DNA of 64,000 nucleotides from Lachnospiraceae bacterium (lineage in GTDB: Bacteria; Bacillota; Clostridia; Lachnospirales; Lachnospiraceae), in NCBI GenBank assembly GCA_024680815.1, contig JAILBQ010000033.1, positions 1 through 64,000 on the forward strand, written 5' to 3'. The notes beneath the pieces are model-generated. The model was given only the letters and a program-made list of their open reading frames with translations. It ran no database searches and was not told where the DNA came from. How positions within the stretch are numbered: position 1 is the first letter of the stretch; the number at the start of each line of letters is the position of its first letter. Made by a program: the position numbers and the translations under genes. Below are positions 1-64,000 of the stretch, piece after piece.

Positions 1-2
1 TC

Positions 3-659
3 GAAAAGCTTATTGCGCCCATCTTAAAAGGGGAGGCGGAGATCGTAATCGGTGAGAGGCCGATTGACGAAACGGAGCATTTTTCTCCTCTTAAAAAGAA
101 GCTTCAGCATCTGGGAAGCTTTGTTGTGCGAAAGGCGTCAAATACCGATATTCCCGATGCACCCAGCGGTTTCCGGGCCTTTTCCAGAGAAGCCGCCATG
201 CATCTTAATGTTATAAACAATTATACCTATACATTGGAAACCATCGTACAGGCGGGGCGCAACAACATGGCCATCACCTCGGTTCCCATTTCCACAAATC
301 CGGAACTGAGAAAATCAAGACTCTTCCACAGTATGGCCGGATATGTGAAAAAATCCATGCTGACAATTATAAGGGCATACATGATGTACCGTCCGCTTAC
401 TTTTTTTACCATAGTCGGGGCGGTGCCTTTCCTTGTGGGTCTGGCTCTCATGATCCGGTTCCTTGTATTCTTTGTTAACGGGGCCGGGATGGGACATATT
501 CAGTCTCTGATTTTCGCAAGTACGCTGATGATGCTGGGTTTCATGACCTTTGTGCTGGGAATGCAGGCAGACATCATCGCCGCCAACCGTAAGCTTTTAG
601 AGGACATCCAGTTTCGCATCCGCCGCATGGAGATGGGTGAGAAGAAAGACGAAGAATAA
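3..659 (+). CDS. Glycosyltransferase family 2 (DPM/GtrB-like), C-terminal part, truncated by window start
   Basis: Frame is open from base 3 (EKLIAPILKGEAEIVIGERPID...DAPSGFRAFSREAA) with two C-terminal TM segments. Confidence 0.8.
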   Translation, partial: EKLIAPILKGEAEIVIGERPIDETEHFSPLKKKLQHLGSFVVRKASNTDIPDAPSGFRAFSREAAMHLNVINNYTYTLETIVQAGRNNMAITSVPISTNPELRKSRLFHSMAGYVKKSMLTIIRAYMMYRPLTFFTIVGAVPFLVGLALMIRFLVFFVNGAGMGHIQSLIFASTLMMLGFMTFVLGMQADIIAANRKLLEDIQFRIRRMEMGEKKDEE

Positions 660-673
660 AAAGGGGGTTCAAA

Positions 674-3600
674 ATGTCACAACGAAAGGATATAGAAAAG
701 GTACTGATTATCGGCTCCGGCCCCATTGTTATCGGCCAGGCCTGCGAATTTGACTATTCCGGTACCCAGGCCTGCAAGGCGCTCCGGTCCCTCGGTTACA
801 AGGTGGTTTTAGTTAATTCCAACCCGGCAACAATAATGACCGATCCGGAGATGGCGGATGAAACCTATATCGAACCCTTAAATCTGGGAAGACTCACGAA
901 GATCATTGAAAAGGAACGCCCGGACGCTCTGCTCCCGAATCTCGGAGGCCAGTCGGGGCTTAATCTTTGCGCGGAGCTCAGTAAGGCAGGAGTGCTGGAA
1001 AAATACGGAGTTAAGGTTATCGGGGTTCAGGTGGACGCCATTGAACGGGGCGAGGACAGGGTTGAATTTAAAAAAACCATGGAAGCCCTGGGAATAGAGA
1101 TGGCCAGAAGTGAAGTGGCCTACAGTGTGGAGGAAGCGCTGAAAATCGCCGATTCCCTGGGATATCCTGTGGTGCTCAGACCGGCATATACCATGGGAGG
1201 AGCCGGCGGCGGTCTGGTCTACAACAAGGACGAGCTTTCCACGGTCTGCGCCAGAGGACTTCAGGCTTCCCTGGTGCACCAGGTGCTGGTAGAGGAGTCC
1301 GTTATGGGCTGGGAGGAGCTGGAGCTGGAGGTTGTCCGCGATCAGGACGGCAACATGATCACTGTCTGCTTCATAGAAAATGTGGATCCCATGGGGATAC
1401 ATACCGGCGATTCCTTCTGCACCGCTCCTATGCTTACCATATCGGAGGAGATTCAGCAGAGGCTTCAGGAGGCGGCTTATAAAATTGTAGAGCACATCGG
1501 AGTCATAGGAGGCACTAATGTACAGTTTGCCCATGACCCGATAAGTGACCGGATTATTGTAATCGAGATTAATCCGAGAACTTCCAGATCCTCGGCTCTT
1601 GCCAGCAAGGCTACAGGATTTCCGATTGCCTATGTGTCGGCGAAGCTGGCAGCGGGACTGCGTTTAAATGAAATCTCCTGCGGGAAATACGGAACTCTTG
1701 ATAAATACAAGCCGGACGGAGATTATGTAGTGGTAAAATTCGCCCGTTGGGCTTTTGAAAAGTTCAAGGGCGTGGAGGACAGGCTGGGAACCCAGATGCG
1801 GGCCGTGGGTGAGGTTATGAGTATCGGAAAAACCTATAAAGAGGCCTTCCAGAAAGCGGTGCGTTCGCTGGAAAAGGGGAGAGCCGGCCTCGGGCACGTC
1901 AGTAATTTTGATACTCTGGGAAAGGAAGAGCTGCTGCGCCGTCTGGTGACTCCTTCCAGTGAAAGACATTTCCTGTTATATGAAGCGCTTCGGGCGGGAG
2001 CGGAAATCGACGAACTCTACGAGCTTACCCATGTTAAGAAATGGTTTTTGGAACAGATGAAGGAGCTTACAGACGAAGAGGAGACTCTGCGCTCCTATGA
2101 AGGCAGCCTTCCCCCGCGGGAAATAATGAAGACCGCCAAGGAGGACGGCTTTTCCGACCAGTATTTAAGCGAGCTTCTTAAGCTTCCGGAGGATGAGATA
2201 CGCGCATACCGGACAGAGCTTGATATTACCGAAAAATGGGATCAGGTTCATGTCAGCGGGACGGAAAACAGTGCCTATTTTTATTCTACCTATGCCGATA
2301 CACCGGATAATGACCCGGTAAATCCTGACACAAAGAAAATCATGATTCTGGGGGGCGGACCCAATCGAATCGGTCAGGGTATAGAATTTGACTATTGCTG
2401 CGTTCATGCGGCACAGTCTCTTAAAAAACTGGGGTTTGAAACGATAATCGTGAACTGCAATCCGGAGACGGTCTCCACAGACTATGATACCTCCGATAAA
2501 CTTTATTTTGAGCCTCTGACCCTGGAGGACGTACTCTCTATTTATAACAAGGAGAAGCCGGTGGGGGTCATTGCCCAGTTCGGAGGGCAGACGCCCTTAA
2601 ATCTGGCCTCAGAGCTTGAAAAGAACGGAGTGAAGATCCTCGGTACCTCGCCGGCGGTTATTGATCTGGCGGAGGATCGGGATCAGTTTCGGAAGGTCAT
2701 GGAAAAGCTGGGAATCCCCATGCCTGAATCCGGAATGGCGTCGACCCTTGATGAAGCGGAGAAGATTGCGGAAAAAATCGGTTATCCCGTAATGGTCCGG
2801 CCTTCCTACGTGTTGGGCGGACGCGGGATGGAGGTGGTCTATGACAGGGAAGCCCTGTCGGAGTATATGAAGGCTGCGGTGGGTGTCACGCCGGAGCGTC
2901 CCATACTGATAGACCGGTTTTTGCAGCATGCCATGGAATGTGAGGCGGATGCCATAAGCGACGGGAGATGCGCCTATGTTCCCGCGGTCATGGAGCATAT
3001 AGAGCTGGCAGGGATACATTCCGGAGATTCCGCCTGTATCCTGCCCTCCAGGCACATTCCCGAGGAGGCTCTTGCAACCATCCGGGAATATACAAGGAAG
3101 ATCGCGGAAGAAATGCATGTGGTCGGGCTTATGAATATGCAGTATGCCATAGAGAAAGGCAGGGTTTATGTCCTGGAGGCGAATCCCCGGGCATCCCGGA
3201 CCGTTCCGCTGGTGTCCAAGGTCTGCGGAATCAGAATGGTTCCTCTGGCCACAGAGATTATAACCGCGTCTCTAACAGGGAAGGAATCTCCCGTTAAAGA
3301 CCTGAAAGACAGAAAAATTCCATACTACGGAGTGAAGGAAGCGGTATTTCCCTTTAATATGTTCCAGGAGGTGGATCCGATTCTGGGGCCGGAAATGCGT
3401 TCAACCGGCGAGGTGCTGGGAATCTCGGAAAGTGCCGGAGAGGCTTTCTTCAAGGCTGAGGAAGCCGCCGGAGCGGTTCTTCCGTTGTCAGGTACGGTTC
3501 TCATTTCCGTAAACACCCAGGATAAACCCTATGCGGTGGAGATTGCACGTGAGTTTCACGAGGCAGGCTTTAAGATTCTTTCCACCGGGAAAACCTGCGA

Positions 3601-3895
3601 GCTTATCAGGGGGGCCGGGATACCGGTGGAGCTGGTGAAAAAGCTCTATGAAGGCCGCCCCAATATTCTGGATCTCATGACAAACGGAAAAATACAGCTG
3701 GTGGTTAATTCTCCCGTGGGGAAGGATTCTATCCACGACGACAGTTACCTGAGGAAGGCGGCAGTAAGAGCCAGAGTTCCCTATATTACCACAATCGCCG
3801 CGGCAGGGGCCGCGGCACAGGGAATTACAAATATGTTAAAAATGGGAAGCGGAAAAATCCGCTCTCTCAAGGAGTGGCATCGTCTGATAGAGTAG
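674..3895 (+). CDS. carB: Carbamoyl-phosphate synthase large subunit
   Basis: 1073 aa; duplicated ATP-grasp halves (IGSGPIVIGQACEFDYSG, ILGGGPNRIGQGIEFDYCC), MGS-like C-terminus. Confidence 0.98.
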   Translation: MSQRKDIEKVLIIGSGPIVIGQACEFDYSGTQACKALRSLGYKVVLVNSNPATIMTDPEMADETYIEPLNLGRLTKIIEKERPDALLPNLGGQSGLNLCAELSKAGVLEKYGVKVIGVQVDAIERGEDRVEFKKTMEALGIEMARSEVAYSVEEALKIADSLGYPVVLRPAYTMGGAGGGLVYNKDELSTVCARGLQASLVHQVLVEESVMGWEELELEVVRDQDGNMITVCFIENVDPMGIHTGDSFCTAPMLTISEEIQQRLQEAAYKIVEHIGVIGGTNVQFAHDPISDRIIVIEINPRTSRSSALASKATGFPIAYVSAKLAAGLRLNEISCGKYGTLDKYKPDGDYVVVKFARWAFEKFKGVEDRLGTQMRAVGEVMSIGKTYKEAFQKAVRSLEKGRAGLGHVSNFDTLGKEELLRRLVTPSSERHFLLYEALRAGAEIDELYELTHVKKWFLEQMKELTDEEETLRSYEGSLPPREIMKTAKEDGFSDQYLSELLKLPEDEIRAYRTELDITEKWDQVHVSGTENSAYFYSTYADTPDNDPVNPDTKKIMILGGGPNRIGQGIEFDYCCVHAAQSLKKLGFETIIVNCNPETVSTDYDTSDKLYFEPLTLEDVLSIYNKEKPVGVIAQFGGQTPLNLASELEKNGVKILGTSPAVIDLAEDRDQFRKVMEKLGIPMPESGMASTLDEAEKIAEKIGYPVMVRPSYVLGGRGMEVVYDREALSEYMKAAVGVTPERPILIDRFLQHAMECEADAISDGRCAYVPAVMEHIELAGIHSGDSACILPSRHIPEEALATIREYTRKIAEEMHVVGLMNMQYAIEKGRVYVLEANPRASRTVPLVSKVCGIRMVPLATEIITASLTGKESPVKDLKDRKIPYYGVKEAVFPFNMFQEVDPILGPEMRSTGEVLGISESAGEAFFKAEEAAGAVLPLSGTVLISVNTQDKPYAVEIAREFHEAGFKILSTGKTCELIRGAGIPVELVKKLYEGRPNILDLMTNGKIQLVVNSPVGKDSIHDDSYLRKAAVRARVPYITTIAAAGAAAQGITNMLKMGSGKIRSLKEWHRLIE

Positions 3896-4364
3896 GCAGG
3901 GTTTCATCTCCGGATACCCAGGCCTCGTCCACATGGATGATGCGGTAGCGGTCACGATCGATGCGGGCATAAACAATGGATATGCCTGCGTTGATCACCA
4001 GCCGTTTGCACATGGCGCAGCAGTCGGTGTCCTCAGTGTATTGCCCTGTGGAGGCTTCTATCCCGGTCAGAAACAGGGAGGAGCCAAGCATCTCTTCTCT
4101 TGAAGCGGCAATTATGGCGTTGGCCTCCGCGTGGACGCTTCTGCACAGCTCGTAACGTTCTCCTCTGGCAACGCCCAGAGACTCTCTGAGACATACCCCG
4201 AGATCCGTACAGTTTGCCCTGCCCCGGGGAGCTCCGTTATAGCCGGTGGAGATAACGGTGTCGTTTTTTACGATAACGGCGCCGTAGCGGCGCCTTATAC
4301 ACGTAGATCTGGCCAGCACAACCTCCGCCAGATCCAGATAGTAGTTTATTTTGTCACGTCTCAT
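3867..4364 (-). CDS. dCMP/cytidine deaminase family protein (ComEB-like)
   Basis: HAEANAI and CCAMCKRLVINAGI zinc motifs; likely start MRRDKINYY inside the longer ORF. Confidence 0.9.
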   Translation of the reverse strand: MRRDKINYYLDLAEVVLARSTCIRRRYGAVIVKNDTVISTGYNGAPRGRANCTDLGVCLRESLGVARGERYELCRSVHAEANAIIAASREEMLGSSLFLTGIEASTGQYTEDTDCCAMCKRLVINAGISIVYARIDRDRYRIIHVDEAWVSGDETLPTLSDDATP

Positions 4365-4406
4365 GAATAATCCTTTCAGAACTGCCATGGGCTTATAAGC
4401 CAAAGG

Positions 4407-5045
4407 TTAAATCAGCCTCAGACCCTCCAAAGCCTCGGAGGCGATCATGGTTTCTGCCTTTTCTTTTAAGAACACGGCCCGGGAGGCTGTTAAAAGCTCC
4501 GGTGTGGAATATTCCGTGAGCATGTTGGCAATCTGGTGGAAGGTTTCCGCGTCGTCCCGGCAGCGAATTATCAGATAGTAAAGGCCGTTATCCTTATAGA
4601 GGGAGCTCATGACCGCGTCGGGCTTCGGCACGGAGTGGGCGGCGCTTATACAGTCGTCCAGCTCCCGGAAAGCATAAAGTCTGGTGTCCGTTTCCCCATC
4701 CTTTGAAGTACCGGAAAGCCTTCCGGCTTCCTGGAAATCTTCCGGAGACGAAAGGACTCCGGGAGCGAACCTGGAAAACCTGGTGTCCAGCTCCTCCGGA
4801 TCTTCAACCTTTGTGATGATAAGCACAATGGTGTCCCCTGACAGAGGAATAGCCTCGATCATCAGAGGAATATCCTCGGCTTCAAAGCCGAAGCGTCTGG
4901 AAGCCTCGTTCATCATATCGCGAAAGAGATTTTTCGCTTTTTCCGTTCCGTAGGCCAGTTCACTGAGCTTTAAATTACGAACCTCCAGATCACTTTTGGT
5001 AAGAGTGCAGCGAATCTGATGGTCGTTAACCCGTTCTATTTTCAT
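4407..5045 (-). CDS. mecA: Adaptor protein MecA
   Basis: MKIERVNDHQIRCTLTKSDLEVRNLKLSELAYGTEKAKNLFRDMM is typical of the MecA N-terminal domain. Confidence 0.88.
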   Translation of the reverse strand: MKIERVNDHQIRCTLTKSDLEVRNLKLSELAYGTEKAKNLFRDMMNEASRRFGFEAEDIPLMIEAIPLSGDTIVLIITKVEDPEELDTRFSRFAPGVLSSPEDFQEAGRLSGTSKDGETDTRLYAFRELDDCISAAHSVPKPDAVMSSLYKDNGLYYLIIRCRDDAETFHQIANMLTEYSTPELLTASRAVFLKEKAETMIASEALEGLRLI

Positions 5046-5059
5046 AAATGTCCTTCCTT

Positions 5060-5113
5060 TTATTCCATAATTATGAGTTATTCCATAATTATGAGTTATT
5101 CCATAATTATGAG
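5060..5113. repeat. Three perfect tandem copies of an 18-bp unit (TTATTCCATAATTATGAG)
   Basis: Read directly: 5060-5077, 5078-5095, 5096-5113. Confidence 0.97.
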
Positions 5114-6196
5114 GCTGGCGCAGTCCACGTCGTTGCCGAGATCATAGAGCTTTCCGCTTTTTAAGCCGACCACCTTCGGGCGGAGCACAAATCTGGGATC
5201 GTTTTCCACTACCTTGGCCGGTTCTCCCGATGAAAGATGCACGATGCTGTCCACGGGATAAAGGATTATGCTGCCTAAAAAGCTTTTCATCGCGTCAATG
5301 TCCAGATCAGCGGTCATTGCCATTATCATTTCGATGGCTTCCTGTCTGGAGAAACCGCTTTTATAGGGGCGTTCGGTCACCAGAGCGTCATAAACATCCG
5401 CTACGGAAATAATTTTGGCGTATTTATGGATTTTCTTCCCATCTACGCCGAGAGGGTAACCCTTTCCGTTAATTTTTTCATGATGCTGAAGCACCCCACA
5501 CTTTATTCCATCGGAAAAATCGTTCTTTTCCTTAAGTATCTGATAACCGAAAAGGGAATGTTTTTTCATGACGGAAAATTCTTCCTCGTCAAGCCTTCCG
5601 GGTTTATTAAGCACCTCATTGGGAATTTTGGATTTACCCACATCGTGAAGAAGGCCGGCAATGCCGATTTCCCGAATCTCGTTCCGGTTCAGACCGAAAT
5701 TTTTTCCGATAATCATTGCCATCGTGGCCACATCGACACTGTGCTTAAAGGTATATTCATCGCTGACCTTAAGCATACTTATGTCAACCGCGACAGCGTC
5801 ATTGTCTTCAATAACCTTCATGAGCTCGGAGGAAACGTTGGTTGTAGCCTCCAGAAAGCCATCGGACTCGGTGTTGCTGAAGAGATACTGGATGCCTTCT
5901 CCTACCCTGGCCTTAACATCTTCGTTAAGCTGAACTCTGGCCCGATCCTCAACCCGGCTTTTTTCAATAAGATCCCTTGTGAACTGGGGTATGGACAGCT
6001 CCAGTTCTTCAGGATCAGCCTCGCCCTCTCTGACATAGACCCCGCCTATTCCTTTGCTCTGAAGATATTCAATATGAAAATCATCCAGAAAAGCGCCTTT
6101 TTCAATAAGGGCCCGCCCGGTGCGATCCACGATTGCCTGGTCGATGACCATACCGCTTTTCAGAACCCGGGTGCTTATAAACTTTCTTTTGATCAT
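5096..6196 (-). CDS. HD-GYP domain phosphodiesterase-like protein
   Basis: HSVDVATMAMIIG, LLHDVGKSKIP, HHEKINGKGYP motifs; start MIKRKFISTRVLKSGM chosen. Confidence 0.9.
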   Translation of the reverse strand: MIKRKFISTRVLKSGMVIDQAIVDRTGRALIEKGAFLDDFHIEYLQSKGIGGVYVREGEADPEELELSIPQFTRDLIEKSRVEDRARVQLNEDVKARVGEGIQYLFSNTESDGFLEATTNVSSELMKVIEDNDAVAVDISMLKVSDEYTFKHSVDVATMAMIIGKNFGLNRNEIREIGIAGLLHDVGKSKIPNEVLNKPGRLDEEEFSVMKKHSLFGYQILKEKNDFSDGIKCGVLQHHEKINGKGYPLGVDGKKIHKYAKIISVADVYDALVTERPYKSGFSRQEAIEMIMAMTADLDIDAMKSFLGSIILYPVDSIVHLSSGEPAKVVENDPRFVLRPKVVGLKSGKLYDLGNDVDCASLIIME

Positions 6197-6205
6197 GTTA
6201 AAACC

Positions 6206-6234
6206 ATTATAGAGCGTATAGGGAATTGATGCAA
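6206..6234 (-). promoter_or_regulatory. Putative sigma-A promoter for the HD-GYP gene
   Basis: Minus strand TTGCAT-N17-TATAAT; -10 lies 9 nt before the ATG. Confidence 0.55.
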
Positions 6235-6254
6235 CCGGAAAAGAGAGGTATAAT
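6226..6254 (+). promoter_or_regulatory. Putative sigma-A promoter for degV
   Basis: TTGATG-N17-TATAAT; -10 ends 6 nt before the ATG at 6261. Confidence 0.6.
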
Positions 6255-6260
6255 ACCGGT

Positions 6261-7142
6261 ATGTATGTATTAAGTTGTTGCTCTACGGCTGATCTGGATC
6301 TTGAATATATGCGGGAGAGCGGCCTTTCCTTCATCGGCTTTCACTATACCCTGGACGGGGTGACCTATACCGATGATCTGGAACAGACCATGACTTACGC
6401 CGAGTTTTATCAAAGGCTCACCTCCGGATCCGACTGTGTTTCATCCCAGATTAATTCCGCAGAATATGAAGAGTATTTCAGAAAATTTTTACAGGAGGGA
6501 CAGGATATTCTTCATGTCACCCTGTCCTCCGGAATTTCCGGTACCCTGAATTCCGCCAGGGTTGCGGCAGAAGAGCTTATGGAGGAGTTTCCGGGCCGCA
6601 CCGTTTATATTGTGGATTCCCTGTGTGCCAGCTCCGGGCTGGGGCTATTTATGGCCACTCTTTCGTCTCTTAAGGCGGGGGGAATGAGCCTTGAAGAGCT
6701 CTACCAATGGGCGCTGGATAACCGGCAGAGGCTCCGGCACTACTTCTTCTCCTCGGACCTGTCATTTTTCATTAAAGGAGGGCGTATCTCGAAGGCAGCG
6801 GGAGTTTTCGGAGGGATGCTGGGAATCTGTCCGCTTATGGATGTGGCTCCCGACGGAACCTTACGGGTTCTGGAAAAAATCCGCGGCAAAAAACGGGTTA
6901 CGGACGCCATAGTACGGAAGATGGAGCAGACCGCGGATAAAGGGCGGGAATATGACGGAAAATGCTTTATATCCAATTCCGCCTGTTTAAAGGACGCCGA
7001 AGCTGTGGCAAAGCTTGTGGAAGAGCGCTTCCCGAAGCTTGACGGGAAGGTAAAAATCTTTTCCATAGGAACAACCATCGGAACGCATACCGGCCCCGGC
7101 ACTGTGGCGTTATTCTTCTGGGGAAGTCCCAGAGGGGGCTGA
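6261..7142 (+). CDS. DegV family fatty-acid-binding protein
   Basis: STADLDLEYM, LHVTLSSGISGTLNSARVA, SFFIKGGRISKAAG, IGTHTGPGTVALFFWG. Confidence 0.93.
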   Translation: MYVLSCCSTADLDLEYMRESGLSFIGFHYTLDGVTYTDDLEQTMTYAEFYQRLTSGSDCVSSQINSAEYEEYFRKFLQEGQDILHVTLSSGISGTLNSARVAAEELMEEFPGRTVYIVDSLCASSGLGLFMATLSSLKAGGMSLEELYQWALDNRQRLRHYFFSSDLSFFIKGGRISKAAGVFGGMLGICPLMDVAPDGTLRVLEKIRGKKRVTDAIVRKMEQTADKGREYDGKCFISNSACLKDAEAVAKLVEERFPKLDGKVKIFSIGTTIGTHTGPGTVALFFWGSPRGG

Positions 7143-7143
7143 A

Positions 7144-7650
7144 ATGCTGCAGCTAATAAATATTGCGTCTCCTGAGGATGCCCCGAGGATTGACGCGCTG
7201 ATGGGAGAGCAGCGGAATAATCCTCTTTTTGTGGCGGATGACCTGGGATTTATCGAAAGGCATATTTCCGAAGAGGGCTTTACTCTTCTTATCGAAAGCC
7301 CGGATCCCGAAGAGGCGGAGTTGTCTGCTTTCCTTATTTTACGCTTTCCTGGAGAGGCGCAGGACAATCTGGGGAGAGATCTGGACTTTTCCGCCGGGGA
7401 GCTTAATAAATGTGTTCACATGGAATCGCTGGTTGTTTCACTTGTGGCTCAGGGGCAGGGCATGGGCGGGATGCTTATTTCCGCAGGGCTTAAGGAGGCA
7501 GCGAAGCGGGGTGCGGAATTTGCATTTGCCACCGTGCATCCTGATAACACAGCTTCACTTAAGAGCTTTTATAAAAACGGATTTGAAGTAAAGGCTGATG
7601 TGATAAAATATGGCGGAAAGCCCAGAAAGCTGCTTTTCAGAAAACTGTAA
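7144..7650 (+). CDS. GNAT family N-acetyltransferase
   Basis: SLVVSLVAQGQGMGGMLISAGLKEAAKRG...TVHPDNTASLKSFYKNGFEV. Confidence 0.85.
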   Translation: MLQLINIASPEDAPRIDALMGEQRNNPLFVADDLGFIERHISEEGFTLLIESPDPEEAELSAFLILRFPGEAQDNLGRDLDFSAGELNKCVHMESLVVSLVAQGQGMGGMLISAGLKEAAKRGAEFAFATVHPDNTASLKSFYKNGFEVKADVIKYGGKPRKLLFRKL

Positions 7651-7660
7651 AACAGACAAA

Positions 7661-7697
7661 ACAGCCCGGAGCGGTTTCGCCCCGGGCTGTTCTTTTC
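7661..7697. terminator. Intrinsic terminator hairpin
   Basis: ACAGCCCGG...CCGGGCTGT followed by TCTTTTCTT; lies between convergent genes. Confidence 0.75.
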
Positions 7698-7704
7698 TTA
7701 CGGT

Positions 7705-7875
7705 TTATTCAGACTTGATGGCGCTGACCGGGCAGCCGGATTCGCAGGCACCGCAATCGATGCAGGCATCCGTATCAACCTCAAATTTGCCATCTCCCTC
7801 ATGAATTGCGCCGACAGGGCACTGTGAAGCACAGGAGCCGCAGCTGATGCATTCGTCAGAAATTACGTGAGCCAT
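7705..7875 (-). CDS. 2[4Fe-4S] ferredoxin
   Basis: MAHVISDECISCGSCASQCPVGAIHEGDGKFEVDTDACIDCGACESGCPVSAIKSE. Confidence 0.96.
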   Translation of the reverse strand: MAHVISDECISCGSCASQCPVGAIHEGDGKFEVDTDACIDCGACESGCPVSAIKSE

Positions 7876-7972
7876 AATTGATTCCTCCTTGCAATATTCA
7901 AAGTGGTTGCTGATTCGAGTTATTATAATACATATGACTTCTTTTTTCAAGTCTAACCGGTGTGCAAAACGC

Positions 7973-8001
7973 TTGAAAATCACAGGAAATAATTGTATAA
8001 C
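7973..8001 (+). promoter_or_regulatory. Putative sigma-A promoter
   Basis: TTGAAA-N17-TATAAC upstream of 8051 ORF. Confidence 0.5.
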
Positions 8002-8050
8002 AGATCCACAGGAGCATATTAAGGATTGAGACCTGAGAGGGAAGTAAATC

Positions 8051-8437
8051 GTGGACAGGGGCAGTGTAATATCGGAGCTTAAAGTCCGGGATCAGGACTG
8101 GAGCGAACTCTTATGGGAAGCTCTGAAACTGTATCAGGGTCATATTTTTACCACGGCGGGAAGGCGCTGGGGCAATACGGTCGCACCCGGGGTGGAATTC
8201 TCCTATACGATCAAGATTTCTTCAAGGACAGGGAAGCCGACCGAAGAGCTTCTTATCAGCAGAAAGGAACAGAGCAAGACCATAACCCGATCAACTGTGG
8301 ACATGGCTTACGGGAATGCCCGGGAGGTGCAGCGTCAGGAGGGATTTGTCAAAGGCCCCAAGCGTTTAAAGGTGTTTGGCGCCAGTTATCTCTACGCTAT
8401 TTTTAAGGAGTGGGGAATAATAACAGGCAGCCCGTAG
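8051..8437 (+). CDS. Hypothetical protein (128 aa)
   Basis: ORF with upstream promoter-like sequence; no family recognised. Confidence 0.6.
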   Translation: MDRGSVISELKVRDQDWSELLWEALKLYQGHIFTTAGRRWGNTVAPGVEFSYTIKISSRTGKPTEELLISRKEQSKTITRSTVDMAYGNAREVQRQEGFVKGPKRLKVFGASYLYAIFKEWGIITGSP

Positions 8438-8472
8438 CGGGTTTTGCCCTGAGCAGGAGTGCCTGCGGGGGA

Positions 8473-9138
8473 TCAATGACGGAGAAGAGACAGTATATCT
8501 TCGGGTGAAGCGGCAAATATATCAGCTCCGGTCTCCATAAGGCAGTCTCTGTCCCTGAATCCCCATAAAACGGATATACAGGGCAGCCCTGCGTTTCTGG
8601 CGGTTGCAAGATCAACTTCCGAATCTCCTATATATACGGCTTCTCCGGGCAGGCTTCCCAGCTCCCTCAGGGCTTCAAATACGGTATCCGGCGCAGGCTT
8701 TCTCCTGATCTCCGGTCTTTCTCCTATTGCGACATTTATGACTTCCGAAAAGAACTTTTCGTTCAGCTCCTTTACGGCGGAATCTATTTTGTTTGAGACA
8801 ATCGCCTGCTTAAACCCGAGACTTTGTAACTGTTTCATTAACGGGATAATTCCGTCGTAGGGTCTTGTTTTATCCAGACAATGAACATTGTAGTGTTCCT
8901 TAAACGCCGGAATCATTTCGTCTATGGTATCCGGAGGGGTTGTCCTGGGGACGGACTGCTCCAGGGCGTATCTGATGCCGCTGCCGAATACGCGCCTGTA
9001 CTCCTCCGCAGAATGCAGCGGAAAGCCGTACTTTCCCATCACATGATTCATTGATGCAGTCAGATCGTCCAGCGTGTTCAGAGTAGTTCCGTCCATATCG
9101 TATATTATTGTATTCCGTTTAATCATATCCGTAATCAT
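8473..9138 (-). CDS. HAD family hydrolase (phosphoglycolate phosphatase-like)
   Basis: IIYDMDGTTLNTLDDL, IVSNK, KPAPDTVFEAL, YIGDSEVDLATARNAG. Confidence 0.92.
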   Translation of the reverse strand: MITDMIKRNTIIYDMDGTTLNTLDDLTASMNHVMGKYGFPLHSAEEYRRVFGSGIRYALEQSVPRTTPPDTIDEMIPAFKEHYNVHCLDKTRPYDGIIPLMKQLQSLGFKQAIVSNKIDSAVKELNEKFFSEVINVAIGERPEIRRKPAPDTVFEALRELGSLPGEAVYIGDSEVDLATARNAGLPCISVLWGFRDRDCLMETGADIFAASPEDILSLLRH

Positions 9139-9160
9139 GGAATAAATATACCATAAATAG

Positions 9161-9189
9161 CTGACAAAGCGTAGTTTATTTGGTATAAT
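9161..9189 (+). promoter_or_regulatory. Putative sigma-A promoter of the pot operon
   Basis: CTGACA-N17-TATAAT. Confidence 0.55.
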
Positions 9190-9248
9190 AATTCATGTTG
9201 AGCTTTGAATTCAGACTATTTTTATTATTTCGGGAGGTTTTATGCGCC

Positions 9249-10337
9249 TTGGAGAAGACCCTCATCCAAAATGATATTCTTATTGACTTAAAGCATATCA
9301 CCAAGAGCTTCGGCTCTCACATGGTCTTAGATGACTTCAGCCTCTATATCCGCAAGAACGAATTCGTGACGCTGCTCGGCCCCTCGGGCTGCGGAAAGAC
9401 CACGACCCTTCGTATCATTGCGGGCTTTGAAACACCGGATACGGGAGAAGTTTTTTTTGAAGGAAAGAACATAAATTCCCTGCCGCCGGAAAAGCGGGAG
9501 ATAAACACGGTGTTTCAGAAGTATTCTCTTTTTACCCATATGACCATAGCGGAAAATATCGCTTTTGGCCTCAAAATCAGAAAGAAACCCAAAGCATACA
9601 TAGAAGAAAAGATTAAATATGCTCTGGAGCTGGTTGGACTTACCGGCTTTGAGGATCGCTGCCCGGAAACTCTTTCCGGCGGGCAGCAGCAGAGGATTGC
9701 CATAGCGAGAGCAATTGTCAACGAGCCAAAGATTCTCCTCCTGGACGAGCCGCTGGGGGCGCTGGATTTAAAGCTCCGGCAGTCAATGCAGCTTGAGCTT
9801 ATGCGCCTTAAAAACGAGCTGGGCATAACCTTTGTATACGTGACCCACGATCAGGAAGAGGCCCTTACGATGTCAGATACCATCGTCATTATGAACCAGG
9901 GCTACATCCAGCAGATAGGCACTCCCGAAGATATCTACAACGAGCCGGAAAACGCCTTTGTGGCTGATTTCATCGGGGATGTAAATATGCTGGACGGCAA
10001 GGTTATAAGCAAGAGCGCGGTGGAGATGCTGGGGACGAGTTTTCCCTGTACCGACGAGGGGTTCGAGGCCGGGACAAAGGTGGATGTGGTTATACGTCCG
10101 GAGGATATCGTGCTGACAAATCCGGGAGAGGGCACTATCGACGGTCTGGTGGAAGAGGTGATTTTCAAGGGAGTGCACTACCAGATGAAGGTGCGTTGCC
10201 GTGGATACGCCTTTTTTGTCTGCTCTACTGTATGCAGGGAGGCAGGATCGAAGGCCGGACTTCAGATTGATCCCTTTAATATACGCCTTATGCCCAAGCC
10301 CCAGTCCGACGATGAAAGGGCGGTACACGAGGAATGA
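9249..10337 (+). CDS. potA: Spermidine/putrescine ABC transporter ATP-binding protein
   Basis: Walker [19 protein letters not shown]-terminal TOBE; probable TTG start after GGGAGG (the nearer ATG at 9242 is out of frame). Confidence 0.92.
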
Positions 10338-11131
10338 AAAGATTCTGTATGCGCTTTTATCTCGCCCTGGCGTTTGTGTTTTTATATACACCGATTCTTA
10401 TACTGATTGTGCTTTCCTTTAACGATTCGAGAGTGCGGAGCTCCTGGGGAGGTTTTACCCTGAAATGGTATGCCCAGCTTTTTTCCGATGCGACACTGCT
10501 TACGGCACTTAAGAATACTCTGTCCATCGCCCTTATCTCGGCGGGGATAGCAAGTCTGATTGCGCTTATGGCGGCTCTCGGAGTGGATGCCATGCGTAAA
10601 AATCATGCGGTGGTGGTTATAAACCTCGGAAATATCCCGGTGCTTAACGCCGATATCGTGACCGGAATAATACTTATGTTAACCATGGGGCGGTTTATGA
10701 AGCTGGGATACGCCAGTATTCTTATCGCCCATATCACCTTTAATATTCCCTATGTTTTTCTGTCGGTTTTACCGGCGATAAAAAACTGCAACCGAAGCGT
10801 CTACGAGGCGGCCAGGGACCTGGGAGCCGATGCCGGCACAGCCTTTTTCCGGGTTTTGCTGCCGGATATTATGCCCAGTCTTATGGGCGGTTTTTTCATG
10901 GCCGTCACCCTTTCAATGGATGATTTTGTGGTGACGTATTTCACAAGGGGAGCCGGGATAGATACTCTGTCCACCCTGATCTACGGGCAGCTGAAGCGCG
11001 GGCTTAAGCCGGAAATGTACGCGCTTTCCAGCATGATCTTTTTTGTGGTGCTGCTTATTCTTATTGCCGGAAATCTGATTCCCGGAGGAGCGAAGAGGAG
11101 AGACAACGATGCGGTCTGGAAACGAATTTAA
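10334..11131 (+). CDS. potC: Spermidine/putrescine ABC transporter permease PotC
   Basis: [34 protein letters not shown] loop. Confidence 0.9.
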
Positions 11132-12221
11132 GTCAGGAGGAGCTCTCATCCTTTCAGGCCTTGTTATACTCATCCTCATGGGGACGTTTATCGTCTGCTG
11201 GGTTGCCGAATCCGGTTCGGATGGAGTTGAAATCGCGCCGGGCGGAAGCAAGGATTCCATCATTGTTTTAAATTACGGCGAATATATGGAACGGGATATT
11301 TTCGAAACCTTTGAGGAGGAAACCGGCATAAAGGTGTATTATGACGAGGCCGCAACCCCGGAGGAGATGTACGCCAAATACAAAGGCGGAGCCATAGATT
11401 ATGACCTCATGTGCACTTCGGACTATATGATAGAAAGACTTATCGCAGAGGGAGAAACAAGGGAGATCGATTTTGACGCGATGGAGTACGCGGACAACAT
11501 CGATGAGCGCTATTACCGGCTTTCAGAGACCTTCGATCCCGGAAACCGGTATTCTCTGCCTTATTTCTGGGGGACGGTGGGACTTCTCTACAACAGCGCG
11601 AAGGTTAAAGAGGTACCGGATTCCTGGGATGTGATTTTCAATGGAGACTATTCCGGGGATATTTTCATGACCAACAGCATGAGGGACGCCTATATGTGTG
11701 CTCTTAAATATCTGGGTTATTCTCTGAATACCGAAAATAAAGAGGAAATCGATGAGGCCCAGAGGCTGCTGCTTAATCAGAAAAAAGATGTGGAGGCCTA
11801 TCTGGTAGACGAAATCCGGGAGGAGATGGTTGCGGGAAACGCGGCTGTTGCCGTATGCTATTCGGGAGAGGCCTATCTGGCCAACGAATATGATCCCGAC
11901 CTGGAATACGCTGTGCCGAAGGAGGGCACGAATCTCTGGGTGGATTCCTGGTGCATATTAAACAAGGGAAAAAACCCGGAGGGAGCCCTAAAGTTTCTGG
12001 ATTTTATCTGCAGAGAGGATATAGCGCTTTTAAATTTCGAGGTGGTGTATTATCCGACGCCGAACAGGGCGCTTTATGAGAGCCTGCCGGAGGATATAAG
12101 AGAGGACGAATACGTCTTCCCGCCGGAGGACAGTATTGTCAATTCCGAGGTTTATGCCCCTTTAAGCCAGGAAACCACCGAGTATTACGGAGAGCTGTGG
12201 AAGGAGCTGAAGGTTGAATAG
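11109..12221 (+). CDS. potD: Spermidine/putrescine-binding protein PotD
   Basis: LNYGEYMERDIFETFEEETGIKVYYDEAATPEEMYAKYKGG...LPYFWGTVGLLYN. Confidence 0.92.
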   Translation: MRSGNEFKSGGALILSGLVILILMGTFIVCWVAESGSDGVEIAPGGSKDSIIVLNYGEYMERDIFETFEEETGIKVYYDEAATPEEMYAKYKGGAIDYDLMCTSDYMIERLIAEGETREIDFDAMEYADNIDERYYRLSETFDPGNRYSLPYFWGTVGLLYNSAKVKEVPDSWDVIFNGDYSGDIFMTNSMRDAYMCALKYLGYSLNTENKEEIDEAQRLLLNQKKDVEAYLVDEIREEMVAGNAAVAVCYSGEAYLANEYDPDLEYAVPKEGTNLWVDSWCILNKGKNPEGALKFLDFICREDIALLNFEVVYYPTPNRALYESLPEDIREDEYVFPPEDSIVNSEVYAPLSQETTEYYGELWKELKVE

Positions 12222-13074
12222 GGCGTCGCAAAAAAGGACGCTTCTCGCGTTTCCTTATATTTTCTGGATCATCGCGTTCACTTTGATTCCGGTTCTTATC
12301 CTTTTCTGGTATGCTTTCACGGACGCGGAAGGAGCCTTTACGCTTAAGTACCTTGCCGCCGTGTTTCAGAAGGTGCATTTAAAATCGCTCTGGATGTCCG
12401 TAAGGCTTTCTTTTGTCTGTACCGTGCTCTGCCTCCTTATTGCCTATCCGCTGTCATTATGCATGCGGTCTCTGAAAATCAGCCGGAAGTGGATGCTGAC
12501 CACTATTGTAATTATTCCCATGTGGATGAACTTTGTTTTGCGGATCATGTCCTGGCAGCTGATCTTATCGAAAAACGGGATCTTAAACCGCCTTTTTTCG
12601 ATGCTTTCTCTCCCCCCGCAGAATCTGGCAAATTCCGGTGCGGCTATTGTTATAGGCATGGTCTACGATTTCCTCCCCTTTATGCTGCTGCCGATTTACA
12701 ATTCCGTGATGGATGTTGAAGAGGATGTGCTGGAGGCGGCCAGAGATCTGGGAGCAGGGACTTTAACCGTTATCTTTAAGATTCTGGTGCCCTTAAACCG
12801 CCCGGGGATAATAAGCGGAATTACCATGGTTTTTGTGCCGGCCCTTACCACCTTTGCTATCTCGGATATGCTGGGAGGCGGCAAGGTTATGCTTATCGGC
12901 AACATCATAGAGCAGGAATTCCTGAACACTATGAATACGCACCTGGGCTCAGGGCTGTCGCTGATTCTCATGGTCTTTATCCTGATCGGCATGCTCTTCT
13001 CCTTCCGTTTGGAAAGGGATCAGGAGGAATACAAAGCGAAAAGTACGGCTGAGAAGGAAAAAGAGTTATGTTAA
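12214..13074 (+). CDS. potB: Spermidine/putrescine ABC transporter permease PotB
   Basis: [50 protein letters not shown]. Confidence 0.9.
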   Translation: MNRASQKRTLLAFPYIFWIIAFTLIPVLILFWYAFTDAEGAFTLKYLAAVFQKVHLKSLWMSVRLSFVCTVLCLLIAYPLSLCMRSLKISRKWMLTTIVIIPMWMNFVLRIMSWQLILSKNGILNRLFSMLSLPPQNLANSGAAIVIGMVYDFLPFMLLPIYNSVMDVEEDVLEAARDLGAGTLTVIFKILVPLNRPGIISGITMVFVPALTTFAISDMLGGGKVMLIGNIIEQEFLNTMNTHLGSGLSLILMVFILIGMLFSFRLERDQEEYKAKSTAEKEKELC

Positions 13075-14273
13075 CCGGGGAAGAGCTGCTGCGTCTGCAG
13101 AACGGTAATGGTGTGAGCGGAATTGCTCTGAGAAATGAGAAAGAGAAAAACGTGACTCTCACGGAGGAGGCCGCCAACAGGATTGCAGGCGGCTTTGTGC
13201 TTTTCCTCGAGCAAAAGACGCTTAAGCCGGCCTCGGAGCTTAAGGTTGCCATCGGTCACGACTCCAGGCTCTCCTCGGATGAGTTGACGGAAGCGGCAAA
13301 GAAGGCCATGCTTTCCATGGGGGTACGGGTAGTGGATTGCGGGCTCGCCCCTGCACCTGCGATGTTCATGTCCACCCTTTTTCCCGAGACGTCAGCTGAC
13401 GGAGCTGTTATGGTTACAGGGGGAAAAGAGGTCTTTACCGTAAACGGTTTTAAATTTTATACCATGGCCGGATGCGCGGAGGAAGAGGATATACGCCGGA
13501 TTCTGGAGCATGCTTCGGAGCTCCCCGAGCAGAATATAACTGAAGGAGCGTCTGCGGGGACAGGCGGTTCGACGCAAAACGCCGGGAAATGTTATCTTGT
13601 CGGAATTTATTCAAAATACCTTTCCGATAAACTTCGGGAGGCCCTGGGCGGGGGAGAAGAACCTCTTTCCGGCCGGCATATCGTTGTGGACGCCGGAAGC
13701 GGTTCCGGCGGTTTTTTTGCGGAGAAGATCTTAAGCCCGATGGGCGCGGATATTAAAGGGAGTCTTTTTTTGGAACCGGACGGGCACTTTCCCGGTCACA
13801 TTCCTGATCCCGGAAGCAAAGAAGCAATGGAGGCTTTGAAAAACGCAGTTCTTTTATCGGGGGCGGATTTCGGGCTTTCTTTTGATGCGGGAATGGAGAG
13901 GCTTTCCGCCGTTTCCGGAAACGGGGTGGAGCTTAAAGGGAGTTCTCTTATCGGGGCCGTTGCGGAGGTGCTGGCACCGGATTATCCGTGGAGCACGGTG
14001 GTGACGGATCTTCCGGCGGGCAACAGGCTTTCTGAGTTTATGGAAAACGAGCTGGGAATGGGGCATTTTTCGGCTAAAACCGGGGATATAATAAAGGAAT
14101 GCAGACGTTTAAACGGGGAAGGAAAGGTTTCTCCTCTGGCAATGGATTCGAGCGGCCGCGGGGTCTTAAGCGAAAATTATTATCTGGAGGACGGGGCCTG
14201 TCTGGCACTTAAGCTTATTATTTCTCTCGCGAAGGAAACCGGAGGAACGGCGATTGACTTTTTGAGTCCCTGA
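13068..14273 (+). CDS. Phosphohexomutase (PGM/PMM) family protein with degenerate catalytic motifs
   Basis: Fold signatures retained (IGHDSRLSS, NGFKFYT, ENYYLEDGA) but Ser loop, metal loop and sugar loop are altered. Confidence 0.8.
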   Translation: MLTGEELLRLQNGNGVSGIALRNEKEKNVTLTEEAANRIAGGFVLFLEQKTLKPASELKVAIGHDSRLSSDELTEAAKKAMLSMGVRVVDCGLAPAPAMFMSTLFPETSADGAVMVTGGKEVFTVNGFKFYTMAGCAEEEDIRRILEHASELPEQNITEGASAGTGGSTQNAGKCYLVGIYSKYLSDKLREALGGGEEPLSGRHIVVDAGSGSGGFFAEKILSPMGADIKGSLFLEPDGHFPGHIPDPGSKEAMEALKNAVLLSGADFGLSFDAGMERLSAVSGNGVELKGSSLIGAVAEVLAPDYPWSTVVTDLPAGNRLSEFMENELGMGHFSAKTGDIIKECRRLNGEGKVSPLAMDSSGRGVLSENYYLEDGACLALKLIISLAKETGGTAIDFLSP

Positions 14274-14337
14274 GGGTATTATTTGAAACGGACGCTTTAT
14301 GGCTTTAAAGCGATATAAATGATTGGAGGAAGGGCAG

Positions 14338-15975
14338 ATGCCTATTACAAAATATCTCGAAAGAAACGCGAAAGAATACACTGACGACGTGGCATTGGTG
14401 GAACTCAACCCCGGCATGAAGGAAGACAGGCGGATGACCTGGAAGGAATATGATCTGATGCAGCCGGAGCCCGCCGGACCTTACAGGAGGGAGATAACCT
14501 GGAGGGTTTTTAACGAAAAAGCCAACCGCTTCGCCCACCTCCTTATGGAGCGGGGAATAAAAAAGAACGATAAGGTGGCGATTCTTCTGATGAACTGTCT
14601 GGAGTGGCTGCCAATTTATTTCGGTATTTTAAAGACCGGGGCCGTAGCCGTACCTTTAAATTTCCGCTATACCTCGGAGGAGATCGACTACTGCGTGAAC
14701 AAAGCGGATGTGGATATTCTGGTCTTCGGTCCGGAATTTATCGGCCGTGTTGAAGAGATCGCGGAGAAGCTTTCCGTAAAGCGGCTTCTCTTCTTTGTGG
14801 GGGATAACTGCCCCACCTTTGCAGAGAGCTATTACGCTCTGACCATGAACTGTGATTCAAGAAATCCGGATATTCCCATATCCGATGATGATTACGGCGC
14901 TATTTATTATTCTTCGGGAACCACGGGATTTCCGAAGGCCATTCTGCATAAACACAGATCCCTTATGCATTCTGCCGCTGTGGAGCAGAAGCACCATTCC
15001 CAGAGCAGAGAGGATGTGTTCCTGTGCATTCCTCCGCTTTATCACACGGGCGCCAAGATGCACTGGTTCGGAAGTCTGATTTCGGGAAGCCGGGCAGTGC
15101 TTTTAAAGGGAACAAAGCCGGATGAGGTTCTGGACGCGGTTTCGAGAGAAAAATGTACAATTGTCTGGCTCCTTGTGCCCTGGGCTCAGGATATACTGGA
15201 TGCGCTGGATACGGGGGAACTGAAAATCTCGAATTACGAGCTTTCACAGTGGAGGCTTATGCATATAGGCGCGCAGCCTGTGCCCCGCTCCCTTGTACGC
15301 CACTGGCGGGAGTATTTTCCGGAGCACGCTTATGACACGAATTACGGCCTGTCGGAATCTATCGGGCCGGGCTGCGTCCATCTGGGCGTGGAAAATATCG
15401 ATCATGTAGGAGCCATCGGGGTTCCGGGCTATGGCTGGGAATGTAAGATTGTGGATCCTGAGAGAAAAGTCGTAGAGCGCGGCGAGGTGGGAGAGCTTGC
15501 GGTAAAGGGACCCGGTGTCATGGAATGTTACTACAATGACAAGGCTGCTACCGAGGAAGTAAAGGACAGTGAAGGCTGGCTCTATACCGGAGACATGGCC
15601 AGGCAGGATGAGGAAGGCTTCTATTATCTTGTGGACCGGAAGAAGGATGTTATTATTTCAGGCGGCGAAAACATATATCCCGTTCAGATAGAAGATTTTC
15701 TGCATGAATTTGAGCCGGTGGATGATGTGGCCGTCATCGGCCTGCCGGATAAGCGGCTGGGAGAAATTTCCGCAGCGGTGATTGAGCTTAAGAAGGGGTA
15801 TGAGTGTACCGAAGAGGATATAAATAATTTCTGCAAGGCGCTTCCGAAGTATAAGAGGCCGAGAAAGATAATCTTTGCAGACGTCCCCCGGAATGCCACC
15901 GGAAAGATCGAGAAGCCGAAGCTTCGCTCTCTTTACGGCGGCGAAGGACTGGTAGAGAAAGAGAATAACAGTTAA
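14338..15975 (+). CDS. AMP-dependent (acyl-CoA) synthetase/ligase
   Basis: YYSSGTTGFPKAILHKH, LYTGDMARQDEEGFYYLVDRKKDVIISGGENIYP; SD GGAGGAAGG before ATG 14338. Confidence 0.93.
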   Translation: MPITKYLERNAKEYTDDVALVELNPGMKEDRRMTWKEYDLMQPEPAGPYRREITWRVFNEKANRFAHLLMERGIKKNDKVAILLMNCLEWLPIYFGILKTGAVAVPLNFRYTSEEIDYCVNKADVDILVFGPEFIGRVEEIAEKLSVKRLLFFVGDNCPTFAESYYALTMNCDSRNPDIPISDDDYGAIYYSSGTTGFPKAILHKHRSLMHSAAVEQKHHSQSREDVFLCIPPLYHTGAKMHWFGSLISGSRAVLLKGTKPDEVLDAVSREKCTIVWLLVPWAQDILDALDTGELKISNYELSQWRLMHIGAQPVPRSLVRHWREYFPEHAYDTNYGLSESIGPGCVHLGVENIDHVGAIGVPGYGWECKIVDPERKVVERGEVGELAVKGPGVMECYYNDKAATEEVKDSEGWLYTGDMARQDEEGFYYLVDRKKDVIISGGENIYPVQIEDFLHEFEPVDDVAVIGLPDKRLGEISAAVIELKKGYECTEEDINNFCKALPKYKRPRKIIFADVPRNATGKIEKPKLRSLYGGEGLVEKENNS

Positions 15976-15981
15976 GGCATC

Positions 15982-16989
15982 TTAAGAACGCTCTTTTGCC
16001 AGAGCGGCAAAGCGGGCGGCATTCTCTCTGTCGCCCATAATAACATAACAGATATGGAGCCCGATAAACGGATAGGCATCGTGATACCTGCCGTTTAAAA
16101 GGCTCTCCGTTTCAAAGGCCGCGTTGTAATACCACATCACGGCCTCTTTATAATCCCGTTTTCCGCGGTAGTATTCCCCAAGCTCAAACACCAGCTCCGA
16201 GGGCACGTTCCCGGAAGCCAGCCCCCGGGAGGAGGCACGCAGCAGTCCCTCCGTGTCGTCCTTTAAGCGGCAGGCTTTTGAAAGAACCGACGCAGACATA
16301 AGAATGAGTTCCGTATCGTTGTCTTCATTTATAAAACGGGAAAAATGCGGAAGCGCTTTGATGAAATCCTCATCGGAACCGGAAACGAAAAGTTCCCGGG
16401 CATACATGCGCTTAAGCCTCGAGGAGAGGTTGCCGTTTTTTTCAATCAGCTTATGGAAAATCGAAAAATCCCTGTCCTGGTGGCTGCCCGTGGGAAGATG
16501 TGTGATGCGGACGTCGCTGTCGTATACTATGGGCGTCAGACGCACTGTTTCGTGGAGGGGATCCTCCCAGAGAAAGGTTCTCAGGCGCTTAAACAGCTTG
16601 GGACGGAGCTCTTCGTCGAAATTGTAGGTGGTATTGAAGGAAAGCTGGTTGGTATAGAGCATCTGCACGATGTCCACCTCCGGCAGAAGAGCCTGTTTCA
16701 GAATCTCAAACTTCCTGCGGTTTTCCTCATCCAGCACCTCGTCGGCATCCGCGCTGTAAATATAGTCCATTGTGGCCAGGGAGAAGGCAAAATTACGGGC
16801 CGCGGAGAAATCATCATCCCATTTGTAATCATATATCAGGTCTGTATATTTCGCGGCGATCTCCTTTGTCCGGTCCGTTGAGCCGGTATCGACTATGATT
16901 ATTTCGTCCATCAGACCCTTAAGGCTGTCCAGGCAGCGGGATAGAATGTCTTCTTCGTTTTTGACTATCATGCAAAGGCTTATGGTCAT
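15982..16989 (-). CDS. Glycosyltransferase family 2, tetratricopeptide-like C-terminus
   Basis: MTISLCMIVKNEEDILSRCLDSLKGLMDEIIIVDTGSTDRTKEIA. Confidence 0.9.
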   Translation of the reverse strand: MTISLCMIVKNEEDILSRCLDSLKGLMDEIIIVDTGSTDRTKEIAAKYTDLIYDYKWDDDFSAARNFAFSLATMDYIYSADADEVLDEENRRKFEILKQALLPEVDIVQMLYTNQLSFNTTYNFDEELRPKLFKRLRTFLWEDPLHETVRLTPIVYDSDVRITHLPTGSHQDRDFSIFHKLIEKNGNLSSRLKRMYARELFVSGSDEDFIKALPHFSRFINEDNDTELILMSASVLSKACRLKDDTEGLLRASSRGLASGNVPSELVFELGEYYRGKRDYKEAVMWYYNAAFETESLLNGRYHDAYPFIGLHICYVIMGDRENAARFAALAKERS

Positions 16990-17087
16990 GGGGACCTCCT
17001 TAAGTAGGAAGGGCGGAATTATGTCAACTAACCCGCGTTTAAAAACACGTATACAGTATACCCTATTTTTCCTGTTTTGACGAGGGT

Positions 17088-17116
17088 TTGTATGTGACCC
17101 GGATTTGTGATACAAT
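17088..17116 (+). promoter_or_regulatory. Putative sigma-A promoter of the polysaccharide locus
   Basis: TTGTAT-N17-TACAAT ahead of rfbB. Confidence 0.55.
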
Positions 17117-17149
17117 ATATATAACTATGGACTTGAAACGGAGGGGCTG

Positions 17150-18241
17150 ATGAAAACCTATCTTGTGACCGGAGGAGCCGGATTTATCGGCTCGAATTTC
17201 ATTCATTTTCTGTTTGAAAAGTACGGAGACGATATCCGTATTCTTAATGCCGATGCTCTGACCTATGCCGGCAACCCGGAAAATCTCCGCGCTGTGGAAA
17301 ACCGGGAAAACTACAGATTTTATAAGGTCGATATCTGTGATACAGAGGCCGTTTCAGAGATATTCAGGGAAAATGATGTGGACTGCGTGGTGAATTTCGC
17401 CGCTGAAAGTCATGTGGACCGGAGTATAGACCATCCCGAGATTTTTGTCCGGACGAATGTTCTGGGGACGGCGGTCATGCTGAACGCGGCAAGGGCTGCC
17501 TGGGAAAAGGAGGACGGGAAATATCCCGAAGGGAAGCGTTTTCTCCATGTCTCCACCGACGAGGTCTATGGATCCCTGAGCGGAAGCGATGATTATTTTT
17601 ATGAGACTACGCCCTATGATCCCCACAGTCCGTATTCGGCAAGCAAGGCTTCTTCCGATTTTCTTGTTAAATCCTATGTGGATACCTATCAGTTTCCGGG
17701 GATCATCACAAACTGCTCAAACAACTACGGACCGTATCAGTTCCCCGAAAAGCTTATTCCGCTTATGATAAACAATGCCCTGAACGGGAAGAGCCTTCCT
17801 GTATACGGAGACGGAAAAAACGTGCGTGACTGGCTCTACGTGGAGGATCACGCAAAGGGAATTGACGCGGTTATAAACGGCGGACGGATCGGAGAAAAAT
17901 ACAATATCGGCGGACACAACGAGCGGGAGAATGTGGAGATAGTACATATCATCCTCGATACCCTGCGGGAGCTCCTTGACGAAAACGATCCGCGAAGGGA
18001 AAACGTCAGCGATTCGCTCATCACCTATGTCACGGACAGGAAAGGACATGACCGGCGCTATGCCATAGCTCCGGATAAGATTCGTTCGGAGCTCGGATGG
18101 GAGCCGGAAACAACCTTTGAAGAGGGTATCAGGAAAACCATACGCTGGTATCTCAATAATGAAGAGTGGCTGAAGAATGTGACCAGCGGAGAATATCAGA
18201 AATATTACGAGAAAATGTACGGAGCGAAAAAGGAATCATGA
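17150..18241 (+). CDS. rfbB: dTDP-glucose 4,6-dehydratase
   Basis: [31 protein letters not shown]. Confidence 0.96.
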
Positions 18242-19107
18242 AAGGAATTATTCTTGCCGGAGGCTCCGGCACAAGGCTTTATCCTCTGACAAAGGCTGTA
18301 TCCAAACAAATGATGCCGGTTTATGACAAGCCGATGATTTATTATCCTCTTTCCACACTGATGCTTTCGGGAATCCGGGATATTCTCATTATTTCAACCC
18401 CCAGAGATCTGGGGGGCTTTAAGGAACTCTTCGGGGACGGCTCGGAGCTGGGTTTAAGCATGTCCTATGCCGAGCAGCCCAGTCCCAACGGCCTGGCGGA
18501 GGCGTTTATAATAGGCGAGGATTTTATCGGTTCCGACCGGGTAGCCATGGTGCTGGGAGACAATATTTTTTACGGTCAGAGCTTTTCAAGAGTGCTTAAG
18601 GACGCGGCAGAGCGGGAGAGCGGCGCGACTATTTTCGGATATTACGTGAAAAATCCGAAGGAATACGGCGTGGTGGAATTTGACAAAGAAGGAAGGGCCA
18701 TATCCATCGAGGAAAAGCCGGAGCATCCGAAATCAAACTACGCGGTGCCCGGGCTTTATTTCTATGATAACGACGTGGTGGAGATTGCGAAGAATGTCCG
18801 GCCGTCTGCCCGTGGAGAGCTGGAAATTACCAGCGTCAACAACGCTTACCTTGAACGGGGGGATCTGTTCGTTGAAACACTGGGCCGTGGCTTTGCCTGG
18901 CTGGATACGGGGAGTCATGATTCTCTTCTGGATGCAGCGGATTTTGTGGCGGCTTTCCAGAAGCGCCAGGGGCTTTATATTTCCTGCATTGAGGAAATTG
19001 CTTATAAAAAGGGCTTTATTAACAGGGAGCAGCTTTTAAAGCTCTCGGAACCGCTTTTGAAGACGGCTTACGGCCAGTACCTGGTGGACGTGGCCAATGG
19101 ATTATAG
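18238..19107 (+). CDS. rfbA: Glucose-1-phosphate thymidylyltransferase
   Basis: [42 protein letters not shown]. Confidence 0.97.
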
Positions 19108-20341
19108 GCGTTTCCGGTTTTTCATTCTCGTTCTTTGCCTGGGGATTGTCGCTCTCGGCGGATATTATCTTATTTCCCGTTCCCTGGGTTTTTCTTCCGG
19201 ACGGACTTCCTTTACAGAGGAAACTAAGGTGCTGCCGGAGGATACGTTACAGACGGATCCCCTGGATCCTCCGGACCCATGGGAGGCCTTTGCCAGGGAA
19301 TCGGATAATGCCGGGAAAAGGGCCGGGGAATACAGCCTGCTGCTCTCCTCCGTAGATCATGATATAAAGATGCTGATTTTAAACGACGAAGGGGAGCTTG
19401 AGAAAGGGCATGCTTTTACCGCTCTGCTGGAGGGGCCGGAGGGAGATGCGGAGTACGGCGATTTTGACCGGGACGGAGTGATTTATGCCTCCGAGCTTAT
19501 AAGCGGCGAATATACGGTATCGCTTTTTGATGAGCGAACTCCGGTTAAAAAGGACGGAAAATACATTGCCAGAGTTCCTGTGAGCGTTCGTGAGCAGATT
19601 TCCTATCAGCCTTTAGCGGATATAACACCGGAGATTTATACCGAAGCGGAGATTAATGCTGCGGCGGAGGATACGGCGGAGCAGTCCGAGGCTGAGGAAG
19701 AGCGGGAAGAAGAGACGGAAAGTACTGCCGGGGGAAGGCCGGATCTTTCCGGAGGAAGTATCGGCATAGATGTTTCCAAATATAATAAGGATATTGACTG
19801 GAACACAGTTAAAAAAGCAGGAATAGAGTTCGCGATAATCCGTATAGGCTACAGGGGCTCTACTTCCGGGGTACTGGTGGTGGATCCTTATTTCAGAAAA
19901 AATCTGGAAGGTGCGAAAGCAGCCGGAGTTAAGGTGGGGGTGTATTTCTTTACCCAGGCCGTAAATGTGACGGAGGCTGTGGAGGAGGCCAGCGCGGTTA
20001 CGACCCTGGTTTCTGCGGCGGATCTTGAATTGCCGGTTTTTCTGGATGTGGAAGCTGCCGGAGGAAGGGCAGACGGACTGGATGTAAAAAGCCGGACGGA
20101 AAATATAAACGCCTTTTGCCGGACCCTTCAGAATGCCGGTTACAGCGCCGGGGTTTACGCAAACAAAAGATGGTTTGAAAGTTATATTGACAGAGAGTCT
20201 CTCGAAGGATGGAAAATCTGGCTGGCCCGTTACCGCTCGTCCTCTCCGGGACTTGAGTGCGACTGCTGGCAGTATACCTCGAGGGGAACGGTTGACGGAA
20301 TAAAGGGCAACGTGGATCTGGATGTGAATTATAGTCTTTAA
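19097..20341 (+). CDS. Membrane-anchored GH25 family lysozyme-like protein
   Basis: N-terminal [34 protein letters not shown]...PVFLDVE...WLARY...WQYTS. Confidence 0.9.
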
Positions 20342-20356
20342 GGAGGAAGAACCGTT

Positions 20357-20923
20357 TTGGGACAGATTAGTGTAGAAGACTGCGGGATTGAAGGACTGAA
20401 GGTCATAACCCCTGCCGTTCACGGCGACAGCCGGGGATATTTTATGGAGACCTATAATATTCAGGATTTCAGAGAGGCGGGGATTACGGAGACCTTTGTT
20501 CAGGATAACCAGTCTTCCTCCGTACGGGGAGTGCTCCGGGGAATGCATTTTCAGGTGAAATATCCTCAGGGAAAGCTGGTGCGGGTCATAAAAGGCGAAG
20601 TTTTCGATGTGGCCGTGGATCTCAGAGAAGACTCGGAAACCCTGGGAAAATGGTTTGGCGTACGTTTAAGCGCCGAAAACAAAAAGATGTTTTATATTCC
20701 GAAGGGGTTTGCCCACGGTTTTCTTGTGCTCTCCGAGGAGGCCGAATTTTTTTACAAATGTTCCGAACTGTATCATCCGGGAGATGACGGCGGTCTTTGC
20801 TATAACGACCCGGAGCTGAATATCATCTGGCCCGGGGAAATAGGGCCGGAGGAGCTTAACATTGTGGAAAGAGACAGGAGCTGGCCGTCTTTTTCCGAGT
20901 ATCTCGCAGGGAAGCAGCATTGA
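20357..20923 (+). CDS. rfbC: dTDP-4-dehydrorhamnose 3,5-epimerase
   Basis: QDNQSSSVRGVLRGMHFQ; GFAHGFLVLSEEAEFFYK; SD AAGGAGGAAG and TTG start. Confidence 0.96.
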   Translation: MGQISVEDCGIEGLKVITPAVHGDSRGYFMETYNIQDFREAGITETFVQDNQSSSVRGVLRGMHFQVKYPQGKLVRVIKGEVFDVAVDLREDSETLGKWFGVRLSAENKKMFYIPKGFAHGFLVLSEEAEFFYKCSELYHPGDDGGLCYNDPELNIIWPGEIGPEELNIVERDRSWPSFSEYLAGKQH

Positions 20924-20925
20924 AA

Positions 20926-21732
20926 ATGGAGAAAATAGCGGCTCTGCCCCTGGAACTCTTTGAAAACCGGGAGCTGATCTGGCGGCTTTCAGTAAATGAT
21001 TTCAAATCCAAATATGCCGGAAATTATCTGGGAATAACCTGGGCCTTTGTTCAGCCGGTTGTAACGGTACTGGTCTACTGGTTTGTTTTTACCGTGGGAG
21101 GAAGGTCGGATCTTACCGGTAAAACCTCTTATCCATTTGTGCTCTGGCTTATCTGCGGAATTGTGCCCTGGTTTTTCTTTTCAGAAGCCCTGGGGCAGGG
21201 AACCAGCGCTCTTCTGGCTTATGATTTTCTGGTTAAAAAGGTTGTGTTTAAAATCAGTATTCTTCCGATCATCAAGGTGCTCTCCGCTCTGTTTATCCAT
21301 ATCTTTCTGACGGCGGTGGCCTGTGTTCTTCTGATTCTCAACGGTTTTTATCCCACCCTGTACTGGCTTCAGCTTCCGTATTTTTCCCTGTGTGTGTTTC
21401 TGCTGGTGCTTGGAATGAGCTATGTGACCTGCTCCATTGTGGTGTTTTTCAGAGATCTGGGACAGATTATCGGGATCCTTCTGCAGGTCGGGGTCTGGGT
21501 TACGCCCATCATGTGGCATCTGGAAGCTCTTTCACGTCCGATGCAGATGCTCTTCAAATTGAATCCCGTATATTATGCAGTGGACGGTTTCCGAATGGCG
21601 CTTTTAGATCGGGTGTGGTTCTGGGAGCATTTGTATGCCACGGCTTATTTCTGGATTTTTACGGTGTGTATGTTTCTCCTGGGTACGACAGTGTTTAAAA
21701 GACTTAAGAGTCATTTTGCGGACATTTTATAG
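20926..21732 (+). CDS. Polysaccharide ABC transporter permease (Wzm-type)
   Basis: DFKSKYAGNYLGITWAFVQPVVTVLVYWFVF; six-TM ABC-2 pattern. Confidence 0.92.
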   Translation: MEKIAALPLELFENRELIWRLSVNDFKSKYAGNYLGITWAFVQPVVTVLVYWFVFTVGGRSDLTGKTSYPFVLWLICGIVPWFFFSEALGQGTSALLAYDFLVKKVVFKISILPIIKVLSALFIHIFLTAVACVLLILNGFYPTLYWLQLPYFSLCVFLLVLGMSYVTCSIVVFFRDLGQIIGILLQVGVWVTPIMWHLEALSRPMQMLFKLNPVYYAVDGFRMALLDRVWFWEHLYATAYFWIFTVCMFLLGTTVFKRLKSHFADIL

Positions 21733-21744
21733 AGGATATAATTT

Positions 21745-23034
21745 ATGCCGGATACAGTGATCCGGGTGTCCCACCTGGATAAAATGTATAAGCTCTATGA
21801 GCATAAGCGGGATCGCCTTTTTGAGGCCATGGGGTTTTCAAAGAAGCGGCTCTATAAGGAGCATTATGCTCTTAAGGATGTGTCGCTTTCAGTTGAGAGG
21901 GGCGAAACTGTGGGTATAATCGGTACCAACGGCTCCGGAAAATCGACCCTTTTAAAAATAATAACGGGGGTTTTAAGCTCAACTGCCGGAGAAGTTGAGA
22001 TAAACGGCAGGATTTCCGCGCTCCTGGAGCTGGGAGCCGGGTTTAATATGGAATTTACCGGTATTGAGAATATTTACCTGAACGGCACCATGATCGGCTT
22101 TTCCAAAGAGGAAATAGACGAGAGGATGGAGGCGATTTTAAGCTTTGCGGATATAGGCGAATTTGTGCACCAGAAGGTCAAGACCTATTCCAGCGGAATG
22201 TTTGTGCGTCTGGCATTTGCCCTGGCTATCAATATTGAGCCCGAAATCCTTATTGTGGACGAAGCACTTTCGGTGGGAGACGTCTTTTTTCAGAATAAAT
22301 GCTATCATAAATTCGAAGAATTCAAGGATCAGGGTAAAACAATTATTTTTGTAAGCCACGACCTTTCAAGTATAAATAAATACTGTGACAGGGTCATGCT
22401 TCTGGATCACGGGCGGAAACTGGGTGAAGGCTCGGCGAAAACCATGATTGACATGTATAAAAAGGTGCTGGTACATGAGCTGGATAAAGCACACGGCCTT
22501 GAAGAGGACACGGCAGACGAAAGCACTTCGGGGACAGATAAAGGAGGAAGGTTCTGGAAGAACAGAATGACCCTGAATCCCTCGGCGGACCTCTACGGAA
22601 ACGGAAAAGCGGAGTTTGTGGATTTCTGCTGCATAGACAACAGCGGGGAGATCACAAATACAATTATAAAGGGAGACAGCTTTACCGTTAAGGTTAAAGT
22701 GGCCTTTTATGAAAAGGTGACGGAACCGATTGTGGCCCTGTCCTTCAAAAACAGGCTGGGAGTGGAGATAACGGGTACGAATACGATGGTTGAGAAACTG
22801 AATACAGGTACTCCGGAAGCCGGAGATATCCTGACCGTGGAATTTACCCAGCAGATGAACCTCCAGGGAGGGGAGTATCTTATCTCCCTGGGCTGTACGG
22901 GGTTTGAGGCGGGAGAATTCACGGTGTATCACAGGATGTACGATATTTTTAATATTGCCGTTATTTCCTCCAGTGACAAGGTCGGATACTATGATATGAA
23001 TTCCGAAGTAACGATAGAGAAGAGCCATGAATGA
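21745..23034 (+). CDS. Polysaccharide ABC transporter ATP-binding protein with C-terminal carbohydrate-binding domain (Wzt-type)
   Basis: GTNGSGKSTLLKIITGVL, YSSGMFVRLAFA; extra beta-rich C-terminus after residue about 270. Confidence 0.92.
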   Translation: MPDTVIRVSHLDKMYKLYEHKRDRLFEAMGFSKKRLYKEHYALKDVSLSVERGETVGIIGTNGSGKSTLLKIITGVLSSTAGEVEINGRISALLELGAGFNMEFTGIENIYLNGTMIGFSKEEIDERMEAILSFADIGEFVHQKVKTYSSGMFVRLAFALAINIEPEILIVDEALSVGDVFFQNKCYHKFEEFKDQGKTIIFVSHDLSSINKYCDRVMLLDHGRKLGEGSAKTMIDMYKKVLVHELDKAHGLEEDTADESTSGTDKGGRFWKNRMTLNPSADLYGNGKAEFVDFCCIDNSGEITNTIIKGDSFTVKVKVAFYEKVTEPIVALSFKNRLGVEITGTNTMVEKLNTGTPEAGDILTVEFTQQMNLQGGEYLISLGCTGFEAGEFTVYHRMYDIFNIAVISSSDKVGYYDMNSEVTIEKSHE

Positions 23035-25225
23035 AGAAGAAAGCTTAAAGCATATTACCTTCGATACAAGTGCCTATTCAGGGGAAGACCTTTATTCCGA
23101 AGGCGAGGCGGAGGACCGACTCCTTGAGGCGGTACGAAAGTATCCAAAGGAGGAATATAACCGTCTGATTGCCGAAAGCGGAAGCTGGAGCTTTTTATAT
23201 CATCTTTCCGACCTCAGGGGAAATATAGTGGATTTTCTTCCTATAAAGAAAAACCATCGCGTACTGGAGGTTGGGAGCGGGTGCGGGGCCATTACGGGAA
23301 CTCTTGCGGAGAAGGCGGGACAGGTTACCTGCATCGAGCTGAGCCGGAAGCGGAGTCTTATTAACGCGTTTAGAAACGACATGGAGAACGTGACGATTCG
23401 TGTTGGAAATTTTCAGGATGTGGAGCCCCGGCTTAAGGAGACCTACGATTATATTCTGCTCATTGGTGTATTGGAATATGCGGGGACTTATATACAGGGA
23501 CCGGAACCGGAGCGGGAGCTTCTGACGAAGCTTAAGGGACATCTTGCGGAGGGCGGAACCCTGGTGGTGGCCATAGAAAACCAGTACGGAATTAAGTATT
23601 TTTCCGGCGCGGCAGAGGACCACACGGGCAGGCTGTATGATGGAATTGAGGGGTATCCGAAGGCTTCAGGGGTAAGAACTTATTCCAGGCAGGCGCTTTC
23701 GGCTTTGGCGGAGAAAACGGGGTTTACTCCTTTTTTTATGTACCCGTGGCCGGATTATAAGTTTCCTGTTACTGTTTATTCAGACAGTTATCTTCCGAAG
23801 CCGGGGGATTTTACGTCGACAGGACTCAATTTCGATGCGGACAGGTTCTGTGCCTTCGATGAGGCCGCTGCAATGAACGAGGCGGTGCGGACCGGAATGT
23901 TTCCGCTTCTGTCCAATTCCTTTCTTTTGCTCCTCAGACGGAAGGGTGAATGGGAAAACGGGGAGGAAAGGGTGATTTTTTCCAGACATTCCAACGAGCG
24001 CGCACCCGGACTCTGCATCAGGACGGATATAACCGAGGAAGCAGAAAAGAGACGTGTATATAAATATCCGGCGGATCACCGGGCGGGGGAACATCTGAAA
24101 AAAATGGCCCTGGCCTTTAAAAAGCAGGAAGAGGTCTTTGCCGGAACTGCTTTAAGACCCAACCGGTGCAGGGTGATAGAGGGTGCCGGAGCGGGTGGCA
24201 GGGAGTTTATCGGCCTGGAATTTGAATATCTACGCGGGCAAACACTGGAGGAAGCGCTGGAAAATGCAGCGCTGAGCAGCGTTAAAGCAGGCAACGATGA
24301 ATTCAAAGACGAAATACTGCACTACACTGCAATCATCAGAGGGTTGGCAACTGAAAAATTTAAAATAACGGATGGTTTTAAACAAATTTTCGGCGAACCT
24401 GATCTGCCGGAAGGACTCCTGTCCCTTCCTTTTTCAAATGTCGATCTCATCTTTCCGAATCTGATTATTTCCGGGGAGGGAGAAGAACTTGGTATTATTG
24501 ACTATGAATGGTGCTTTGATTTTCCCGTGCCGGTTGATTATATGATTTACCGGTCCCTCCGGTACTGTCTGGCTTCCCTCGGCGAAAAGGCTCCGGCGGA
24601 GGATATTTACGCTCTTTGCGGTATCGGGTCTGAATCCGTAAAGGCCTTCGGGGAGATAGAAAAAGCATTTCAGCAATGGGTATCCTCCGGAAGATTTTCT
24701 CTTGTTCGTTTGGATTCCATTTTCGGTAAGAACCGGGTTGGGTTAAACAGGGGTATGCGACTCGGGAATCTGATCTACAGACCTGAAAGAATGAAGGTTT
24801 ACCCGGATTTCGGGGAGGGCTTCGGCGAGGATACGGCATTTTTCGTAAATGCCGCCCTTTCAGAGGAGGATGAGCTTACTCTTAAGCTCACTGTTCCCGC
24901 CGGCTGCCGGAGCTTAAGGATTGATCCGGCTGAAAGGCCCTGTGTCCTTAAGATAATATCCCTTAGTTCGGACGGACAGGACAGAGGGGGAAAAGTCAAC
25001 GGTTTAGTGCTGAAGGACAGGATTGTATATTTCGATACTGCCGATCCCCAGCTTCTCCTGGAAGAGGTGCGGGAAGGGCAGGAACTGAAATTAATCTGTA
25101 CGGTGGGGGCCGTGGAGGAGAGGTTCCGGGAGGCTCTGGGAGAGGCACTCCTTGATTGGAAGAAGAGGAGGAGCAGTACAATTCAAAGGCTTTTTGGTCA
25201 CGACGATGGATATACGCCAGTATAA
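23027..25225 (+). CDS. SAM methyltransferase fused to APH-like kinase-fold region (WbdD-like architecture)
   Basis: VLEVGSGCGAITGTLAEKAGQVTCIELS; later RVYKYP, LEFEYLRGQTLEEAL, NVDLIFPNLI...LGIIDYEW. Confidence 0.75.
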   Translation: MNEEESLKHITFDTSAYSGEDLYSEGEAEDRLLEAVRKYPKEEYNRLIAESGSWSFLYHLSDLRGNIVDFLPIKKNHRVLEVGSGCGAITGTLAEKAGQVTCIELSRKRSLINAFRNDMENVTIRVGNFQDVEPRLKETYDYILLIGVLEYAGTYIQGPEPERELLTKLKGHLAEGGTLVVAIENQYGIKYFSGAAEDHTGRLYDGIEGYPKASGVRTYSRQALSALAEKTGFTPFFMYPWPDYKFPVTVYSDSYLPKPGDFTSTGLNFDADRFCAFDEAAAMNEAVRTGMFPLLSNSFLLLLRRKGEWENGEERVIFSRHSNERAPGLCIRTDITEEAEKRRVYKYPADHRAGEHLKKMALAFKKQEEVFAGTALRPNRCRVIEGAGAGGREFIGLEFEYLRGQTLEEALENAALSSVKAGNDEFKDEILHYTAIIRGLATEKFKITDGFKQIFGEPDLPEGLLSLPFSNVDLIFPNLIISGEGEELGIIDYEWCFDFPVPVDYMIYRSLRYCLASLGEKAPAEDIYALCGIGSESVKAFGEIEKAFQQWVSSGRFSLVRLDSIFGKNRVGLNRGMRLGNLIYRPERMKVYPDFGEGFGEDTAFFVNAALSEEDELTLKLTVPAGCRSLRIDPAERPCVLKIISLSSDGQDRGGKVNGLVLKDRIVYFDTADPQLLLEEVREGQELKLICTVGAVEERFREALGEALLDWKKRRSSTIQRLFGHDDGYTPV

Positions 25226-27185
25226 AGAGACTCTCGAACGGATCCGGAATCCTTACCGCGCGTGGACAAAAGAGCGGGAGGAGGCATTAAGGGCCGAACG
25301 GGAGTTAAATAAAATATCGGGCGATATTAAAAATGAAGCCCGAACAGAAATTGAAAGCCTGTATTGCTTTTTCCGGCTCGGTGAAGGGCTTCTGGATCCG
25401 GATTTTTTTCAACGCGTAAATGCATACCGGGTGCAGTGGAGAGCAGAACACGAAAATAAAGAACCTGAGATTATTTATTTTGATGAGGATCAATGTGATT
25501 TTGACGGAAATACGGAAGAAATCAGAGCTGTAATTCCGGAAAGGAAACAGATAAAAAATCGCAGGAACCCTTATTTTAAGCCTGATTTCGCGCCGGACAC
25601 CCTGGATGCTTTCTGCTATTTCGGAGGGCTTACCCTGGTGGAAAGGGGCCTTGTGAAACGTGTGGAGTCGGAGAAGAAGAACGCGAACAAAAGTTCGGCG
25701 TTTTTGAGGGCCTGCGCTTTAAGTTCGGAGGGGATTCTGCATATCCCTGAAGTATTATACCATACGTTATCTGAAAACGATTACAGTTATCCGGAGGGGA
25801 GCGGCGAGCTTTTAGGAGGTGCCGGCGAAAGCTGCGGCGGTGAAAAAACTCCGGCGACGGAAGTAAAATCGCAAAAAGAAACACATGATATAATAGATGT
25901 TGTTATTCTTTCGAAGGATCATCCGGAGCTGCTTGAAACCTGCGTTTGCGGGCTTAGAAGGACGGAAGAGGAGGAAGGCTGTTCCCTTACTGTAACTGTG
26001 GTGGATAACGGCAGCAGGGAGGATCGGCGGAAGGAATACGAAGGCCTTGCAGGAAAATATAACTTTCGATATTTATTCAGACCGGGAGAGTTCCACTACT
26101 CGAAGCAGTGTAATCTGGGGGCAGCGGAAGAAAATAATAAATATCTCCTGTTTTTAAACGATGATGTGGAAATCCCCCCAAAAATGGCTTTTTTACGAAA
26201 AATGGCCTCTGTTTCGGAAGGTTTGCACGTGGGTGCTGTCGGGATTAAGCTTCTTTACCCCGATGGAGAGCACATTCAACACGCAGGTATTTCATTGTTG
26301 AGAACCGGTCCTTCGCATAAGCTTTCCGGTTATTCCGATACTGTAAGCTATTATCATGGAGTAAACAGAAGGGACGGAAATTTTCTTGCGGTCACCGGAG
26401 CCTGTCTTATGGTTGAGAGGGAAAAGTTTCAAAAGGCAGGGGGCTTTGACGAAAGATTCAGGGTTGCCTATACGGATACCGACCTTTGTATGAAGCTGTA
26501 TGAGGCGGGATTTTTTTCGGTCTGTCTTAACAGCCTGTATCTTTATCATCATGAAAGCCTGAGCCGGGGAGATGACCAGAAAGACCTGGAAGGCTTCAAA
26601 AGGCTCCTGGAAGAAAGAAAGCTTTTTACCAGGCTCCATGCTGGGGCCCTTAAGAACGGCGACCCTTTTTATTCACCTCTCCTTACAGATACCGGTCTGG
26701 ACTACAGAGTGAAATTCCCTCTGCCGGAGGAGTCCTTGAAATGCGAAGAGGCTCCCGTTCCCTTTTCTCGGAAGGATTACAGGCTGAAGGACGGGGGAAG
26801 GAAATTTCTTTATTCCCTGGATTCAGCGGAATATCATTTTGAGGATGCCTGCGGAAATGAGGATTTCTTTGAGCTTCGGGGCTGGGCTTTTATTTCCGGA
26901 AATCCGGGATACCTTTATGATGTGCTTATACTGCTCAGAGATACGGGTACGGGAGAAGAAAGCCGGCTTCCGGTGTCCAGGGTGCTCAGGGAAGATTTAA
27001 AAAAGGTATTTCCGAAGGAACGGGACACAGAGCTTTGCGGCTTTGTTTCCAGGGTTTCCCGGAAAGCCCTGGGGGAAGAGGCAGAGTATAAGGTTTCGAT
27101 AGCATTGGTAAAACCCGGACTTTTCGGAAAAATACGGGGAGAGATCAGGGAGAATATATGTCAGATTCGCAGGAACGGAATTTAG
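25206..27185 (+). CDS. Glycosyltransferase family 2
   Basis: VVILSKDHPELLETCVCGLRR...LLFLNDDVEIP...GGFDERFRVAYTDTDLCMKL. Confidence 0.9.
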   Translation: MDIRQYKETLERIRNPYRAWTKEREEALRAERELNKISGDIKNEARTEIESLYCFFRLGEGLLDPDFFQRVNAYRVQWRAEHENKEPEIIYFDEDQCDFDGNTEEIRAVIPERKQIKNRRNPYFKPDFAPDTLDAFCYFGGLTLVERGLVKRVESEKKNANKSSAFLRACALSSEGILHIPEVLYHTLSENDYSYPEGSGELLGGAGESCGGEKTPATEVKSQKETHDIIDVVILSKDHPELLETCVCGLRRTEEEEGCSLTVTVVDNGSREDRRKEYEGLAGKYNFRYLFRPGEFHYSKQCNLGAAEENNKYLLFLNDDVEIPPKMAFLRKMASVSEGLHVGAVGIKLLYPDGEHIQHAGISLLRTGPSHKLSGYSDTVSYYHGVNRRDGNFLAVTGACLMVEREKFQKAGGFDERFRVAYTDTDLCMKLYEAGFFSVCLNSLYLYHHESLSRGDDQKDLEGFKRLLEERKLFTRLHAGALKNGDPFYSPLLTDTGLDYRVKFPLPEESLKCEEAPVPFSRKDYRLKDGGRKFLYSLDSAEYHFEDACGNEDFFELRGWAFISGNPGYLYDVLILLRDTGTGEESRLPVSRVLREDLKKVFPKERDTELCGFVSRVSRKALGEEAEYKVSIALVKPGLFGKIRGEIRENICQIRRNGI

Positions 27186-29209
27186 AGCAATACTATAAGG
27201 CTCTTTATGAAAAAGAGCAGAAAAAGAATGAGGAGCTTCTCCGCGATTTGGTGAGAGCCGAGGAGGAAAATGCCGAGCTTAAGAGGAAGGTGGATCAGGT
27301 AAAAAACAGCATTCTTTTTAAGCTGATCAAGCCGGTCAGAAACCTCTGGGCCCGTCTGAAAAACGGTGTAATCCGAATAAAGCGCTACGGCAGTATTAAG
27401 GGAGTTTACGCGAAGCTGAAATCCAAACGTATTGAGCGCGCGGCCTGTAAATATCACGGAACCTTAAGCTTCCCGGATGAGGCGGAACGGGAGCGGCAGA
27501 GGGCGGCAGTGTTTAAAGACCACCATGTCGTGAGCATTCTTGTGCCGTTATTCAATACACCGGAAAAATTTCTCCGGGAGATGATTGAAAGCGTTACGGC
27601 GCAGACCTACGAAGGCTGGCAGCTCTGTCTTGCCGACGGGTCGGACGAGGAGCATCCGGAAGTCGGAAGTATAGTTAAAGAATATATGGAAAAAGATGCC
27701 GCGGAGCACGGAGGAAAAAGCCGGATAGCCTATCGGAAAATCAAAAACCAGGGAATATCCGGAAACACCAATGAGTGTTTTGCCATGGCGGAGGGGGATT
27801 ATTACGGGCTTTGTGATCATGACGACGTACTGCATCCCTCGGTGCTTTATTACTATATGAAGGAAATTGAAGAAACGGACGCGGATTTTCTTTATTGCGA
27901 CGAGGCCACGTTCAAGGACGGGGACATCAATAAAATGATTACCCTGCATTTCAAACCCGAATTTGCCATCGATAACCTGTGCGCGAATAATTATATCTGC
28001 CATTTTTCGGTTTTCAAAAAGAGCCTTTCAGAGGAGGCAGGCCTTTTCAGACCGGAATTTGACGGAGCGCAGGACCACGATATGATACTCCGGCTTACCG
28101 CAGGAGCCGGATGTATAAGGCATGTGCCGCATATTCTGTATTACTGGCGCTCACATGCTCTTTCAACGGCGGCTGATATAAATGCCAAAACCTATGCCAT
28201 AAAGGCTGCTAAGGGGGCGGTGGCCTCGTACCTTTCCTCAAAGGGCTTCAGGGACTTTGAAATCGAGAGCACGAAGGCCTTTGCCACTATTTTCCGGATT
28301 CGCTACGCTCTGACGGGAAAGCCGAAAATCAGCATTATCATTCCCTCATCCGATCACTGCCCGGATTTGAGACGCTGCATTGATTCGGTGCTTACACGTT
28401 CCTCCTATGAGAACTATGAAATTCTGGTTATCGAAAACAACAGCAGGGAAAAAGAGACGGAGGAATATTATAAAGAGCTGGAGGAAATTCCGGTAGTGCG
28501 CCTTCTGCGTTATGTTCCGGATGAAAACGGCGGGGGCTTCAACTTTTCAAAGCTCATTAATTTCGGTGCAGCAAAGGCCTCGGGAGAGGTTTTGCTGCTC
28601 TTAAACAACGATACCGAGGTGATTACCCGCAGCTGGATGGAAGAGCTTCTTATGTTCGTGCAGCGGGAGGATGTGGGGGCGGTGGGCGCAAAGCTCTACT
28701 ATGAAGACTATACGATTCAGCACGCCGGCATAGTTCTGGGGATGGGAGCCCACCGGACGGCGGGGCATTCCCACTACGGCCTTTCCAAAGACAATCTCGG
28801 ATATATGGGAAGACTCATGTATGCCCAGGATGTTTCCGCCGTGACCGGAGCCTGCCTGATGGTTTCAAAAAAGGATTTCGAGGAGGCGGGAGGCTTTGAT
28901 GAATCCTTTGCCGTGGCCTTAAACGACGTGGACTTCTGCCTGAAGCTGAGAGAACTGGGGAAGCTTAATGTATTCACTCCCTTCGCGGAGCTTTTCCATT
29001 ATGAGTCGCGCTCCCGGGGAAGCGACGTTAACGGTGAGGATAAAGAGCGCTCGGAGAGATATGACAGAGAGGCAGAGCGTTTCCGCGAAAAGTGGAGGAC
29101 GGTGCTGGAAGCGGGGGATCCGTATTTTAACCCCAATTTTTCGCTGGACTACAGTAATTATACCCTGGGAAACGCTGCAAACGGCAGCATGGCCATGGTG
29201 AAGGACTGA
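27158..29209 (+). CDS. Two-domain glycosyltransferase family 2
   Basis: Two GT-A domains (VSILVPLFNTPEKF...; ISIIIPSSDHCPDL...LLLNNDTEV). Confidence 0.92.
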   Translation: MSDSQERNLEQYYKALYEKEQKKNEELLRDLVRAEEENAELKRKVDQVKNSILFKLIKPVRNLWARLKNGVIRIKRYGSIKGVYAKLKSKRIERAACKYHGTLSFPDEAERERQRAAVFKDHHVVSILVPLFNTPEKFLREMIESVTAQTYEGWQLCLADGSDEEHPEVGSIVKEYMEKDAAEHGGKSRIAYRKIKNQGISGNTNECFAMAEGDYYGLCDHDDVLHPSVLYYYMKEIEETDADFLYCDEATFKDGDINKMITLHFKPEFAIDNLCANNYICHFSVFKKSLSEEAGLFRPEFDGAQDHDMILRLTAGAGCIRHVPHILYYWRSHALSTAADINAKTYAIKAAKGAVASYLSSKGFRDFEIESTKAFATIFRIRYALTGKPKISIIIPSSDHCPDLRRCIDSVLTRSSYENYEILVIENNSREKETEEYYKELEEIPVVRLLRYVPDENGGGFNFSKLINFGAAKASGEVLLLLNNDTEVITRSWMEELLMFVQREDVGAVGAKLYYEDYTIQHAGIVLGMGAHRTAGHSHYGLSKDNLGYMGRLMYAQDVSAVTGACLMVSKKDFEEAGGFDESFAVALNDVDFCLKLRELGKLNVFTPFAELFHYESRSRGSDVNGEDKERSERYDREAERFREKWRTVLEAGDPYFNPNFSLDYSNYTLGNAANGSMAMVKD

Positions 29210-29221
29210 GAGTCAAGAACC

Positions 29222-29250
29222 TTGCGGCATTTTTTTTCGTAGGGTATAAT
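29222..29250 (+). promoter_or_regulatory. Putative sigma-A promoter for the phospho-sugar mutase
   Basis: TTGCGG-N17-TATAAT. Confidence 0.55.
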
Positions 29251-29310
29251 AGAAATGTTAATGTTTTCGGCTATGAGGCTGGCATAGAGGAGATTTAACG
29301 GAGGATTATT

Positions 29311-31035
29311 ATGGACGCTTACAGAGAAGCATATGAATACTGGCTCACGGATCCTTATTTTGATGAAAAGACAAAGGAGGAGCTGCGTTTAATAGGCGAC
29401 AACGAAGACGAAATCAGGGAGCGCTTCTATAAGGATCTCGAGTTCGGCACCGGTGGGCTTCGGGGTATCATAGCGGCGGGAAGCAACCGGATGAATGTAT
29501 ATACTGTCCGCAGGGCTACCCAGGGTCTGGCCAATTATATATTGAAGGAAGGAACCCAGGATAAGGGGGTGGCCATTGCCTATGACTGCCGTTTCATGTC
29601 ACCTGAATTTGCCGATGTGGCGGCTACCTGTCTGGCGGCAAACGGAATCAAGGCCTATGTTTTTGATGCTCTCCGCCCCACTCCGGAGCTTTCCTTTGCT
29701 CTCCGGACGCTTAAATGTACGGCGGGCATCGTGGTCACCGCCAGCCATAATCCTCCGGAATACAACGGCTACAAGGTATACTGGGAGGACGGGGCCCAGG
29801 TTACTTCCCCGAGGGATATTGATATCATTTCCGAGGTTAATGCTGTTTCACGTTACAGCGACGCCAAAACCATGGATAAGGAGGAAGCCATCTCGAAGGG
29901 GCTTTATGAGGTCATCGGAAAGGAAATAGATGACAAATACATGGAAGAGCTGAAGAAGCTTATACTTCATCCCGAAGTCATTTCCGAGATGGCGGAGGAG
30001 CTTACGATTGTATATACTCCGTTCCACGGAACAGGGAATGTGCCGGTTCAGAGGATTTTAAAGGAACTGGGCTTTAAGAAGGTATACGTGGTTCCCGAGC
30101 AGGAGGAGCCGGATCCCGAGTTTACAACACTGGAATACCCGAATCCCGAGGATCCGAAGGCCTTTGCCCTCGCATTAAAGCTGGCAAAGGAAAAGAAGGC
30201 CGATATTGTCATGGCAACCGATCCTGACGCGGACAGACTGGGGATATATGCCTATGACACAAAGAGCGGGGAATATATAGGGTTTACCGGAAACATGTCC
30301 GGCATGCTGATCGGGGAGTATCAGCTTCGGGAGAGGAAGGCTCTGGGAAAGCTGCCTGATAACGGTGCTCTGATCAAGACCATAGTTACCACCAATCTGG
30401 CCGATCCCATAACCGAGGATTACGGCGTGAAGCTTATCGAGGTGCTGACCGGCTTTAAATATATCGGTGAGCAGATCAAGCTGTTTGAGGAGACGGGTTC
30501 AAATGAATATCTGTTCGGTCTGGAAGAGTCCTATGGCTGCCTGGTGGGTACACACGCCAGGGACAAGGATGCTGTCTGTGCCGTCATGTGCCTTTCCGAG
30601 GCGGCGGCCTGGGCAAGAAAGCAGGGCAGAACCCTTTGGGATGAAATGCTGAGGATTTATGATAAATACGGATACTACAAGGAGGGAATACATACCCTGA
30701 CCCTGAAAGGGATAGACGGGGCGGAGCAGATTAAGGGTATCATGGAAAAAATCCGCAACAATCCTCCGAAGAGCTTCGGAGAGCTCAAGGTTAAGGAATT
30801 CAGGGATTATGCTGCGGGAACTACTCTGAATATCGAAACCGGGGCAAAGGGAGAGACTGGACTTCCGAAATCCAACGTGCTGTACTTTGATCTGGAGAAC
30901 AATTCCTGGTGCTGTGTCCGGCCTTCCGGAACGGAGCCTAAGATTAAATTCTACATGGGGGTAAAGGGAACGAGTCTCGAGGACGCGGAAAAGAAACTGG
31001 AAGCCCTGAAGGAGGAAGTGGTCGCTCTGTCATGA
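29311..31035 (+). CDS. Phospho-sugar mutase (phosphoglucomutase/phosphomannomutase)
   Basis: VVTASHNPPEYNGYKVYW and ATDPDADRLGIYAYD both intact. Confidence 0.96.
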   Translation: MDAYREAYEYWLTDPYFDEKTKEELRLIGDNEDEIRERFYKDLEFGTGGLRGIIAAGSNRMNVYTVRRATQGLANYILKEGTQDKGVAIAYDCRFMSPEFADVAATCLAANGIKAYVFDALRPTPELSFALRTLKCTAGIVVTASHNPPEYNGYKVYWEDGAQVTSPRDIDIISEVNAVSRYSDAKTMDKEEAISKGLYEVIGKEIDDKYMEELKKLILHPEVISEMAEELTIVYTPFHGTGNVPVQRILKELGFKKVYVVPEQEEPDPEFTTLEYPNPEDPKAFALALKLAKEKKADIVMATDPDADRLGIYAYDTKSGEYIGFTGNMSGMLIGEYQLRERKALGKLPDNGALIKTIVTTNLADPITEDYGVKLIEVLTGFKYIGEQIKLFEETGSNEYLFGLEESYGCLVGTHARDKDAVCAVMCLSEAAAWARKQGRTLWDEMLRIYDKYGYYKEGIHTLTLKGIDGAEQIKGIMEKIRNNPPKSFGELKVKEFRDYAAGTTLNIETGAKGETGLPKSNVLYFDLENNSWCCVRPSGTEPKIKFYMGVKGTSLEDAEKKLEALKEEVVALS

Positions 31036-32270
31036 TTTTCCCGGGGGGAGAGGGGGAGCGTAAACTGCTGAAGGAGGTATTGGCAGGAGCGTTGCTTCTG
31101 CTTTGCCTCCTTTCCGTTGGAGCGGGGATTCGAAACGCCCTGAGATTCAGCCAGGATTTTCAATATGACGCCGCGAGAGCCCTTCTCCTGGGGATGGATC
31201 CCTACGAAATCAGTCAGACGCCGCCTTTCAGACCGGATGTGGGAGCGGATGAAAAGCTGGATTCGTTTTACGGGTACTTTTCCTCAATAGACGCGCCGCA
31301 GAAAATGGAGGCAAACCAGTTTCCGAGTCTCCTTATGGAGCTTTTTCCTCTGGCTCTTATGCCGTTCAGGCTTTCGGTGAGCCTGTGGCTGCTGTGTAAC
31401 CTTGTATTTACGGCGCTGATTCTTTTCTTTCTGCGGAAAACCTTTTTAAACGGTATTTCCCGGGAGATGTTCAGCTTTCTTTCTCTGCTGATGATTGCCG
31501 GCACACCCTGGAGAAATCAGCTTGGAGTGGGGCAGCATACTCTTTTTTCCTTCTGCTTTTTTCTTGCTGCCGTATGGTGTTCGGAGAGAGGGAAGCAGTG
31601 GGGCGCCGGAGTGCTGCTTGCATTCTCCATGTTTAAATACACACTGACACTGCCCCTGGCTTTGTATTTTGTTTTCCGCAGGCGTTTTAAGGAGCTTGCC
31701 ATTACGGCGGTAATACATTTAACCGCCACTTTCGCTGCCATGAGGTTGACGGGCAGACCGTTTTTCTATCTGCTTATTGAACCTTTAAGGGTTTCGATGG
31801 CATTAAGCGGGGAGGGGAGCCTGGATATCGGCTCGATCATAGGCGGCGGAGCCCTTTCAGTGGCACTGACGTTTCTGCTCCTCCTTATATTGCTTATTTT
31901 ATCCGTGCGGATGACCCGGAAAGATGGGGCGGAAAGGCTTTTATTTACGCTGCTTCTTCTGTGTTCTCTTGTGATGACCTATCACCGCAGCTACGATTTT
32001 TTTGTGATGACAGCGGCCTACTCCGGGATTGCGGAGCTTGAAGAAAAGTCGAGAAGCGTGAAGATGGGAAAACCGGGAAAAGTGTTTGGGGTGACGCCTT
32101 CTATGCTGTATTTTATACTGCTGGCGGTGCTGTTTTTCGGTCTGAGGCTGTTTTCGGAAAGCCCGGGAATTATGATTTTTTCCGCTGTTTTGTACTACGG
32201 TTTTCTTATATATTACACAATAAATGCACTTTTGAGAAATTCAGGGAAGGCGGAGGCCGGGAATGGATAA
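31032..32270 (+). CDS. Polytopic membrane protein, GT87-like
   Basis: Multiple TM; DPYEISQTPPFRPDVG...EANQFPSLLMELFPLALMPF pattern. Confidence 0.65.
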   Translation: MIFPGGEGERKLLKEVLAGALLLLCLLSVGAGIRNALRFSQDFQYDAARALLLGMDPYEISQTPPFRPDVGADEKLDSFYGYFSSIDAPQKMEANQFPSLLMELFPLALMPFRLSVSLWLLCNLVFTALILFFLRKTFLNGISREMFSFLSLLMIAGTPWRNQLGVGQHTLFSFCFFLAAVWCSERGKQWGAGVLLAFSMFKYTLTLPLALYFVFRRRFKELAITAVIHLTATFAAMRLTGRPFFYLLIEPLRVSMALSGEGSLDIGSIIGGGALSVALTFLLLLILLILSVRMTRKDGAERLLFTLLLLCSLVMTYHRSYDFFVMTAAYSGIAELEEKSRSVKMGKPGKVFGVTPSMLYFILLAVLFFGLRLFSESPGIMIFSAVLYYGFLIYYTINALLRNSGKAEAGNG

Positions 32271-33048
32271 GCTCTATATGATTATTCCTGCCTATAATGA
32301 AGAGGAAACCATCCGGGAGGTGATTCGCGAATGGTATCCCATGGTGGTTATGACCGGGCCGGAAAGCCGCCTTGTTGTGATCGATGACGGCAGCCAGGAT
32401 AATACCTATGGTGTTATGTGTACCGAGGCTTACGGAAAACCTCAGCTTATCGCGAAGCATAAGAAGAATTCGGGACACGGGCCAACAATTCTGCTGGGGT
32501 ATCGGTATGCTCTGAAAAAGGGAGCGGACTATATTTTTCAGACCGATTCCGACGGGCAGACCCGCGCCGAGGAATTTCCGGATTTCTGGAGGATGAGGCG
32601 CCATTATGACCTTGTGGCCGGGTATCGAAAAAAAAGACAGGACGGATTGTCACGGATTTTCGTCACAAAGGTCTTAAAAGCGGTCATAGCTCTATGCTTC
32701 CACGTTGTCGTAACGGATGCCAATACTCCTTTCCGGCTGATGGAGGCGCATAGTCTTTCTGAGGAAATCAGACTGGTTCCCAGGGATTATTTTCTCACCA
32801 ATGTTCTGCTGACGGTTCTTTATACCCGGCATGGCAGGAAAATTAAATATGTTCCGATTACGTTCCGGCCGCGACAGGGAGGAATTAATTCCATTAATAT
32901 GAAGAGGATTTTCAGGATCGGGCAAAACGCCCTTCGGGATTTCCGGGTTCTTAACCGGAGAATCGACAGAGAGGGGTCGCAAAAATCCTCACAAGTGCAA
33001 AAGTCGACCGGGGACGAAGGGAAGTGCACTGATGAGCAAAAGAGGTGA
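32263..33048 (+). CDS. Glycosyltransferase family 2 (DPM1-like)
   Basis: YMIIPAYNEEETIREVIREWYP...VIDDGSQDNTY...FQTDSDGQT. Confidence 0.92.
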   Translation: MDKLYMIIPAYNEEETIREVIREWYPMVVMTGPESRLVVIDDGSQDNTYGVMCTEAYGKPQLIAKHKKNSGHGPTILLGYRYALKKGADYIFQTDSDGQTRAEEFPDFWRMRRHYDLVAGYRKKRQDGLSRIFVTKVLKAVIALCFHVVVTDANTPFRLMEAHSLSEEIRLVPRDYFLTNVLLTVLYTRHGRKIKYVPITFRPRQGGINSINMKRIFRIGQNALRDFRVLNRRIDREGSQKSSQVQKSTGDEGKCTDEQKR

Positions 33049-33532
33049 CACGGAGCCGAAAAACCGGTCGCTGATAGAACAGATATTGAAATTCGGCGTG
33101 GTAGGAGGCCTTTCGTTTCTTATAGATTTTGGCGTTTATACGCTGATTATCCTCATTTTCAGCGGAGGCGAGGAACCCAAAAAGATCGTGGTGGCCATAG
33201 CCGCGTTTTTCGGTTTTGTAATTTCGCTGATCTTTAATTATGTGACAAGCATGAAATTTGTCTTTGTCCATGATGAAGCCATGGATCGAAGAAAGGAATT
33301 TCTGATATTCGCGATCCTGAGCATAATAGGTCTTGCCCTGAATGAGGTTCTGATCCTCGGAGTGCTGGCGGTATACGATCATGCCGCAGTTCTGCAGCAG
33401 GGAATCCTGTGGCGTTATAAGGAATGGATCGGGAAAATGTTCGCGACTGGGATCGTGATGGTATACAATTTTATCACGCGAAAAATATTCATTGAGAAAA
33501 AGGATTCTACCCGTCAGAAAGGAAAAACATGA
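33032..33532 (+). CDS. GtrA-like family membrane protein
   Basis: FGVVGGLSFLIDFGVYTLIILIF; four TM; next to GT2. Confidence 0.88.
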   Translation: MSKRGDTEPKNRSLIEQILKFGVVGGLSFLIDFGVYTLIILIFSGGEEPKKIVVAIAAFFGFVISLIFNYVTSMKFVFVHDEAMDRRKEFLIFAILSIIGLALNEVLILGVLAVYDHAAVLQQGILWRYKEWIGKMFATGIVMVYNFITRKIFIEKKDSTRQKGKT

Positions 33533-34311
33533 AAGACAGGATTCTTCTCTTTATTCCGGCTTATAACTGCGAAAAACAGATTGTACGTGTTCTTTCCTCT
33601 CTTTCCGAGGATGTTCTGAAATATTTTAAAGAGGTTATCGTTGTGAATAACCGGAGTACCGACGGAACGGAGGAGGCGGCCGTAACTTTTGCGGCAGAAC
33701 ATGCGTCTTTACCGTTAAGAGTACTTCGTAATCACTCAAACTACGGTTTGGGCGGGTCGCACAAGGTGGCTTTTTCCTATGCAGCGGAAAACGGCTTTGA
33801 TTATGTGGTGGTGCTTCACGGGGATGCACAGGGAAATATACGGGACTTTCTGCCTATGCTCAGACGAGGTATATACCGGCGTTATGACTGTGTACTGGGA
33901 GCAAGATTTATGCGGGGCTCCAGACTCAGGGGCTATTCGCTCATCCGGACCGCGGGAAACGTTGTTTATGATTTTCTTTTCGCGTTTGTTACAGGCCGCC
34001 GGATATTTGATCTCGGGAGCGGGTTAAACATGTATTCGGTCAGTATGCTCAGGGATCGTTTTTATGAAAAATTCCCGGACGGTCTGACCTTTAATTACTG
34101 TATGGTAATGGCTCTTTCCTACTATGATCAGAAGGCACGCTTTTATCCCATTTCCTGGACGGAGACGGATCAGGTTTCCAATGTGAAGATGGGACGTCAG
34201 GCTCTTAATGTTCTGAAAATGCTGTTTGATTTCTGGCATAATCCCGCCAGTCTTGAAGGAGACTATAGAGAAGAACCGGTGGAGGAATACGGCGCGGAGC
34301 CGGTAAACTGA
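33529..34311 (+). CDS. Glycosyltransferase family 2
   Basis: LFIPAYNCEKQIVRVLSSL...VVNNRSTDGTEEAA. Confidence 0.9.
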   Translation: MKDRILLFIPAYNCEKQIVRVLSSLSEDVLKYFKEVIVVNNRSTDGTEEAAVTFAAEHASLPLRVLRNHSNYGLGGSHKVAFSYAAENGFDYVVVLHGDAQGNIRDFLPMLRRGIYRRYDCVLGARFMRGSRLRGYSLIRTAGNVVYDFLFAFVTGRRIFDLGSGLNMYSVSMLRDRFYEKFPDGLTFNYCMVMALSYYDQKARFYPISWTETDQVSNVKMGRQALNVLKMLFDFWHNPASLEGDYREEPVEEYGAEPVN

Positions 34312-34313
34312 AG

Positions 34314-35099
34314 ATGAACGGATATCTGATTGTCTTTTTTGTCATATTTCTCATATTGGCCCATCTTTTTAAAATGGCACGGCTTTATCTTGTTCTGATG
34401 GAGCAGGATATTTCTTTCTTTTCCTTTGTCTTTCTATATGTAAGGACAACTCTTGCCAATCTGGTGATTCCCTTTAAGATCGGAGAGCTGTACAGGATCG
34501 GGGCGGTCTACCATGTGACCGGCTCGCCGGAGATAGGCATTTTAAGCATTCTGACAGACAGGTTTTTTGATACCGCCGCGCTTCTTTGCATAATTCTGCC
34601 CTTTGAACTTTTTTTTACCGGGGGAGTGAATCCGGTGCCGGCCGTTTTGTTTCTGGGCCTTTTCCTTATCTTTCTTTCCTACCTGGCTTTTGCGCCTTCC
34701 TATGCCTGGCTGAACAGATATCTTATAATCAACAAACGTTCGGAACGGTCCCTCAGACTGCTTAAGTGGCTGGACGTTCTTCATGAATGGTACGGTTATG
34801 TCCGAACTCTCCTTATCGGACGAAGTGCACTGATTACCATTGCCAGTCTTTCAGGCTGGGTTTTTGAAATTCTGGCGCTTAAGTTTTTTGCGGGAAGTAC
34901 CGGTATTTCCTTTACAATCAGGGATTTCAACGACTATATAAACTCTATTTTTCTTTCGGGAAACAGCCGGATTTCACGTCCGTACAACATAGTTGTTACG
35001 GCGGTTTTTGTTTTCCTGACACTGGTATTTGCGGCGTTATGGCTTCGAAGGCGTTTCGTGGGGCAGGGAGAGATCAGACTTAAGGAGGGCCGGGGATGA
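34314..35099 (+). CDS. Flippase-like (LPG_synthase_TM-like) integral membrane protein
   Basis: TLANLVIPFKIGELYRIGAVYHVTGSPEIGILSILTDRFFD and hydrophobic helices. Confidence 0.6.
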   Translation: MNGYLIVFFVIFLILAHLFKMARLYLVLMEQDISFFSFVFLYVRTTLANLVIPFKIGELYRIGAVYHVTGSPEIGILSILTDRFFDTAALLCIILPFELFFTGGVNPVPAVLFLGLFLIFLSYLAFAPSYAWLNRYLIINKRSERSLRLLKWLDVLHEWYGYVRTLLIGRSALITIASLSGWVFEILALKFFAGSTGISFTIRDFNDYINSIFLSGNSRISRPYNIVVTAVFVFLTLVFAALWLRRRFVGQGEIRLKEGRG

Positions 35100-36538
35100 A
35101 GCAGGTCTTTGTGGTTTTTGATGACAGACCTGAACCTCCGGCGCAGATCCGGCAGATCATTGGCTCCAAATCCTTTGGAAACGTGATCTTAAGACGTCGT
35201 ACACTAAGGGAGAGGCTTAAGGTTCAATCCGGAGAAGCAGGCTTCATTCTGTTTGAAAGAGATACGGAAAAAGTGTTTTCGTCTCTTACGGACGGGGCCG
35301 CGGTTATTCACCTTTTTTCCTCGGCTGCCGTTGCGGACGAGAGAGAGTACCGGGTGATTCTCCAAAAGGCTGCTTATGCGGAGGAGACATATCAGCTTTG
35401 TGCGGCAAGGAGCTCCGGCGGGAGCTGTCCCTGCGGGGCTGTGTTTCGGAATAAAAAGGAATGGAAACGCGCTCTGGAAGAGGAGCCCGGGCCGGAGGGC
35501 CTTAAGGAGAGGTTCGGGAAATATCCCGGAATCCGCTCTGACGCGTTTTTCGACCTTACGGATATACAGAGTTTTTTAAGCTTTTTAACCAGCGGTTTTG
35601 AGGCCCGTTTCTTTAACCGGCTTGACGGTGACGAATTCACCGTTACAAAACGCTCGGAAAACCGGGAAAAGATCCGTGCGGAGTATGAATTTTACCGGCT
35701 TCTGCCGGACTCGATGAAGCCCTGGTTTGTTATGCCCTATGATTATTCGGAGGATGATAAGGGAGCTTCATATACCATGGAAAGAATGCACATGACGGAT
35801 CTGGCTGTTCGTTTTGTGCACGGAGCCATCGGAAAGGATGAATTTGAACGGATCCTTTCTTTGCTGTTCCGGTTTATTTCCGGGCGTTCTGCAAAGATAA
35901 GTACCGGGGAAGAGGCCGAAGCTTTAAGAAAACGGCTTTATATCGACAAGGTAAAAGAACGTATTAAAGTATTTCTGTCGATACCGGAGGCGAAGGCTAT
36001 AGAAGCGGCAGTTGCGGCCATGAGTCCGTATGCCTCTCTTCAGGCGATAGAAAACGAATATGAGGAGCTTTATGAAACGTTAAGAGCCGGGAAACCGGAA
36101 AAAAATATTCTGGTTATAGGGCACGGAGATCTTTGTTTTTCCAACATTCTTTATCAGCCGGATGCGGACTTTATAAGATTTATTGACCCGAGGGGCGGTC
36201 TTAAGGAGGAGGATATCTGGACGGATCCCTATTACGACGTGGCCAAGCTTTCCCATTCCGCCTGCGGCGGTTATGATCTTATAAACAGCGCCCAGTATCA
36301 GATTGTGGTGGATTCGAAGCTGAACATGGCTCTTAAACCGGATATGGATACAGGTGAATATGCGCATCTTTTCAGGAAATATGCACAGGAGGCAGGGTTT
36401 CGTTTTGAGCTTGTGCGCCTGTTTGAGTGTTCGCTCTTTCTCTCCATGCTGCCGCTGCATATAGACAGGCCCCAGAAGGTACTGGCCTTTATTCTGAACG
36501 CGGCTTCGATTCTGAAGGAACTAAAGGAGAACGGATGA
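35096..36538 (+). CDS. APH-like small-molecule kinase family protein
   Basis: VIGHGDLCFSNILY...IRFIDPRGG matches HGDLxxxN plus DFG-like Asp. Confidence 0.75.
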   Translation: MKQVFVVFDDRPEPPAQIRQIIGSKSFGNVILRRRTLRERLKVQSGEAGFILFERDTEKVFSSLTDGAAVIHLFSSAAVADEREYRVILQKAAYAEETYQLCAARSSGGSCPCGAVFRNKKEWKRALEEEPGPEGLKERFGKYPGIRSDAFFDLTDIQSFLSFLTSGFEARFFNRLDGDEFTVTKRSENREKIRAEYEFYRLLPDSMKPWFVMPYDYSEDDKGASYTMERMHMTDLAVRFVHGAIGKDEFERILSLLFRFISGRSAKISTGEEAEALRKRLYIDKVKERIKVFLSIPEAKAIEAAVAAMSPYASLQAIENEYEELYETLRAGKPEKNILVIGHGDLCFSNILYQPDADFIRFIDPRGGLKEEDIWTDPYYDVAKLSHSACGGYDLINSAQYQIVVDSKLNMALKPDMDTGEYAHLFRKYAQEAGFRFELVRLFECSLFLSMLPLHIDRPQKVLAFILNAASILKELKENG

Positions 36539-36945
36539 AATACCGGGATTACAGCTTTATATTTGACGTTGACGGTACGCTCTGCCCGCTGAAACGGGAG
36601 GATGAGCGCTACGAGGATCTCGTGCCGTACGGGGAAATGGTGGAAAAGATACGGGAATACAAGGCTCAGGGCGCAAGAATAGTGATACTCACCTCCCGCA
36701 ACATGCGTTCGTACCAGAACAATATAGGGCTTATCAATGCCAATACCGCGAAGGTGCTTTTAGCCTGGCTGGATAAGTGGGAGATTCCCTATGATGAGAT
36801 TATCTACGGAAAGCCCTGGGCGGGGGAACACGGGTTTTATGTGGATGACCGGACCGTACGGCCGGAGGAGTTTTTAACACGCACCACGGAAGAGCTTGAA
36901 GAACTGTGCGCGCGTGACAGGTGTTCCCGGGAGGCCGGAGAATGA
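36535..36945 (+). CDS. HAD superfamily protein (capsule-type)
   Basis: FIFDVDGTLCPLKREDERYEDLVPYGEMVEKIREYKAQGARIVILTSRN...GKPWAGEHGFYVDDR. Confidence 0.85.
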   Translation: MKYRDYSFIFDVDGTLCPLKREDERYEDLVPYGEMVEKIREYKAQGARIVILTSRNMRSYQNNIGLINANTAKVLLAWLDKWEIPYDEIIYGKPWAGEHGFYVDDRTVRPEEFLTRTTEELEELCARDRCSREAGE

Positions 36946-38318
36946 GAAGGGTTTTCGGCTATATAGAGAAATATCTGGGGTTTTACAGGCGAAACGGGCT
37001 TAAACGCTCCCTGGCACGGGGGGCGGAGGAGATTTCGGCACGAAGGTCGGATATGATTTATAACGAGCTCGTTCACAGAACCCGAAGCGCAAGGTTTTCC
37101 GGCAGGACGAAACAAAGCACTCAGAGAGATGCTGTAAAACGCAGTGCCCTTATAACCGGAGCCAGAAAATACAGCGTTATTGTTCCGGCGTATGAGACCA
37201 ATCCGGATTATTTGAGCAGAATGATAGTGTCTGTTCTGCATCAGACCTGGGGCAATATTGAGCTTATTATAGTTGACGGAAGCGTTAGCAATACCGTTTG
37301 TGAGACGGTGGAAGCGTTCAGGGATCCTCGGATCCGGTACCTGAGGCTCAGCGAGAATCTCGGTATTTCGGGAAATACCAACATTGCGCTGTCGAAGGCT
37401 TCGGGAGAGTACGTACTCTTTGTTGATCATGACGATTTTATTGAGCACAATGCGGTGGAGGAAATCGAAAAGGCAGTACGGGACGGAGCTGAGCTTGTTT
37501 ATACCGATGAGGACAAATATGACGGGGCAAGGGACCGCTTTTTCTGCCCTAACAGGAAACCCGGATATAATAAGGATCTTCTGCTCTCCAATAACTATAT
37601 CTGTCATCTGACAGCGGTCAGAACCTCACTCGCACGCCGGGTGGGGGGCTTTCGAAGCGAATTTGACGGCGCTCAGGACTATGATTTTATTTTACGCTGT
37701 ACGGAGGAGATTGGACAAACAAAAATCAGGCATGTTCCCAGGGTACTTTATCACTGGAGGGTTCATCCTTCTTCCACTGCGGGTAATCCTTCCAGCAAAC
37801 GCTATGCCTATGAAAGCGGGAAGCGGGTGCTGGAGAGCTATCTTGAACGCCGGTCAATTAAAGGGGAGGTGAAGCACACGGGTCACCTCGGCTTTTACAG
37901 GATCGAATATGCTCCGAAGGATGTGCCTGAGGGATATGTGCTTTTCCTCGATTCCCGCCTGATTCCTCTTACGGAGCACTATGAGAAGAGGATGGCTTCC
38001 TATCTTGCGAGAGAGGATATCGGCGCGGTGGGTGCAAGGATCATCGACCGGACGGGCCGGATTGTCTCCAACGGATATACAGGGGATATGAACGGAAAAA
38101 TCCGGGGAAAATACTGCGGAATGAACCGCTGTTTTTCCGGCTACATGCACAGGGCGGATATGCAGCAGGATATTGAGGCGGTTTCAAACAGGGCCTGCCT
38201 TGTGCGCGCGGAGCTGGCGGATTGCTACCAGAAAAATTCCTGGCGGATGTTTGAGGAAATCCGCGCAAAGGGCTACCTTGTGCTTGTAGATCCCGAAATA
38301 GTATTTAAAAAGACATGA
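36942..38318 (+). CDS. Glycosyltransferase family 2
   Basis: YSVIVPAYETNPDYLSRMIVSVLHQTW...LFVDHDDFIE; ATGA overlap with upstream gene. Confidence 0.92.
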   Translation: MRRVFGYIEKYLGFYRRNGLKRSLARGAEEISARRSDMIYNELVHRTRSARFSGRTKQSTQRDAVKRSALITGARKYSVIVPAYETNPDYLSRMIVSVLHQTWGNIELIIVDGSVSNTVCETVEAFRDPRIRYLRLSENLGISGNTNIALSKASGEYVLFVDHDDFIEHNAVEEIEKAVRDGAELVYTDEDKYDGARDRFFCPNRKPGYNKDLLLSNNYICHLTAVRTSLARRVGGFRSEFDGAQDYDFILRCTEEIGQTKIRHVPRVLYHWRVHPSSTAGNPSSKRYAYESGKRVLESYLERRSIKGEVKHTGHLGFYRIEYAPKDVPEGYVLFLDSRLIPLTEHYEKRMASYLAREDIGAVGARIIDRTGRIVSNGYTGDMNGKIRGKYCGMNRCFSGYMHRADMQQDIEAVSNRACLVRAELADCYQKNSWRMFEEIRAKGYLVLVDPEIVFKKT

Positions 38319-39280
38319 ACGAAGTTACGGTTATTATTCCGAATTACAAAGGTGTTGCCTGTATAGCTGCCTGTCTTGATTCCCTTAAGAAACAGGATTT
38401 CAGGGGATTCGACATTATTGTGGTGGACAACTGTTCCGCTGACGGCAGCGCCGAAACGGTGGAGCGGGACTATCCTGAGGCGCAGCTTGTCAGGCTCTCC
38501 GAGAATTTCGGTTTTTCCAGGGCGGTGAATGAGGGGCTGAAGCGTTCTGACAGTCCCTATGTTCTGCTGCTCAATAACGATACCGTGGCAGATGAGGCCT
38601 TTGTGGGAAATCTGTACCGGGCCATACAGGCGGACGAATCCGTTTTCAGCGTGGCCGCAAAGATGCTGATGATGAAGAAGCCCGACAGAATTGACGGCGC
38701 CGGGGATTTTTACTGTGCTCTGGGCTGGGCCTACGCCAGCGGAAAGGGAAAAAAGAGCGGCAGCCGCTCCAGGGTCAGGGATGTCTTTGCCGCCTGCGGC
38801 GGTGCGGCTATTTACCGCAGAAAAATCCTTGATGAGATAGGCTGGTTTGATGAATTCCATTTTGCATATCTTGAGGATGTGGATATCGGATACCGGGCCA
38901 GAATCATGGGATACCGTAACGTATATGAACCCTCTGCGGTTGTATACCATCTGGGAAGCGGGGTGACAGGCTCCAGGTACAACAGCTTCAAGGTGCGTAT
39001 TTCCGCCAGGAACAATATGTATATTATAATGAAAAACATGCCGACCCTTCAGATTATCCTTAATTTCCCCTTCCTTCTTGCGGGGTTCGGTGTGAAGGCT
39101 TTGTTTTTCATTTTCGCAGGCTACGGCAGGGAGTATCTGTCCGGAATCAAACGGGGATATCTGCTTTGCCGTGAAAGCAAAAAGTATCCGTATTCTTCGA
39201 GTAATTTCAAAAACTACGCGCGGATACAGCTGGAGCTTTATATCAATACTTTCAGAAGGATTTTGGAGTTTATTGTATGA
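38315..39280 (+). CDS. Glycosyltransferase family 2 (rhamnosyltransferase-like)
   Basis: VTVIIPNYKGVACIAACLDSLKKQDF...LLLNNDTVAD...FAYLEDVDIGYRAR. Confidence 0.92.
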   Translation: MNEVTVIIPNYKGVACIAACLDSLKKQDFRGFDIIVVDNCSADGSAETVERDYPEAQLVRLSENFGFSRAVNEGLKRSDSPYVLLLNNDTVADEAFVGNLYRAIQADESVFSVAAKMLMMKKPDRIDGAGDFYCALGWAYASGKGKKSGSRSRVRDVFAACGGAAIYRRKILDEIGWFDEFHFAYLEDVDIGYRARIMGYRNVYEPSAVVYHLGSGVTGSRYNSFKVRISARNNMYIIMKNMPTLQIILNFPFLLAGFGVKALFFIFAGYGREYLSGIKRGYLLCRESKKYPYSSSNFKNYARIQLELYINTFRRILEFIV

Positions 39281-40680
39281 TCCGGGACAATCAGCGTCTC
39301 TTTAACAGAATACATGTTCTTCTGGACGCAATGGTCATTGCCGCTTCCTATTCGCTGGCCATTGTGATCCGTTTTATGACACCCCTTGCCAATACGGCGG
39401 TGTATCACCTGACCTATGATCTTTATTTCCTGCCGCTGCCGTTTCTGGTGGTGGGCTATCTTTTCCTGTACTATGAATTCGATCTGTACAATTCCAAACG
39501 GGCTTCCGGCAGGAAAAGGGAACTGTACAACATCATAAAAGCGAATACGGTGGGGATGATTGTTTTCATAGTTGTGCTCTATGTTATGAAGCAGCCCCAT
39601 TTTTCCCGGCTGATGATCTTTATTTTCTTCATGCTGAATATTTTCCTGACAACACTGGAAAGAAACGTTGTGCGTTATGTTCTCAGGCTCATACGTAAAA
39701 AAGGCTTCAATATCAAGTATGTGCTTCTGGTGGGTTATTCAAAGTCCGCGGAAAGCTATGTGGACAGGATACTCCGGAATCCCCAGTGGGGCTATGTCAT
39801 CCGCGGCATTCTGGACGATAATATCGAGGCGGGGGTTGAGTACCGAGGAGTAAAGGTGCTGGGCAGAATCGGAAATCTGGAATATATTCTTCCGGAAAAC
39901 AAGCTGGACGAAATAGCAATCACCTTAAGCCTTAACGAATACGGGAAGCTGGAGAGAATCGTCGGACTCTGCGAAAAGTCGGGCGTACATACCCAGTTCA
40001 TTCCCGACTATAACAGGGTTATTCCCTCAAGGCCCTATATGGAGGATGTGGAAGGCCTTCCGGTAATAAATATCCGTCATGTTCCCCTTACCAATTCTCT
40101 TAACATCGTGGCAAAGCGGATTGTGGATATTCTGGGCTCCTTCTTCCTTATAGTAATCTTTTCTCCGGTGATGCTTGTCTCGGCAGTTGCCGTGAAAATT
40201 TCATCCCCGGGTCCGGTTATTTTCAAGCAGACCCGGGTTGGTTTACATAATAAAAATTTCAGAATGTATAAATTCCGTACTATGGTCATGCAGGACGAGG
40301 AATCCGAGAAAGATGCCTGGACAGTACCGAATGACCCGAGGGTGACAAAGGTGGGTAAGCTCCTCAGGCGTACCAGTATGGATGAGCTTCCGCAGCTTTT
40401 CAATATTCTTAAAGGGAATATGAGCATCGTGGGGCCCAGGCCTGAGCGCCCCCAGTTTGTGGAGAAGTACAGGGAAGAAATTCCCCGCTATATGATAAAG
40501 CATCAGGTGCGTCCGGGCCTTACGGGCTGGGCGCAGGTGAACGGTCTCAGAGGGGACACCTCCATAGAGAAACGTGTCGAGTATGATCTTTTCTACATCG
40601 AAAACTGGACCATGGCTTTTGACATAAAGATCATGTTTCTTACCCTGTTTAAGGGATTTGTAAATTCCAACGCCTACTAG
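39277..40680 (+). CDS. Polyprenyl (undecaprenyl-phosphate) glycosylphosphotransferase
   Basis: KRIVDILGSFFLIVIFSPVMLVSAVAVKISSPGPVIFKQTRVGL...MDELPQLFNILKGNMSIVGPRPERP. Confidence 0.95.
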   Translation: MIRDNQRLFNRIHVLLDAMVIAASYSLAIVIRFMTPLANTAVYHLTYDLYFLPLPFLVVGYLFLYYEFDLYNSKRASGRKRELYNIIKANTVGMIVFIVVLYVMKQPHFSRLMIFIFFMLNIFLTTLERNVVRYVLRLIRKKGFNIKYVLLVGYSKSAESYVDRILRNPQWGYVIRGILDDNIEAGVEYRGVKVLGRIGNLEYILPENKLDEIAITLSLNEYGKLERIVGLCEKSGVHTQFIPDYNRVIPSRPYMEDVEGLPVINIRHVPLTNSLNIVAKRIVDILGSFFLIVIFSPVMLVSAVAVKISSPGPVIFKQTRVGLHNKNFRMYKFRTMVMQDEESEKDAWTVPNDPRVTKVGKLLRRTSMDELPQLFNILKGNMSIVGPRPERPQFVEKYREEIPRYMIKHQVRPGLTGWAQVNGLRGDTSIEKRVEYDLFYIENWTMAFDIKIMFLTLFKGFVNSNAY

Positions 40681-40697
40681 AACCCGAAGCTTAAAAA

Positions 40698-40799
40698 AAC
40701 CAAACCTTGTGCCTTCCACCTATGTATTGACAACATATTGTGGTTTGAGTTACATTAATACATAGTGGTTTTAAGATTGTGAAAGGCTGAGGTTTGGTT
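40698..40799. promoter_or_regulatory. Nested inverted repeats around a putative promoter upstream of the LCP gene
   Basis: Outer AACCAAACCT/AGGTTTGGTT (40698-40707/40790-40799); inner CTATGTATT/AATACATAG (40720-40728/40757-40765); TTGACA at 40727-40732. Confidence 0.7.
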
Positions 40800-41885
40800 A
40801 TGGAGGGAAGATCTTCAAGAAGGCGTGCGAAAAAGCGCCGCCGGGTCGTACTGTTTGTAATAGAAATACTGGTGCTTTTAATTGCGCTTGGTGTGCTGCT
40901 TGTGGTACTGAAGCTGGACAAGGCCGATACGGGGAACAAGGAGAGCGTAATCAACGCGGCAGTCAATGAAGAGGTGGCCGAGCAGGTTGAAAGCGAGGAT
41001 AACTCCTGGAAGATGAGCGGATACAAGAATATCGCCCTTTTTGGAGTGGATTCCCGGGAGGACGGCAATCTGGACAAGGGAGCCAGAACGGATACGATAA
41101 TCGTGGCTTCACTGGACAACGAAACCGGGGATATAAAGCTTTGCTCCGTTTTCAGGGATACATATCTCAATATCGGAAACGATATTTACAACAAGGCAAA
41201 TTCCGCTTACCATCAGGGCGGACCCGAACAGGCGATACAGATGCTTAACTCCAATCTGGATATGGACATCACGGACTATATAACTGTGAATTTCCGGGCC
41301 CTGGTGGATACGATCGATGATCTCGGCGGTGTGGAGATAGATATTATGCAGGAGGAAATTCATTTCCTTAACGACTATCAGATAGGAACGGCGGAGGCCA
41401 TCGGTATTCCGCAGAGTCAGATTGTGAACGTCACATCGCCGGGAATGCAGACCCTGAACGGCCTTCAGGCCACATCCTACTGCCGGATACGATATACAAA
41501 GGGCGACGATTTCAAAAGGGCGGAACGCCAGCGGATGGTACTTACCCAGATTGCAGACAAGGCAAAGGCTTCTGACGTTTCCACTCTTAATGATATTATT
41601 GACGACATTCTGCCGAAGGTAAAGACCAGCTTCACAAAGGCTGAGCTGGTGGAATACGCCGCCAGGGCAGCGGGTATGAATATAGCCGAACAGAGCGGCT
41701 TCCCCTTTGAACGGGTTACGGGAAACATGGGCAAGGCGGGAAGCTCGGTGGTGGCTGATGATTTTGCGAATAATGTGGTGGAATTCCATGCCTTCCTTTT
41801 CGGGGATTCCGAATATACTCCTTCCCAGACGGTGCTTGATATCAGCAGCAAGGTTCATTCAGACCGGGTCAAAAACGGGCTATGA
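40800..41885 (+). CDS. LCP (LytR-CpsA-Psr) family protein
   Basis: NIALFGVDSREDGNLDKGARTDTIIVASLDNETGDIKLCSVFRDTYLNI; N-terminal TM. Confidence 0.96.
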   Translation: MEGRSSRRRAKKRRRVVLFVIEILVLLIALGVLLVVLKLDKADTGNKESVINAAVNEEVAEQVESEDNSWKMSGYKNIALFGVDSREDGNLDKGARTDTIIVASLDNETGDIKLCSVFRDTYLNIGNDIYNKANSAYHQGGPEQAIQMLNSNLDMDITDYITVNFRALVDTIDDLGGVEIDIMQEEIHFLNDYQIGTAEAIGIPQSQIVNVTSPGMQTLNGLQATSYCRIRYTKGDDFKRAERQRMVLTQIADKAKASDVSTLNDIIDDILPKVKTSFTKAELVEYAARAAGMNIAEQSGFPFERVTGNMGKAGSSVVADDFANNVVEFHAFLFGDSEYTPSQTVLDISSKVHSDRVKNGL

Positions 41886-42868
41886 CAGAGCGGGTGGCGG
41901 ATATCATCATCCTTACCTATAAACCGGATAAAGAGCTGTTTGACCATCTGGATATGCTTAAAAAACAGACCGTAAAGCCCGGGAAAATCATACTGATGAA
42001 TACGGGTGAGCCGTATCTGTCCCGGCTTCTGTCAGGAACGGACTATGCCGGGCGGTATCCCGGTCTGGAAATACACCACGTTTCCGAAATGGAGTTTAAC
42101 CACGGAAAAACGCGGAATCAGGCGGCTTCCCATTCTGAGGCGCCGTTTCTTGTTTTTATGACACAGGACGCGGGACCCGCCGACGGACATCTCCTGGAGG
42201 AGCTTTTAAAGCCTTTTGAAGATCAGACGGTTTCGGTTTCCTATGCCCGTCAGCTTCCGAGGGAGGACTGCAGCGCTTCGGAGAGATACAACCGGATTTT
42301 TAATTATCCGGATGAAGAGCGTTCCAAGGGGCAGGAGGATCTTGCGGAGCTTGGAATTAAGACTTTCTTCTGCTCAAATGTCTGCGCCTGCTACCGGAGA
42401 AGCGACTTTGACGCAGCCGGCGGATTTGTGGACAGTACGATTTTTAACGAGGATATGATTTATGCCGCGGGGCAGGTAAGGGCGGGAAAGAAGATATATT
42501 ACGCGGCCAAAGCAAGGGTCCGGCATTCACACGATTATTCGGCAAAAAAACAGTTTAAACGAAACTTTGATCTCGGGGTGTCCCAGGCGGATCACCCCGA
42601 GATTTTTTCAGGGGTTTCCAGCGTGGGCGAGGGAAAGAAGCTTGTACGGGGTTGTGTGGTTTATCTTTTTTCCCGGGGAAAGCTACTGGAAATTCCCGGC
42701 TATCTCGTGAAATGCGCCGCCAGGTACCTGGGCTACCGCAGGGGTCTTAATTACAGGAAGCTGAAAAGAGAAAAAATACTCAGGTTTACCGCCAGCCCGA
42801 ATTACTGGCTGAGACTTTGGGATGCGGAGTCCGAAAAAGGCGCTTTAAAGGAGTATGAAAAAAGATAA
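41882..42868 (+). CDS. Glycosyltransferase family 2 (rhamnosyltransferase-like)
   Basis: DIIILTYKPDKELFDHLDMLKKQT...EFNHGKTRNQAA...FMTQDAGPAD. Confidence 0.92.
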   Translation: MTERVADIIILTYKPDKELFDHLDMLKKQTVKPGKIILMNTGEPYLSRLLSGTDYAGRYPGLEIHHVSEMEFNHGKTRNQAASHSEAPFLVFMTQDAGPADGHLLEELLKPFEDQTVSVSYARQLPREDCSASERYNRIFNYPDEERSKGQEDLAELGIKTFFCSNVCACYRRSDFDAAGGFVDSTIFNEDMIYAAGQVRAGKKIYYAAKARVRHSHDYSAKKQFKRNFDLGVSQADHPEIFSGVSSVGEGKKLVRGCVVYLFSRGKLLEIPGYLVKCAARYLGYRRGLNYRKLKREKILRFTASPNYWLRLWDAESEKGALKEYEKR

Positions 42869-42892
42869 TAAGGTTTACAAGGAGTATCAGGT

Positions 42893-44719
42893 ATGTGCGG
42901 AATTGTTGGGTTCATAGGGAAAAAACAGGCGGCACCGATTATTCTGGACGGGCTTTCCAGACTGGAATACCGGGGATATGATTCCGCCGGAATGGCCATT
43001 GCAGACGGAAACACCATCCGGGTCGTAAAAGCTGTAGGACGGCTGGATATTCTGGTGGAAATGACACATAACGGGGAAACCATGAAGGGGACTGCAGGAA
43101 TCGGTCATACCCGATGGGCGACCCACGGGCAGCCGACGGATGTCAATGCCCATCCCCATACTAATGTATCCGGGACAATAACCGTGGTGCATAACGGGAT
43201 CATCGAAAACTATCTCCCTTTAAGAAAAATGCTTCAAAGCCGCGGCTATGAATTTAAGAGCGAGACAGACACCGAGGTGGTTCCCCAGCTGATAGATTAT
43301 TACTATAAGGGTGATCCGCTGGAAGCTATACAGAAAACGCTGCACAGGATAGAGGGATCATATTCCCTCGGAATCCTTTTCGCGGACAGACCGGGTGAAT
43401 TATACGCCGCAAGAAAGTCAAGTCCCTTAATCTGCGCCGTAAGCGATGACGGTGCCTTTATCGCTTCGGATGTTCCTGCTTTGCTTAAATATTCCCGAAG
43501 CGTCTACTACATAGGCGAGGAGGAAATCGCGAAGCTCACGGAAAGAGAAATAAGCTTTTATGACGTGGACGGCGTCGAAACAGAAAAGACTCCGACCGAA
43601 ATCAAATGGGATTCCTCCGCGGCGGAAAAGGGCGGTTATGAATTCTTTATGCTCAAGGAGATCTACGAGGAGCCCCGTACCGTGAGGGAGACCCTGAATC
43701 CCCGCATAAGGGACAGCCGGGTGGAAATCGAGGAACTGGGAATGTCGGATGAGGAGATAAAGGCAGTGCGCTGTCTCCATATTGTGGCCTGCGGTTCGGC
43801 GTATCACGCCGGGATGACTTCCCGTTATGTATTTGAAGGGATGGCCAGGCTTCCGGTGGACGTGGATATTGCTTCAGAGTTCCGCTACCGCAATCCCATT
43901 CTTGATCCCTCGGATCTCGTGATAGTTATAAGTCAGTCGGGAGAGACGGCGGATACCCTGGAAGCACTCCGCGTGGCAAAATCAAAGGGCTGCACAGTCC
44001 TTGCAATTGTCAATGTTGTGGGAAGCTCAATCGCAAGAGAGGCAGACCGGGTCATGTATACCTGGGCAGGGCCGGAGATATCGGTGGCTACGACAAAGGC
44101 CTACAGTGCGCAGCTCATTGCGCTGTATCTCCTTTCCATAAAGTTTGCCTCTGCCCGGGGGGTCATCAGCGACGCAGAAGCCGGTGAGCTGCTGGAGGAA
44201 TTAAAAAAGCTTCCGGATCAGATAGAACTTATGCTTGGAAGCCGGGAAAAAATCCAGCGCTTCGCCAACCGGTATGTAGCGGCGAGAGACGTGTTTTTCA
44301 TCGGAAGAGGTATCGATTACGCCATTTCTCTGGAAGGGTCGCTGAAGCTGAAGGAAATTTCCTACATTCATTCCGAGGCTTACGCGGCGGGAGAGTTAAA
44401 ACACGGGACGATTTCTCTGATAGAGCAGGGGACTCTTGTGGCGGCTGTCGCTACCCAGAAGGAGCTTTATCAGAAGATTATATCCAATATAGTGGAGGTG
44501 CGCTCAAGAGGTGCCTTTGTTCTGGCGGTAACCAATGTGGGTAATTCGGAAATCGAGAAGGTGGCGGATTATGTGATTTATATCCCGGAGACCAATCCGT
44601 ATTTTACCAATTCCCTGGCGATTATTCCGCTTCAGCTTTTCGGTTATTATGTGTCCCTGGGCAAGGGCTTTGACGTGGATCATCCCAGAAATCTCGCAAA
44701 ATCCGTGACCGTGGAATAA
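42893..44719 (+). CDS. glmS: Glutamine--fructose-6-phosphate aminotransferase
   Basis: MCGIVGFIGKKQAAPIILDGLSRLEYRGYDSAG; two SIS domains. Confidence 0.98.
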   Translation: MCGIVGFIGKKQAAPIILDGLSRLEYRGYDSAGMAIADGNTIRVVKAVGRLDILVEMTHNGETMKGTAGIGHTRWATHGQPTDVNAHPHTNVSGTITVVHNGIIENYLPLRKMLQSRGYEFKSETDTEVVPQLIDYYYKGDPLEAIQKTLHRIEGSYSLGILFADRPGELYAARKSSPLICAVSDDGAFIASDVPALLKYSRSVYYIGEEEIAKLTEREISFYDVDGVETEKTPTEIKWDSSAAEKGGYEFFMLKEIYEEPRTVRETLNPRIRDSRVEIEELGMSDEEIKAVRCLHIVACGSAYHAGMTSRYVFEGMARLPVDVDIASEFRYRNPILDPSDLVIVISQSGETADTLEALRVAKSKGCTVLAIVNVVGSSIAREADRVMYTWAGPEISVATTKAYSAQLIALYLLSIKFASARGVISDAEAGELLEELKKLPDQIELMLGSREKIQRFANRYVAARDVFFIGRGIDYAISLEGSLKLKEISYIHSEAYAAGELKHGTISLIEQGTLVAAVATQKELYQKIISNIVEVRSRGAFVLAVTNVGNSEIEKVADYVIYIPETNPYFTNSLAIIPLQLFGYYVSLGKGFDVDHPRNLAKSVTVE

Positions 44720-44795
44720 GGCCCGGAACCTGAAAGAAAGGTTCAATTTTTTTACATAAGTAATACACAGATTAAACACAAACAGGTATTAGACT

Positions 44796-44845
44796 ATGCC
44801 TTGTCGAAAGTGAAAAAGACTTTTCGGCAGGGCATTTTTTCATTA
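44796..44845 (+). terminator. Putative terminator downstream of glmS
   Basis: ATGCCttGtCGAAAGT...ACTTTTCGGCAGGGCAT followed by TTTTTT. Confidence 0.65.
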
Positions 44846-44893
44846 TGAGGCCGGAAACAGAAAAGGTTCTCAGGAAGAAAAGAGGTAAAGAAA

Positions 44894-46618
44894 ATGACGG
44901 ATGGCTACAACGATTATAATTATCATGATGAACAGAGTATAAGAGAAGCGGAAAGCGAAGTCATTAATCAGAACGGCGCCGGTGAAAACGGAGCAGTGAA
45001 CCCTGAAAGCGACGTGAGCAGGAAGGGGCCGAATGCGGAATATACCAGCTATGCAACCTACAGCTATGAAACCGGAAGAACGAATCAGAACATGTCATAT
45101 GGCGGAAACACCGGTCAGTCAAACATGAACGCCGGGAGCACGGGCAACAACAATGCTAACCGCTATACCCCGTATCCGGGAATGCAATACGGAAGGATGG
45201 ATGGGGGTGTTCCGGGAGATAAACAAAAGAAAAAGGGCGGCTTTATGAAAAAAGCTCTGGTTTGTCTCGCAATGGGACTGATTTTCGGAGTGTTCGCCGG
45301 GGCAGGACTCTATGTGGTGCATCTCTTTTCGGGAGAAAAACAGACGGCTGACGCACCTCAGCAGGCAATACAGGAGGTGCAGACGACCGGAGAACAGGAA
45401 AACACACTTCCGGCCGGAGCAAAGGAGAAAACCACTGCGCAGAAGTCTGATCAGATCCTTACAACGGTGACTGCCACCGATACCGGGAAGACAACATCGG
45501 GTACCATGGCCATGGACGTATCGGGAGTTGTGGATGAGGTGATGCCGGCCGTGGTTGCCATAACGAACAATTATACAATGATCCAGCAGGACTGGTTCGG
45601 CCAGCGGTACAAAAGCTCCAGCGAGGCTTCGGGCTCGGGTATTATTATCGGAAAGAGTGATACGGAGCTGTTAATTGTCACTAATGCCCATGTGGTGTCT
45701 TCAGCGGAAAGCCTTTATGTGCAGTTCATTGACGAAACCTCCGCGGAGGCGAGGCTTAAGGGTAAGGATGAGTCCAACGATCTGGCCGTGATAGCGGTGG
45801 ATTTGGGCGAGCTCGAGGATGATACTCTTAAGGAAATAAAGATTGCGACCCTGGGAGATTCCGATAAGCTTAAGGTTGGACAGGCCACAATTGCAATCGG
45901 CAATGCGCTGGGATACGGACAGTCCGTGACTACGGGTGTTGTCAGTGCCGTCAACCGGGAGGTTTCCTTAAGCAACGGTTCACACAAGCTTATTCAGACT
46001 GACGCGGCCATCAATCCCGGAAATTCGGGTGGAGCGCTTTTGGATATTAACGGAAATGTTATCGGGGTTAACGAGGCCAAGCTTGCTGGCGGAAGCATCG
46101 AAGGCATGGGATATGCGATTCCGATTTCCACTGCCAGGCCTGTTATTGAACGGCTGATGAATAAGGACACGAAGGATATTCTTGAAAATCACGGTTATCT
46201 CGGGATTTCGGGCGCCGATGTTTCAGCAGAAGTGGCGGAGCAGTACAATGTGCCCCAGGGCGTATATGTAGCCAAGGTTGAAAAAGGGCTGGCGGCGGAC
46301 AAAGCCGGGCTGAAGAAGGGCGATATAATAACCGGTTTTGACGGGCAGTCGGTTCAGACAATGGAAGAGCTCCAGGAGCTGCTGCAGTATTATCCGGTCG
46401 GTGCGAAGGCGGAGATGACCTTATACACTCAGAATGAAAAAGAGAGCGGCTACAGTGAAAAGACTGTGGAGGTTACCTTAAGTGAGTACGCAGCTGCTTC
46501 CGATAAAGGTGATTCCGGGAAGCAGGATGGGGACGAAAATTCCTCAGACAACAACCAGCAGGAGAATATTCAGGATTATTATGGGAACTTCGGAGATTTC
46601 TTCCGTGACTTCTGGTAA
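44894..46618 (+). CDS. HtrA/DegP-type trypsin-like serine protease with PDZ domain
   Basis: TNAHVV, LAVIAVDL, TDAAINPGNSGGALLD; cytoplasmic N-tail, TM, PDZ. Confidence 0.96.
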   Translation: MTDGYNDYNYHDEQSIREAESEVINQNGAGENGAVNPESDVSRKGPNAEYTSYATYSYETGRTNQNMSYGGNTGQSNMNAGSTGNNNANRYTPYPGMQYGRMDGGVPGDKQKKKGGFMKKALVCLAMGLIFGVFAGAGLYVVHLFSGEKQTADAPQQAIQEVQTTGEQENTLPAGAKEKTTAQKSDQILTTVTATDTGKTTSGTMAMDVSGVVDEVMPAVVAITNNYTMIQQDWFGQRYKSSSEASGSGIIIGKSDTELLIVTNAHVVSSAESLYVQFIDETSAEARLKGKDESNDLAVIAVDLGELEDDTLKEIKIATLGDSDKLKVGQATIAIGNALGYGQSVTTGVVSAVNREVSLSNGSHKLIQTDAAINPGNSGGALLDINGNVIGVNEAKLAGGSIEGMGYAIPISTARPVIERLMNKDTKDILENHGYLGISGADVSAEVAEQYNVPQGVYVAKVEKGLAADKAGLKKGDIITGFDGQSVQTMEELQELLQYYPVGAKAEMTLYTQNEKESGYSEKTVEVTLSEYAAASDKGDSGKQDGDENSSDNNQQENIQDYYGNFGDFFRDFW

Positions 46619-46647
46619 TACTTTGTTTCCCGGTTCTCTCTCTTCCC

Positions 46648-46684
46648 AAAACACGGCAGGAGCAAAAGCTTCCTGCCGTGTTTT
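46648..46684. terminator. Bidirectional terminator
   Basis: AAAACACGGCAGGA...TCCTGCCGTGTTTT between convergent genes. Confidence 0.85.
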
Positions 46685-46688
46685 AAGT

Positions 46689-47093
46689 TTACTTATGCTG
46701 GAAGAGCTCAGCGGCTGCCTCCAGTATTGAACCGGTATAAATGGCGAAATCTCCCAGATTATAGACGTATTTTCCGAGGGGCAGATAATCCGTGACCCGG
46801 CGGGATATGATGCGCTCCACCGTATTGCTTACAGCGCCTCCCAGACAGAGGGAAAGACCGATCCTTTTCAGGGGAGAACTGTCCTTGCTGCGAATTGAGT
46901 CCAGCCAGATTGCCGTAAGAAACCCGGTCATTCCGGCGGAGACGCCTGCTACGGCTTCAGGGTGTCCTTCCAGCCTGTTTGCCGCGAAGCCGTGATTAAA
47001 TACTACCTGGCGGGGTTTGAATTTTCTGAAAGCTGCCTTGAGCGCCAGATCGGCCAGGGCGGTTCCGGCGCAGAGACAGAGCTCCTTACGCAT
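46689..47093 (-). CDS. Signal peptidase II (LspA)-like protein, divergent
   Basis: GGAVSNTVERIISRRVTDYLPLG...YNLGDFAIYTG resembles GGAxGNxxDR..VxDF..FNxADxAI. Confidence 0.6.
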   Translation of the reverse strand: MRKELCLCAGTALADLALKAAFRKFKPRQVVFNHGFAANRLEGHPEAVAGVSAGMTGFLTAIWLDSIRSKDSSPLKRIGLSLCLGGAVSNTVERIISRRVTDYLPLGKYVYNLGDFAIYTGSILEAAAELFQHK

Positions 47094-48651
47094 TTCCGCT
47101 TCCTTCCATCGTCAGACGCGGTCTGAGAGAAGCTTCAAACTCAGCGACTCCGCGAAGATCGATTACCGGTCCCCCGGTTCCGTTAATATATTCCTCGGTG
47201 ATTGTGACGCTTCCGATGCTGTCGTCCCGGGGAACCTCATACATGATATCAAGCATGAATTCCTCAATGATGGCCCGGAGAGCTCTGGCGCCGGTTTCCT
47301 TCTCCAAAGCCTTTTTTGCGATGGCATGAAGAGCACCGTCGGTAAATTTAAGCTCTACCTCGTCCATGCTGAGAAGCTTTTTGTATTGCTTGAGTATGGC
47401 GTTTTTAGGTTCGGACAGTATAGAAACCAGCATATCCTCGGAAAGACCGTCCAGGGCGCAGATAATGGGGAGACGGCCGACGAATTCGGGGATCATCCCG
47501 AATTTTTTAATGTCTTCCACCGTGGCGCGGCTTAAAATATTGCGTTCTCTGTCCCATTTATCCTTTAGCTCGGCGCCGAAGCCGATGGAGGAGGTTTTGG
47601 CAAGCCTCTGCTTTATTATCTCGTCCAGCTCAGGGAAGGCACCACCGCAGATAAAAAGGATATTGGTAGTGTCTACGACTTCAAGAGGCACCATGGCGTT
47701 TTTGCTGTTTGCGCCTACGGGGACCTCGATTCTCGCTCCCTCCAGAAGCTTCAGCATGCCCTGCTGGACGCTTTCTCCGCTTACGTCCCTGCTGTTGGTG
47801 TTTTTCTTCTTGGCAATCTTATCAATTTCATCTATAAAGATTATGCCGTATTCGGCTCTTTCAACATCGTTGTCTGCGGCGGCTAAAAGCTTGGAAACCA
47901 CGGATTCGATGTCGTCGCCGATATAGCCGGCCTCCGTCAGAGTTGTAGCGTCGGTTATAGCCAGCGGCACATCCAGAATCCGGGCCAGGGTTTTTACGAG
48001 ATAGGTTTTACCGCAGCCGGTGGGGCCCAGCATCAGAATGTTGGACTTTTCGATTTCGATGTCCTCCGGGTCTTCCTGAAGACTTTCAGCCACCCGCTTA
48101 TAATGGTTATAAACAGCGACGGATACGATTTTTTTTGCCTGCTCCTGGCCTATGACATATTCATCCAGCTGTTCCTTGATTTTATGCGGAAGGGGAATTT
48201 TTTTGAAATCAAATTCCTTTTTCATATCCTCCCTGGAGGATTTTTTTACCTTCTGCCTGCCGGGCATAAAACCACTGAAGTCTCCGAAATTAAAGATCGG
48301 AAACCCGAAAACACCCTGCCTCGGCGGAGGAGAATCTTTTTCGGAAGGTTCCTGCGGAGCCTCAGTGCTTTTTTCGGCGGCGGTCTCATCCCGGGAAGCA
48401 GTATCGTTTATGGGAATGTCTTCAAGCGTATCCTTGGGATCTGCCGGTGTTCCGGGAGAAACGGGGGGCATTCCTGAGGCGTGGGAGTAAAGGTTCCAGG
48501 CCTGGTTGAGATCGGAGGGCCCCATTTTGTCCAGCATTTCGTGAAGACAGTCGCCGCAGATATTAAGACCGCCCGGTATGGAAAACATTTTTCCGGCAGT
48601 CTCTTCGTTTCTGTGACAGATATTGCAGGTTTTGTTATCTGATTCGCTCAT
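47086..48651 (-). CDS. clpX: ClpX-type AAA+ unfoldase, extended and divergent
   Basis: N-terminal CxxC/CxxC zinc finger; GPTGCGKTYLVKTLA, IIFIDEIDKIA, IPEFVGRLP. Confidence 0.88.
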   Translation of the reverse strand: MSESDNKTCNICHRNEETAGKMFSIPGGLNICGDCLHEMLDKMGPSDLNQAWNLYSHASGMPPVSPGTPADPKDTLEDIPINDTASRDETAAEKSTEAPQEPSEKDSPPPRQGVFGFPIFNFGDFSGFMPGRQKVKKSSREDMKKEFDFKKIPLPHKIKEQLDEYVIGQEQAKKIVSVAVYNHYKRVAESLQEDPEDIEIEKSNILMLGPTGCGKTYLVKTLARILDVPLAITDATTLTEAGYIGDDIESVVSKLLAAADNDVERAEYGIIFIDEIDKIAKKKNTNSRDVSGESVQQGMLKLLEGARIEVPVGANSKNAMVPLEVVDTTNILFICGGAFPELDEIIKQRLAKTSSIGFGAELKDKWDRERNILSRATVEDIKKFGMIPEFVGRLPIICALDGLSEDMLVSILSEPKNAILKQYKKLLSMDEVELKFTDGALHAIAKKALEKETGARALRAIIEEFMLDIMYEVPRDDSIGSVTITEEYINGTGGPVIDLRGVAEFEASLRPRLTMEGSGNA

Positions 48652-48678
48652 GGTTTATTATGATAACATAACACTCTC

Positions 48679-48707
48679 TTGTCGTCAAAAGAAAGGTATG
48701 ATACAAT
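48679..48707 (+). promoter_or_regulatory. Putative sigma-A promoter ahead of the NHLM-type locus
   Basis: TTGTCG-N17-TACAAT. Confidence 0.5.
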
Positions 48708-48763
48708 ATATAGCATGAATCGGATTCAGGTATTGTCGATGAGGTAATTTAAGGAGAAAGAAG

Positions 48764-48991
48764 TTGAAGGATAATACTATTTTTCGGGAAAAAAATCTGC
48801 AGCGTATTTCCTCCCCTGAACAGCTTAATGACTATATCCGTGTGTCCACACCGGCGCTCTGGATTCTGCTGGTGGCTATTACGCTACTTTTGATTGGGGC
48901 ATTGGTCTGGGCTTCTTTCGGTACGCTGGATGTGCATACCTCCTCTGATACCGTGGAGACGGTTCACCCCATGGAGTTTGTTACCAACTGA
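48764..48991 (+). CDS. Truncated HlyD/NHLM-secretion-protein-like single-TM protein (75 aa)
   Basis: IFREKNLQRISSPEQLNDYIRVSTPALWILLVAITLLLIGALVWASFGTLDV resembles the N-terminus of NHLM bacteriocin secretion proteins; stop right after the TM. Confidence 0.7.
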   Translation: MKDNTIFREKNLQRISSPEQLNDYIRVSTPALWILLVAITLLLIGALVWASFGTLDVHTSSDTVETVHPMEFVTN

Positions 48992-49027
48992 ACGGGGAGC
49001 GAAGTTGCCGTGAACAGAAAAATGGTA

Positions 49028-49062
49028 CTGCCATAAAATGAGCGTCTTCGTATAAACATTCA
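49028..49062 (+). promoter_or_regulatory. Putative ECF-type promoter, copy 1
   Basis: CTGCCATA-N11-TTCGTATAAACATTCA. Confidence 0.55.
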
Positions 49063-49111
49063 ACTAGATAAAATGCTGCTGAAGCAGCGGTTGAAAAAGG
49101 AGGATATGATT

Positions 49112-49393
49112 ATGGTCAACGAATTAAACAAACTCAATGAAAATCAGCTTGAAGATGTAAGCGGCGGCAAACACGACGGCCCTACCCACGGCAGCTGCCC
49201 TGAGGGCGCCATCGAGATGAAGTGGAATCTGGATCATTTCCCCAGCGACAGGAAGGCAAAGCACGGCTGTCCGACCTGCGGAGGAAATTTAAGAGAACAG
49301 AAATTCTGGTTCCAGGACACCGAGAGGCTGCATAACGGCTATATTTGCGAGAGGGACGACAGTCACAGGTGGATTTACGGCGATCCTATCTGA
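49112..49393 (+). CDS. Double-glycine leader peptide precursor with Cys-rich core
   Basis: MVNELNKLNENQLEDVSGG leader then 74-aa core containing CPEG, CPTCGG, CERD; SD AAGGAGG 8 nt before ATG; C39 exporter downstream. Confidence 0.8.
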   Translation: MVNELNKLNENQLEDVSGGKHDGPTHGSCPEGAIEMKWNLDHFPSDRKAKHGCPTCGGNLREQKFWFQDTERLHNGYICERDDSHRWIYGDPI

Positions 49394-49417
49394 TGAGAGG
49401 CTCTGTTCGGAGAAAAG

Positions 49418-51613
49418 TTGGAAGAAAACAGTAAAAGTAAAAAGAAGCTGAAAAAACCGATTTCAAGCGGCGTTGCGAAGGTGCCGGTCATCATGCAGAT
49501 GGAGGCACTTGAATGCGGCGCCGCTTCGCTTGCCATGATTTTGGCCTATTACGGGAAATGGGTTACCCTCGAGCAGGCCAGGACGGACTGCGGGGTATCC
49601 AGAGACGGTTCCAATGCCAAGAACATACTTATGGCGGCCAGGAACTATGGCCTCAGCGCGGCGGGATACCGTCTTGAGCCCGAGCAGCTCAGGGAGTTTG
49701 CCACTTTTCCCTGCATCATCCACTGGGAATTCGACCATTTTCTGGTTGTGGACGGATTCAAAAATAACAGGGTTTATCTCAATGATCCGGCAAGGGGAAG
49801 CTACAATATTTCGATGGAAGCCTTTGATGAAGGGTTTACCGGGATATGTCTGCAGTTTGAACCCACTGAAGAATTTGAGCCGGGAGGCAAACCGAAGAGC
49901 GTATTATCCTTTGCGAAAAAACGCCTTGTCGGGACAGGCGCCGCCATTGCTTTTGTGGTTCTTACATCTGTTATCTCGTCTCTTATTGACATCGTCAATA
50001 CCGGTTTGTCCAGAGTATTTATGGATTTTATACTGCCGGGTAATAATCCGGGATGGCTTATGCCCTTTATTATCATAATGGGTGCTCTGGCGGCCATTCA
50101 GATATCGGTTTCCTGGGTAAGCGCAATATATTCCCTTAAAATTAACGGAAAGATGGCCGTGGTTTCCGGCAGTACGTATATGTGGAAGGTGCTCAGACTT
50201 CCGATGGAGTTTTTTTCCCAGAGGATGGCCGGTGACATTCAGGCGAGACAGGCTACCAATGAATCCATAGCGGACACTCTGGTGGGCACCCTGGCACCGC
50301 TCTTCCTGAATACCTGCATGATGGTGTTTTATTTTGTAGTCATGATCCGCTACAGCCCTGTTTTAACCGCGATAGGGCTTATTTCCGTGATAGCTGACTT
50401 CTTTGTCTCCAGGATTGTTTCTGCAAAGCGGGTTAATGTGACCAGAGTACTTATGCGGGATCAGGGAAAGCTTTCCGGAATGACGGTTTCGGGAATAGAG
50501 ATGATCGAGACCATTAAGTCCAGCGGAGCGGAGAACGGCTTTTTTGAAAAGTGGTCAGGATATCAGGCCAGCGTCAATACGCAGAATATCCGATATTCGA
50601 AAATCAATCAGTATCTGGGCCTGATCCCTTCCTCGATATCCGCTGTTACGGACATGGTCATTCTGTTCTGCGGAGTCTATCTGTGCATGAGAGGGCATTT
50701 TACTCTTGGTATGGTAATGGCTTTTCAGACTTTTCTTTCCTCTTTCCTTGCTCCGGCCGGAATGTTGATTTCCGCCAGCCAGATGATTCAGGAGATGCGT
50801 ACGAATATGGAACGCATCGAGGACGTTATGGAATACCCGGTTGCCATTGAGGGAGATAATACCGAGGTCAGGGAGGATGTTGAGTATGATAAGCTGTCTG
50901 GTCAGCTTTCCATGCGCAATGTGACTTTCGGTTATTCAAAACTGGCCCCTCCTCTTATCAAGGACTTTAATCTGGAGCTGAAGAAAGGAAGCAGCGTTGC
51001 CTTTGTAGGAGCTTCAGGCTGCGGAAAATCCACGCTTTCCAAGCTTATTTCCGGTCTGTATTCACCCTGGGAGGGCGAGATTCTCTTTGACGGGAAAAGC
51101 ATTTCAGAGATAGACCGCAGTATTTTTACCGGCTCGGTGGCGGTTGTGGACCAGGATATAATACTGTTTGAGGACACGATTTCCAATAATATCCGTATGT
51201 GGGATTCATCCATTGAGGATTTTGAAGTTATACTGGCTTCCAGAGACGCGAACCTCCATGATGACATTATGCAGAGAGACGGAGGGTATCAATATAAGGT
51301 TATGGAGGGCGGAAAGGATTTTTCCGGCGGTCAGAGACAACGCATGGAAATAGCCAGGGTGCTGGCGCAGGATCCGACGCTTATTATTCTGGATGAAGCC
51401 ACGAGCGCGCTGGACGCACAGACGGAATTTGAGGTAGTGAAAGCCATCCGGGACCGGGGAATAACCTGTATTGTTATTGCCCACAGGCTTTCGACCATAA
51501 GGGACTGCGATGAGATTCTTGTGATGGATCACGGGGATGTTGTAGAGCGCGGAACCCATGATGAACTTATAAAACGCGGCGGAAAATACACGGAACTGGT
51601 TACTTCGGAATGA
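49418..51613 (+). CDS. NHLM/NHLP-type bacteriocin export ABC transporter with C39 peptidase domain
   Basis: VPVIMQMEALECGAASLAMILAYYGKWV (C39 Cys), HWEFDHFLVVDGF, VGASGCGKSTLSKLISGLY. Confidence 0.93.
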   Translation: MEENSKSKKKLKKPISSGVAKVPVIMQMEALECGAASLAMILAYYGKWVTLEQARTDCGVSRDGSNAKNILMAARNYGLSAAGYRLEPEQLREFATFPCIIHWEFDHFLVVDGFKNNRVYLNDPARGSYNISMEAFDEGFTGICLQFEPTEEFEPGGKPKSVLSFAKKRLVGTGAAIAFVVLTSVISSLIDIVNTGLSRVFMDFILPGNNPGWLMPFIIIMGALAAIQISVSWVSAIYSLKINGKMAVVSGSTYMWKVLRLPMEFFSQRMAGDIQARQATNESIADTLVGTLAPLFLNTCMMVFYFVVMIRYSPVLTAIGLISVIADFFVSRIVSAKRVNVTRVLMRDQGKLSGMTVSGIEMIETIKSSGAENGFFEKWSGYQASVNTQNIRYSKINQYLGLIPSSISAVTDMVILFCGVYLCMRGHFTLGMVMAFQTFLSSFLAPAGMLISASQMIQEMRTNMERIEDVMEYPVAIEGDNTEVREDVEYDKLSGQLSMRNVTFGYSKLAPPLIKDFNLELKKGSSVAFVGASGCGKSTLSKLISGLYSPWEGEILFDGKSISEIDRSIFTGSVAVVDQDIILFEDTISNNIRMWDSSIEDFEVILASRDANLHDDIMQRDGGYQYKVMEGGKDFSGGQRQRMEIARVLAQDPTLIILDEATSALDAQTEFEVVKAIRDRGITCIVIAHRLSTIRDCDEILVMDHGDVVERGTHDELIKRGGKYTELVTSE

Positions 51614-51625
51614 GGATATACCCGT

Positions 51626-51698
51626 CGAAAGCCCAGAAAGGCTTTCGTCGGAGAGGAGGAGTGGCGGAGCGAGTGCGAGGATCGGCTTTAGCCGATCC
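51626..51698. other. Two tandem perfect hairpins without T-tract
   Basis: CGAAAGCC-N6-GGCTTTCG (51626-51647) and GGATCGGC-TTTA-GCCGATCC (51679-51698). Confidence 0.8.
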
Positions 51699-51724
51699 GA
51701 ACGGGAGCGAAGCAGGCGACGACG

Positions 51725-53923
51725 ATGGGTTGGTTTGACGAACAGATTAAAAAAAGAAAACGGTCTGACTACGAAACCTTTGAGGAGTCGTTTGTCAAAA
51801 TCGCGGGTTCTGTCACGGGCAGGGCGCTCTCCGGTCTTGCGGGGAGCAGCAGGCAGCGGGCTCTCGATGCAATAGGCGAGATCCTGGATTATTACCATGT
51901 GAAGGCCCGCGAGGTTCCGGACTCCATAGAGGATCTTAACGAACAGCTGGAATATCTCCTCCGCCCGTACGGAATCATGCGCAGAAGCGTAAACCTGGAC
52001 GAGGACTGGTTCAGGGACGCCGGCGGCGCCATGCTGGGCAGCTTAAAGGAAGACAACAGCGTTGTGGCATTGATACCGAAAAAATACAACGGCTACACGT
52101 TTTACAACAGTAAAACCGGCAGAACAGAAAACGTCAACCGGGAAAGCTCCCGCCTGCTTAACAAAGAGGCAATTGCATTTTATAAGCCTTTTCCGTTAAA
52201 AAAGATCGGAATCGGCGGACTCTTTCGATATATTTTAGAGAATGTCAGACCGGCGGACGTGGTTCTTGTTGCAGTAATGGCCTTTGTCATAACCCTTGTG
52301 GGGATGATCACCCCCTGGCTCAACAAGTATCTGTTTTCGGATGTAATAGAATCCGGAAATTTAAGAATCCTGTTCGCAACTACGTTTTTCCTGCTGTGCT
52401 CTTCCCTGAGCGCAATGATATTCGGGATGCTGAGATCCTTTCTTTTTGAAAGGATAACCCTGTCACTGGACTTCTGCGTGGAGGCAGCCACCATGATGCG
52501 GGTGCTGTCCCTGCCGGCCTCGTTTTTCAAGGCGTACAGTGCAGGAGAAATATCCAGCCGGACAGGTTATGTAAGCTCGCTTTGTCAGATGCTGATCAAT
52601 ACTGTATTGTCGACCGGATTAACCTCGCTGTTTTCGCTGATGTATCTGACCCAGGTCTCTTTGTATGCGCCCTCACTTTTGATTCCGTCGGTAATAGTGA
52701 CACTGACAACAGTCGTGATTTCTACTGTCACTACCTTTACCCAGATGAAGATCTCAAAAAAGTCCATGGAGACTAACTCGAAGCTGAGCGGCATGAGCTA
52801 TGCGATGATAACGGGAATCCAGAAGATCAGGCTTGCCGGGGCTGAATACCGGGGATTTTCGAGATGGGGCCGTCTTTATGCGGAAGCGAGCAGTTATTCC
52901 TACAATCCGCCAATGCTTTTAAAGATCAGTTCTGTAATCACAACGGCTATAGGGCTGATCGGAACAATAGTTATTTATTACACGGCGGTGATAAACGGGG
53001 TTTCCCTTTCTGAATACTATGCTTTCAACGCGGCTTACGGTATGGTCAGCGGAGCATTTACTTCTCTTGCGGGCATTGTATTTACAATTGCGCAGATAAA
53101 GCCGGTGCTGGAAATGGCAAAGCCGATTCTGGACGCCGAGCCTGAGATTTCCGAGGAGAAGCATGTGGTTACGGAGCTTCACGGCGGGATAGAGGTAAAT
53201 CACGTATCCTTCCGTTATAACGAAAACATGCCTCTTATTTTGGATGACTTTTCTCTTAAAATCAAGCCGGGGCAGTATGTGGCCGTGGTCGGAAAAACCG
53301 GCTGCGGAAAGTCAACCCTGATGAGGATTCTGCTGGGCTTTGAGACTCCGCAGAAAGGTTCGGTGTATTTTGATAACAAAGATATCGCCTCTCTTGATCT
53401 TAAGTCATTGCGACGTAAGATCGGAACGGTGATGCAGAACGGAAAGCTTTTTTCAGGGGATATATATTCCAATATTGTGATCTCCGCCCCATGGCTTTCG
53501 GTAACTGACGCATGGGAAGCCGCCGAAAATGCCGGAATTGCGAATGACATTCACGATATGCCGATGGGAATGTATACTCTTATCAGTGAAGGTCAGGGAG
53601 GGATTTCCGGGGGACAGCGGCAACGTATTATGATTGCCCGTGCTATTGCCCCGAAGCCCCGGATACTGATGTTTGATGAAGCTACCAGCGCTTTGGATAA
53701 TCTGACACAGAAAAAGGTTTCTGATTCTCTGGACAGCCTTAAATGCACCAGAATAGTGATTGCCCACCGGCTTTCCACAATACGGCACTGTGACAGGATC
53801 ATTGTTCTGGAGGGCGGGAAAATAATTGAAGACGGCACGTACGAGGAGCTGATCGCAAGAAAAGGCTTTTTCAGTGAACTGGTCAGGCGGCAGCGGCTTG
53901 ATACGAATGAGGCCGAAAATTAA
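51725..53923 (+). CDS. NHLM/NHLP-type bacteriocin export ABC transporter permease/ATPase subunit
   Basis: N-terminal extension, TM domain, VGKTGCGKSTLMRILLGFETP, ISGGQRQRIMIARAI. Confidence 0.9.
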   Translation: MGWFDEQIKKRKRSDYETFEESFVKIAGSVTGRALSGLAGSSRQRALDAIGEILDYYHVKAREVPDSIEDLNEQLEYLLRPYGIMRRSVNLDEDWFRDAGGAMLGSLKEDNSVVALIPKKYNGYTFYNSKTGRTENVNRESSRLLNKEAIAFYKPFPLKKIGIGGLFRYILENVRPADVVLVAVMAFVITLVGMITPWLNKYLFSDVIESGNLRILFATTFFLLCSSLSAMIFGMLRSFLFERITLSLDFCVEAATMMRVLSLPASFFKAYSAGEISSRTGYVSSLCQMLINTVLSTGLTSLFSLMYLTQVSLYAPSLLIPSVIVTLTTVVISTVTTFTQMKISKKSMETNSKLSGMSYAMITGIQKIRLAGAEYRGFSRWGRLYAEASSYSYNPPMLLKISSVITTAIGLIGTIVIYYTAVINGVSLSEYYAFNAAYGMVSGAFTSLAGIVFTIAQIKPVLEMAKPILDAEPEISEEKHVVTELHGGIEVNHVSFRYNENMPLILDDFSLKIKPGQYVAVVGKTGCGKSTLMRILLGFETPQKGSVYFDNKDIASLDLKSLRRKIGTVMQNGKLFSGDIYSNIVISAPWLSVTDAWEAAENAGIANDIHDMPMGMYTLISEGQGGISGGQRQRIMIARAIAPKPRILMFDEATSALDNLTQKKVSDSLDSLKCTRIVIAHRLSTIRHCDRIIVLEGGKIIEDGTYEELIARKGFFSELVRRQRLDTNEAEN

Positions 53924-53951
53924 AGTCCCGGACAGAAGTTTTAAAGAATTG

Positions 53952-53987
53952 CTGCCATAGAGAGGTGTTGGTTCGTATCAACATGCA
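53952..53987 (+). promoter_or_regulatory. Putative ECF-type promoter, copy 2
   Basis: CTGCCATA-N12-TTCGTATCAACATGCA, 15 nt before ATG 54002. Confidence 0.55.
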
Positions 53988-54001
53988 GAACAGGAAAAAA
54001 C

Positions 54002-54505
54002 ATGAATACAGAAGAAATCTATCTTGTCTATCGGGATAAGGTCAGATCGTACATCCGCGCGAGGGTCAGCAATAATGAGGACGCTGAGGATATTTGTTCC
54101 GATGTGTTTTTAAAGGTTCAGAAGCATTTCGGTGAATATGACGCTGACAAAGGGGCGGTATCCACCTGGATTTACGCGATGACACGGAATACGGTAATAG
54201 ATTATTACCGTACCAGGAAGACCTACGAAGAGGTTCCGGAGGAGCTTCCCGTAGAAACGGATCTGGGAGAGGAGCTATACCGGCAGGAGACTCTTCAGGA
54301 ATTGGCGGATGCCATCGATAACCTGACAGAGGAAGAGCGGGATGTGGTGGTGCTTCATTATTATCACGAACTGACACTTCAGGAGATAGCCCTGAAAATG
54401 CATCTGTCATACGGGCAGACAAAGCTTCGGCACAACAGTGCACTTCAGAAACTGGGCAGATCCATGGGGGCAGGAAAAGGCAAAGGCGGATTTCATATTC
54501 TGTGA
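54002..54505 (+). CDS. Sigma-70 family (ECF-like) RNA polymerase sigma factor
   Basis: NNEDAEDICSDVFLKVQKHF...STWIYAMTRNTVIDYYR...LTEEERDVVVLHYYHELTLQEIA. Confidence 0.93.
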   Translation: MNTEEIYLVYRDKVRSYIRARVSNNEDAEDICSDVFLKVQKHFGEYDADKGAVSTWIYAMTRNTVIDYYRTRKTYEEVPEELPVETDLGEELYRQETLQELADAIDNLTEEERDVVVLHYYHELTLQEIALKMHLSYGQTKLRHNSALQKLGRSMGAGKGKGGFHIL

Positions 54506-54547
54506 TTCATAACCACAGGCTGCATGCAGCAGAAAGCAGGGATCGTA

Positions 54548-54742
54548 ATGGTAGAACGGTTAAGAAATCTTTTCGATTTTCAGCGGTTTGAAAGGAATCC
54601 GGGATTGCAGAGGCATATTTCCGCCGTTGAGAAGAAGTATAAGGTCGGCGATATACTTTCTGATGATGCTCTGGAGATGGTCAGTGCCGGAAAGTGTGAG
54701 TTTAATATTATAAACAAGCCGGATGATAATAAGGAAGAATGA
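54548..54742 (+). CDS. Small leader-like protein (64 aa)
   Basis: MVERLRNLFDFQRFERNPGLQRHISAVEKKYKVGDILSDDALEMVSAGKCEFN; LSDDALEMVSAG resembles peptide-precursor leaders. Confidence 0.6.
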   Translation: MVERLRNLFDFQRFERNPGLQRHISAVEKKYKVGDILSDDALEMVSAGKCEFNIINKPDDNKEE

Positions 54743-54775
54743 ATTTGACGGAAAGTTTCGGCAGAAAGGAATAAT

Positions 54776-55405
54776 ATGCAGACCGACAAAACATTTGTCA
54801 GCAGTAGCGGAACCGGCGTAGAAAAGGCTTTGGCCCAGAGTGGGCTTTTCAGTCGCACGGAGGGGCTGGCCCGAAAGGATGCAATGCATTTGAGACTTCT
54901 TTCGGAGGAAACCATGGGTATGGTCCGTTCCATTACGGAGGAATTTAATGCCATGTTCTGGATTCAGGGCGACAGAAAAAGCGCGAATGTTTTTCTGGAG
55001 GCGAGGGCTGACATGAACAGGGCGCAGCGGCGGAAGCTCATAGCGTTGTCCACCAACGGACGTAATATGGCTGTTCGGGGTGTGATGGGAAAAATACGGG
55101 AAATTGTGGAAACAGGGATTTCAGACTATGAATTGGTGAACTCTCTGCAGACAGATTACGGCACCGGTACGCTGATGTATGGTTCGATGGGTGGAAACGC
55201 GGCGGATGCCATGTCCCAGGCGGTTTTTTCCTGGTCTCTGCAGCGCTACAGGGACAATATAAAAAACGAAGAAGAAGAGCTGGCAAAAGTGGCGGTCGAT
55301 GAGCTGGAAAAATCCATTGTGGCAAATCTCGCCGATGATATTAAGGTCGGCATCCAGAAGGACAGGGTAGAGCTTTCGCTGGCAATAACATTTTCCGGAA
55401 CATAG
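54776..55405 (+). CDS. Uncharacterised protein (209 aa), possible HATPase-fold-like
   Basis: Good ORF in the sigma cluster; no confident family. Confidence 0.6.
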   Translation: MQTDKTFVSSSGTGVEKALAQSGLFSRTEGLARKDAMHLRLLSEETMGMVRSITEEFNAMFWIQGDRKSANVFLEARADMNRAQRRKLIALSTNGRNMAVRGVMGKIREIVETGISDYELVNSLQTDYGTGTLMYGSMGGNAADAMSQAVFSWSLQRYRDNIKNEEEELAKVAVDELEKSIVANLADDIKVGIQKDRVELSLAITFSGT

Positions 55406-55411
55406 TGTGTA

Positions 55412-56884
55412 ATGCTTTTTAATTCACTGGATTTTCTGATATTTCTTCCTGCAGCGTTTTGTATATATTGGGCGTCGCCTGTAAAGATTCGGGCGTACGT
55501 CCTTCTTGCGTTAAGCTATTATTTTTATTTTAATTTGAGCGGCGCCTTTACGCTGATTCTTATTTGCGTTACGGCTCTTACCTGGGGAGCTTCCTTTCTG
55601 ATTTCCGGAGCGGAATCCCCAAAGCTTAAGAAGGGTATCCTGGCGGCTGCCCTGTGTCTGTCCTTAAGCTTTCTCCTCTTTTTCAAGTATTTCAACTTTT
55701 TTTCGGAAGCCATAGCCGACGCCCTGAATTTTACGGGAATGAAAGTCCAGCCATTGACGCTGGCGCTTTTTCTGCCTGCCGGTATTTCCTTTTATACTTT
55801 TCAGGCAGTCGGATATCTTATCGATGTGGCTAAGGGAAAGATTCCGCCGGAAAAAAATCCGGCGATATACGCGCTCTTCGTTTCTTTCTTCCCACAGGTT
55901 CTGAGCGGTCCCATCGGACGCGCTGATTCCCTGCTCCCTCAGCTGAAAAGTCATAAAGCTCTGGATACCGAAGGCGCCTCCTACGGGCTCAGACTCATGC
56001 TTCTGGGATTCTTTAAAAAGCTGATAGTGGCCGATGCTCTCGGAAGATATGTGGACATCATTTTTCAGGATGTATATTCTTATTTCGGACTCACCTTTAT
56101 TGCTGCCGCGATAATGTATACATTTCAGATTTACTGCGATTTTTCCGGATATTCCGAGATTGCGCTAGGCACTGCAAGGCTTTTTAATATAGAGCTTATG
56201 ACTAATTTCCGCTCTCCTTATTGCTCCAGATCAATAAGGGAATTCTGGTCCCGGTGGCATATTTCCCTTTCCACCTGGTTTCGGGATTATGTCTATATTC
56301 CTCTCGGAGGAAGCCGTGTCGCGGTATGGAGAACAAATCTTAACCTCCTGATTACCTTTCTTGTTAGCGGACTCTGGCACGGGGCAAGCTGGACATTCAT
56401 CTTCTGGGGCGGTCTCCACGGTATCTTTCAGATTACGGAAAACGCCATCGGACGGATCAGGGGACCGGAAAAACAAAGAGATAAAAAAGAAGAAAAGTGG
56501 AACCTCATCGGTGTTGCGAAGTGGCTCCTGACCCTGGTGCTGGTTTCGATAGCCTGGATTTTTTTCAGGGCCAATTCTCTTCCTGATGCTCTGTATGTGG
56601 TGACCCATCTCCACAACGGAGTTGTGCTTCATTTTGCCAACGCATGGAAGAAAATGATGGTTGACATGACCTTAACTCCCTTCGGAATTGTCAAGCTTCT
56701 GACAGCACTTGTTGCCATTATGGTTTACGATTTTTTCTCGCTGAAGAGGGATCTTTTAAAGAAACTGGGGACTCTGAAGCTTCCGATCCGCTGGGCTGTC
56801 TATACGGCCTTTACCGTGCTTATTATCGTCGTCCGGCTGCATAACGCAGGCGGAAGGCAGACTTTTATCTATTTTAATTTCTGA
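55412..56884 (+). CDS. MBOAT family O-acyltransferase
   Basis: FNSLDFLIFLPAAFCIYW, FFPQVLSGPIGR, FWSRWHISLSTWFRDYVYIPLGG, LWHGASWTFIFWG. Confidence 0.95.
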   Translation: MLFNSLDFLIFLPAAFCIYWASPVKIRAYVLLALSYYFYFNLSGAFTLILICVTALTWGASFLISGAESPKLKKGILAAALCLSLSFLLFFKYFNFFSEAIADALNFTGMKVQPLTLALFLPAGISFYTFQAVGYLIDVAKGKIPPEKNPAIYALFVSFFPQVLSGPIGRADSLLPQLKSHKALDTEGASYGLRLMLLGFFKKLIVADALGRYVDIIFQDVYSYFGLTFIAAAIMYTFQIYCDFSGYSEIALGTARLFNIELMTNFRSPYCSRSIREFWSRWHISLSTWFRDYVYIPLGGSRVAVWRTNLNLLITFLVSGLWHGASWTFIFWGGLHGIFQITENAIGRIRGPEKQRDKKEEKWNLIGVAKWLLTLVLVSIAWIFFRANSLPDALYVVTHLHNGVVLHFANAWKKMMVDMTLTPFGIVKLLTALVAIMVYDFFSLKRDLLKKLGTLKLPIRWAVYTAFTVLIIVVRLHNAGGRQTFIYFNF

Positions 56885-56900
56885 TTAGAGGAAATATCGA

Positions 56901-57953
56901 ATGAAGCTGTTTCTGAAAAAATGTCTGTTATTTTTTCTGATCCTGGGGCTTATATTCGTGCCGCCCGCGATGCTCTTTGATCCCTATAATATCTTTCACT
57001 GGGAGCATATTCGGAATAACGGGGTGGAGCCGAATAAAGCTTATGTGAAGATGAAGAATGTGCTGAAAAATCCGGATCGTTTTGATTCGTTCCTCTTCGG
57101 TTCTTCCCGAATGGGCTTTTTTGACGTGGAGAAAATGGATGACGGGACATATTATGATATGGCTTATTCGGAAGGGCTTCCCGCGGAACACCTGGATAAT
57201 CTGAAGGTGATGATTTCCCGCGGTATAATTCCGAAAAATGTGACCATCGGTCTGGACGATATTTCCTATTTTGTGGAACCTTCGATGCATAAAACCCAGC
57301 TGTTCCGAAGCCCTTATCCCTGGGGACGGTCTTTAAAAGAGCAGGGGGAATTTTATTTAAAGTATTTTGATCTTATTACTATCGCCCAGTCAGCAGAGGT
57401 GGTGTTCGAACATGATGATGTGGATCCGGGATACGGGGAGAGATTATTGCGCACCGGCACCGAAAATCTGGAGATCATTTCCGAATTCAATTATGAGGAC
57501 CTGGACGCCACCTGGTGTGATTATTATGAGCCCAGAGAAAAGGTACTTGATGAAATCCGTGAACTCAAGGCGCTGTGCGGGGAATATGGCATAAACTTAA
57601 GGTTTTTCACGAATCCGATTAACGGCTATACCTACGCAAAGGATATCGCGAACGGATATTTGGTGTTTCTGGAAGAACTTTCAGAAGTAACCGATTATTA
57701 CAACTTCAGCGGTTTTAACGATATTACTCTTAATAATGCCCTGTATTATGAAACCAGCCATTTCACGCCGGAGGTTGCCGATATGGTGATTGACCGGATT
57801 TATCACGACCGGGAGGACGGCCGGCTGCTTTCTCAGGGTTTTGGATATTATGTAACCCATGATAATGTGGGAGACCTTCTGGATATACTGAAGGCGCAGG
57901 CGGTGAACTTCGATCTGCCGGTAAATACATATCCCGACGTCACGTCTCCGTGA
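56901..57953 (+). CDS. SGNH/DltD-like partner protein of MBOAT
   Basis: N-terminal TM; FLFGSSRMGFFD and ETSHFTPEVADMVIDRI. Confidence 0.6.
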   Translation: MKLFLKKCLLFFLILGLIFVPPAMLFDPYNIFHWEHIRNNGVEPNKAYVKMKNVLKNPDRFDSFLFGSSRMGFFDVEKMDDGTYYDMAYSEGLPAEHLDNLKVMISRGIIPKNVTIGLDDISYFVEPSMHKTQLFRSPYPWGRSLKEQGEFYLKYFDLITIAQSAEVVFEHDDVDPGYGERLLRTGTENLEIISEFNYEDLDATWCDYYEPREKVLDEIRELKALCGEYGINLRFFTNPINGYTYAKDIANGYLVFLEELSEVTDYYNFSGFNDITLNNALYYETSHFTPEVADMVIDRIYHDREDGRLLSQGFGYYVTHDNVGDLLDILKAQAVNFDLPVNTYPDVTSP

Positions 57954-57983
57954 GCGTTTCCAACGAAATGTAGTAATTTTTGG

Positions 57984-58012
57984 TTTACAAAACACAAAAT
58001 GTATGATATTAT
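57984..58012 (+). promoter_or_regulatory. Putative sigma-A promoter of the amidase gene
   Basis: TTTACA-N17-TATTAT. Confidence 0.5.
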
Positions 58013-58087
58013 TGCCGGGATAGGTTACATAATCTATTGAAATAAATGGTTTACAAATAATTCAAGAAGACGATTCGGGAGAAGGAA

Positions 58088-61000
58088 ATGGGAAAGGGAA
58101 AGCGAATCAGGAAGTTATTATCTATTCTGTTAGCAATCAGCTTATGCTTCGGGGGAGCGGGAACGGCATTCGGCGAACCGGTCGATCCTGCACCGGCGGA
58201 GAACGGCGAAGTCTTCGAGGAGACAGTCAGCCCTGATGAAGCGTTGGAAAACGAGGTGCCTTCCGAAGTAAATTTACCCCAGACCGGGGAGCCGGGAGAA
58301 GGGGCTGAAGGGTCGCAAACCGTTTCAGACGGGGAAGCACCGCAAACCGTTTCAGACGGGGAAGCGCCGAAAACCGTTTCAGACGGGGAAGCACCGGTAA
58401 CCGTATCAGGAGGGGAAGCACCGGGTAGTGTTTCGGGAGAAGAAGTTCCGGAAACTGTTTCGGGAGAAGAGGTTCTTCAGGAAACGGTTTCAGAGACGTC
58501 TGTTCCTTCGGAAAATGCCGCGGAAATCCTGAGCGCGAACGAAGCAGAGACACTTTCGGGAAATGTATTTTACGTATCGGTGAGCTTTGATGCACCGGCT
58601 GAGGAGCTTCTGACGGTTTCCTGCGACGGATCGGAACGGGCGGTTCCGGAGGTCCGAAATGTCAGATTCTATCCTGCAGATGCAGTTGAAAAGTACGGCT
58701 ACAAAATTTATTACAGCTATACGGCAAGCGGAAATACCGTTTCAGGTCAGAATGTGCCGAAGTTCCGGGAACCCGGGGAATATCTGATATCAGTGAACGC
58801 TCTCAGTTCCAACGGCACGGCGGCAAAAATAAGTTCCAACGACGCTACGAACGGAAGAGAGTATAAGGAATTTGTCTTTAAGATTACCGCAGCGGCGGCC
58901 GAGTCTCCGGCGGAGGAGCCGTTAAGCAGAAACTCGCTGGCTTCGCCGAAGAGCCTGAAGGCCACGATTAATTCCAATTTTTCCGTAAAGCTGAGATGGA
59001 AGGGTGTTACCAGCTATACCTCCGGGGGTTCCAGCAAGGGGGTTAAAACCGGATATCTTGTTTACAGATATGACAGGAACGGTGTCTGGAAGAAGCTTAC
59101 CGGGGAGCCCGTTACGTCCAAATCTTTCACAGATGCTACAACAAATGCGGATAACGCGGGATTTATTTACAGAGTGGCGGCCTACGGCTATGATTCATCG
59201 CGGAAGGAGGGCGCCGGCGAATTCGCGTATATCATGTGTACACCCACGGCAATCGCGGCAAGCTCCTTCGGAGATTACGAGGGCTTTGAATTTGAATTTA
59301 TCAATGTGGGCGCAACCTCCTACACGATTGATTCCTATACAAATAAAAAGAATATCAAAACCCAGGTTGTATCAGCGGATTCACTGAAATCGGTTATTGT
59401 GAAGGACAGCCAGGACAGTCTGATCTTTACGGACAGGAGCTTAAGCGGTAACGAAAACAGGAAGCTTAAAATGAATTACCGTGTTAAGGCAAACGAAGTC
59501 CTGCTTTATGATGACGGGAAACAGATAACTGTTCCCGCGACGGGCTATTCGTCGGTTGTGGGCGCGAAGCTTCAGGCTGCGGCACCGCTGCTTACGTCGA
59601 TTTCGTCACCCGATTATATGAGTGTAGACCTGAGCTTCAGTGAAAATTCCGCGGTTTCGGAAAGTGACAAGAACGACTCCTATGTGATTTACAGATCCAC
59701 TAATCGCGGAAAGAGCTACAAAAAGGTGGTCACGATCAAGGCTAAGCAGATAGCTTCTCTTTTGAGTAAAGGTACCCTTACCTATGCTTCCGGAACATAT
59801 ACATACCATTTCACAAATGTGGCGCCGGAAGCGACCTATTACTACAAGCTTCAGGTTGTGGACAACAAGATAGGCAGTGCTCTGAGCAAACCGCTTAACA
59901 TTACGCCGCATCTGACGGATGTTACGGCCATACGCTATATTCCCAAAACTACCAAATCCTCTGTGGTTTCGGTAAATACGGTAGAGGGCGCAAAGGCATA
60001 CATGGTCTATTATGTCCGGATAGACAACGGATCTTCACCGGATGCTGCTGCTCTCAGAAAGAAGTTCAAAGGGAACGGAGTCAAGAAAAAGAAGGTCAGT
60101 GTCAAAAATAATTCGGGAACTTCGGTACAGCTGAGTGTGACGGGGCTCAAAAACGGCTATACCTATGCATTTTATGTGGATCCCATCAGGACGAACGAAA
60201 GGAAGTCACTGGATATCAATCCGGAGAAGGTGGTGTTCGCTACGGGAACGGTTATGCCCGGTGCCCCCACTGTGAAATCCGGGGTGACTTCGCTTAAGAA
60301 AATTTACTTTACATTCTCAAAGGTCGGAGGAGCGACAGGGTATTACGTGGAATACAGTACCGATCCGAACTTCAAGACCGGAGAGGGGAGCTACAAATAC
60401 GTTGACAAGAAGAATTATTCTTCGATTTACAATAAGCGGAAGGTGAGTATAGATGTGGATCCGGGCATTACTTATTATTTCCGGGTTACACCTTACCTTT
60501 CCTCAAAAAACAACAAATCTTATGACGGCTACGGTTATGGAACCAGGGGTGTAACGAGTGATGTGGTCGATGAATTCGGCCGTCCTTACGCGGTCAAGAA
60601 TCTGAAGGCCGTATATTACAGCGGTATAAGCGCCAACGCGAAGCTTACCTGGGAAAACAACAGCAAGAATAAAGGAACCAAGATTTCCGGCTATATGGTG
60701 GAGCGATCGCTTTACAGTTACAGTACCTCGACGAAAAAGTACGACAAGCTTATCAACACAACGGTACTGGTGGGCTTAAAGGACGGGAAGACCAAGACTG
60801 AGTATAAGGACAGCACTCAGAATCAGATCCCCTTCGATACCATGGCGATTTATACCGTTTATCCGGTTTATAAGTCAGACAGGACTAATGCCGGGGATGG
60901 CGGCTATGTCAAGGGCGTGGGAAAAGAGGTGAAATATATGAATATTACCTCGATGAAGTTCTCCAGCTCAAAATATAAGGTTAAAACCGGGGAAAGCACG

Positions 61001-61828
61001 GCTACATCCCTGAAATTAAATCCTTCCAAGTTTGTTACCAATAAAGAGGTGGAATACGAGCTGCACAGTGATGATTATACCGACAGTCAGATTAAGAAGT
61101 ATGTCAAGGTTAATTCCTCAGGAAAGCTTACCGGAATCAAGGAGTATTCCTCAAAGCACGGAATTTACCTCTATGCTTATTCCAAAAACGACAGATCCAT
61201 TTACTGCAGCACAAAGGTTATCGTAAATAAGGGGGATTCCAAAAAATCCGAAGAACCTTCGGACGGAAAAGACCTTGTGGTATGTATTGATCCGGGACAC
61301 GGAGGATCGGACGCCGGGGCTACAGCCGGCGGTGTGAAGGAGAAGGACCTCAATCTTGAATATGCGAAGAAGATAGGAGGATACCTTGAGGACTACGGCG
61401 CAAAGGTATATTACACAAGAACTTCGGATACCTATGTCGGACTGACGGACCGGACTGATTACGCAAAGAGCAAGGGATGCAACCTGTTTATAAGTATTCA
61501 TATGAACAGCGGAAGCTCTTCCGCCAGCGGAACTGAGGTCTACTATTCCATCACAAGCTATGGAAGACCTACGCTGGCAGCGAATATTTCCAAGGCGGTC
61601 TCCGGTGAGCTGGGAATCGGAAACCGCGGAGCGAAGGTCCGGCAGGGAGACAACGGAGACTACTATTCGGTCATAAGAACCTCTGCGGCCAAGGGAATAC
61701 CCGGACTTATCGTCGAGCACGGATTTATTACGAACGATACCGACAGAGCCCGTCTTACAGATTCCGGACGTATGAAGGATGCAGCCAAGGCAGAAGCCAA
61801 AGCCATCGTGAACTACTGGAAAAAATAA
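58088..61828 (+). CDS. Secreted N-acetylmuramoyl-L-alanine amidase with Fn3-like repeats
   Basis: Signal peptide; C-terminal VVCIDPGHGGSDAGATAGGVKEKDLNLEYAKKI...ISIHMNSG...IVEHGFITND. Confidence 0.93.
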   Translation: MGKGKRIRKLLSILLAISLCFGGAGTAFGEPVDPAPAENGEVFEETVSPDEALENEVPSEVNLPQTGEPGEGAEGSQTVSDGEAPQTVSDGEAPKTVSDGEAPVTVSGGEAPGSVSGEEVPETVSGEEVLQETVSETSVPSENAAEILSANEAETLSGNVFYVSVSFDAPAEELLTVSCDGSERAVPEVRNVRFYPADAVEKYGYKIYYSYTASGNTVSGQNVPKFREPGEYLISVNALSSNGTAAKISSNDATNGREYKEFVFKITAAAAESPAEEPLSRNSLASPKSLKATINSNFSVKLRWKGVTSYTSGGSSKGVKTGYLVYRYDRNGVWKKLTGEPVTSKSFTDATTNADNAGFIYRVAAYGYDSSRKEGAGEFAYIMCTPTAIAASSFGDYEGFEFEFINVGATSYTIDSYTNKKNIKTQVVSADSLKSVIVKDSQDSLIFTDRSLSGNENRKLKMNYRVKANEVLLYDDGKQITVPATGYSSVVGAKLQAAAPLLTSISSPDYMSVDLSFSENSAVSESDKNDSYVIYRSTNRGKSYKKVVTIKAKQIASLLSKGTLTYASGTYTYHFTNVAPEATYYYKLQVVDNKIGSALSKPLNITPHLTDVTAIRYIPKTTKSSVVSVNTVEGAKAYMVYYVRIDNGSSPDAAALRKKFKGNGVKKKKVSVKNNSGTSVQLSVTGLKNGYTYAFYVDPIRTNERKSLDINPEKVVFATGTVMPGAPTVKSGVTSLKKIYFTFSKVGGATGYYVEYSTDPNFKTGEGSYKYVDKKNYSSIYNKRKVSIDVDPGITYYFRVTPYLSSKNNKSYDGYGYGTRGVTSDVVDEFGRPYAVKNLKAVYYSGISANAKLTWENNSKNKGTKISGYMVERSLYSYSTSTKKYDKLINTTVLVGLKDGKTKTEYKDSTQNQIPFDTMAIYTVYPVYKSDRTNAGDGGYVKGVGKEVKYMNITSMKFSSSKYKVKTGESTATSLKLNPSKFVTNKEVEYELHSDDYTDSQIKKYVKVNSSGKLTGIKEYSSKHGIYLYAYSKNDRSIYCSTKVIVNKGDSKKSEEPSDGKDLVVCIDPGHGGSDAGATAGGVKEKDLNLEYAKKIGGYLEDYGAKVYYTRTSDTYVGLTDRTDYAKSKGCNLFISIHMNSGSSSASGTEVYYSITSYGRPTLAANISKAVSGELGIGNRGAKVRQGDNGDYYSVIRTSAAKGIPGLIVEHGFITNDTDRARLTDSGRMKDAAKAEAKAIVNYWKK
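58316..58477 (+). repeat. 27-bp coding tandem repeats (about 6 units, 9 aa TVSDGEAPx)
   Basis: QTVSDGEAP/QTVSDGEAP/KTVSDGEAP/VTVSGGEAP/GSVSGEEVP/ETVSGEEVL. Confidence 0.9.
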
Positions 61829-61855
61829 TGCAGTGCCGTTAACAGGAGAAAAGCC

Positions 61856-62590
61856 ATGAAGAAAAAAATTACAGTCGGAGTGATCATCGCTCTGGTGATT
61901 GCCTTTGCGGTGGTGCGGTTCTCCTGCGGAGGGAATAAAAAAGACGGACAGCAGGATGCCGAAGAAGAAATAATCGACGGCGAAGCCGGAGAAGATGAAC
62001 AGGAGGATAGCGCGGCAGCACCGGAAGAAGCCGGTGACGGCGGAGAAACGGAAGAGGACGAGGAAGAACTCCCGATGCTGACGGAAGAGGAGGCAACCGT
62101 ACTCGTTGAAGAAAAACTCGAAGGAATAAAATGCGAGGCCGTATTCAACGATGAAGCGGAGATTGACGGAAAGATCTACTATACTTACACGGTACTGGAC
62201 GAAAACGGGGAAGAAATCGATCAGATGCTTGCTGTGTCAGGTTTTTCCGGGGAGGTGTCCGTCTACGACATTTTAAAAAATACAGTTTCCGACTATTCCG
62301 GGTTTGTATATTTTGATGCCGAAAAAGATGTTCCGGTGAATTGGGAGGGGAGCTTTACAAACGGGAAGCTCAAGTGTATATTGGAACCGTCATCGGAAAA
62401 TATGTTCGAGTTTACCCTCTCCGGCGGAAAGGAATTTGTCGGAGTGGCCGCAGCGGAAGGAAGAGTGGCGGAGTATTCGGATGACAGCCTCGGGCTTAAA
62501 TTTACCATGGACGGGAAAAAGCTGACAATTGAAGACATATCCGGAAAAAGCGGATATGCGGGAACATATGCGAAAGGAGAAAACAAATGA
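61856..62590 (+). CDS. Hypothetical secreted protein with highly acidic linker
   Basis: N-terminal TM with Cys (VVRFSCGG), acidic DGEAGEDEQEDSAAAPEEAGDGGETEEDEEE stretch. Confidence 0.6.
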   Translation: MKKKITVGVIIALVIAFAVVRFSCGGNKKDGQQDAEEEIIDGEAGEDEQEDSAAAPEEAGDGGETEEDEEELPMLTEEEATVLVEEKLEGIKCEAVFNDEAEIDGKIYYTYTVLDENGEEIDQMLAVSGFSGEVSVYDILKNTVSDYSGFVYFDAEKDVPVNWEGSFTNGKLKCILEPSSENMFEFTLSGGKEFVGVAAAEGRVAEYSDDSLGLKFTMDGKKLTIEDISGKSGYAGTYAKGENK

Positions 62591-63576
62591 GTTTTTTTAA
62601 GAAACTGGCCGCCCTGATGCTTTCGGCCCTGGTTTTTGCGGGGAGCTTTGCACCGGTTCAGGCTTTTGCCGCTCCGGCTCCGTCCGGGTTTAAGGGGGTC
62701 TGGATTTCCTATCTGGATATTCAGGCTCGTTTAAAGGGACAGCCTCAGGAAAATTTTGACTCGATCTTCGGCGCTATGTGTGACAAGGCGGCGGCTCAGG
62801 GTTGCAATGCCCTGGTTGTGCATGTCCGCTCACACAATGATGCCATTTATCCTTCAGGGATATATCCCTGGAGCACGGTGATGCTTAACGGAAATCCGGG
62901 CTTTGATCCCCTTGCGGATATGGTTTCGATAGCGCATGGAAAAGGGCTGCAGTTCCATGCCTGGATAAATCCCTACGGTTACAGGAACGGTGTCATTGCA
63001 GGGAATCCGGCGCTGGCCACAAATGAGAATGTTGTTGCCGGAGTGCAGGAAATTATTGCGAATTATCCGGTGGACGGAATTCATTTTGATGATTATTTCC
63101 CTCCTCTCGGTGCGGCGGTTATGAATCAGATGGTTTCCTCCGTACACGGCGTGTGTGAGGCTTCCGGAAAAGTATTCGGTATTTCTCCTCAGGGTAATAT
63201 AGATAATAACCGTGCCATGGGAGCTGACATTGATACCTGGCTTTCCAACCCGGGATATGTGGACTATTTATGCCCGCAGATTTACTGGACAGATCATTAT
63301 GGAGCCGCAGGTAATGTTGCCATGTATTCCACAAGGCTTGCAGCCTGGAAAGCTCTTGATAAGGCAGGAATCCCGCTTTATGTAGGTCTCGCGGCGTACA
63401 GAGCGGGCTCACCCATTGCCTCCGATCCGGGCTGGGGGCTTTCAAACACAAACCTTGCGACACAGGTTGACCAGGCACGTGCAAACGGCTACAGCGGATA
63501 TATCATCTACAGCTACAGTTCGCTGGAAAGTCCTCTTGCGGCGTCGGAGCTTGCGGGATTGGCTTCCAGGGGATGA
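62587..63576 (+). CDS. Glycosyl hydrolase-like family 10 (GHL10/YngK-like) secreted protein
   Basis: GVWISYLDIQ...GCNALVVHVRSHNDAIYPSGIYPWS...FHAWINPY...DGIHFDDYF. Confidence 0.9.
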   Translation: MSFFKKLAALMLSALVFAGSFAPVQAFAAPAPSGFKGVWISYLDIQARLKGQPQENFDSIFGAMCDKAAAQGCNALVVHVRSHNDAIYPSGIYPWSTVMLNGNPGFDPLADMVSIAHGKGLQFHAWINPYGYRNGVIAGNPALATNENVVAGVQEIIANYPVDGIHFDDYFPPLGAAVMNQMVSSVHGVCEASGKVFGISPQGNIDNNRAMGADIDTWLSNPGYVDYLCPQIYWTDHYGAAGNVAMYSTRLAAWKALDKAGIPLYVGLAAYRAGSPIASDPGWGLSNTNLATQVDQARANGYSGYIIYSYSSLESPLAASELAGLASRG

Positions 63577-63610
63577 AATAGTATTAATAATAATATCGGT
63601 TGGACAACGG

Positions 63611-63642
63611 AGTCTGCGGGGCTTTTCCCGCAGACTTTATTG
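63611..63642 (+). terminator. Intrinsic terminator
   Basis: AGTCTGCGGG-gctttt-CCCGCAGACT followed by TTATTG. Confidence 0.8.
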
Positions 63643-63723
63643 TGCTATACTATTAAAACATCGTCCGTAATTGTATGATCATGTGATTGACTGTTTGCAG
63701 GCGGGGTGAAAAGGAAAGATACC

Positions 63724-64000
63724 ATGGGAAAGAAAACGATTATCACCAGGGAACATCCGCTTATCCTGGCAAGCGCTTCACCGAGACGGGCGGAACTTCT
63801 GGAATGCGCTGATATTCCGTTTGTGGTCAGATCGGCGGATGTCGAAGAGGTTTCTTCGGCCGACGATCCTGCAGAATATGCTGAGGAAATTTCCCGTATA
63901 AAGGCAGAGGCCGTGGCGGAAAGAATCTACTGTGATGAGGGAGAGGAGACGGTGGTTCTGGGCGCCGATACAGTTGTCGCCGTACAGGATAAAATCCTCG
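63724..64000 (+). CDS. Maf family nucleotide pyrophosphatase, truncated by window end
   Basis: LILASASPRRAELLECADIPFVV...VLGADTVVAV. Confidence 0.95.
   Translation, partial: MGKKTIITREHPLILASASPRRAELLECADIPFVVRSADVEEVSSADDPAEYAEEISRIKAEAVAERIYCDEGEETVVLGADTVVAVQDKIL

Follow-up and report, generated by a model that had tools for sequence, protein, structure and literature searches.

We propose that a regulon of unmodified mini-proteins, dispersed over the genome and under ECF control, has its hub of export and regulation in the locus at positions 48764-55405 of the window (the whole stretch of 64,000 nucleotides of Lachnospiraceae DNA that was analysed), where a reduced NHLM-type exporter would serve it; we consider this reading probable. 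The locus looks like such a hub because a pared-down exporter is found together with its own sigma factor, and because a promoter-like motif precedes genes with double-glycine (GG) leaders that are scattered over the genome. The locus consists of seven open reading frames (ORFs) that all run in one direction on the + strand, and an ORF check found each of them where the first-pass annotation of this DNA had placed it. The genes and motifs are as follows:

48679..48707, + strand: sigma-A-like promoter, TTGTCG-17-TACAAT with TG before the -10, 5' of the HlyD stub (consensus scan)
48764..48991, + strand: HlyD stub, 75 aa (match to the N-terminus of TIGR03794)
49029..49053, + strand: ECF-type promoter-like motif, TGCCA-N15-CGTAT, 58 nt 5' of the precursor start
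49112..49393, + strand: double-glycine precursor, 93 aa, zinc-ribbon-like core (GG leader and CPTC...C-x5-H)
49418..51613, + strand: C39-peptidase/permease/ATPase exporter (TIGR03796)
51725..53923, + strand: second ABC exporter, ABC2 (TIGR03797)
53953..53978, + strand: ECF-type promoter-like motif, TGCCA-N16-CGTAT, 23 nt 5' of the ECF start
54002..54505, + strand: ECF sigma factor, 167 aa (TIGR02937)
54548..54742, + strand: lead72, leader-like peptide of 64 aa, partner gene of the ECF gene (family alignment)
54776..55405, + strand: U209, 209 aa, likely a degenerate RsbW/SpoIIAB-fold regulator (model, Foldseek, conservation, neighbourhood)

The consensus scan for sigma-A promoters returned 23 sites when 13.5 were expected, so that the site at 48679..48707 is weak when taken alone.

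Both ABC proteins exceed the curated cut-offs of their families (926 bits against 853 for TIGR03796 and 739 bits against 709 for TIGR03797), as does the sigma factor (102.5 bits against 42.9 for TIGR02937), which bears out the earlier description of an NHLM-type exporter with an ECF sigma factor of its own. The Cys/His/Asp motifs of the C39 domain and the nucleotide-binding motifs of the exporters are intact, and the ABC2 signature reads ISGGQ. The transporter itself is ordinary, since relatives have NHLM-type loci with enzymes (a radical SAM protein in locus L042). A second NHLM-type exporter is encoded on contig C122 of the source genome (G000:C122, locus L011), where genes for a full-length HlyD (368 aa), a C39-ABC protein, an ABC2 protein, a 170-aa sigma-like protein and a STAS protein are found.

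The 75-aa HlyD protein of the window matches TIGR03794 over profile positions 1-44 only (33 bits, cut-off 156), and its N-terminal transmembrane (TM) segment is fused straight to the conserved C-terminal tail (VHPMEFVTN). A family-wide search gave matches to it in 42/397 genomes. HlyD proteins fall into three sizes, which are full (such as the copy on C122), short (about 138-223 aa) and stub (67-103 aa); all of these proteins keep the N-terminal TM segment and most of them end in a tail like APISFLLN, so that the stub seems to have arisen by internal deletion of the periplasmic portion. Including the one in the window, 13 stubs were found, the 12 others being in other Lachnospiraceae genomes. 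On a tree of C39 exporters (n=38) that was quickly built and has several open forks, the stub label needs 4 changes compared with 9.8 in shuffles, and a clade of seven stubs is supported at 98%, with the window exporter next to it. Judged by its sequence and by this distribution, the stub is a conserved reduced adaptor. Frameshift debris, another origin that was considered for it, is ruled out by the 12 further stubs and by their clustering on the C39 tree.

Pfam and NCBIfam scans of nine proteins gave no modification enzyme at the locus, in agreement with what had been claimed from the DNA letters. A LanC-like protein (LANC_like) was not found anywhere in the source genome, a 145-contig assembly with 93% completeness, and the nearest radical SAM gene on the contig of the window lies 34 kb off (C31:89042).

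The precursor ORF at 49112-49393 reads as a double-glycine leader (MVNELNKLNENQLEDVSGG), of the classic type that the first-pass annotation had recognised, followed by a 74-aa core with CPTC...C-x5-H. It matches no Pfam or NCBIfam family and, in particular, neither the NHLP nor the Nif11 leader profile (TIGR03793 and TIGR03798), while TIGR03949 gives a weak leader match (12.1 bits), generic ribbon profiles stay below cut-off on the core, and the structure model is unusable (pLDDT 43). Since a single-sequence search for close homologues gave none that was convincing, a profile was needed, and a cargo profile was built from GG-leader zinc-ribbon peptides near ECF/U209 genes. Its top match was the window precursor, followed by peptides elsewhere in the family; matches to leaderless bare CxxC proteins were set aside as chance hits or unrelated zinc ribbons. 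Reading of the matched loci revealed GG leaders and then CPxCG...CxxCG cores. Such genes stand singly on contig C104 of the source genome and in G193, G307, G079, G154, G135, G331, G052, G094, G261 and G241, whereas G252 has arrays (L252, L253, L254) with at least 13 zinc-ribbon GG peptides that combine near-identical Nif11-like leaders with diverse cores, and G012 (L263) has four in tandem, likewise with near-identical Nif11-like leaders and diverse cores. Altogether, at least three leader types bear a zinc-ribbon-type core across Lachnospiraceae.

This cargo goes with the exporter. Genomes with full leader-to-ribbon matches belong in 12/13 cases to the 42 genomes with HlyD/NHLM hits (p=5e-12), and in loci that were not fetched through the zinc-ribbon profile, two CxxC motifs are found in 5/17 GG-leader ORFs vs 7/258 other small ORFs (p=3e-4; gene calls are from a simple home-made caller, and some of the compared loci overlap). 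No curated family describes these GG zinc-ribbon peptides, which are matched by generic ribbon profiles below cut-off or by their Nif11 leader alone, and no enzyme recurs beside their genes in the loci inspected. Of the two options that had been offered for the product of the locus, secretion of a Cys/His-rich peptide without modification is the better one. The cargo cores would be expected to bind zinc, and competition, signalling and metal capture are each compatible with them as functions. A second, Cys-poor core family (EADVFL...YVAKIYLN..DWAKYVWIE..GSLDGF) also stands behind GG leaders, in L099 (4026-4307) and L259 (9779-10066), one copy directly adjoining HlyD-C39-ABC2.

Upstream regions of GG-leader genes in the source genome have the sequence TGCC[AG]-N15/16-CGTAT in common, which was first spotted by eye in five sequences and tested more widely afterwards. 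Genome-wide, 35 sites were found compared with 19 for the reversed pattern used as a control, and 12 of them lie 43-256 nt 5' of a GG-leader ORF with a ribosome-binding site, on contigs C7, C12, C14, C31 (at 49029, the window precursor), C32, C43, C45, C48, C59 and C104 and twice on C134. At least ten further motif-preceded GG-leader genes are on contigs other than that of the window; another site is the one before the ECF gene, and about half of the 35 have other genes or nothing downstream. When the five discovery sites are left out, 8/30 sites still precede GG-leader ORFs (p about 4e-14, with a background rate of such ORFs taken from about 99 kb), and the enrichment persists at ten times this rate (p about 2e-6). 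The motif is also enriched in other genomes, where it was found at 9/51 GG-leader genes vs 8/1287 other genes (p about 2e-9), most of these 8 being within the same exporter or ECF loci. It stands 5' of lead72 and/or ECF genes in L138, L143, L145, L192 and L273, and other genera also have it ahead of GG-leader and lead72-ECF genes. Since the motif is missing from the zinc-ribbon peptide genes of G252, G012 and G193, cargo and regulon do not coincide.

A large array of precursors just outside the window had been named as something that would speak against an unusual system. GG-leader genes do lie mostly elsewhere, with more precursor outside the window than inside, and to that extent the named outcome did occur; what they form is a dispersed set and not a canonical RiPP cluster, which strengthens the finding. 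Among their cores in the source genome are a ribbon with four Cys (C104), CYYC...KH types (C14, C45), possibly SH3-like ones (C7 and C48, as read by eye, with no Pfam match) and Cys-free ones. The motif is also found upstream of large proteins of 972 aa (L033, 12622), 918 aa (L192, 876) and 748 aa (G000:C134:57163); these have apparent Sec signal peptides, so that the regulon may include surface proteins.

The sigma factor at 54002-54505 has the Sigma70_r2 and r4 domains of Pfam and is most likely the protein that reads TGCC[AG]-N15/16-CGTAT, mainly because the motif sits in an autoregulatory position before its gene; it would thus be autoregulated via the site at 53953..53978. Its partner lead72 is made of LFDFQRF...EKKY...LSDDALEMVSAG and a 16-aa tail and matches no Pfam or NCBIfam family. 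In an alignment, its relatives conserve LFDFQ[KR]F...E.[RK]Y...LSDD.LE.V.AG before a short variable tail. Real members were found in 10/397 genomes, all 10 with HlyD/NHLM hits (p=6e-11), and an ECF gene adjoins or overlaps most of them. Two cases, L138 and G079 (L266), have a lead72-type leader with a GG site followed by a zinc-ribbon core, which indicates that this leader can serve for export.

U209 had been put forward as a possible unfamiliar modification protein, and this suggestion was not sustained. The protein matches no Pfam or NCBIfam family, but its AlphaFold model (pLDDT 71, with about 90 for residues 1-60 and under 50 for 118-174) has a GHKL fold, and the top 17 Foldseek matches in the PDB are all anti-sigma factor structures (UsfX, RsbW, SpoIIAB; best E 5.6e-4, TMt 0.52-0.70). 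In its N-box, E44 and E45 are invariant and G48/M49 occupy the expected Asn position. The family comprises 544 relatives on GTDB contigs, and none was found in a search of viral contigs; the titles of nearly all 80 relatives listed name Lachnospiraceae or other Clostridia, and about 70 of these 80 loci were readable, with a STAS anti-anti-sigma gene within five genes in 50, an RsbW-like gene in 28 and a PP2C phosphatase gene in 23. On the strength of this neighbourhood and of the RsbW-type fold, U209 was rejected as a maturation enzyme. Considering the fold match and an N-box that keeps its Glu residues and has no Asn, U209 is likely a degenerate anti-sigma-fold regulator, as far as a structure model can tell. 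Since the window has no STAS or phosphatase gene, the U209 circuit is incomplete here. U209 domains also occur as fusions, C-terminal on MscS channels and N-terminal on an alpha/beta hydrolase (L041, L042, L045, L044), which suggests a wider signalling use, and contig C90 of the source genome (locus L043) encodes a very large protein, with an open frame of 1733 aa, in which one stretch resembles U209 at 28% identity.

These elements could work together as follows. The ECF sigma factor would recognise TGCC[AG]-N15/16-CGTAT[AC]A and thereby drive its own operon (ECF, lead72 and U209), the two exporters together with the local precursor, and at least ten GG-leader genes in other parts of the genome. 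Cleavage of the products behind GG would then fall to the C39 exporter, working with ABC2 and the one-TM HlyD stub, which would have lost the periplasmic adaptor, and the cores would be secreted without modification, many of them as folded metal-binding mini-domains (zinc ribbons) that would need no enzyme. We infer that the exporter of the window, and not that of C122, carries the regulon peptides, although the C39 exporter of C122, with its full-length HlyD, its own sigma-like gene and its STAS gene, could carry some of them. U209, with an RsbW fold lacking the Mg-binding Asn, and lead72, with its short variable tail, would set the activity of the sigma factor, presumably in anti-sigma roles that restrain it; our first guess would be that the ECF factor is held back by lead72 and/or U209 and released by export. 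In a more speculative version, which we would not favour, lead72 would be a leader-bearing anti-sigma peptide whose removal by the C39 exporter frees the ECF factor to switch on the mini-protein set for the same exporter. Such an export-gated switch would be analogous to that of FlgM and sigma-28 in flagella, but in a peptide-export system.

Other explanations have to be weighed against a hub for unmodified mini-proteins. The locus could belong to an ordinary NHLM RiPP system in which a radical SAM protein or another enzyme acting in trans modifies the Cys/His-rich cores before export. The genome encodes about 20 radical SAM proteins, and short-HlyD exporters do adjoin radical SAM genes and Nif11-type precursors (L042, L085, L111); however, the absence of a recurring enzyme from the inspected GG zinc-ribbon loci, the CPxCG...CxxCG spacing of folded zinc ribbons that is kept in the cores (with generic zinc-ribbon profiles matching below cut-off), the many co-regulated cores without any Cys and the lack of a LanC homologue in the genome make this quite unlikely. 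The locus may instead be a conventional class II bacteriocin locus with one antimicrobial peptide and one exporter, the dispersed GG-leader genes encoding unrelated bacteriocins that use the other exporter of the genome. Class II bacteriocins typically have GG leaders and C39 exporters, and the weak TIGR03949 match to the leader is in line with this. This seems unlikely to us, since ORF reading and Pfam reveal no immunity-like gene in the locus, a single promoter motif is common to peptides, exporter and sigma factor, and metal-binding or other mini-domain cores differ from the usual pore-forming bacteriocins.

The motif might also be read by another sigma factor, in which case the ECF factor of the locus would control something else and the exporter would merely be part of another regulon. 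The genome does have other sigma factors, including the sigma-like gene at the C122 exporter locus, but the position of the motif 23 nt before the ECF start codon, its presence before lead72/ECF in five other loci and the restriction of lead72 to genomes with HlyD/NHLM hits argue against this, and we regard it as an equally unlikely explanation. A dying system, in which the stub would be the pseudogene of a full adaptor, might be read from its 75 aa compared with the about 368 aa of the full HlyD in the same genome. Yet both the C-terminal tail and the TM region persist in the 12 further stubs (67-103 aa), stubs cluster on the C39 tree (4 vs 9.8 changes, with the seven-member clade), and all ORFs and the C39 and ATP motifs are intact, so that decay is very improbable.

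Prochlorosin precursors are scattered over the genome, with a conserved leader and diverse cores, and are processed by one promiscuous LanM. The regulon proposed here resembles them in that few shared proteins would serve many scattered precursors, but differs in having no LanM-type enzyme. The closest relation of the exporter is to the NHLM/NHLP peptide export systems defined by TIGR03794, TIGR03796 and TIGR03797 (Haft et al. 2010, PMC2887384), with which it shares ABC proteins above the curated cut-offs, a recognisable HlyD N-terminus and GG-leader substrates. It differs from them by an HlyD made of a TM segment and a tail, by the lack of an NHLP or Nif11 leader and of a modification enzyme, and by a dedicated ECF sigma factor with a dispersed regulon. 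In the same bacterial family, LahT of Lachnospiraceae C6A11 is an AMS/PCAT transporter, a promiscuous C39 exporter whose C39 domain also cuts GG leaders off many different cores (PMC6363468); there, nine Nif11-type precursors lie together in one cluster, whereas here they are dispersed, with mini-domain cores, in a genome without a LanC-like protein. The pneumococcal rtg locus also combines a PCAT with a co-regulated set of exported GG peptides (PMC7018657). Those peptides are encoded in the locus and regulated through an Rgg/SHP pheromone pair, whereas scattered genes under an ECF sigma factor are proposed here. GG leaders and a C39 exporter are shared with class II bacteriocins as well. As for U209, it has the fold of RsbW, SpoIIAB and UsfX (PDB 6m37, 1til, 8ih8, 8jzt) and its family has their STAS/PP2C neighbourhood, but it lacks the N-box Asn, has a longer insert and no Pfam match, and its gene lies next to that of an ECF, not of a SigB/SigF-type, sigma factor.

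A limited search of the open-access literature turned up no description of GG cargo with zinc-ribbon cores, of a dispersed GG set under an ECF factor or of stub adaptors; within that search, the kind of exporter is already known, and the cargo class, the regulon and its regulators appear undescribed. Genome mining usually seeks peptide products beside a modification enzyme; since the products here would be unmodified, lie mostly far from the exporter and were found via a promoter motif, standard mining would probably miss them. If our reading is true, it makes accessible a class of mini-proteins, zinc ribbons and others, that gut and rumen Lachnospiraceae secrete, provides a motif by which the mini-protein set of each genome can be listed, and implies that a type I-like exporter can do with almost no adaptor protein when the cell has one membrane.

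The 3' border of the locus was drawn from a same-genus genome, in which clpX, lspA, MBOAT and DltD-like genes are contiguous with no exporter in between. The exporter block is thus an insertion relative to that genome, and the MBOAT gene, which starts at 55412 in the window, is a flanking gene; together with the DltD-like gene, it was rejected as a member of the system. Further 3' of these two genes, positions 58088-61828 encode a 1246-aa secreted protein whose C-terminus, read by eye, resembles an N-acetylmuramoyl-L-alanine amidase.

Follow-up and report, generated by a model that had tools for sequence, protein, structure and literature searches.

A double-glycine-leader precursor with a predicted zinc-ribbon core beside a LahT-type exporter in Lachnospiraceae

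RESULTS

A GG-leader precursor lies next to a C39 exporter

The Lachnospiraceae DNA analysed here, a stretch of 64,000 nucleotides from a bacterium of the gut or rumen that we call the window, encodes a small precursor in which a short double-glycine (GG) leader is followed by a 74-residue core, predicted to fold as a zinc ribbon, next to a LahT-like exporter gene. The leader, the core and the locus as described below are close to certain, and the cargo is very probably exported by this C39/LahT-type system. The features of the locus are as follows.

48764-48991 (+): minimal HlyD-like adaptor, 75 aa; matches the N-terminal 44 positions of NCBIfam TIGR03794 (E 2.5e-8, below cut-off)
49094-49103 (+): ribosome-binding site AAAAAGGAGG, strong, read from the sequence, 8 nt 5' of ATG 49112
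49112-49168 (+): double-glycine leader MVNELNKLNENQLEDVSGG, 19 residues, ending in VSGG
49169-49390 (+): 74-aa cargo, predicted zinc ribbon (family alignment; AlphaFold2 model)
49268-49279 (+): CPTC motif in the cargo, core residues 34-37
49346-49348 and 49364-49366 (+): C-x5-H knuckle in the cargo, C60 and H66
49418-51613 (+): ABC1, LahT-like PCAT (C39 peptidase/permease/ATPase), 731 aa; TIGR03796, 926 bits, above cut-off
51725-53923 (+): ABC2, partner permease/ATPase without peptidase, 732 aa; TIGR03797, 739 bits, above cut-off
54002-54505 (+): ECF-type sigma factor, 167 aa; Sigma70_r2/r4
54524-54742 (+): possible second short precursor of GA/GG type, 72 aa, ending in LSDDALEMVSAG plus 17 aa (sequence only)
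54776-55405 (+): 209-aa protein; other loci have relatives next to GG cargo and exporter genes

The precursor frame (49112-49393, forward strand) is open from the ATG at 49112 to the stop codon at 49391-49393. It is already open from 49073, upstream of this ATG; we take 49112 as the best start because AAAAAGGAGG is placed 8 nt before it. The hydrophobic residues at leader positions -4, -7 and -12 are V, L and L, and they are conserved in relatives. The GG protease LahT150 of Lachnospiraceae C6A11, which has been characterised experimentally, no longer cleaves when position -4 is Lys or Asp, cleaves less well after non-conservative changes at -7 and -12, and tolerates very different cores (PMC6363468). 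The leader models TIGR03793 and TIGR03798 did not match the window precursor, whose leader is short. The initial annotation, which had called the ORF a GG-leader precursor, is borne out: the leader motif is kept in 17 of the 18 members of our family alignments, and the sole member without it is a fragment truncated at a contig end. Homologues devoid of a conserved GG leader, which that annotation had named as grounds for dropping the idea, are thus represented by this fragment only. Its proposal that a C39 domain cleaves at VSGG was assessed by homology. ABC1 has intact catalytic Cys, His and Asp motifs, its C39 domain is 69% identical to LahT150 (99 of 143 residues; PDB 6mpz, E 1.4e-66), and the leader residues fit the requirements of that protease. 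On this comparison, cleavage after VSGG by the neighbouring C39 domain appears well supported.

All genes of the locus run in one direction, in the order short HlyD-like gene, precursor, ABC1, ABC2, ECF sigma factor, possible short precursor and 209-aa protein, followed in the same direction by possibly linked MBOAT (DltB-like) and DltD-like genes; 24 nt separate the precursor stop from the ABC1 start. The 75-aa HlyD-like adaptor has a cytoplasmic N-terminus, one membrane segment and the conserved C-terminus VHPMEFVTN (HPxxFVxN). Among the HlyD-like genes of exporter loci in the genus, 17 of 45 encode at most 110 aa with this same C-terminus and the other 28 encode 111-200 aa, all far below the 421 positions of the NHLP HlyD model. 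We therefore rejected the idea that the 75-aa gene is a truncated pseudogene, short forms being common in the genus. Sigma factor homologues come after ABC2 in two other loci (L155, L161). Relatives of the 209-aa protein occur in 31 of 397 genomes of the family, and the one at L272 is flanked by a GG zinc ribbon and ABC2, with an RsbW-like gene close by. When the large ORFs of the window were read through, no LanM, YcaO, radical-SAM or other modification enzyme and no zinc uptake gene was recognised, and the window shows no evident immunity gene. Elsewhere, DUF975 membrane proteins adjoin GG cargo (L162:2262-2948, L181:10895-11620) and may have an immunity or partner function. The window genome, a 2.86 Mb assembly of 145 contigs, also holds a second NHLP-type exporter locus (L097, G000:C122), with a full-length HlyD (368 aa), a larger ABC2 and, close by, a sigma factor.

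The core is a predicted zinc ribbon with a three-Cys, one-His metal site

The cargo has four Cys, at core residues 10, 34, 37 and 60. In the 18-member alignments A2 and A3, which comprise the window protein and 17 relatives from the same genus, C34, C37, C60 and W68 are invariant. At the fourth ligand position 15 of the 18 members have Cys; the other three, namely the window protein, L224 and L219, have His in the arrangement C-x5-H. In contrast, C10, the Cys of the CPEG/CPxG motif, is missing from several relatives and is for that reason probably not a ligand. The likely metal set is probably C34, C37, C60 and H66, that is, three Cys and one His. That His can stand in for Cys at one ligand fits a metal site rather than a disulfide.

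AlphaFold2, run on alignment A3, returned a model with a mean pLDDT of 81 and a pTM of 0.66. Its strands span residues 41-48, 53-60 and 67-70 and lie after CPTC (34-37), before C60 and after H66, respectively, a placement that in the model is that of a three-stranded zinc ribbon. Alignment and model together present two metal knuckles joined by a beta hairpin. The best PDB sequence matches of the family profile were RNA-polymerase zinc-ribbon proteins (3p8b, 1qyp and RPA12), all of them weak, with E 0.016 for the RPB9-type 1qyp; the weak matches include 4c2m. Curated Pfam and NCBIfam zinc-ribbon models gave only sub-threshold matches, none above cut-off, and a Foldseek search with the ribbon model returned no significant PDB match; absence of Foldseek significance is common for such tiny folds. 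We consider it quite probable, as a prediction, that the core is a metal-binding ribbon.

The initial annotation had described a zinc-ribbon-like core with four Cys. The ribbon part of this description agrees with the predicted fold, whereas the four Cys do not form the likely metal set, in which H66 takes the place assigned to C10. The same annotation had set the core apart from a pore-forming helix and had proposed a structure prediction; the model, mostly beta with a metal site, agrees with it on the first point and on the second supplies the three-stranded ribbon.

Relatives are found in the genus, and close orthologues are under purifying selection

Single-sequence searches with the core alone, including searches of genome contigs, found no clear homologue. 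L008, a full-length match in the first family-wide single-sequence search (which was mostly noise), was set aside: it shares only the leader, and its core is SH3-like. Of the 48 genomes of the genus, 42 have ABC1 orthologues, often several each. We picked 60 genus loci by ABC1, and not by cargo, and then listed their GG-leader ORFs. Five of these loci encode a protein of the window precursor's kind and gave alignment A1, the profile of which has members in 17 of the 48 genomes. Profile searches, which the initial annotation had recommended for the core, in this way yielded the 17 same-genus relatives. The proteins most similar to the window protein are those of L224 and L219 (43-44% identity). 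Several relatives are located away from any exporter gene, so pairing with an exporter is not always local. A plasmid search returned no match for the family.

Between close orthologues (L179/L180/L183 and L168/L210/L173) dN/dS is roughly 0.05-0.12, which indicates a maintained, real protein. Together with the occurrence of the same layout in 17 of 48 genomes, this places the precursor beyond chance. Purifying selection on type A orthologues also makes a rapid arms race less likely in this subfamily. Directly after type A cargo we observed a secreted protein of about 960 aa (L225:9184-12051, L226:8934-11852, L168:9010-11898); the L225 copy has InlB B-repeats and Big_2.

GG and Nif11-type leaders carry zinc ribbons and other small folds

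Of the 60 loci selected by ABC1, 23 contain a GG-leader ORF. A two-knuckle zinc motif is present in 12 of 22 distinct GG cores of at least 35 aa vs 14 of 343 other small ORFs of the same loci (Fisher p 4e-10), with the reservation that some of the 12 cores are orthologues of each other and the effective number is lower. Several unrelated ribbon types are represented, at L155 (three per locus), at L162/L174/L181, at L156, at L201 and as the second cargo of L225-L227. Outside the genus, ribbons form tandem arrays behind GG/Nif11-type leaders, with four in a row in G012 (L260:6446-7863) and three in a row in G252 (L261:376-1485), which has two more elsewhere. No C39 exporter gene was recognised beside these two arrays. 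The leader of the G012 array scores above the Nif11 cut-off. Leaders of array paralogues are 85-88% identical vs 35-41% for their cores; dN is 0.02-0.08 for leaders vs 0.50-0.55 for cores in G012, and 0.05-0.16 vs 0.42-0.90 in G252. GG-leader ribbons are also found in other families of the class (G700, G512). The initial annotation had presented a novel precursor; its layout of GG leader and ribbon stands, while its singularity does not, since the protein is one member of a diverse class. Relatives that share this design of tag plus zinc ribbon occur across the family and seem to form a class of small exported proteins that is new and so far undescribed.

The same leader type also precedes unrelated cores within the same loci. 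An OB fold is predicted for the GG cargo at L162:3319-3594, L172:2178-2510, L178:5731-6006, L225:1439-1720 and others; Foldseek matched OB-type cargo to IF-1, ribosomal S12 and PAN OB domains with a probability of about 1.0 but E values of only about 0.01-0.05. SH3-like cargo behind this leader type was found at L008 and at L259, the latter in the window's own genome, which has at least three further GG precursors away from the present locus, two on C68 and one on C7:

L258:8757-9591: two Cys-rich GG cargos, window genome, C68
L259:3676-3999: SH3-like GG cargo, window genome, C7

Among the genes linked to the exporters are response regulators (10 loci), a STAS factor (5 loci), sigma factors and, at six loci, the large InlB-repeat surface protein family mentioned above. 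The regulator links suggest that export is regulated, perhaps in a density- or stress-dependent manner.

DISCUSSION

Taken as a whole, we think it likely that the window precursor gives rise to an unmodified, exported zinc-ribbon protein that acts outside the cell. In this scheme, the leader would bind the C39 domain of the neighbouring LahT-like ABC1, the precursor would be cut after VSGG, and the 74-residue cargo would leave via ABC1, for which homology suggests ABC2 and the minimal HlyD-like adaptor as partners. CPTC and C-x5-H would hold a single metal ion, probably zinc, round which the cargo would fold as a predicted TFIIS/RPB9-like zinc ribbon. Once outside, it could act as a small structured effector or signal. 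We favor an effector or signal over metal capture for two reasons: the pathway also serves metal-free cargo, and paralogous cores vary where their leaders do not. Our best guess, a tentative one, is an antagonistic, bacteriocin-like action on other cells, suggested by the divergence of paralogous cores behind fixed leaders and by the occurrence of cargo in mixed sets.

A cytosolic zinc-ribbon protein, ending its first 19 residues in VSGG by coincidence, would be in keeping with the usual intracellular location of zinc ribbons, with the RNA-polymerase ribbons among the best profile matches and with the relatives that are not beside an exporter. We regard it as very improbable, since every complete relative has the GG leader despite considerable variation in the core, the same leader type also precedes unrelated cores at these loci, and array leaders are far more alike than array cores. 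A disulfide-bonded or enzymatically modified (RiPP) peptide, with the Cys residues serving cross-links and not metal, would account for a Cys-rich core. LahT-type exporters do handle lanthipeptides (PMC6363468), radical-SAM-like genes adjoin some exporter loci of the genus (L202-L204), and NCBIfam files the Nif11 leaders of related ribbons as RiPP precursors. Yet the large ORFs of the window include no recognised LanM, YcaO or radical-SAM enzyme, a Cys to His change at the fourth ligand suits a metal and neither a disulfide nor a thioether, and the main type keeps the zinc-ribbon spacing of two CxxC knuckles, so that cross-linking seems improbable.

The remaining alternatives accept an exported ribbon and differ in its purpose. 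Metal capture by a protein zincophore, in place of antagonism or signalling, would make sense of one metal site per small exported protein and of several copies per genome. In the anaerobic, reducing conditions of a gut or rumen, both the export of a Zn-thiolate site and its presence outside the cell are plausible. We nonetheless find this purpose quite unlikely: none of the large ORFs of the window was recognised as a zinc uptake gene, and OB-fold and SH3-like cargo without a metal site uses the same leaders, so metal capture is not the common purpose. For a component of the cell surface or matrix, or a community signal, there is a precedent in the GG-secreted small proteins that enable biofilm formation in Synechococcus (PMC4997328), and the regulators, STAS and sigma factors and InlB-repeat proteins linked to the exporters would fit such a role. 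Against it, these neighbours differ between loci, several may be unrelated, and the window has no InlB-repeat protein beside the cargo; on balance we hold such a role to be rather unlikely. Returning to the exported effector, a broader and doubtful extension is that LahT/NHLP-type exporters of Lachnospiraceae and other Clostridia export small folded domains (ribbons, OB and SH3-like) on interchangeable GG/Nif11 leaders. In this extension the ribbon would be a variable scaffold, and the folds would resemble those of transcription and translation because the cargos are effectors against other cells.

A double-glycine leader is usually taken to signal a bacteriocin or a modified peptide. In the proteins described here, such leaders repeatedly precede what are predicted to be small folded metal-binding domains, in several genera and families, which would widen the range of cargo thought to be exported by C39 exporters. 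Genome mining thereby gains a target that current family models miss, and the role of abundant gut and rumen exporters becomes directly testable with an existing protease, LahT150. There are precedents for C39 exporters with unmodified small-protein cargo (PMC6959990), for variable precursors handled by LahT (PMC6363468), for the NHLP/Nif11 systems (PMC2887384) and for biofilm proteins secreted with a GG leader (PMC4997328). In the open-licence literature we found no earlier account of zinc-ribbon cores that follow a GG or Nif11 leader.

Among known systems, PCAT1 of Clostridium thermocellum likewise is a C39-ABC exporter with small-protein cargo; its substrate CtA, a 24-residue GG leader with a 66-residue cargo, is cut and exported (PMC6959990). 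By its published description, the CtA cargo is flexible in the transporter (PMC6959990), whereas the present cargo belongs to a conserved ribbon family, and the window exporter, unlike PCAT1, is an NHLP/LahT-type system that includes ABC2 and a minimal HlyD-like adaptor. Closer is LahT with LahA1-9 of Lachnospiraceae C6A11 (PMC6363468), which shares the 69% identical C39 domain, related GG leaders, the same recognition residues and diverse cores. The LahA precursors, however, belong to a lanthipeptide cluster, while the window has no recognised lanthionine synthetase and encodes a core resembling a folded metal-binding domain. NHLP/Nif11 systems (TIGR03793/TIGR03798; Haft et al. 2010, PMC2887384) have the same exporter families (TIGR03794, 03796 and 03797) and combine a conserved leader with hypervariable cores, and some zinc-ribbon relatives have a Nif11 leader above cut-off; the window leader, in contrast, is short and fits neither leader model. 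In that study zinc is mentioned only for modification enzymes and not for cores (PMC2887384). With class II bacteriocins and microcins the precursor has in common the GG leader and the type of exporter, but class II bacteriocins have a short, often helical, membrane-active core, and the 74-aa core in the window is predicted to be mostly beta with a metal site. The ribbons of TFIIS, RPB9 and RPA12 are similar in their CPxC, two-stranded hairpin, C-x2-C (C-x5-H in the window) and aromatic W, a similarity that falls below any family cut-off; they differ in being intracellular transcription proteins without a leader.
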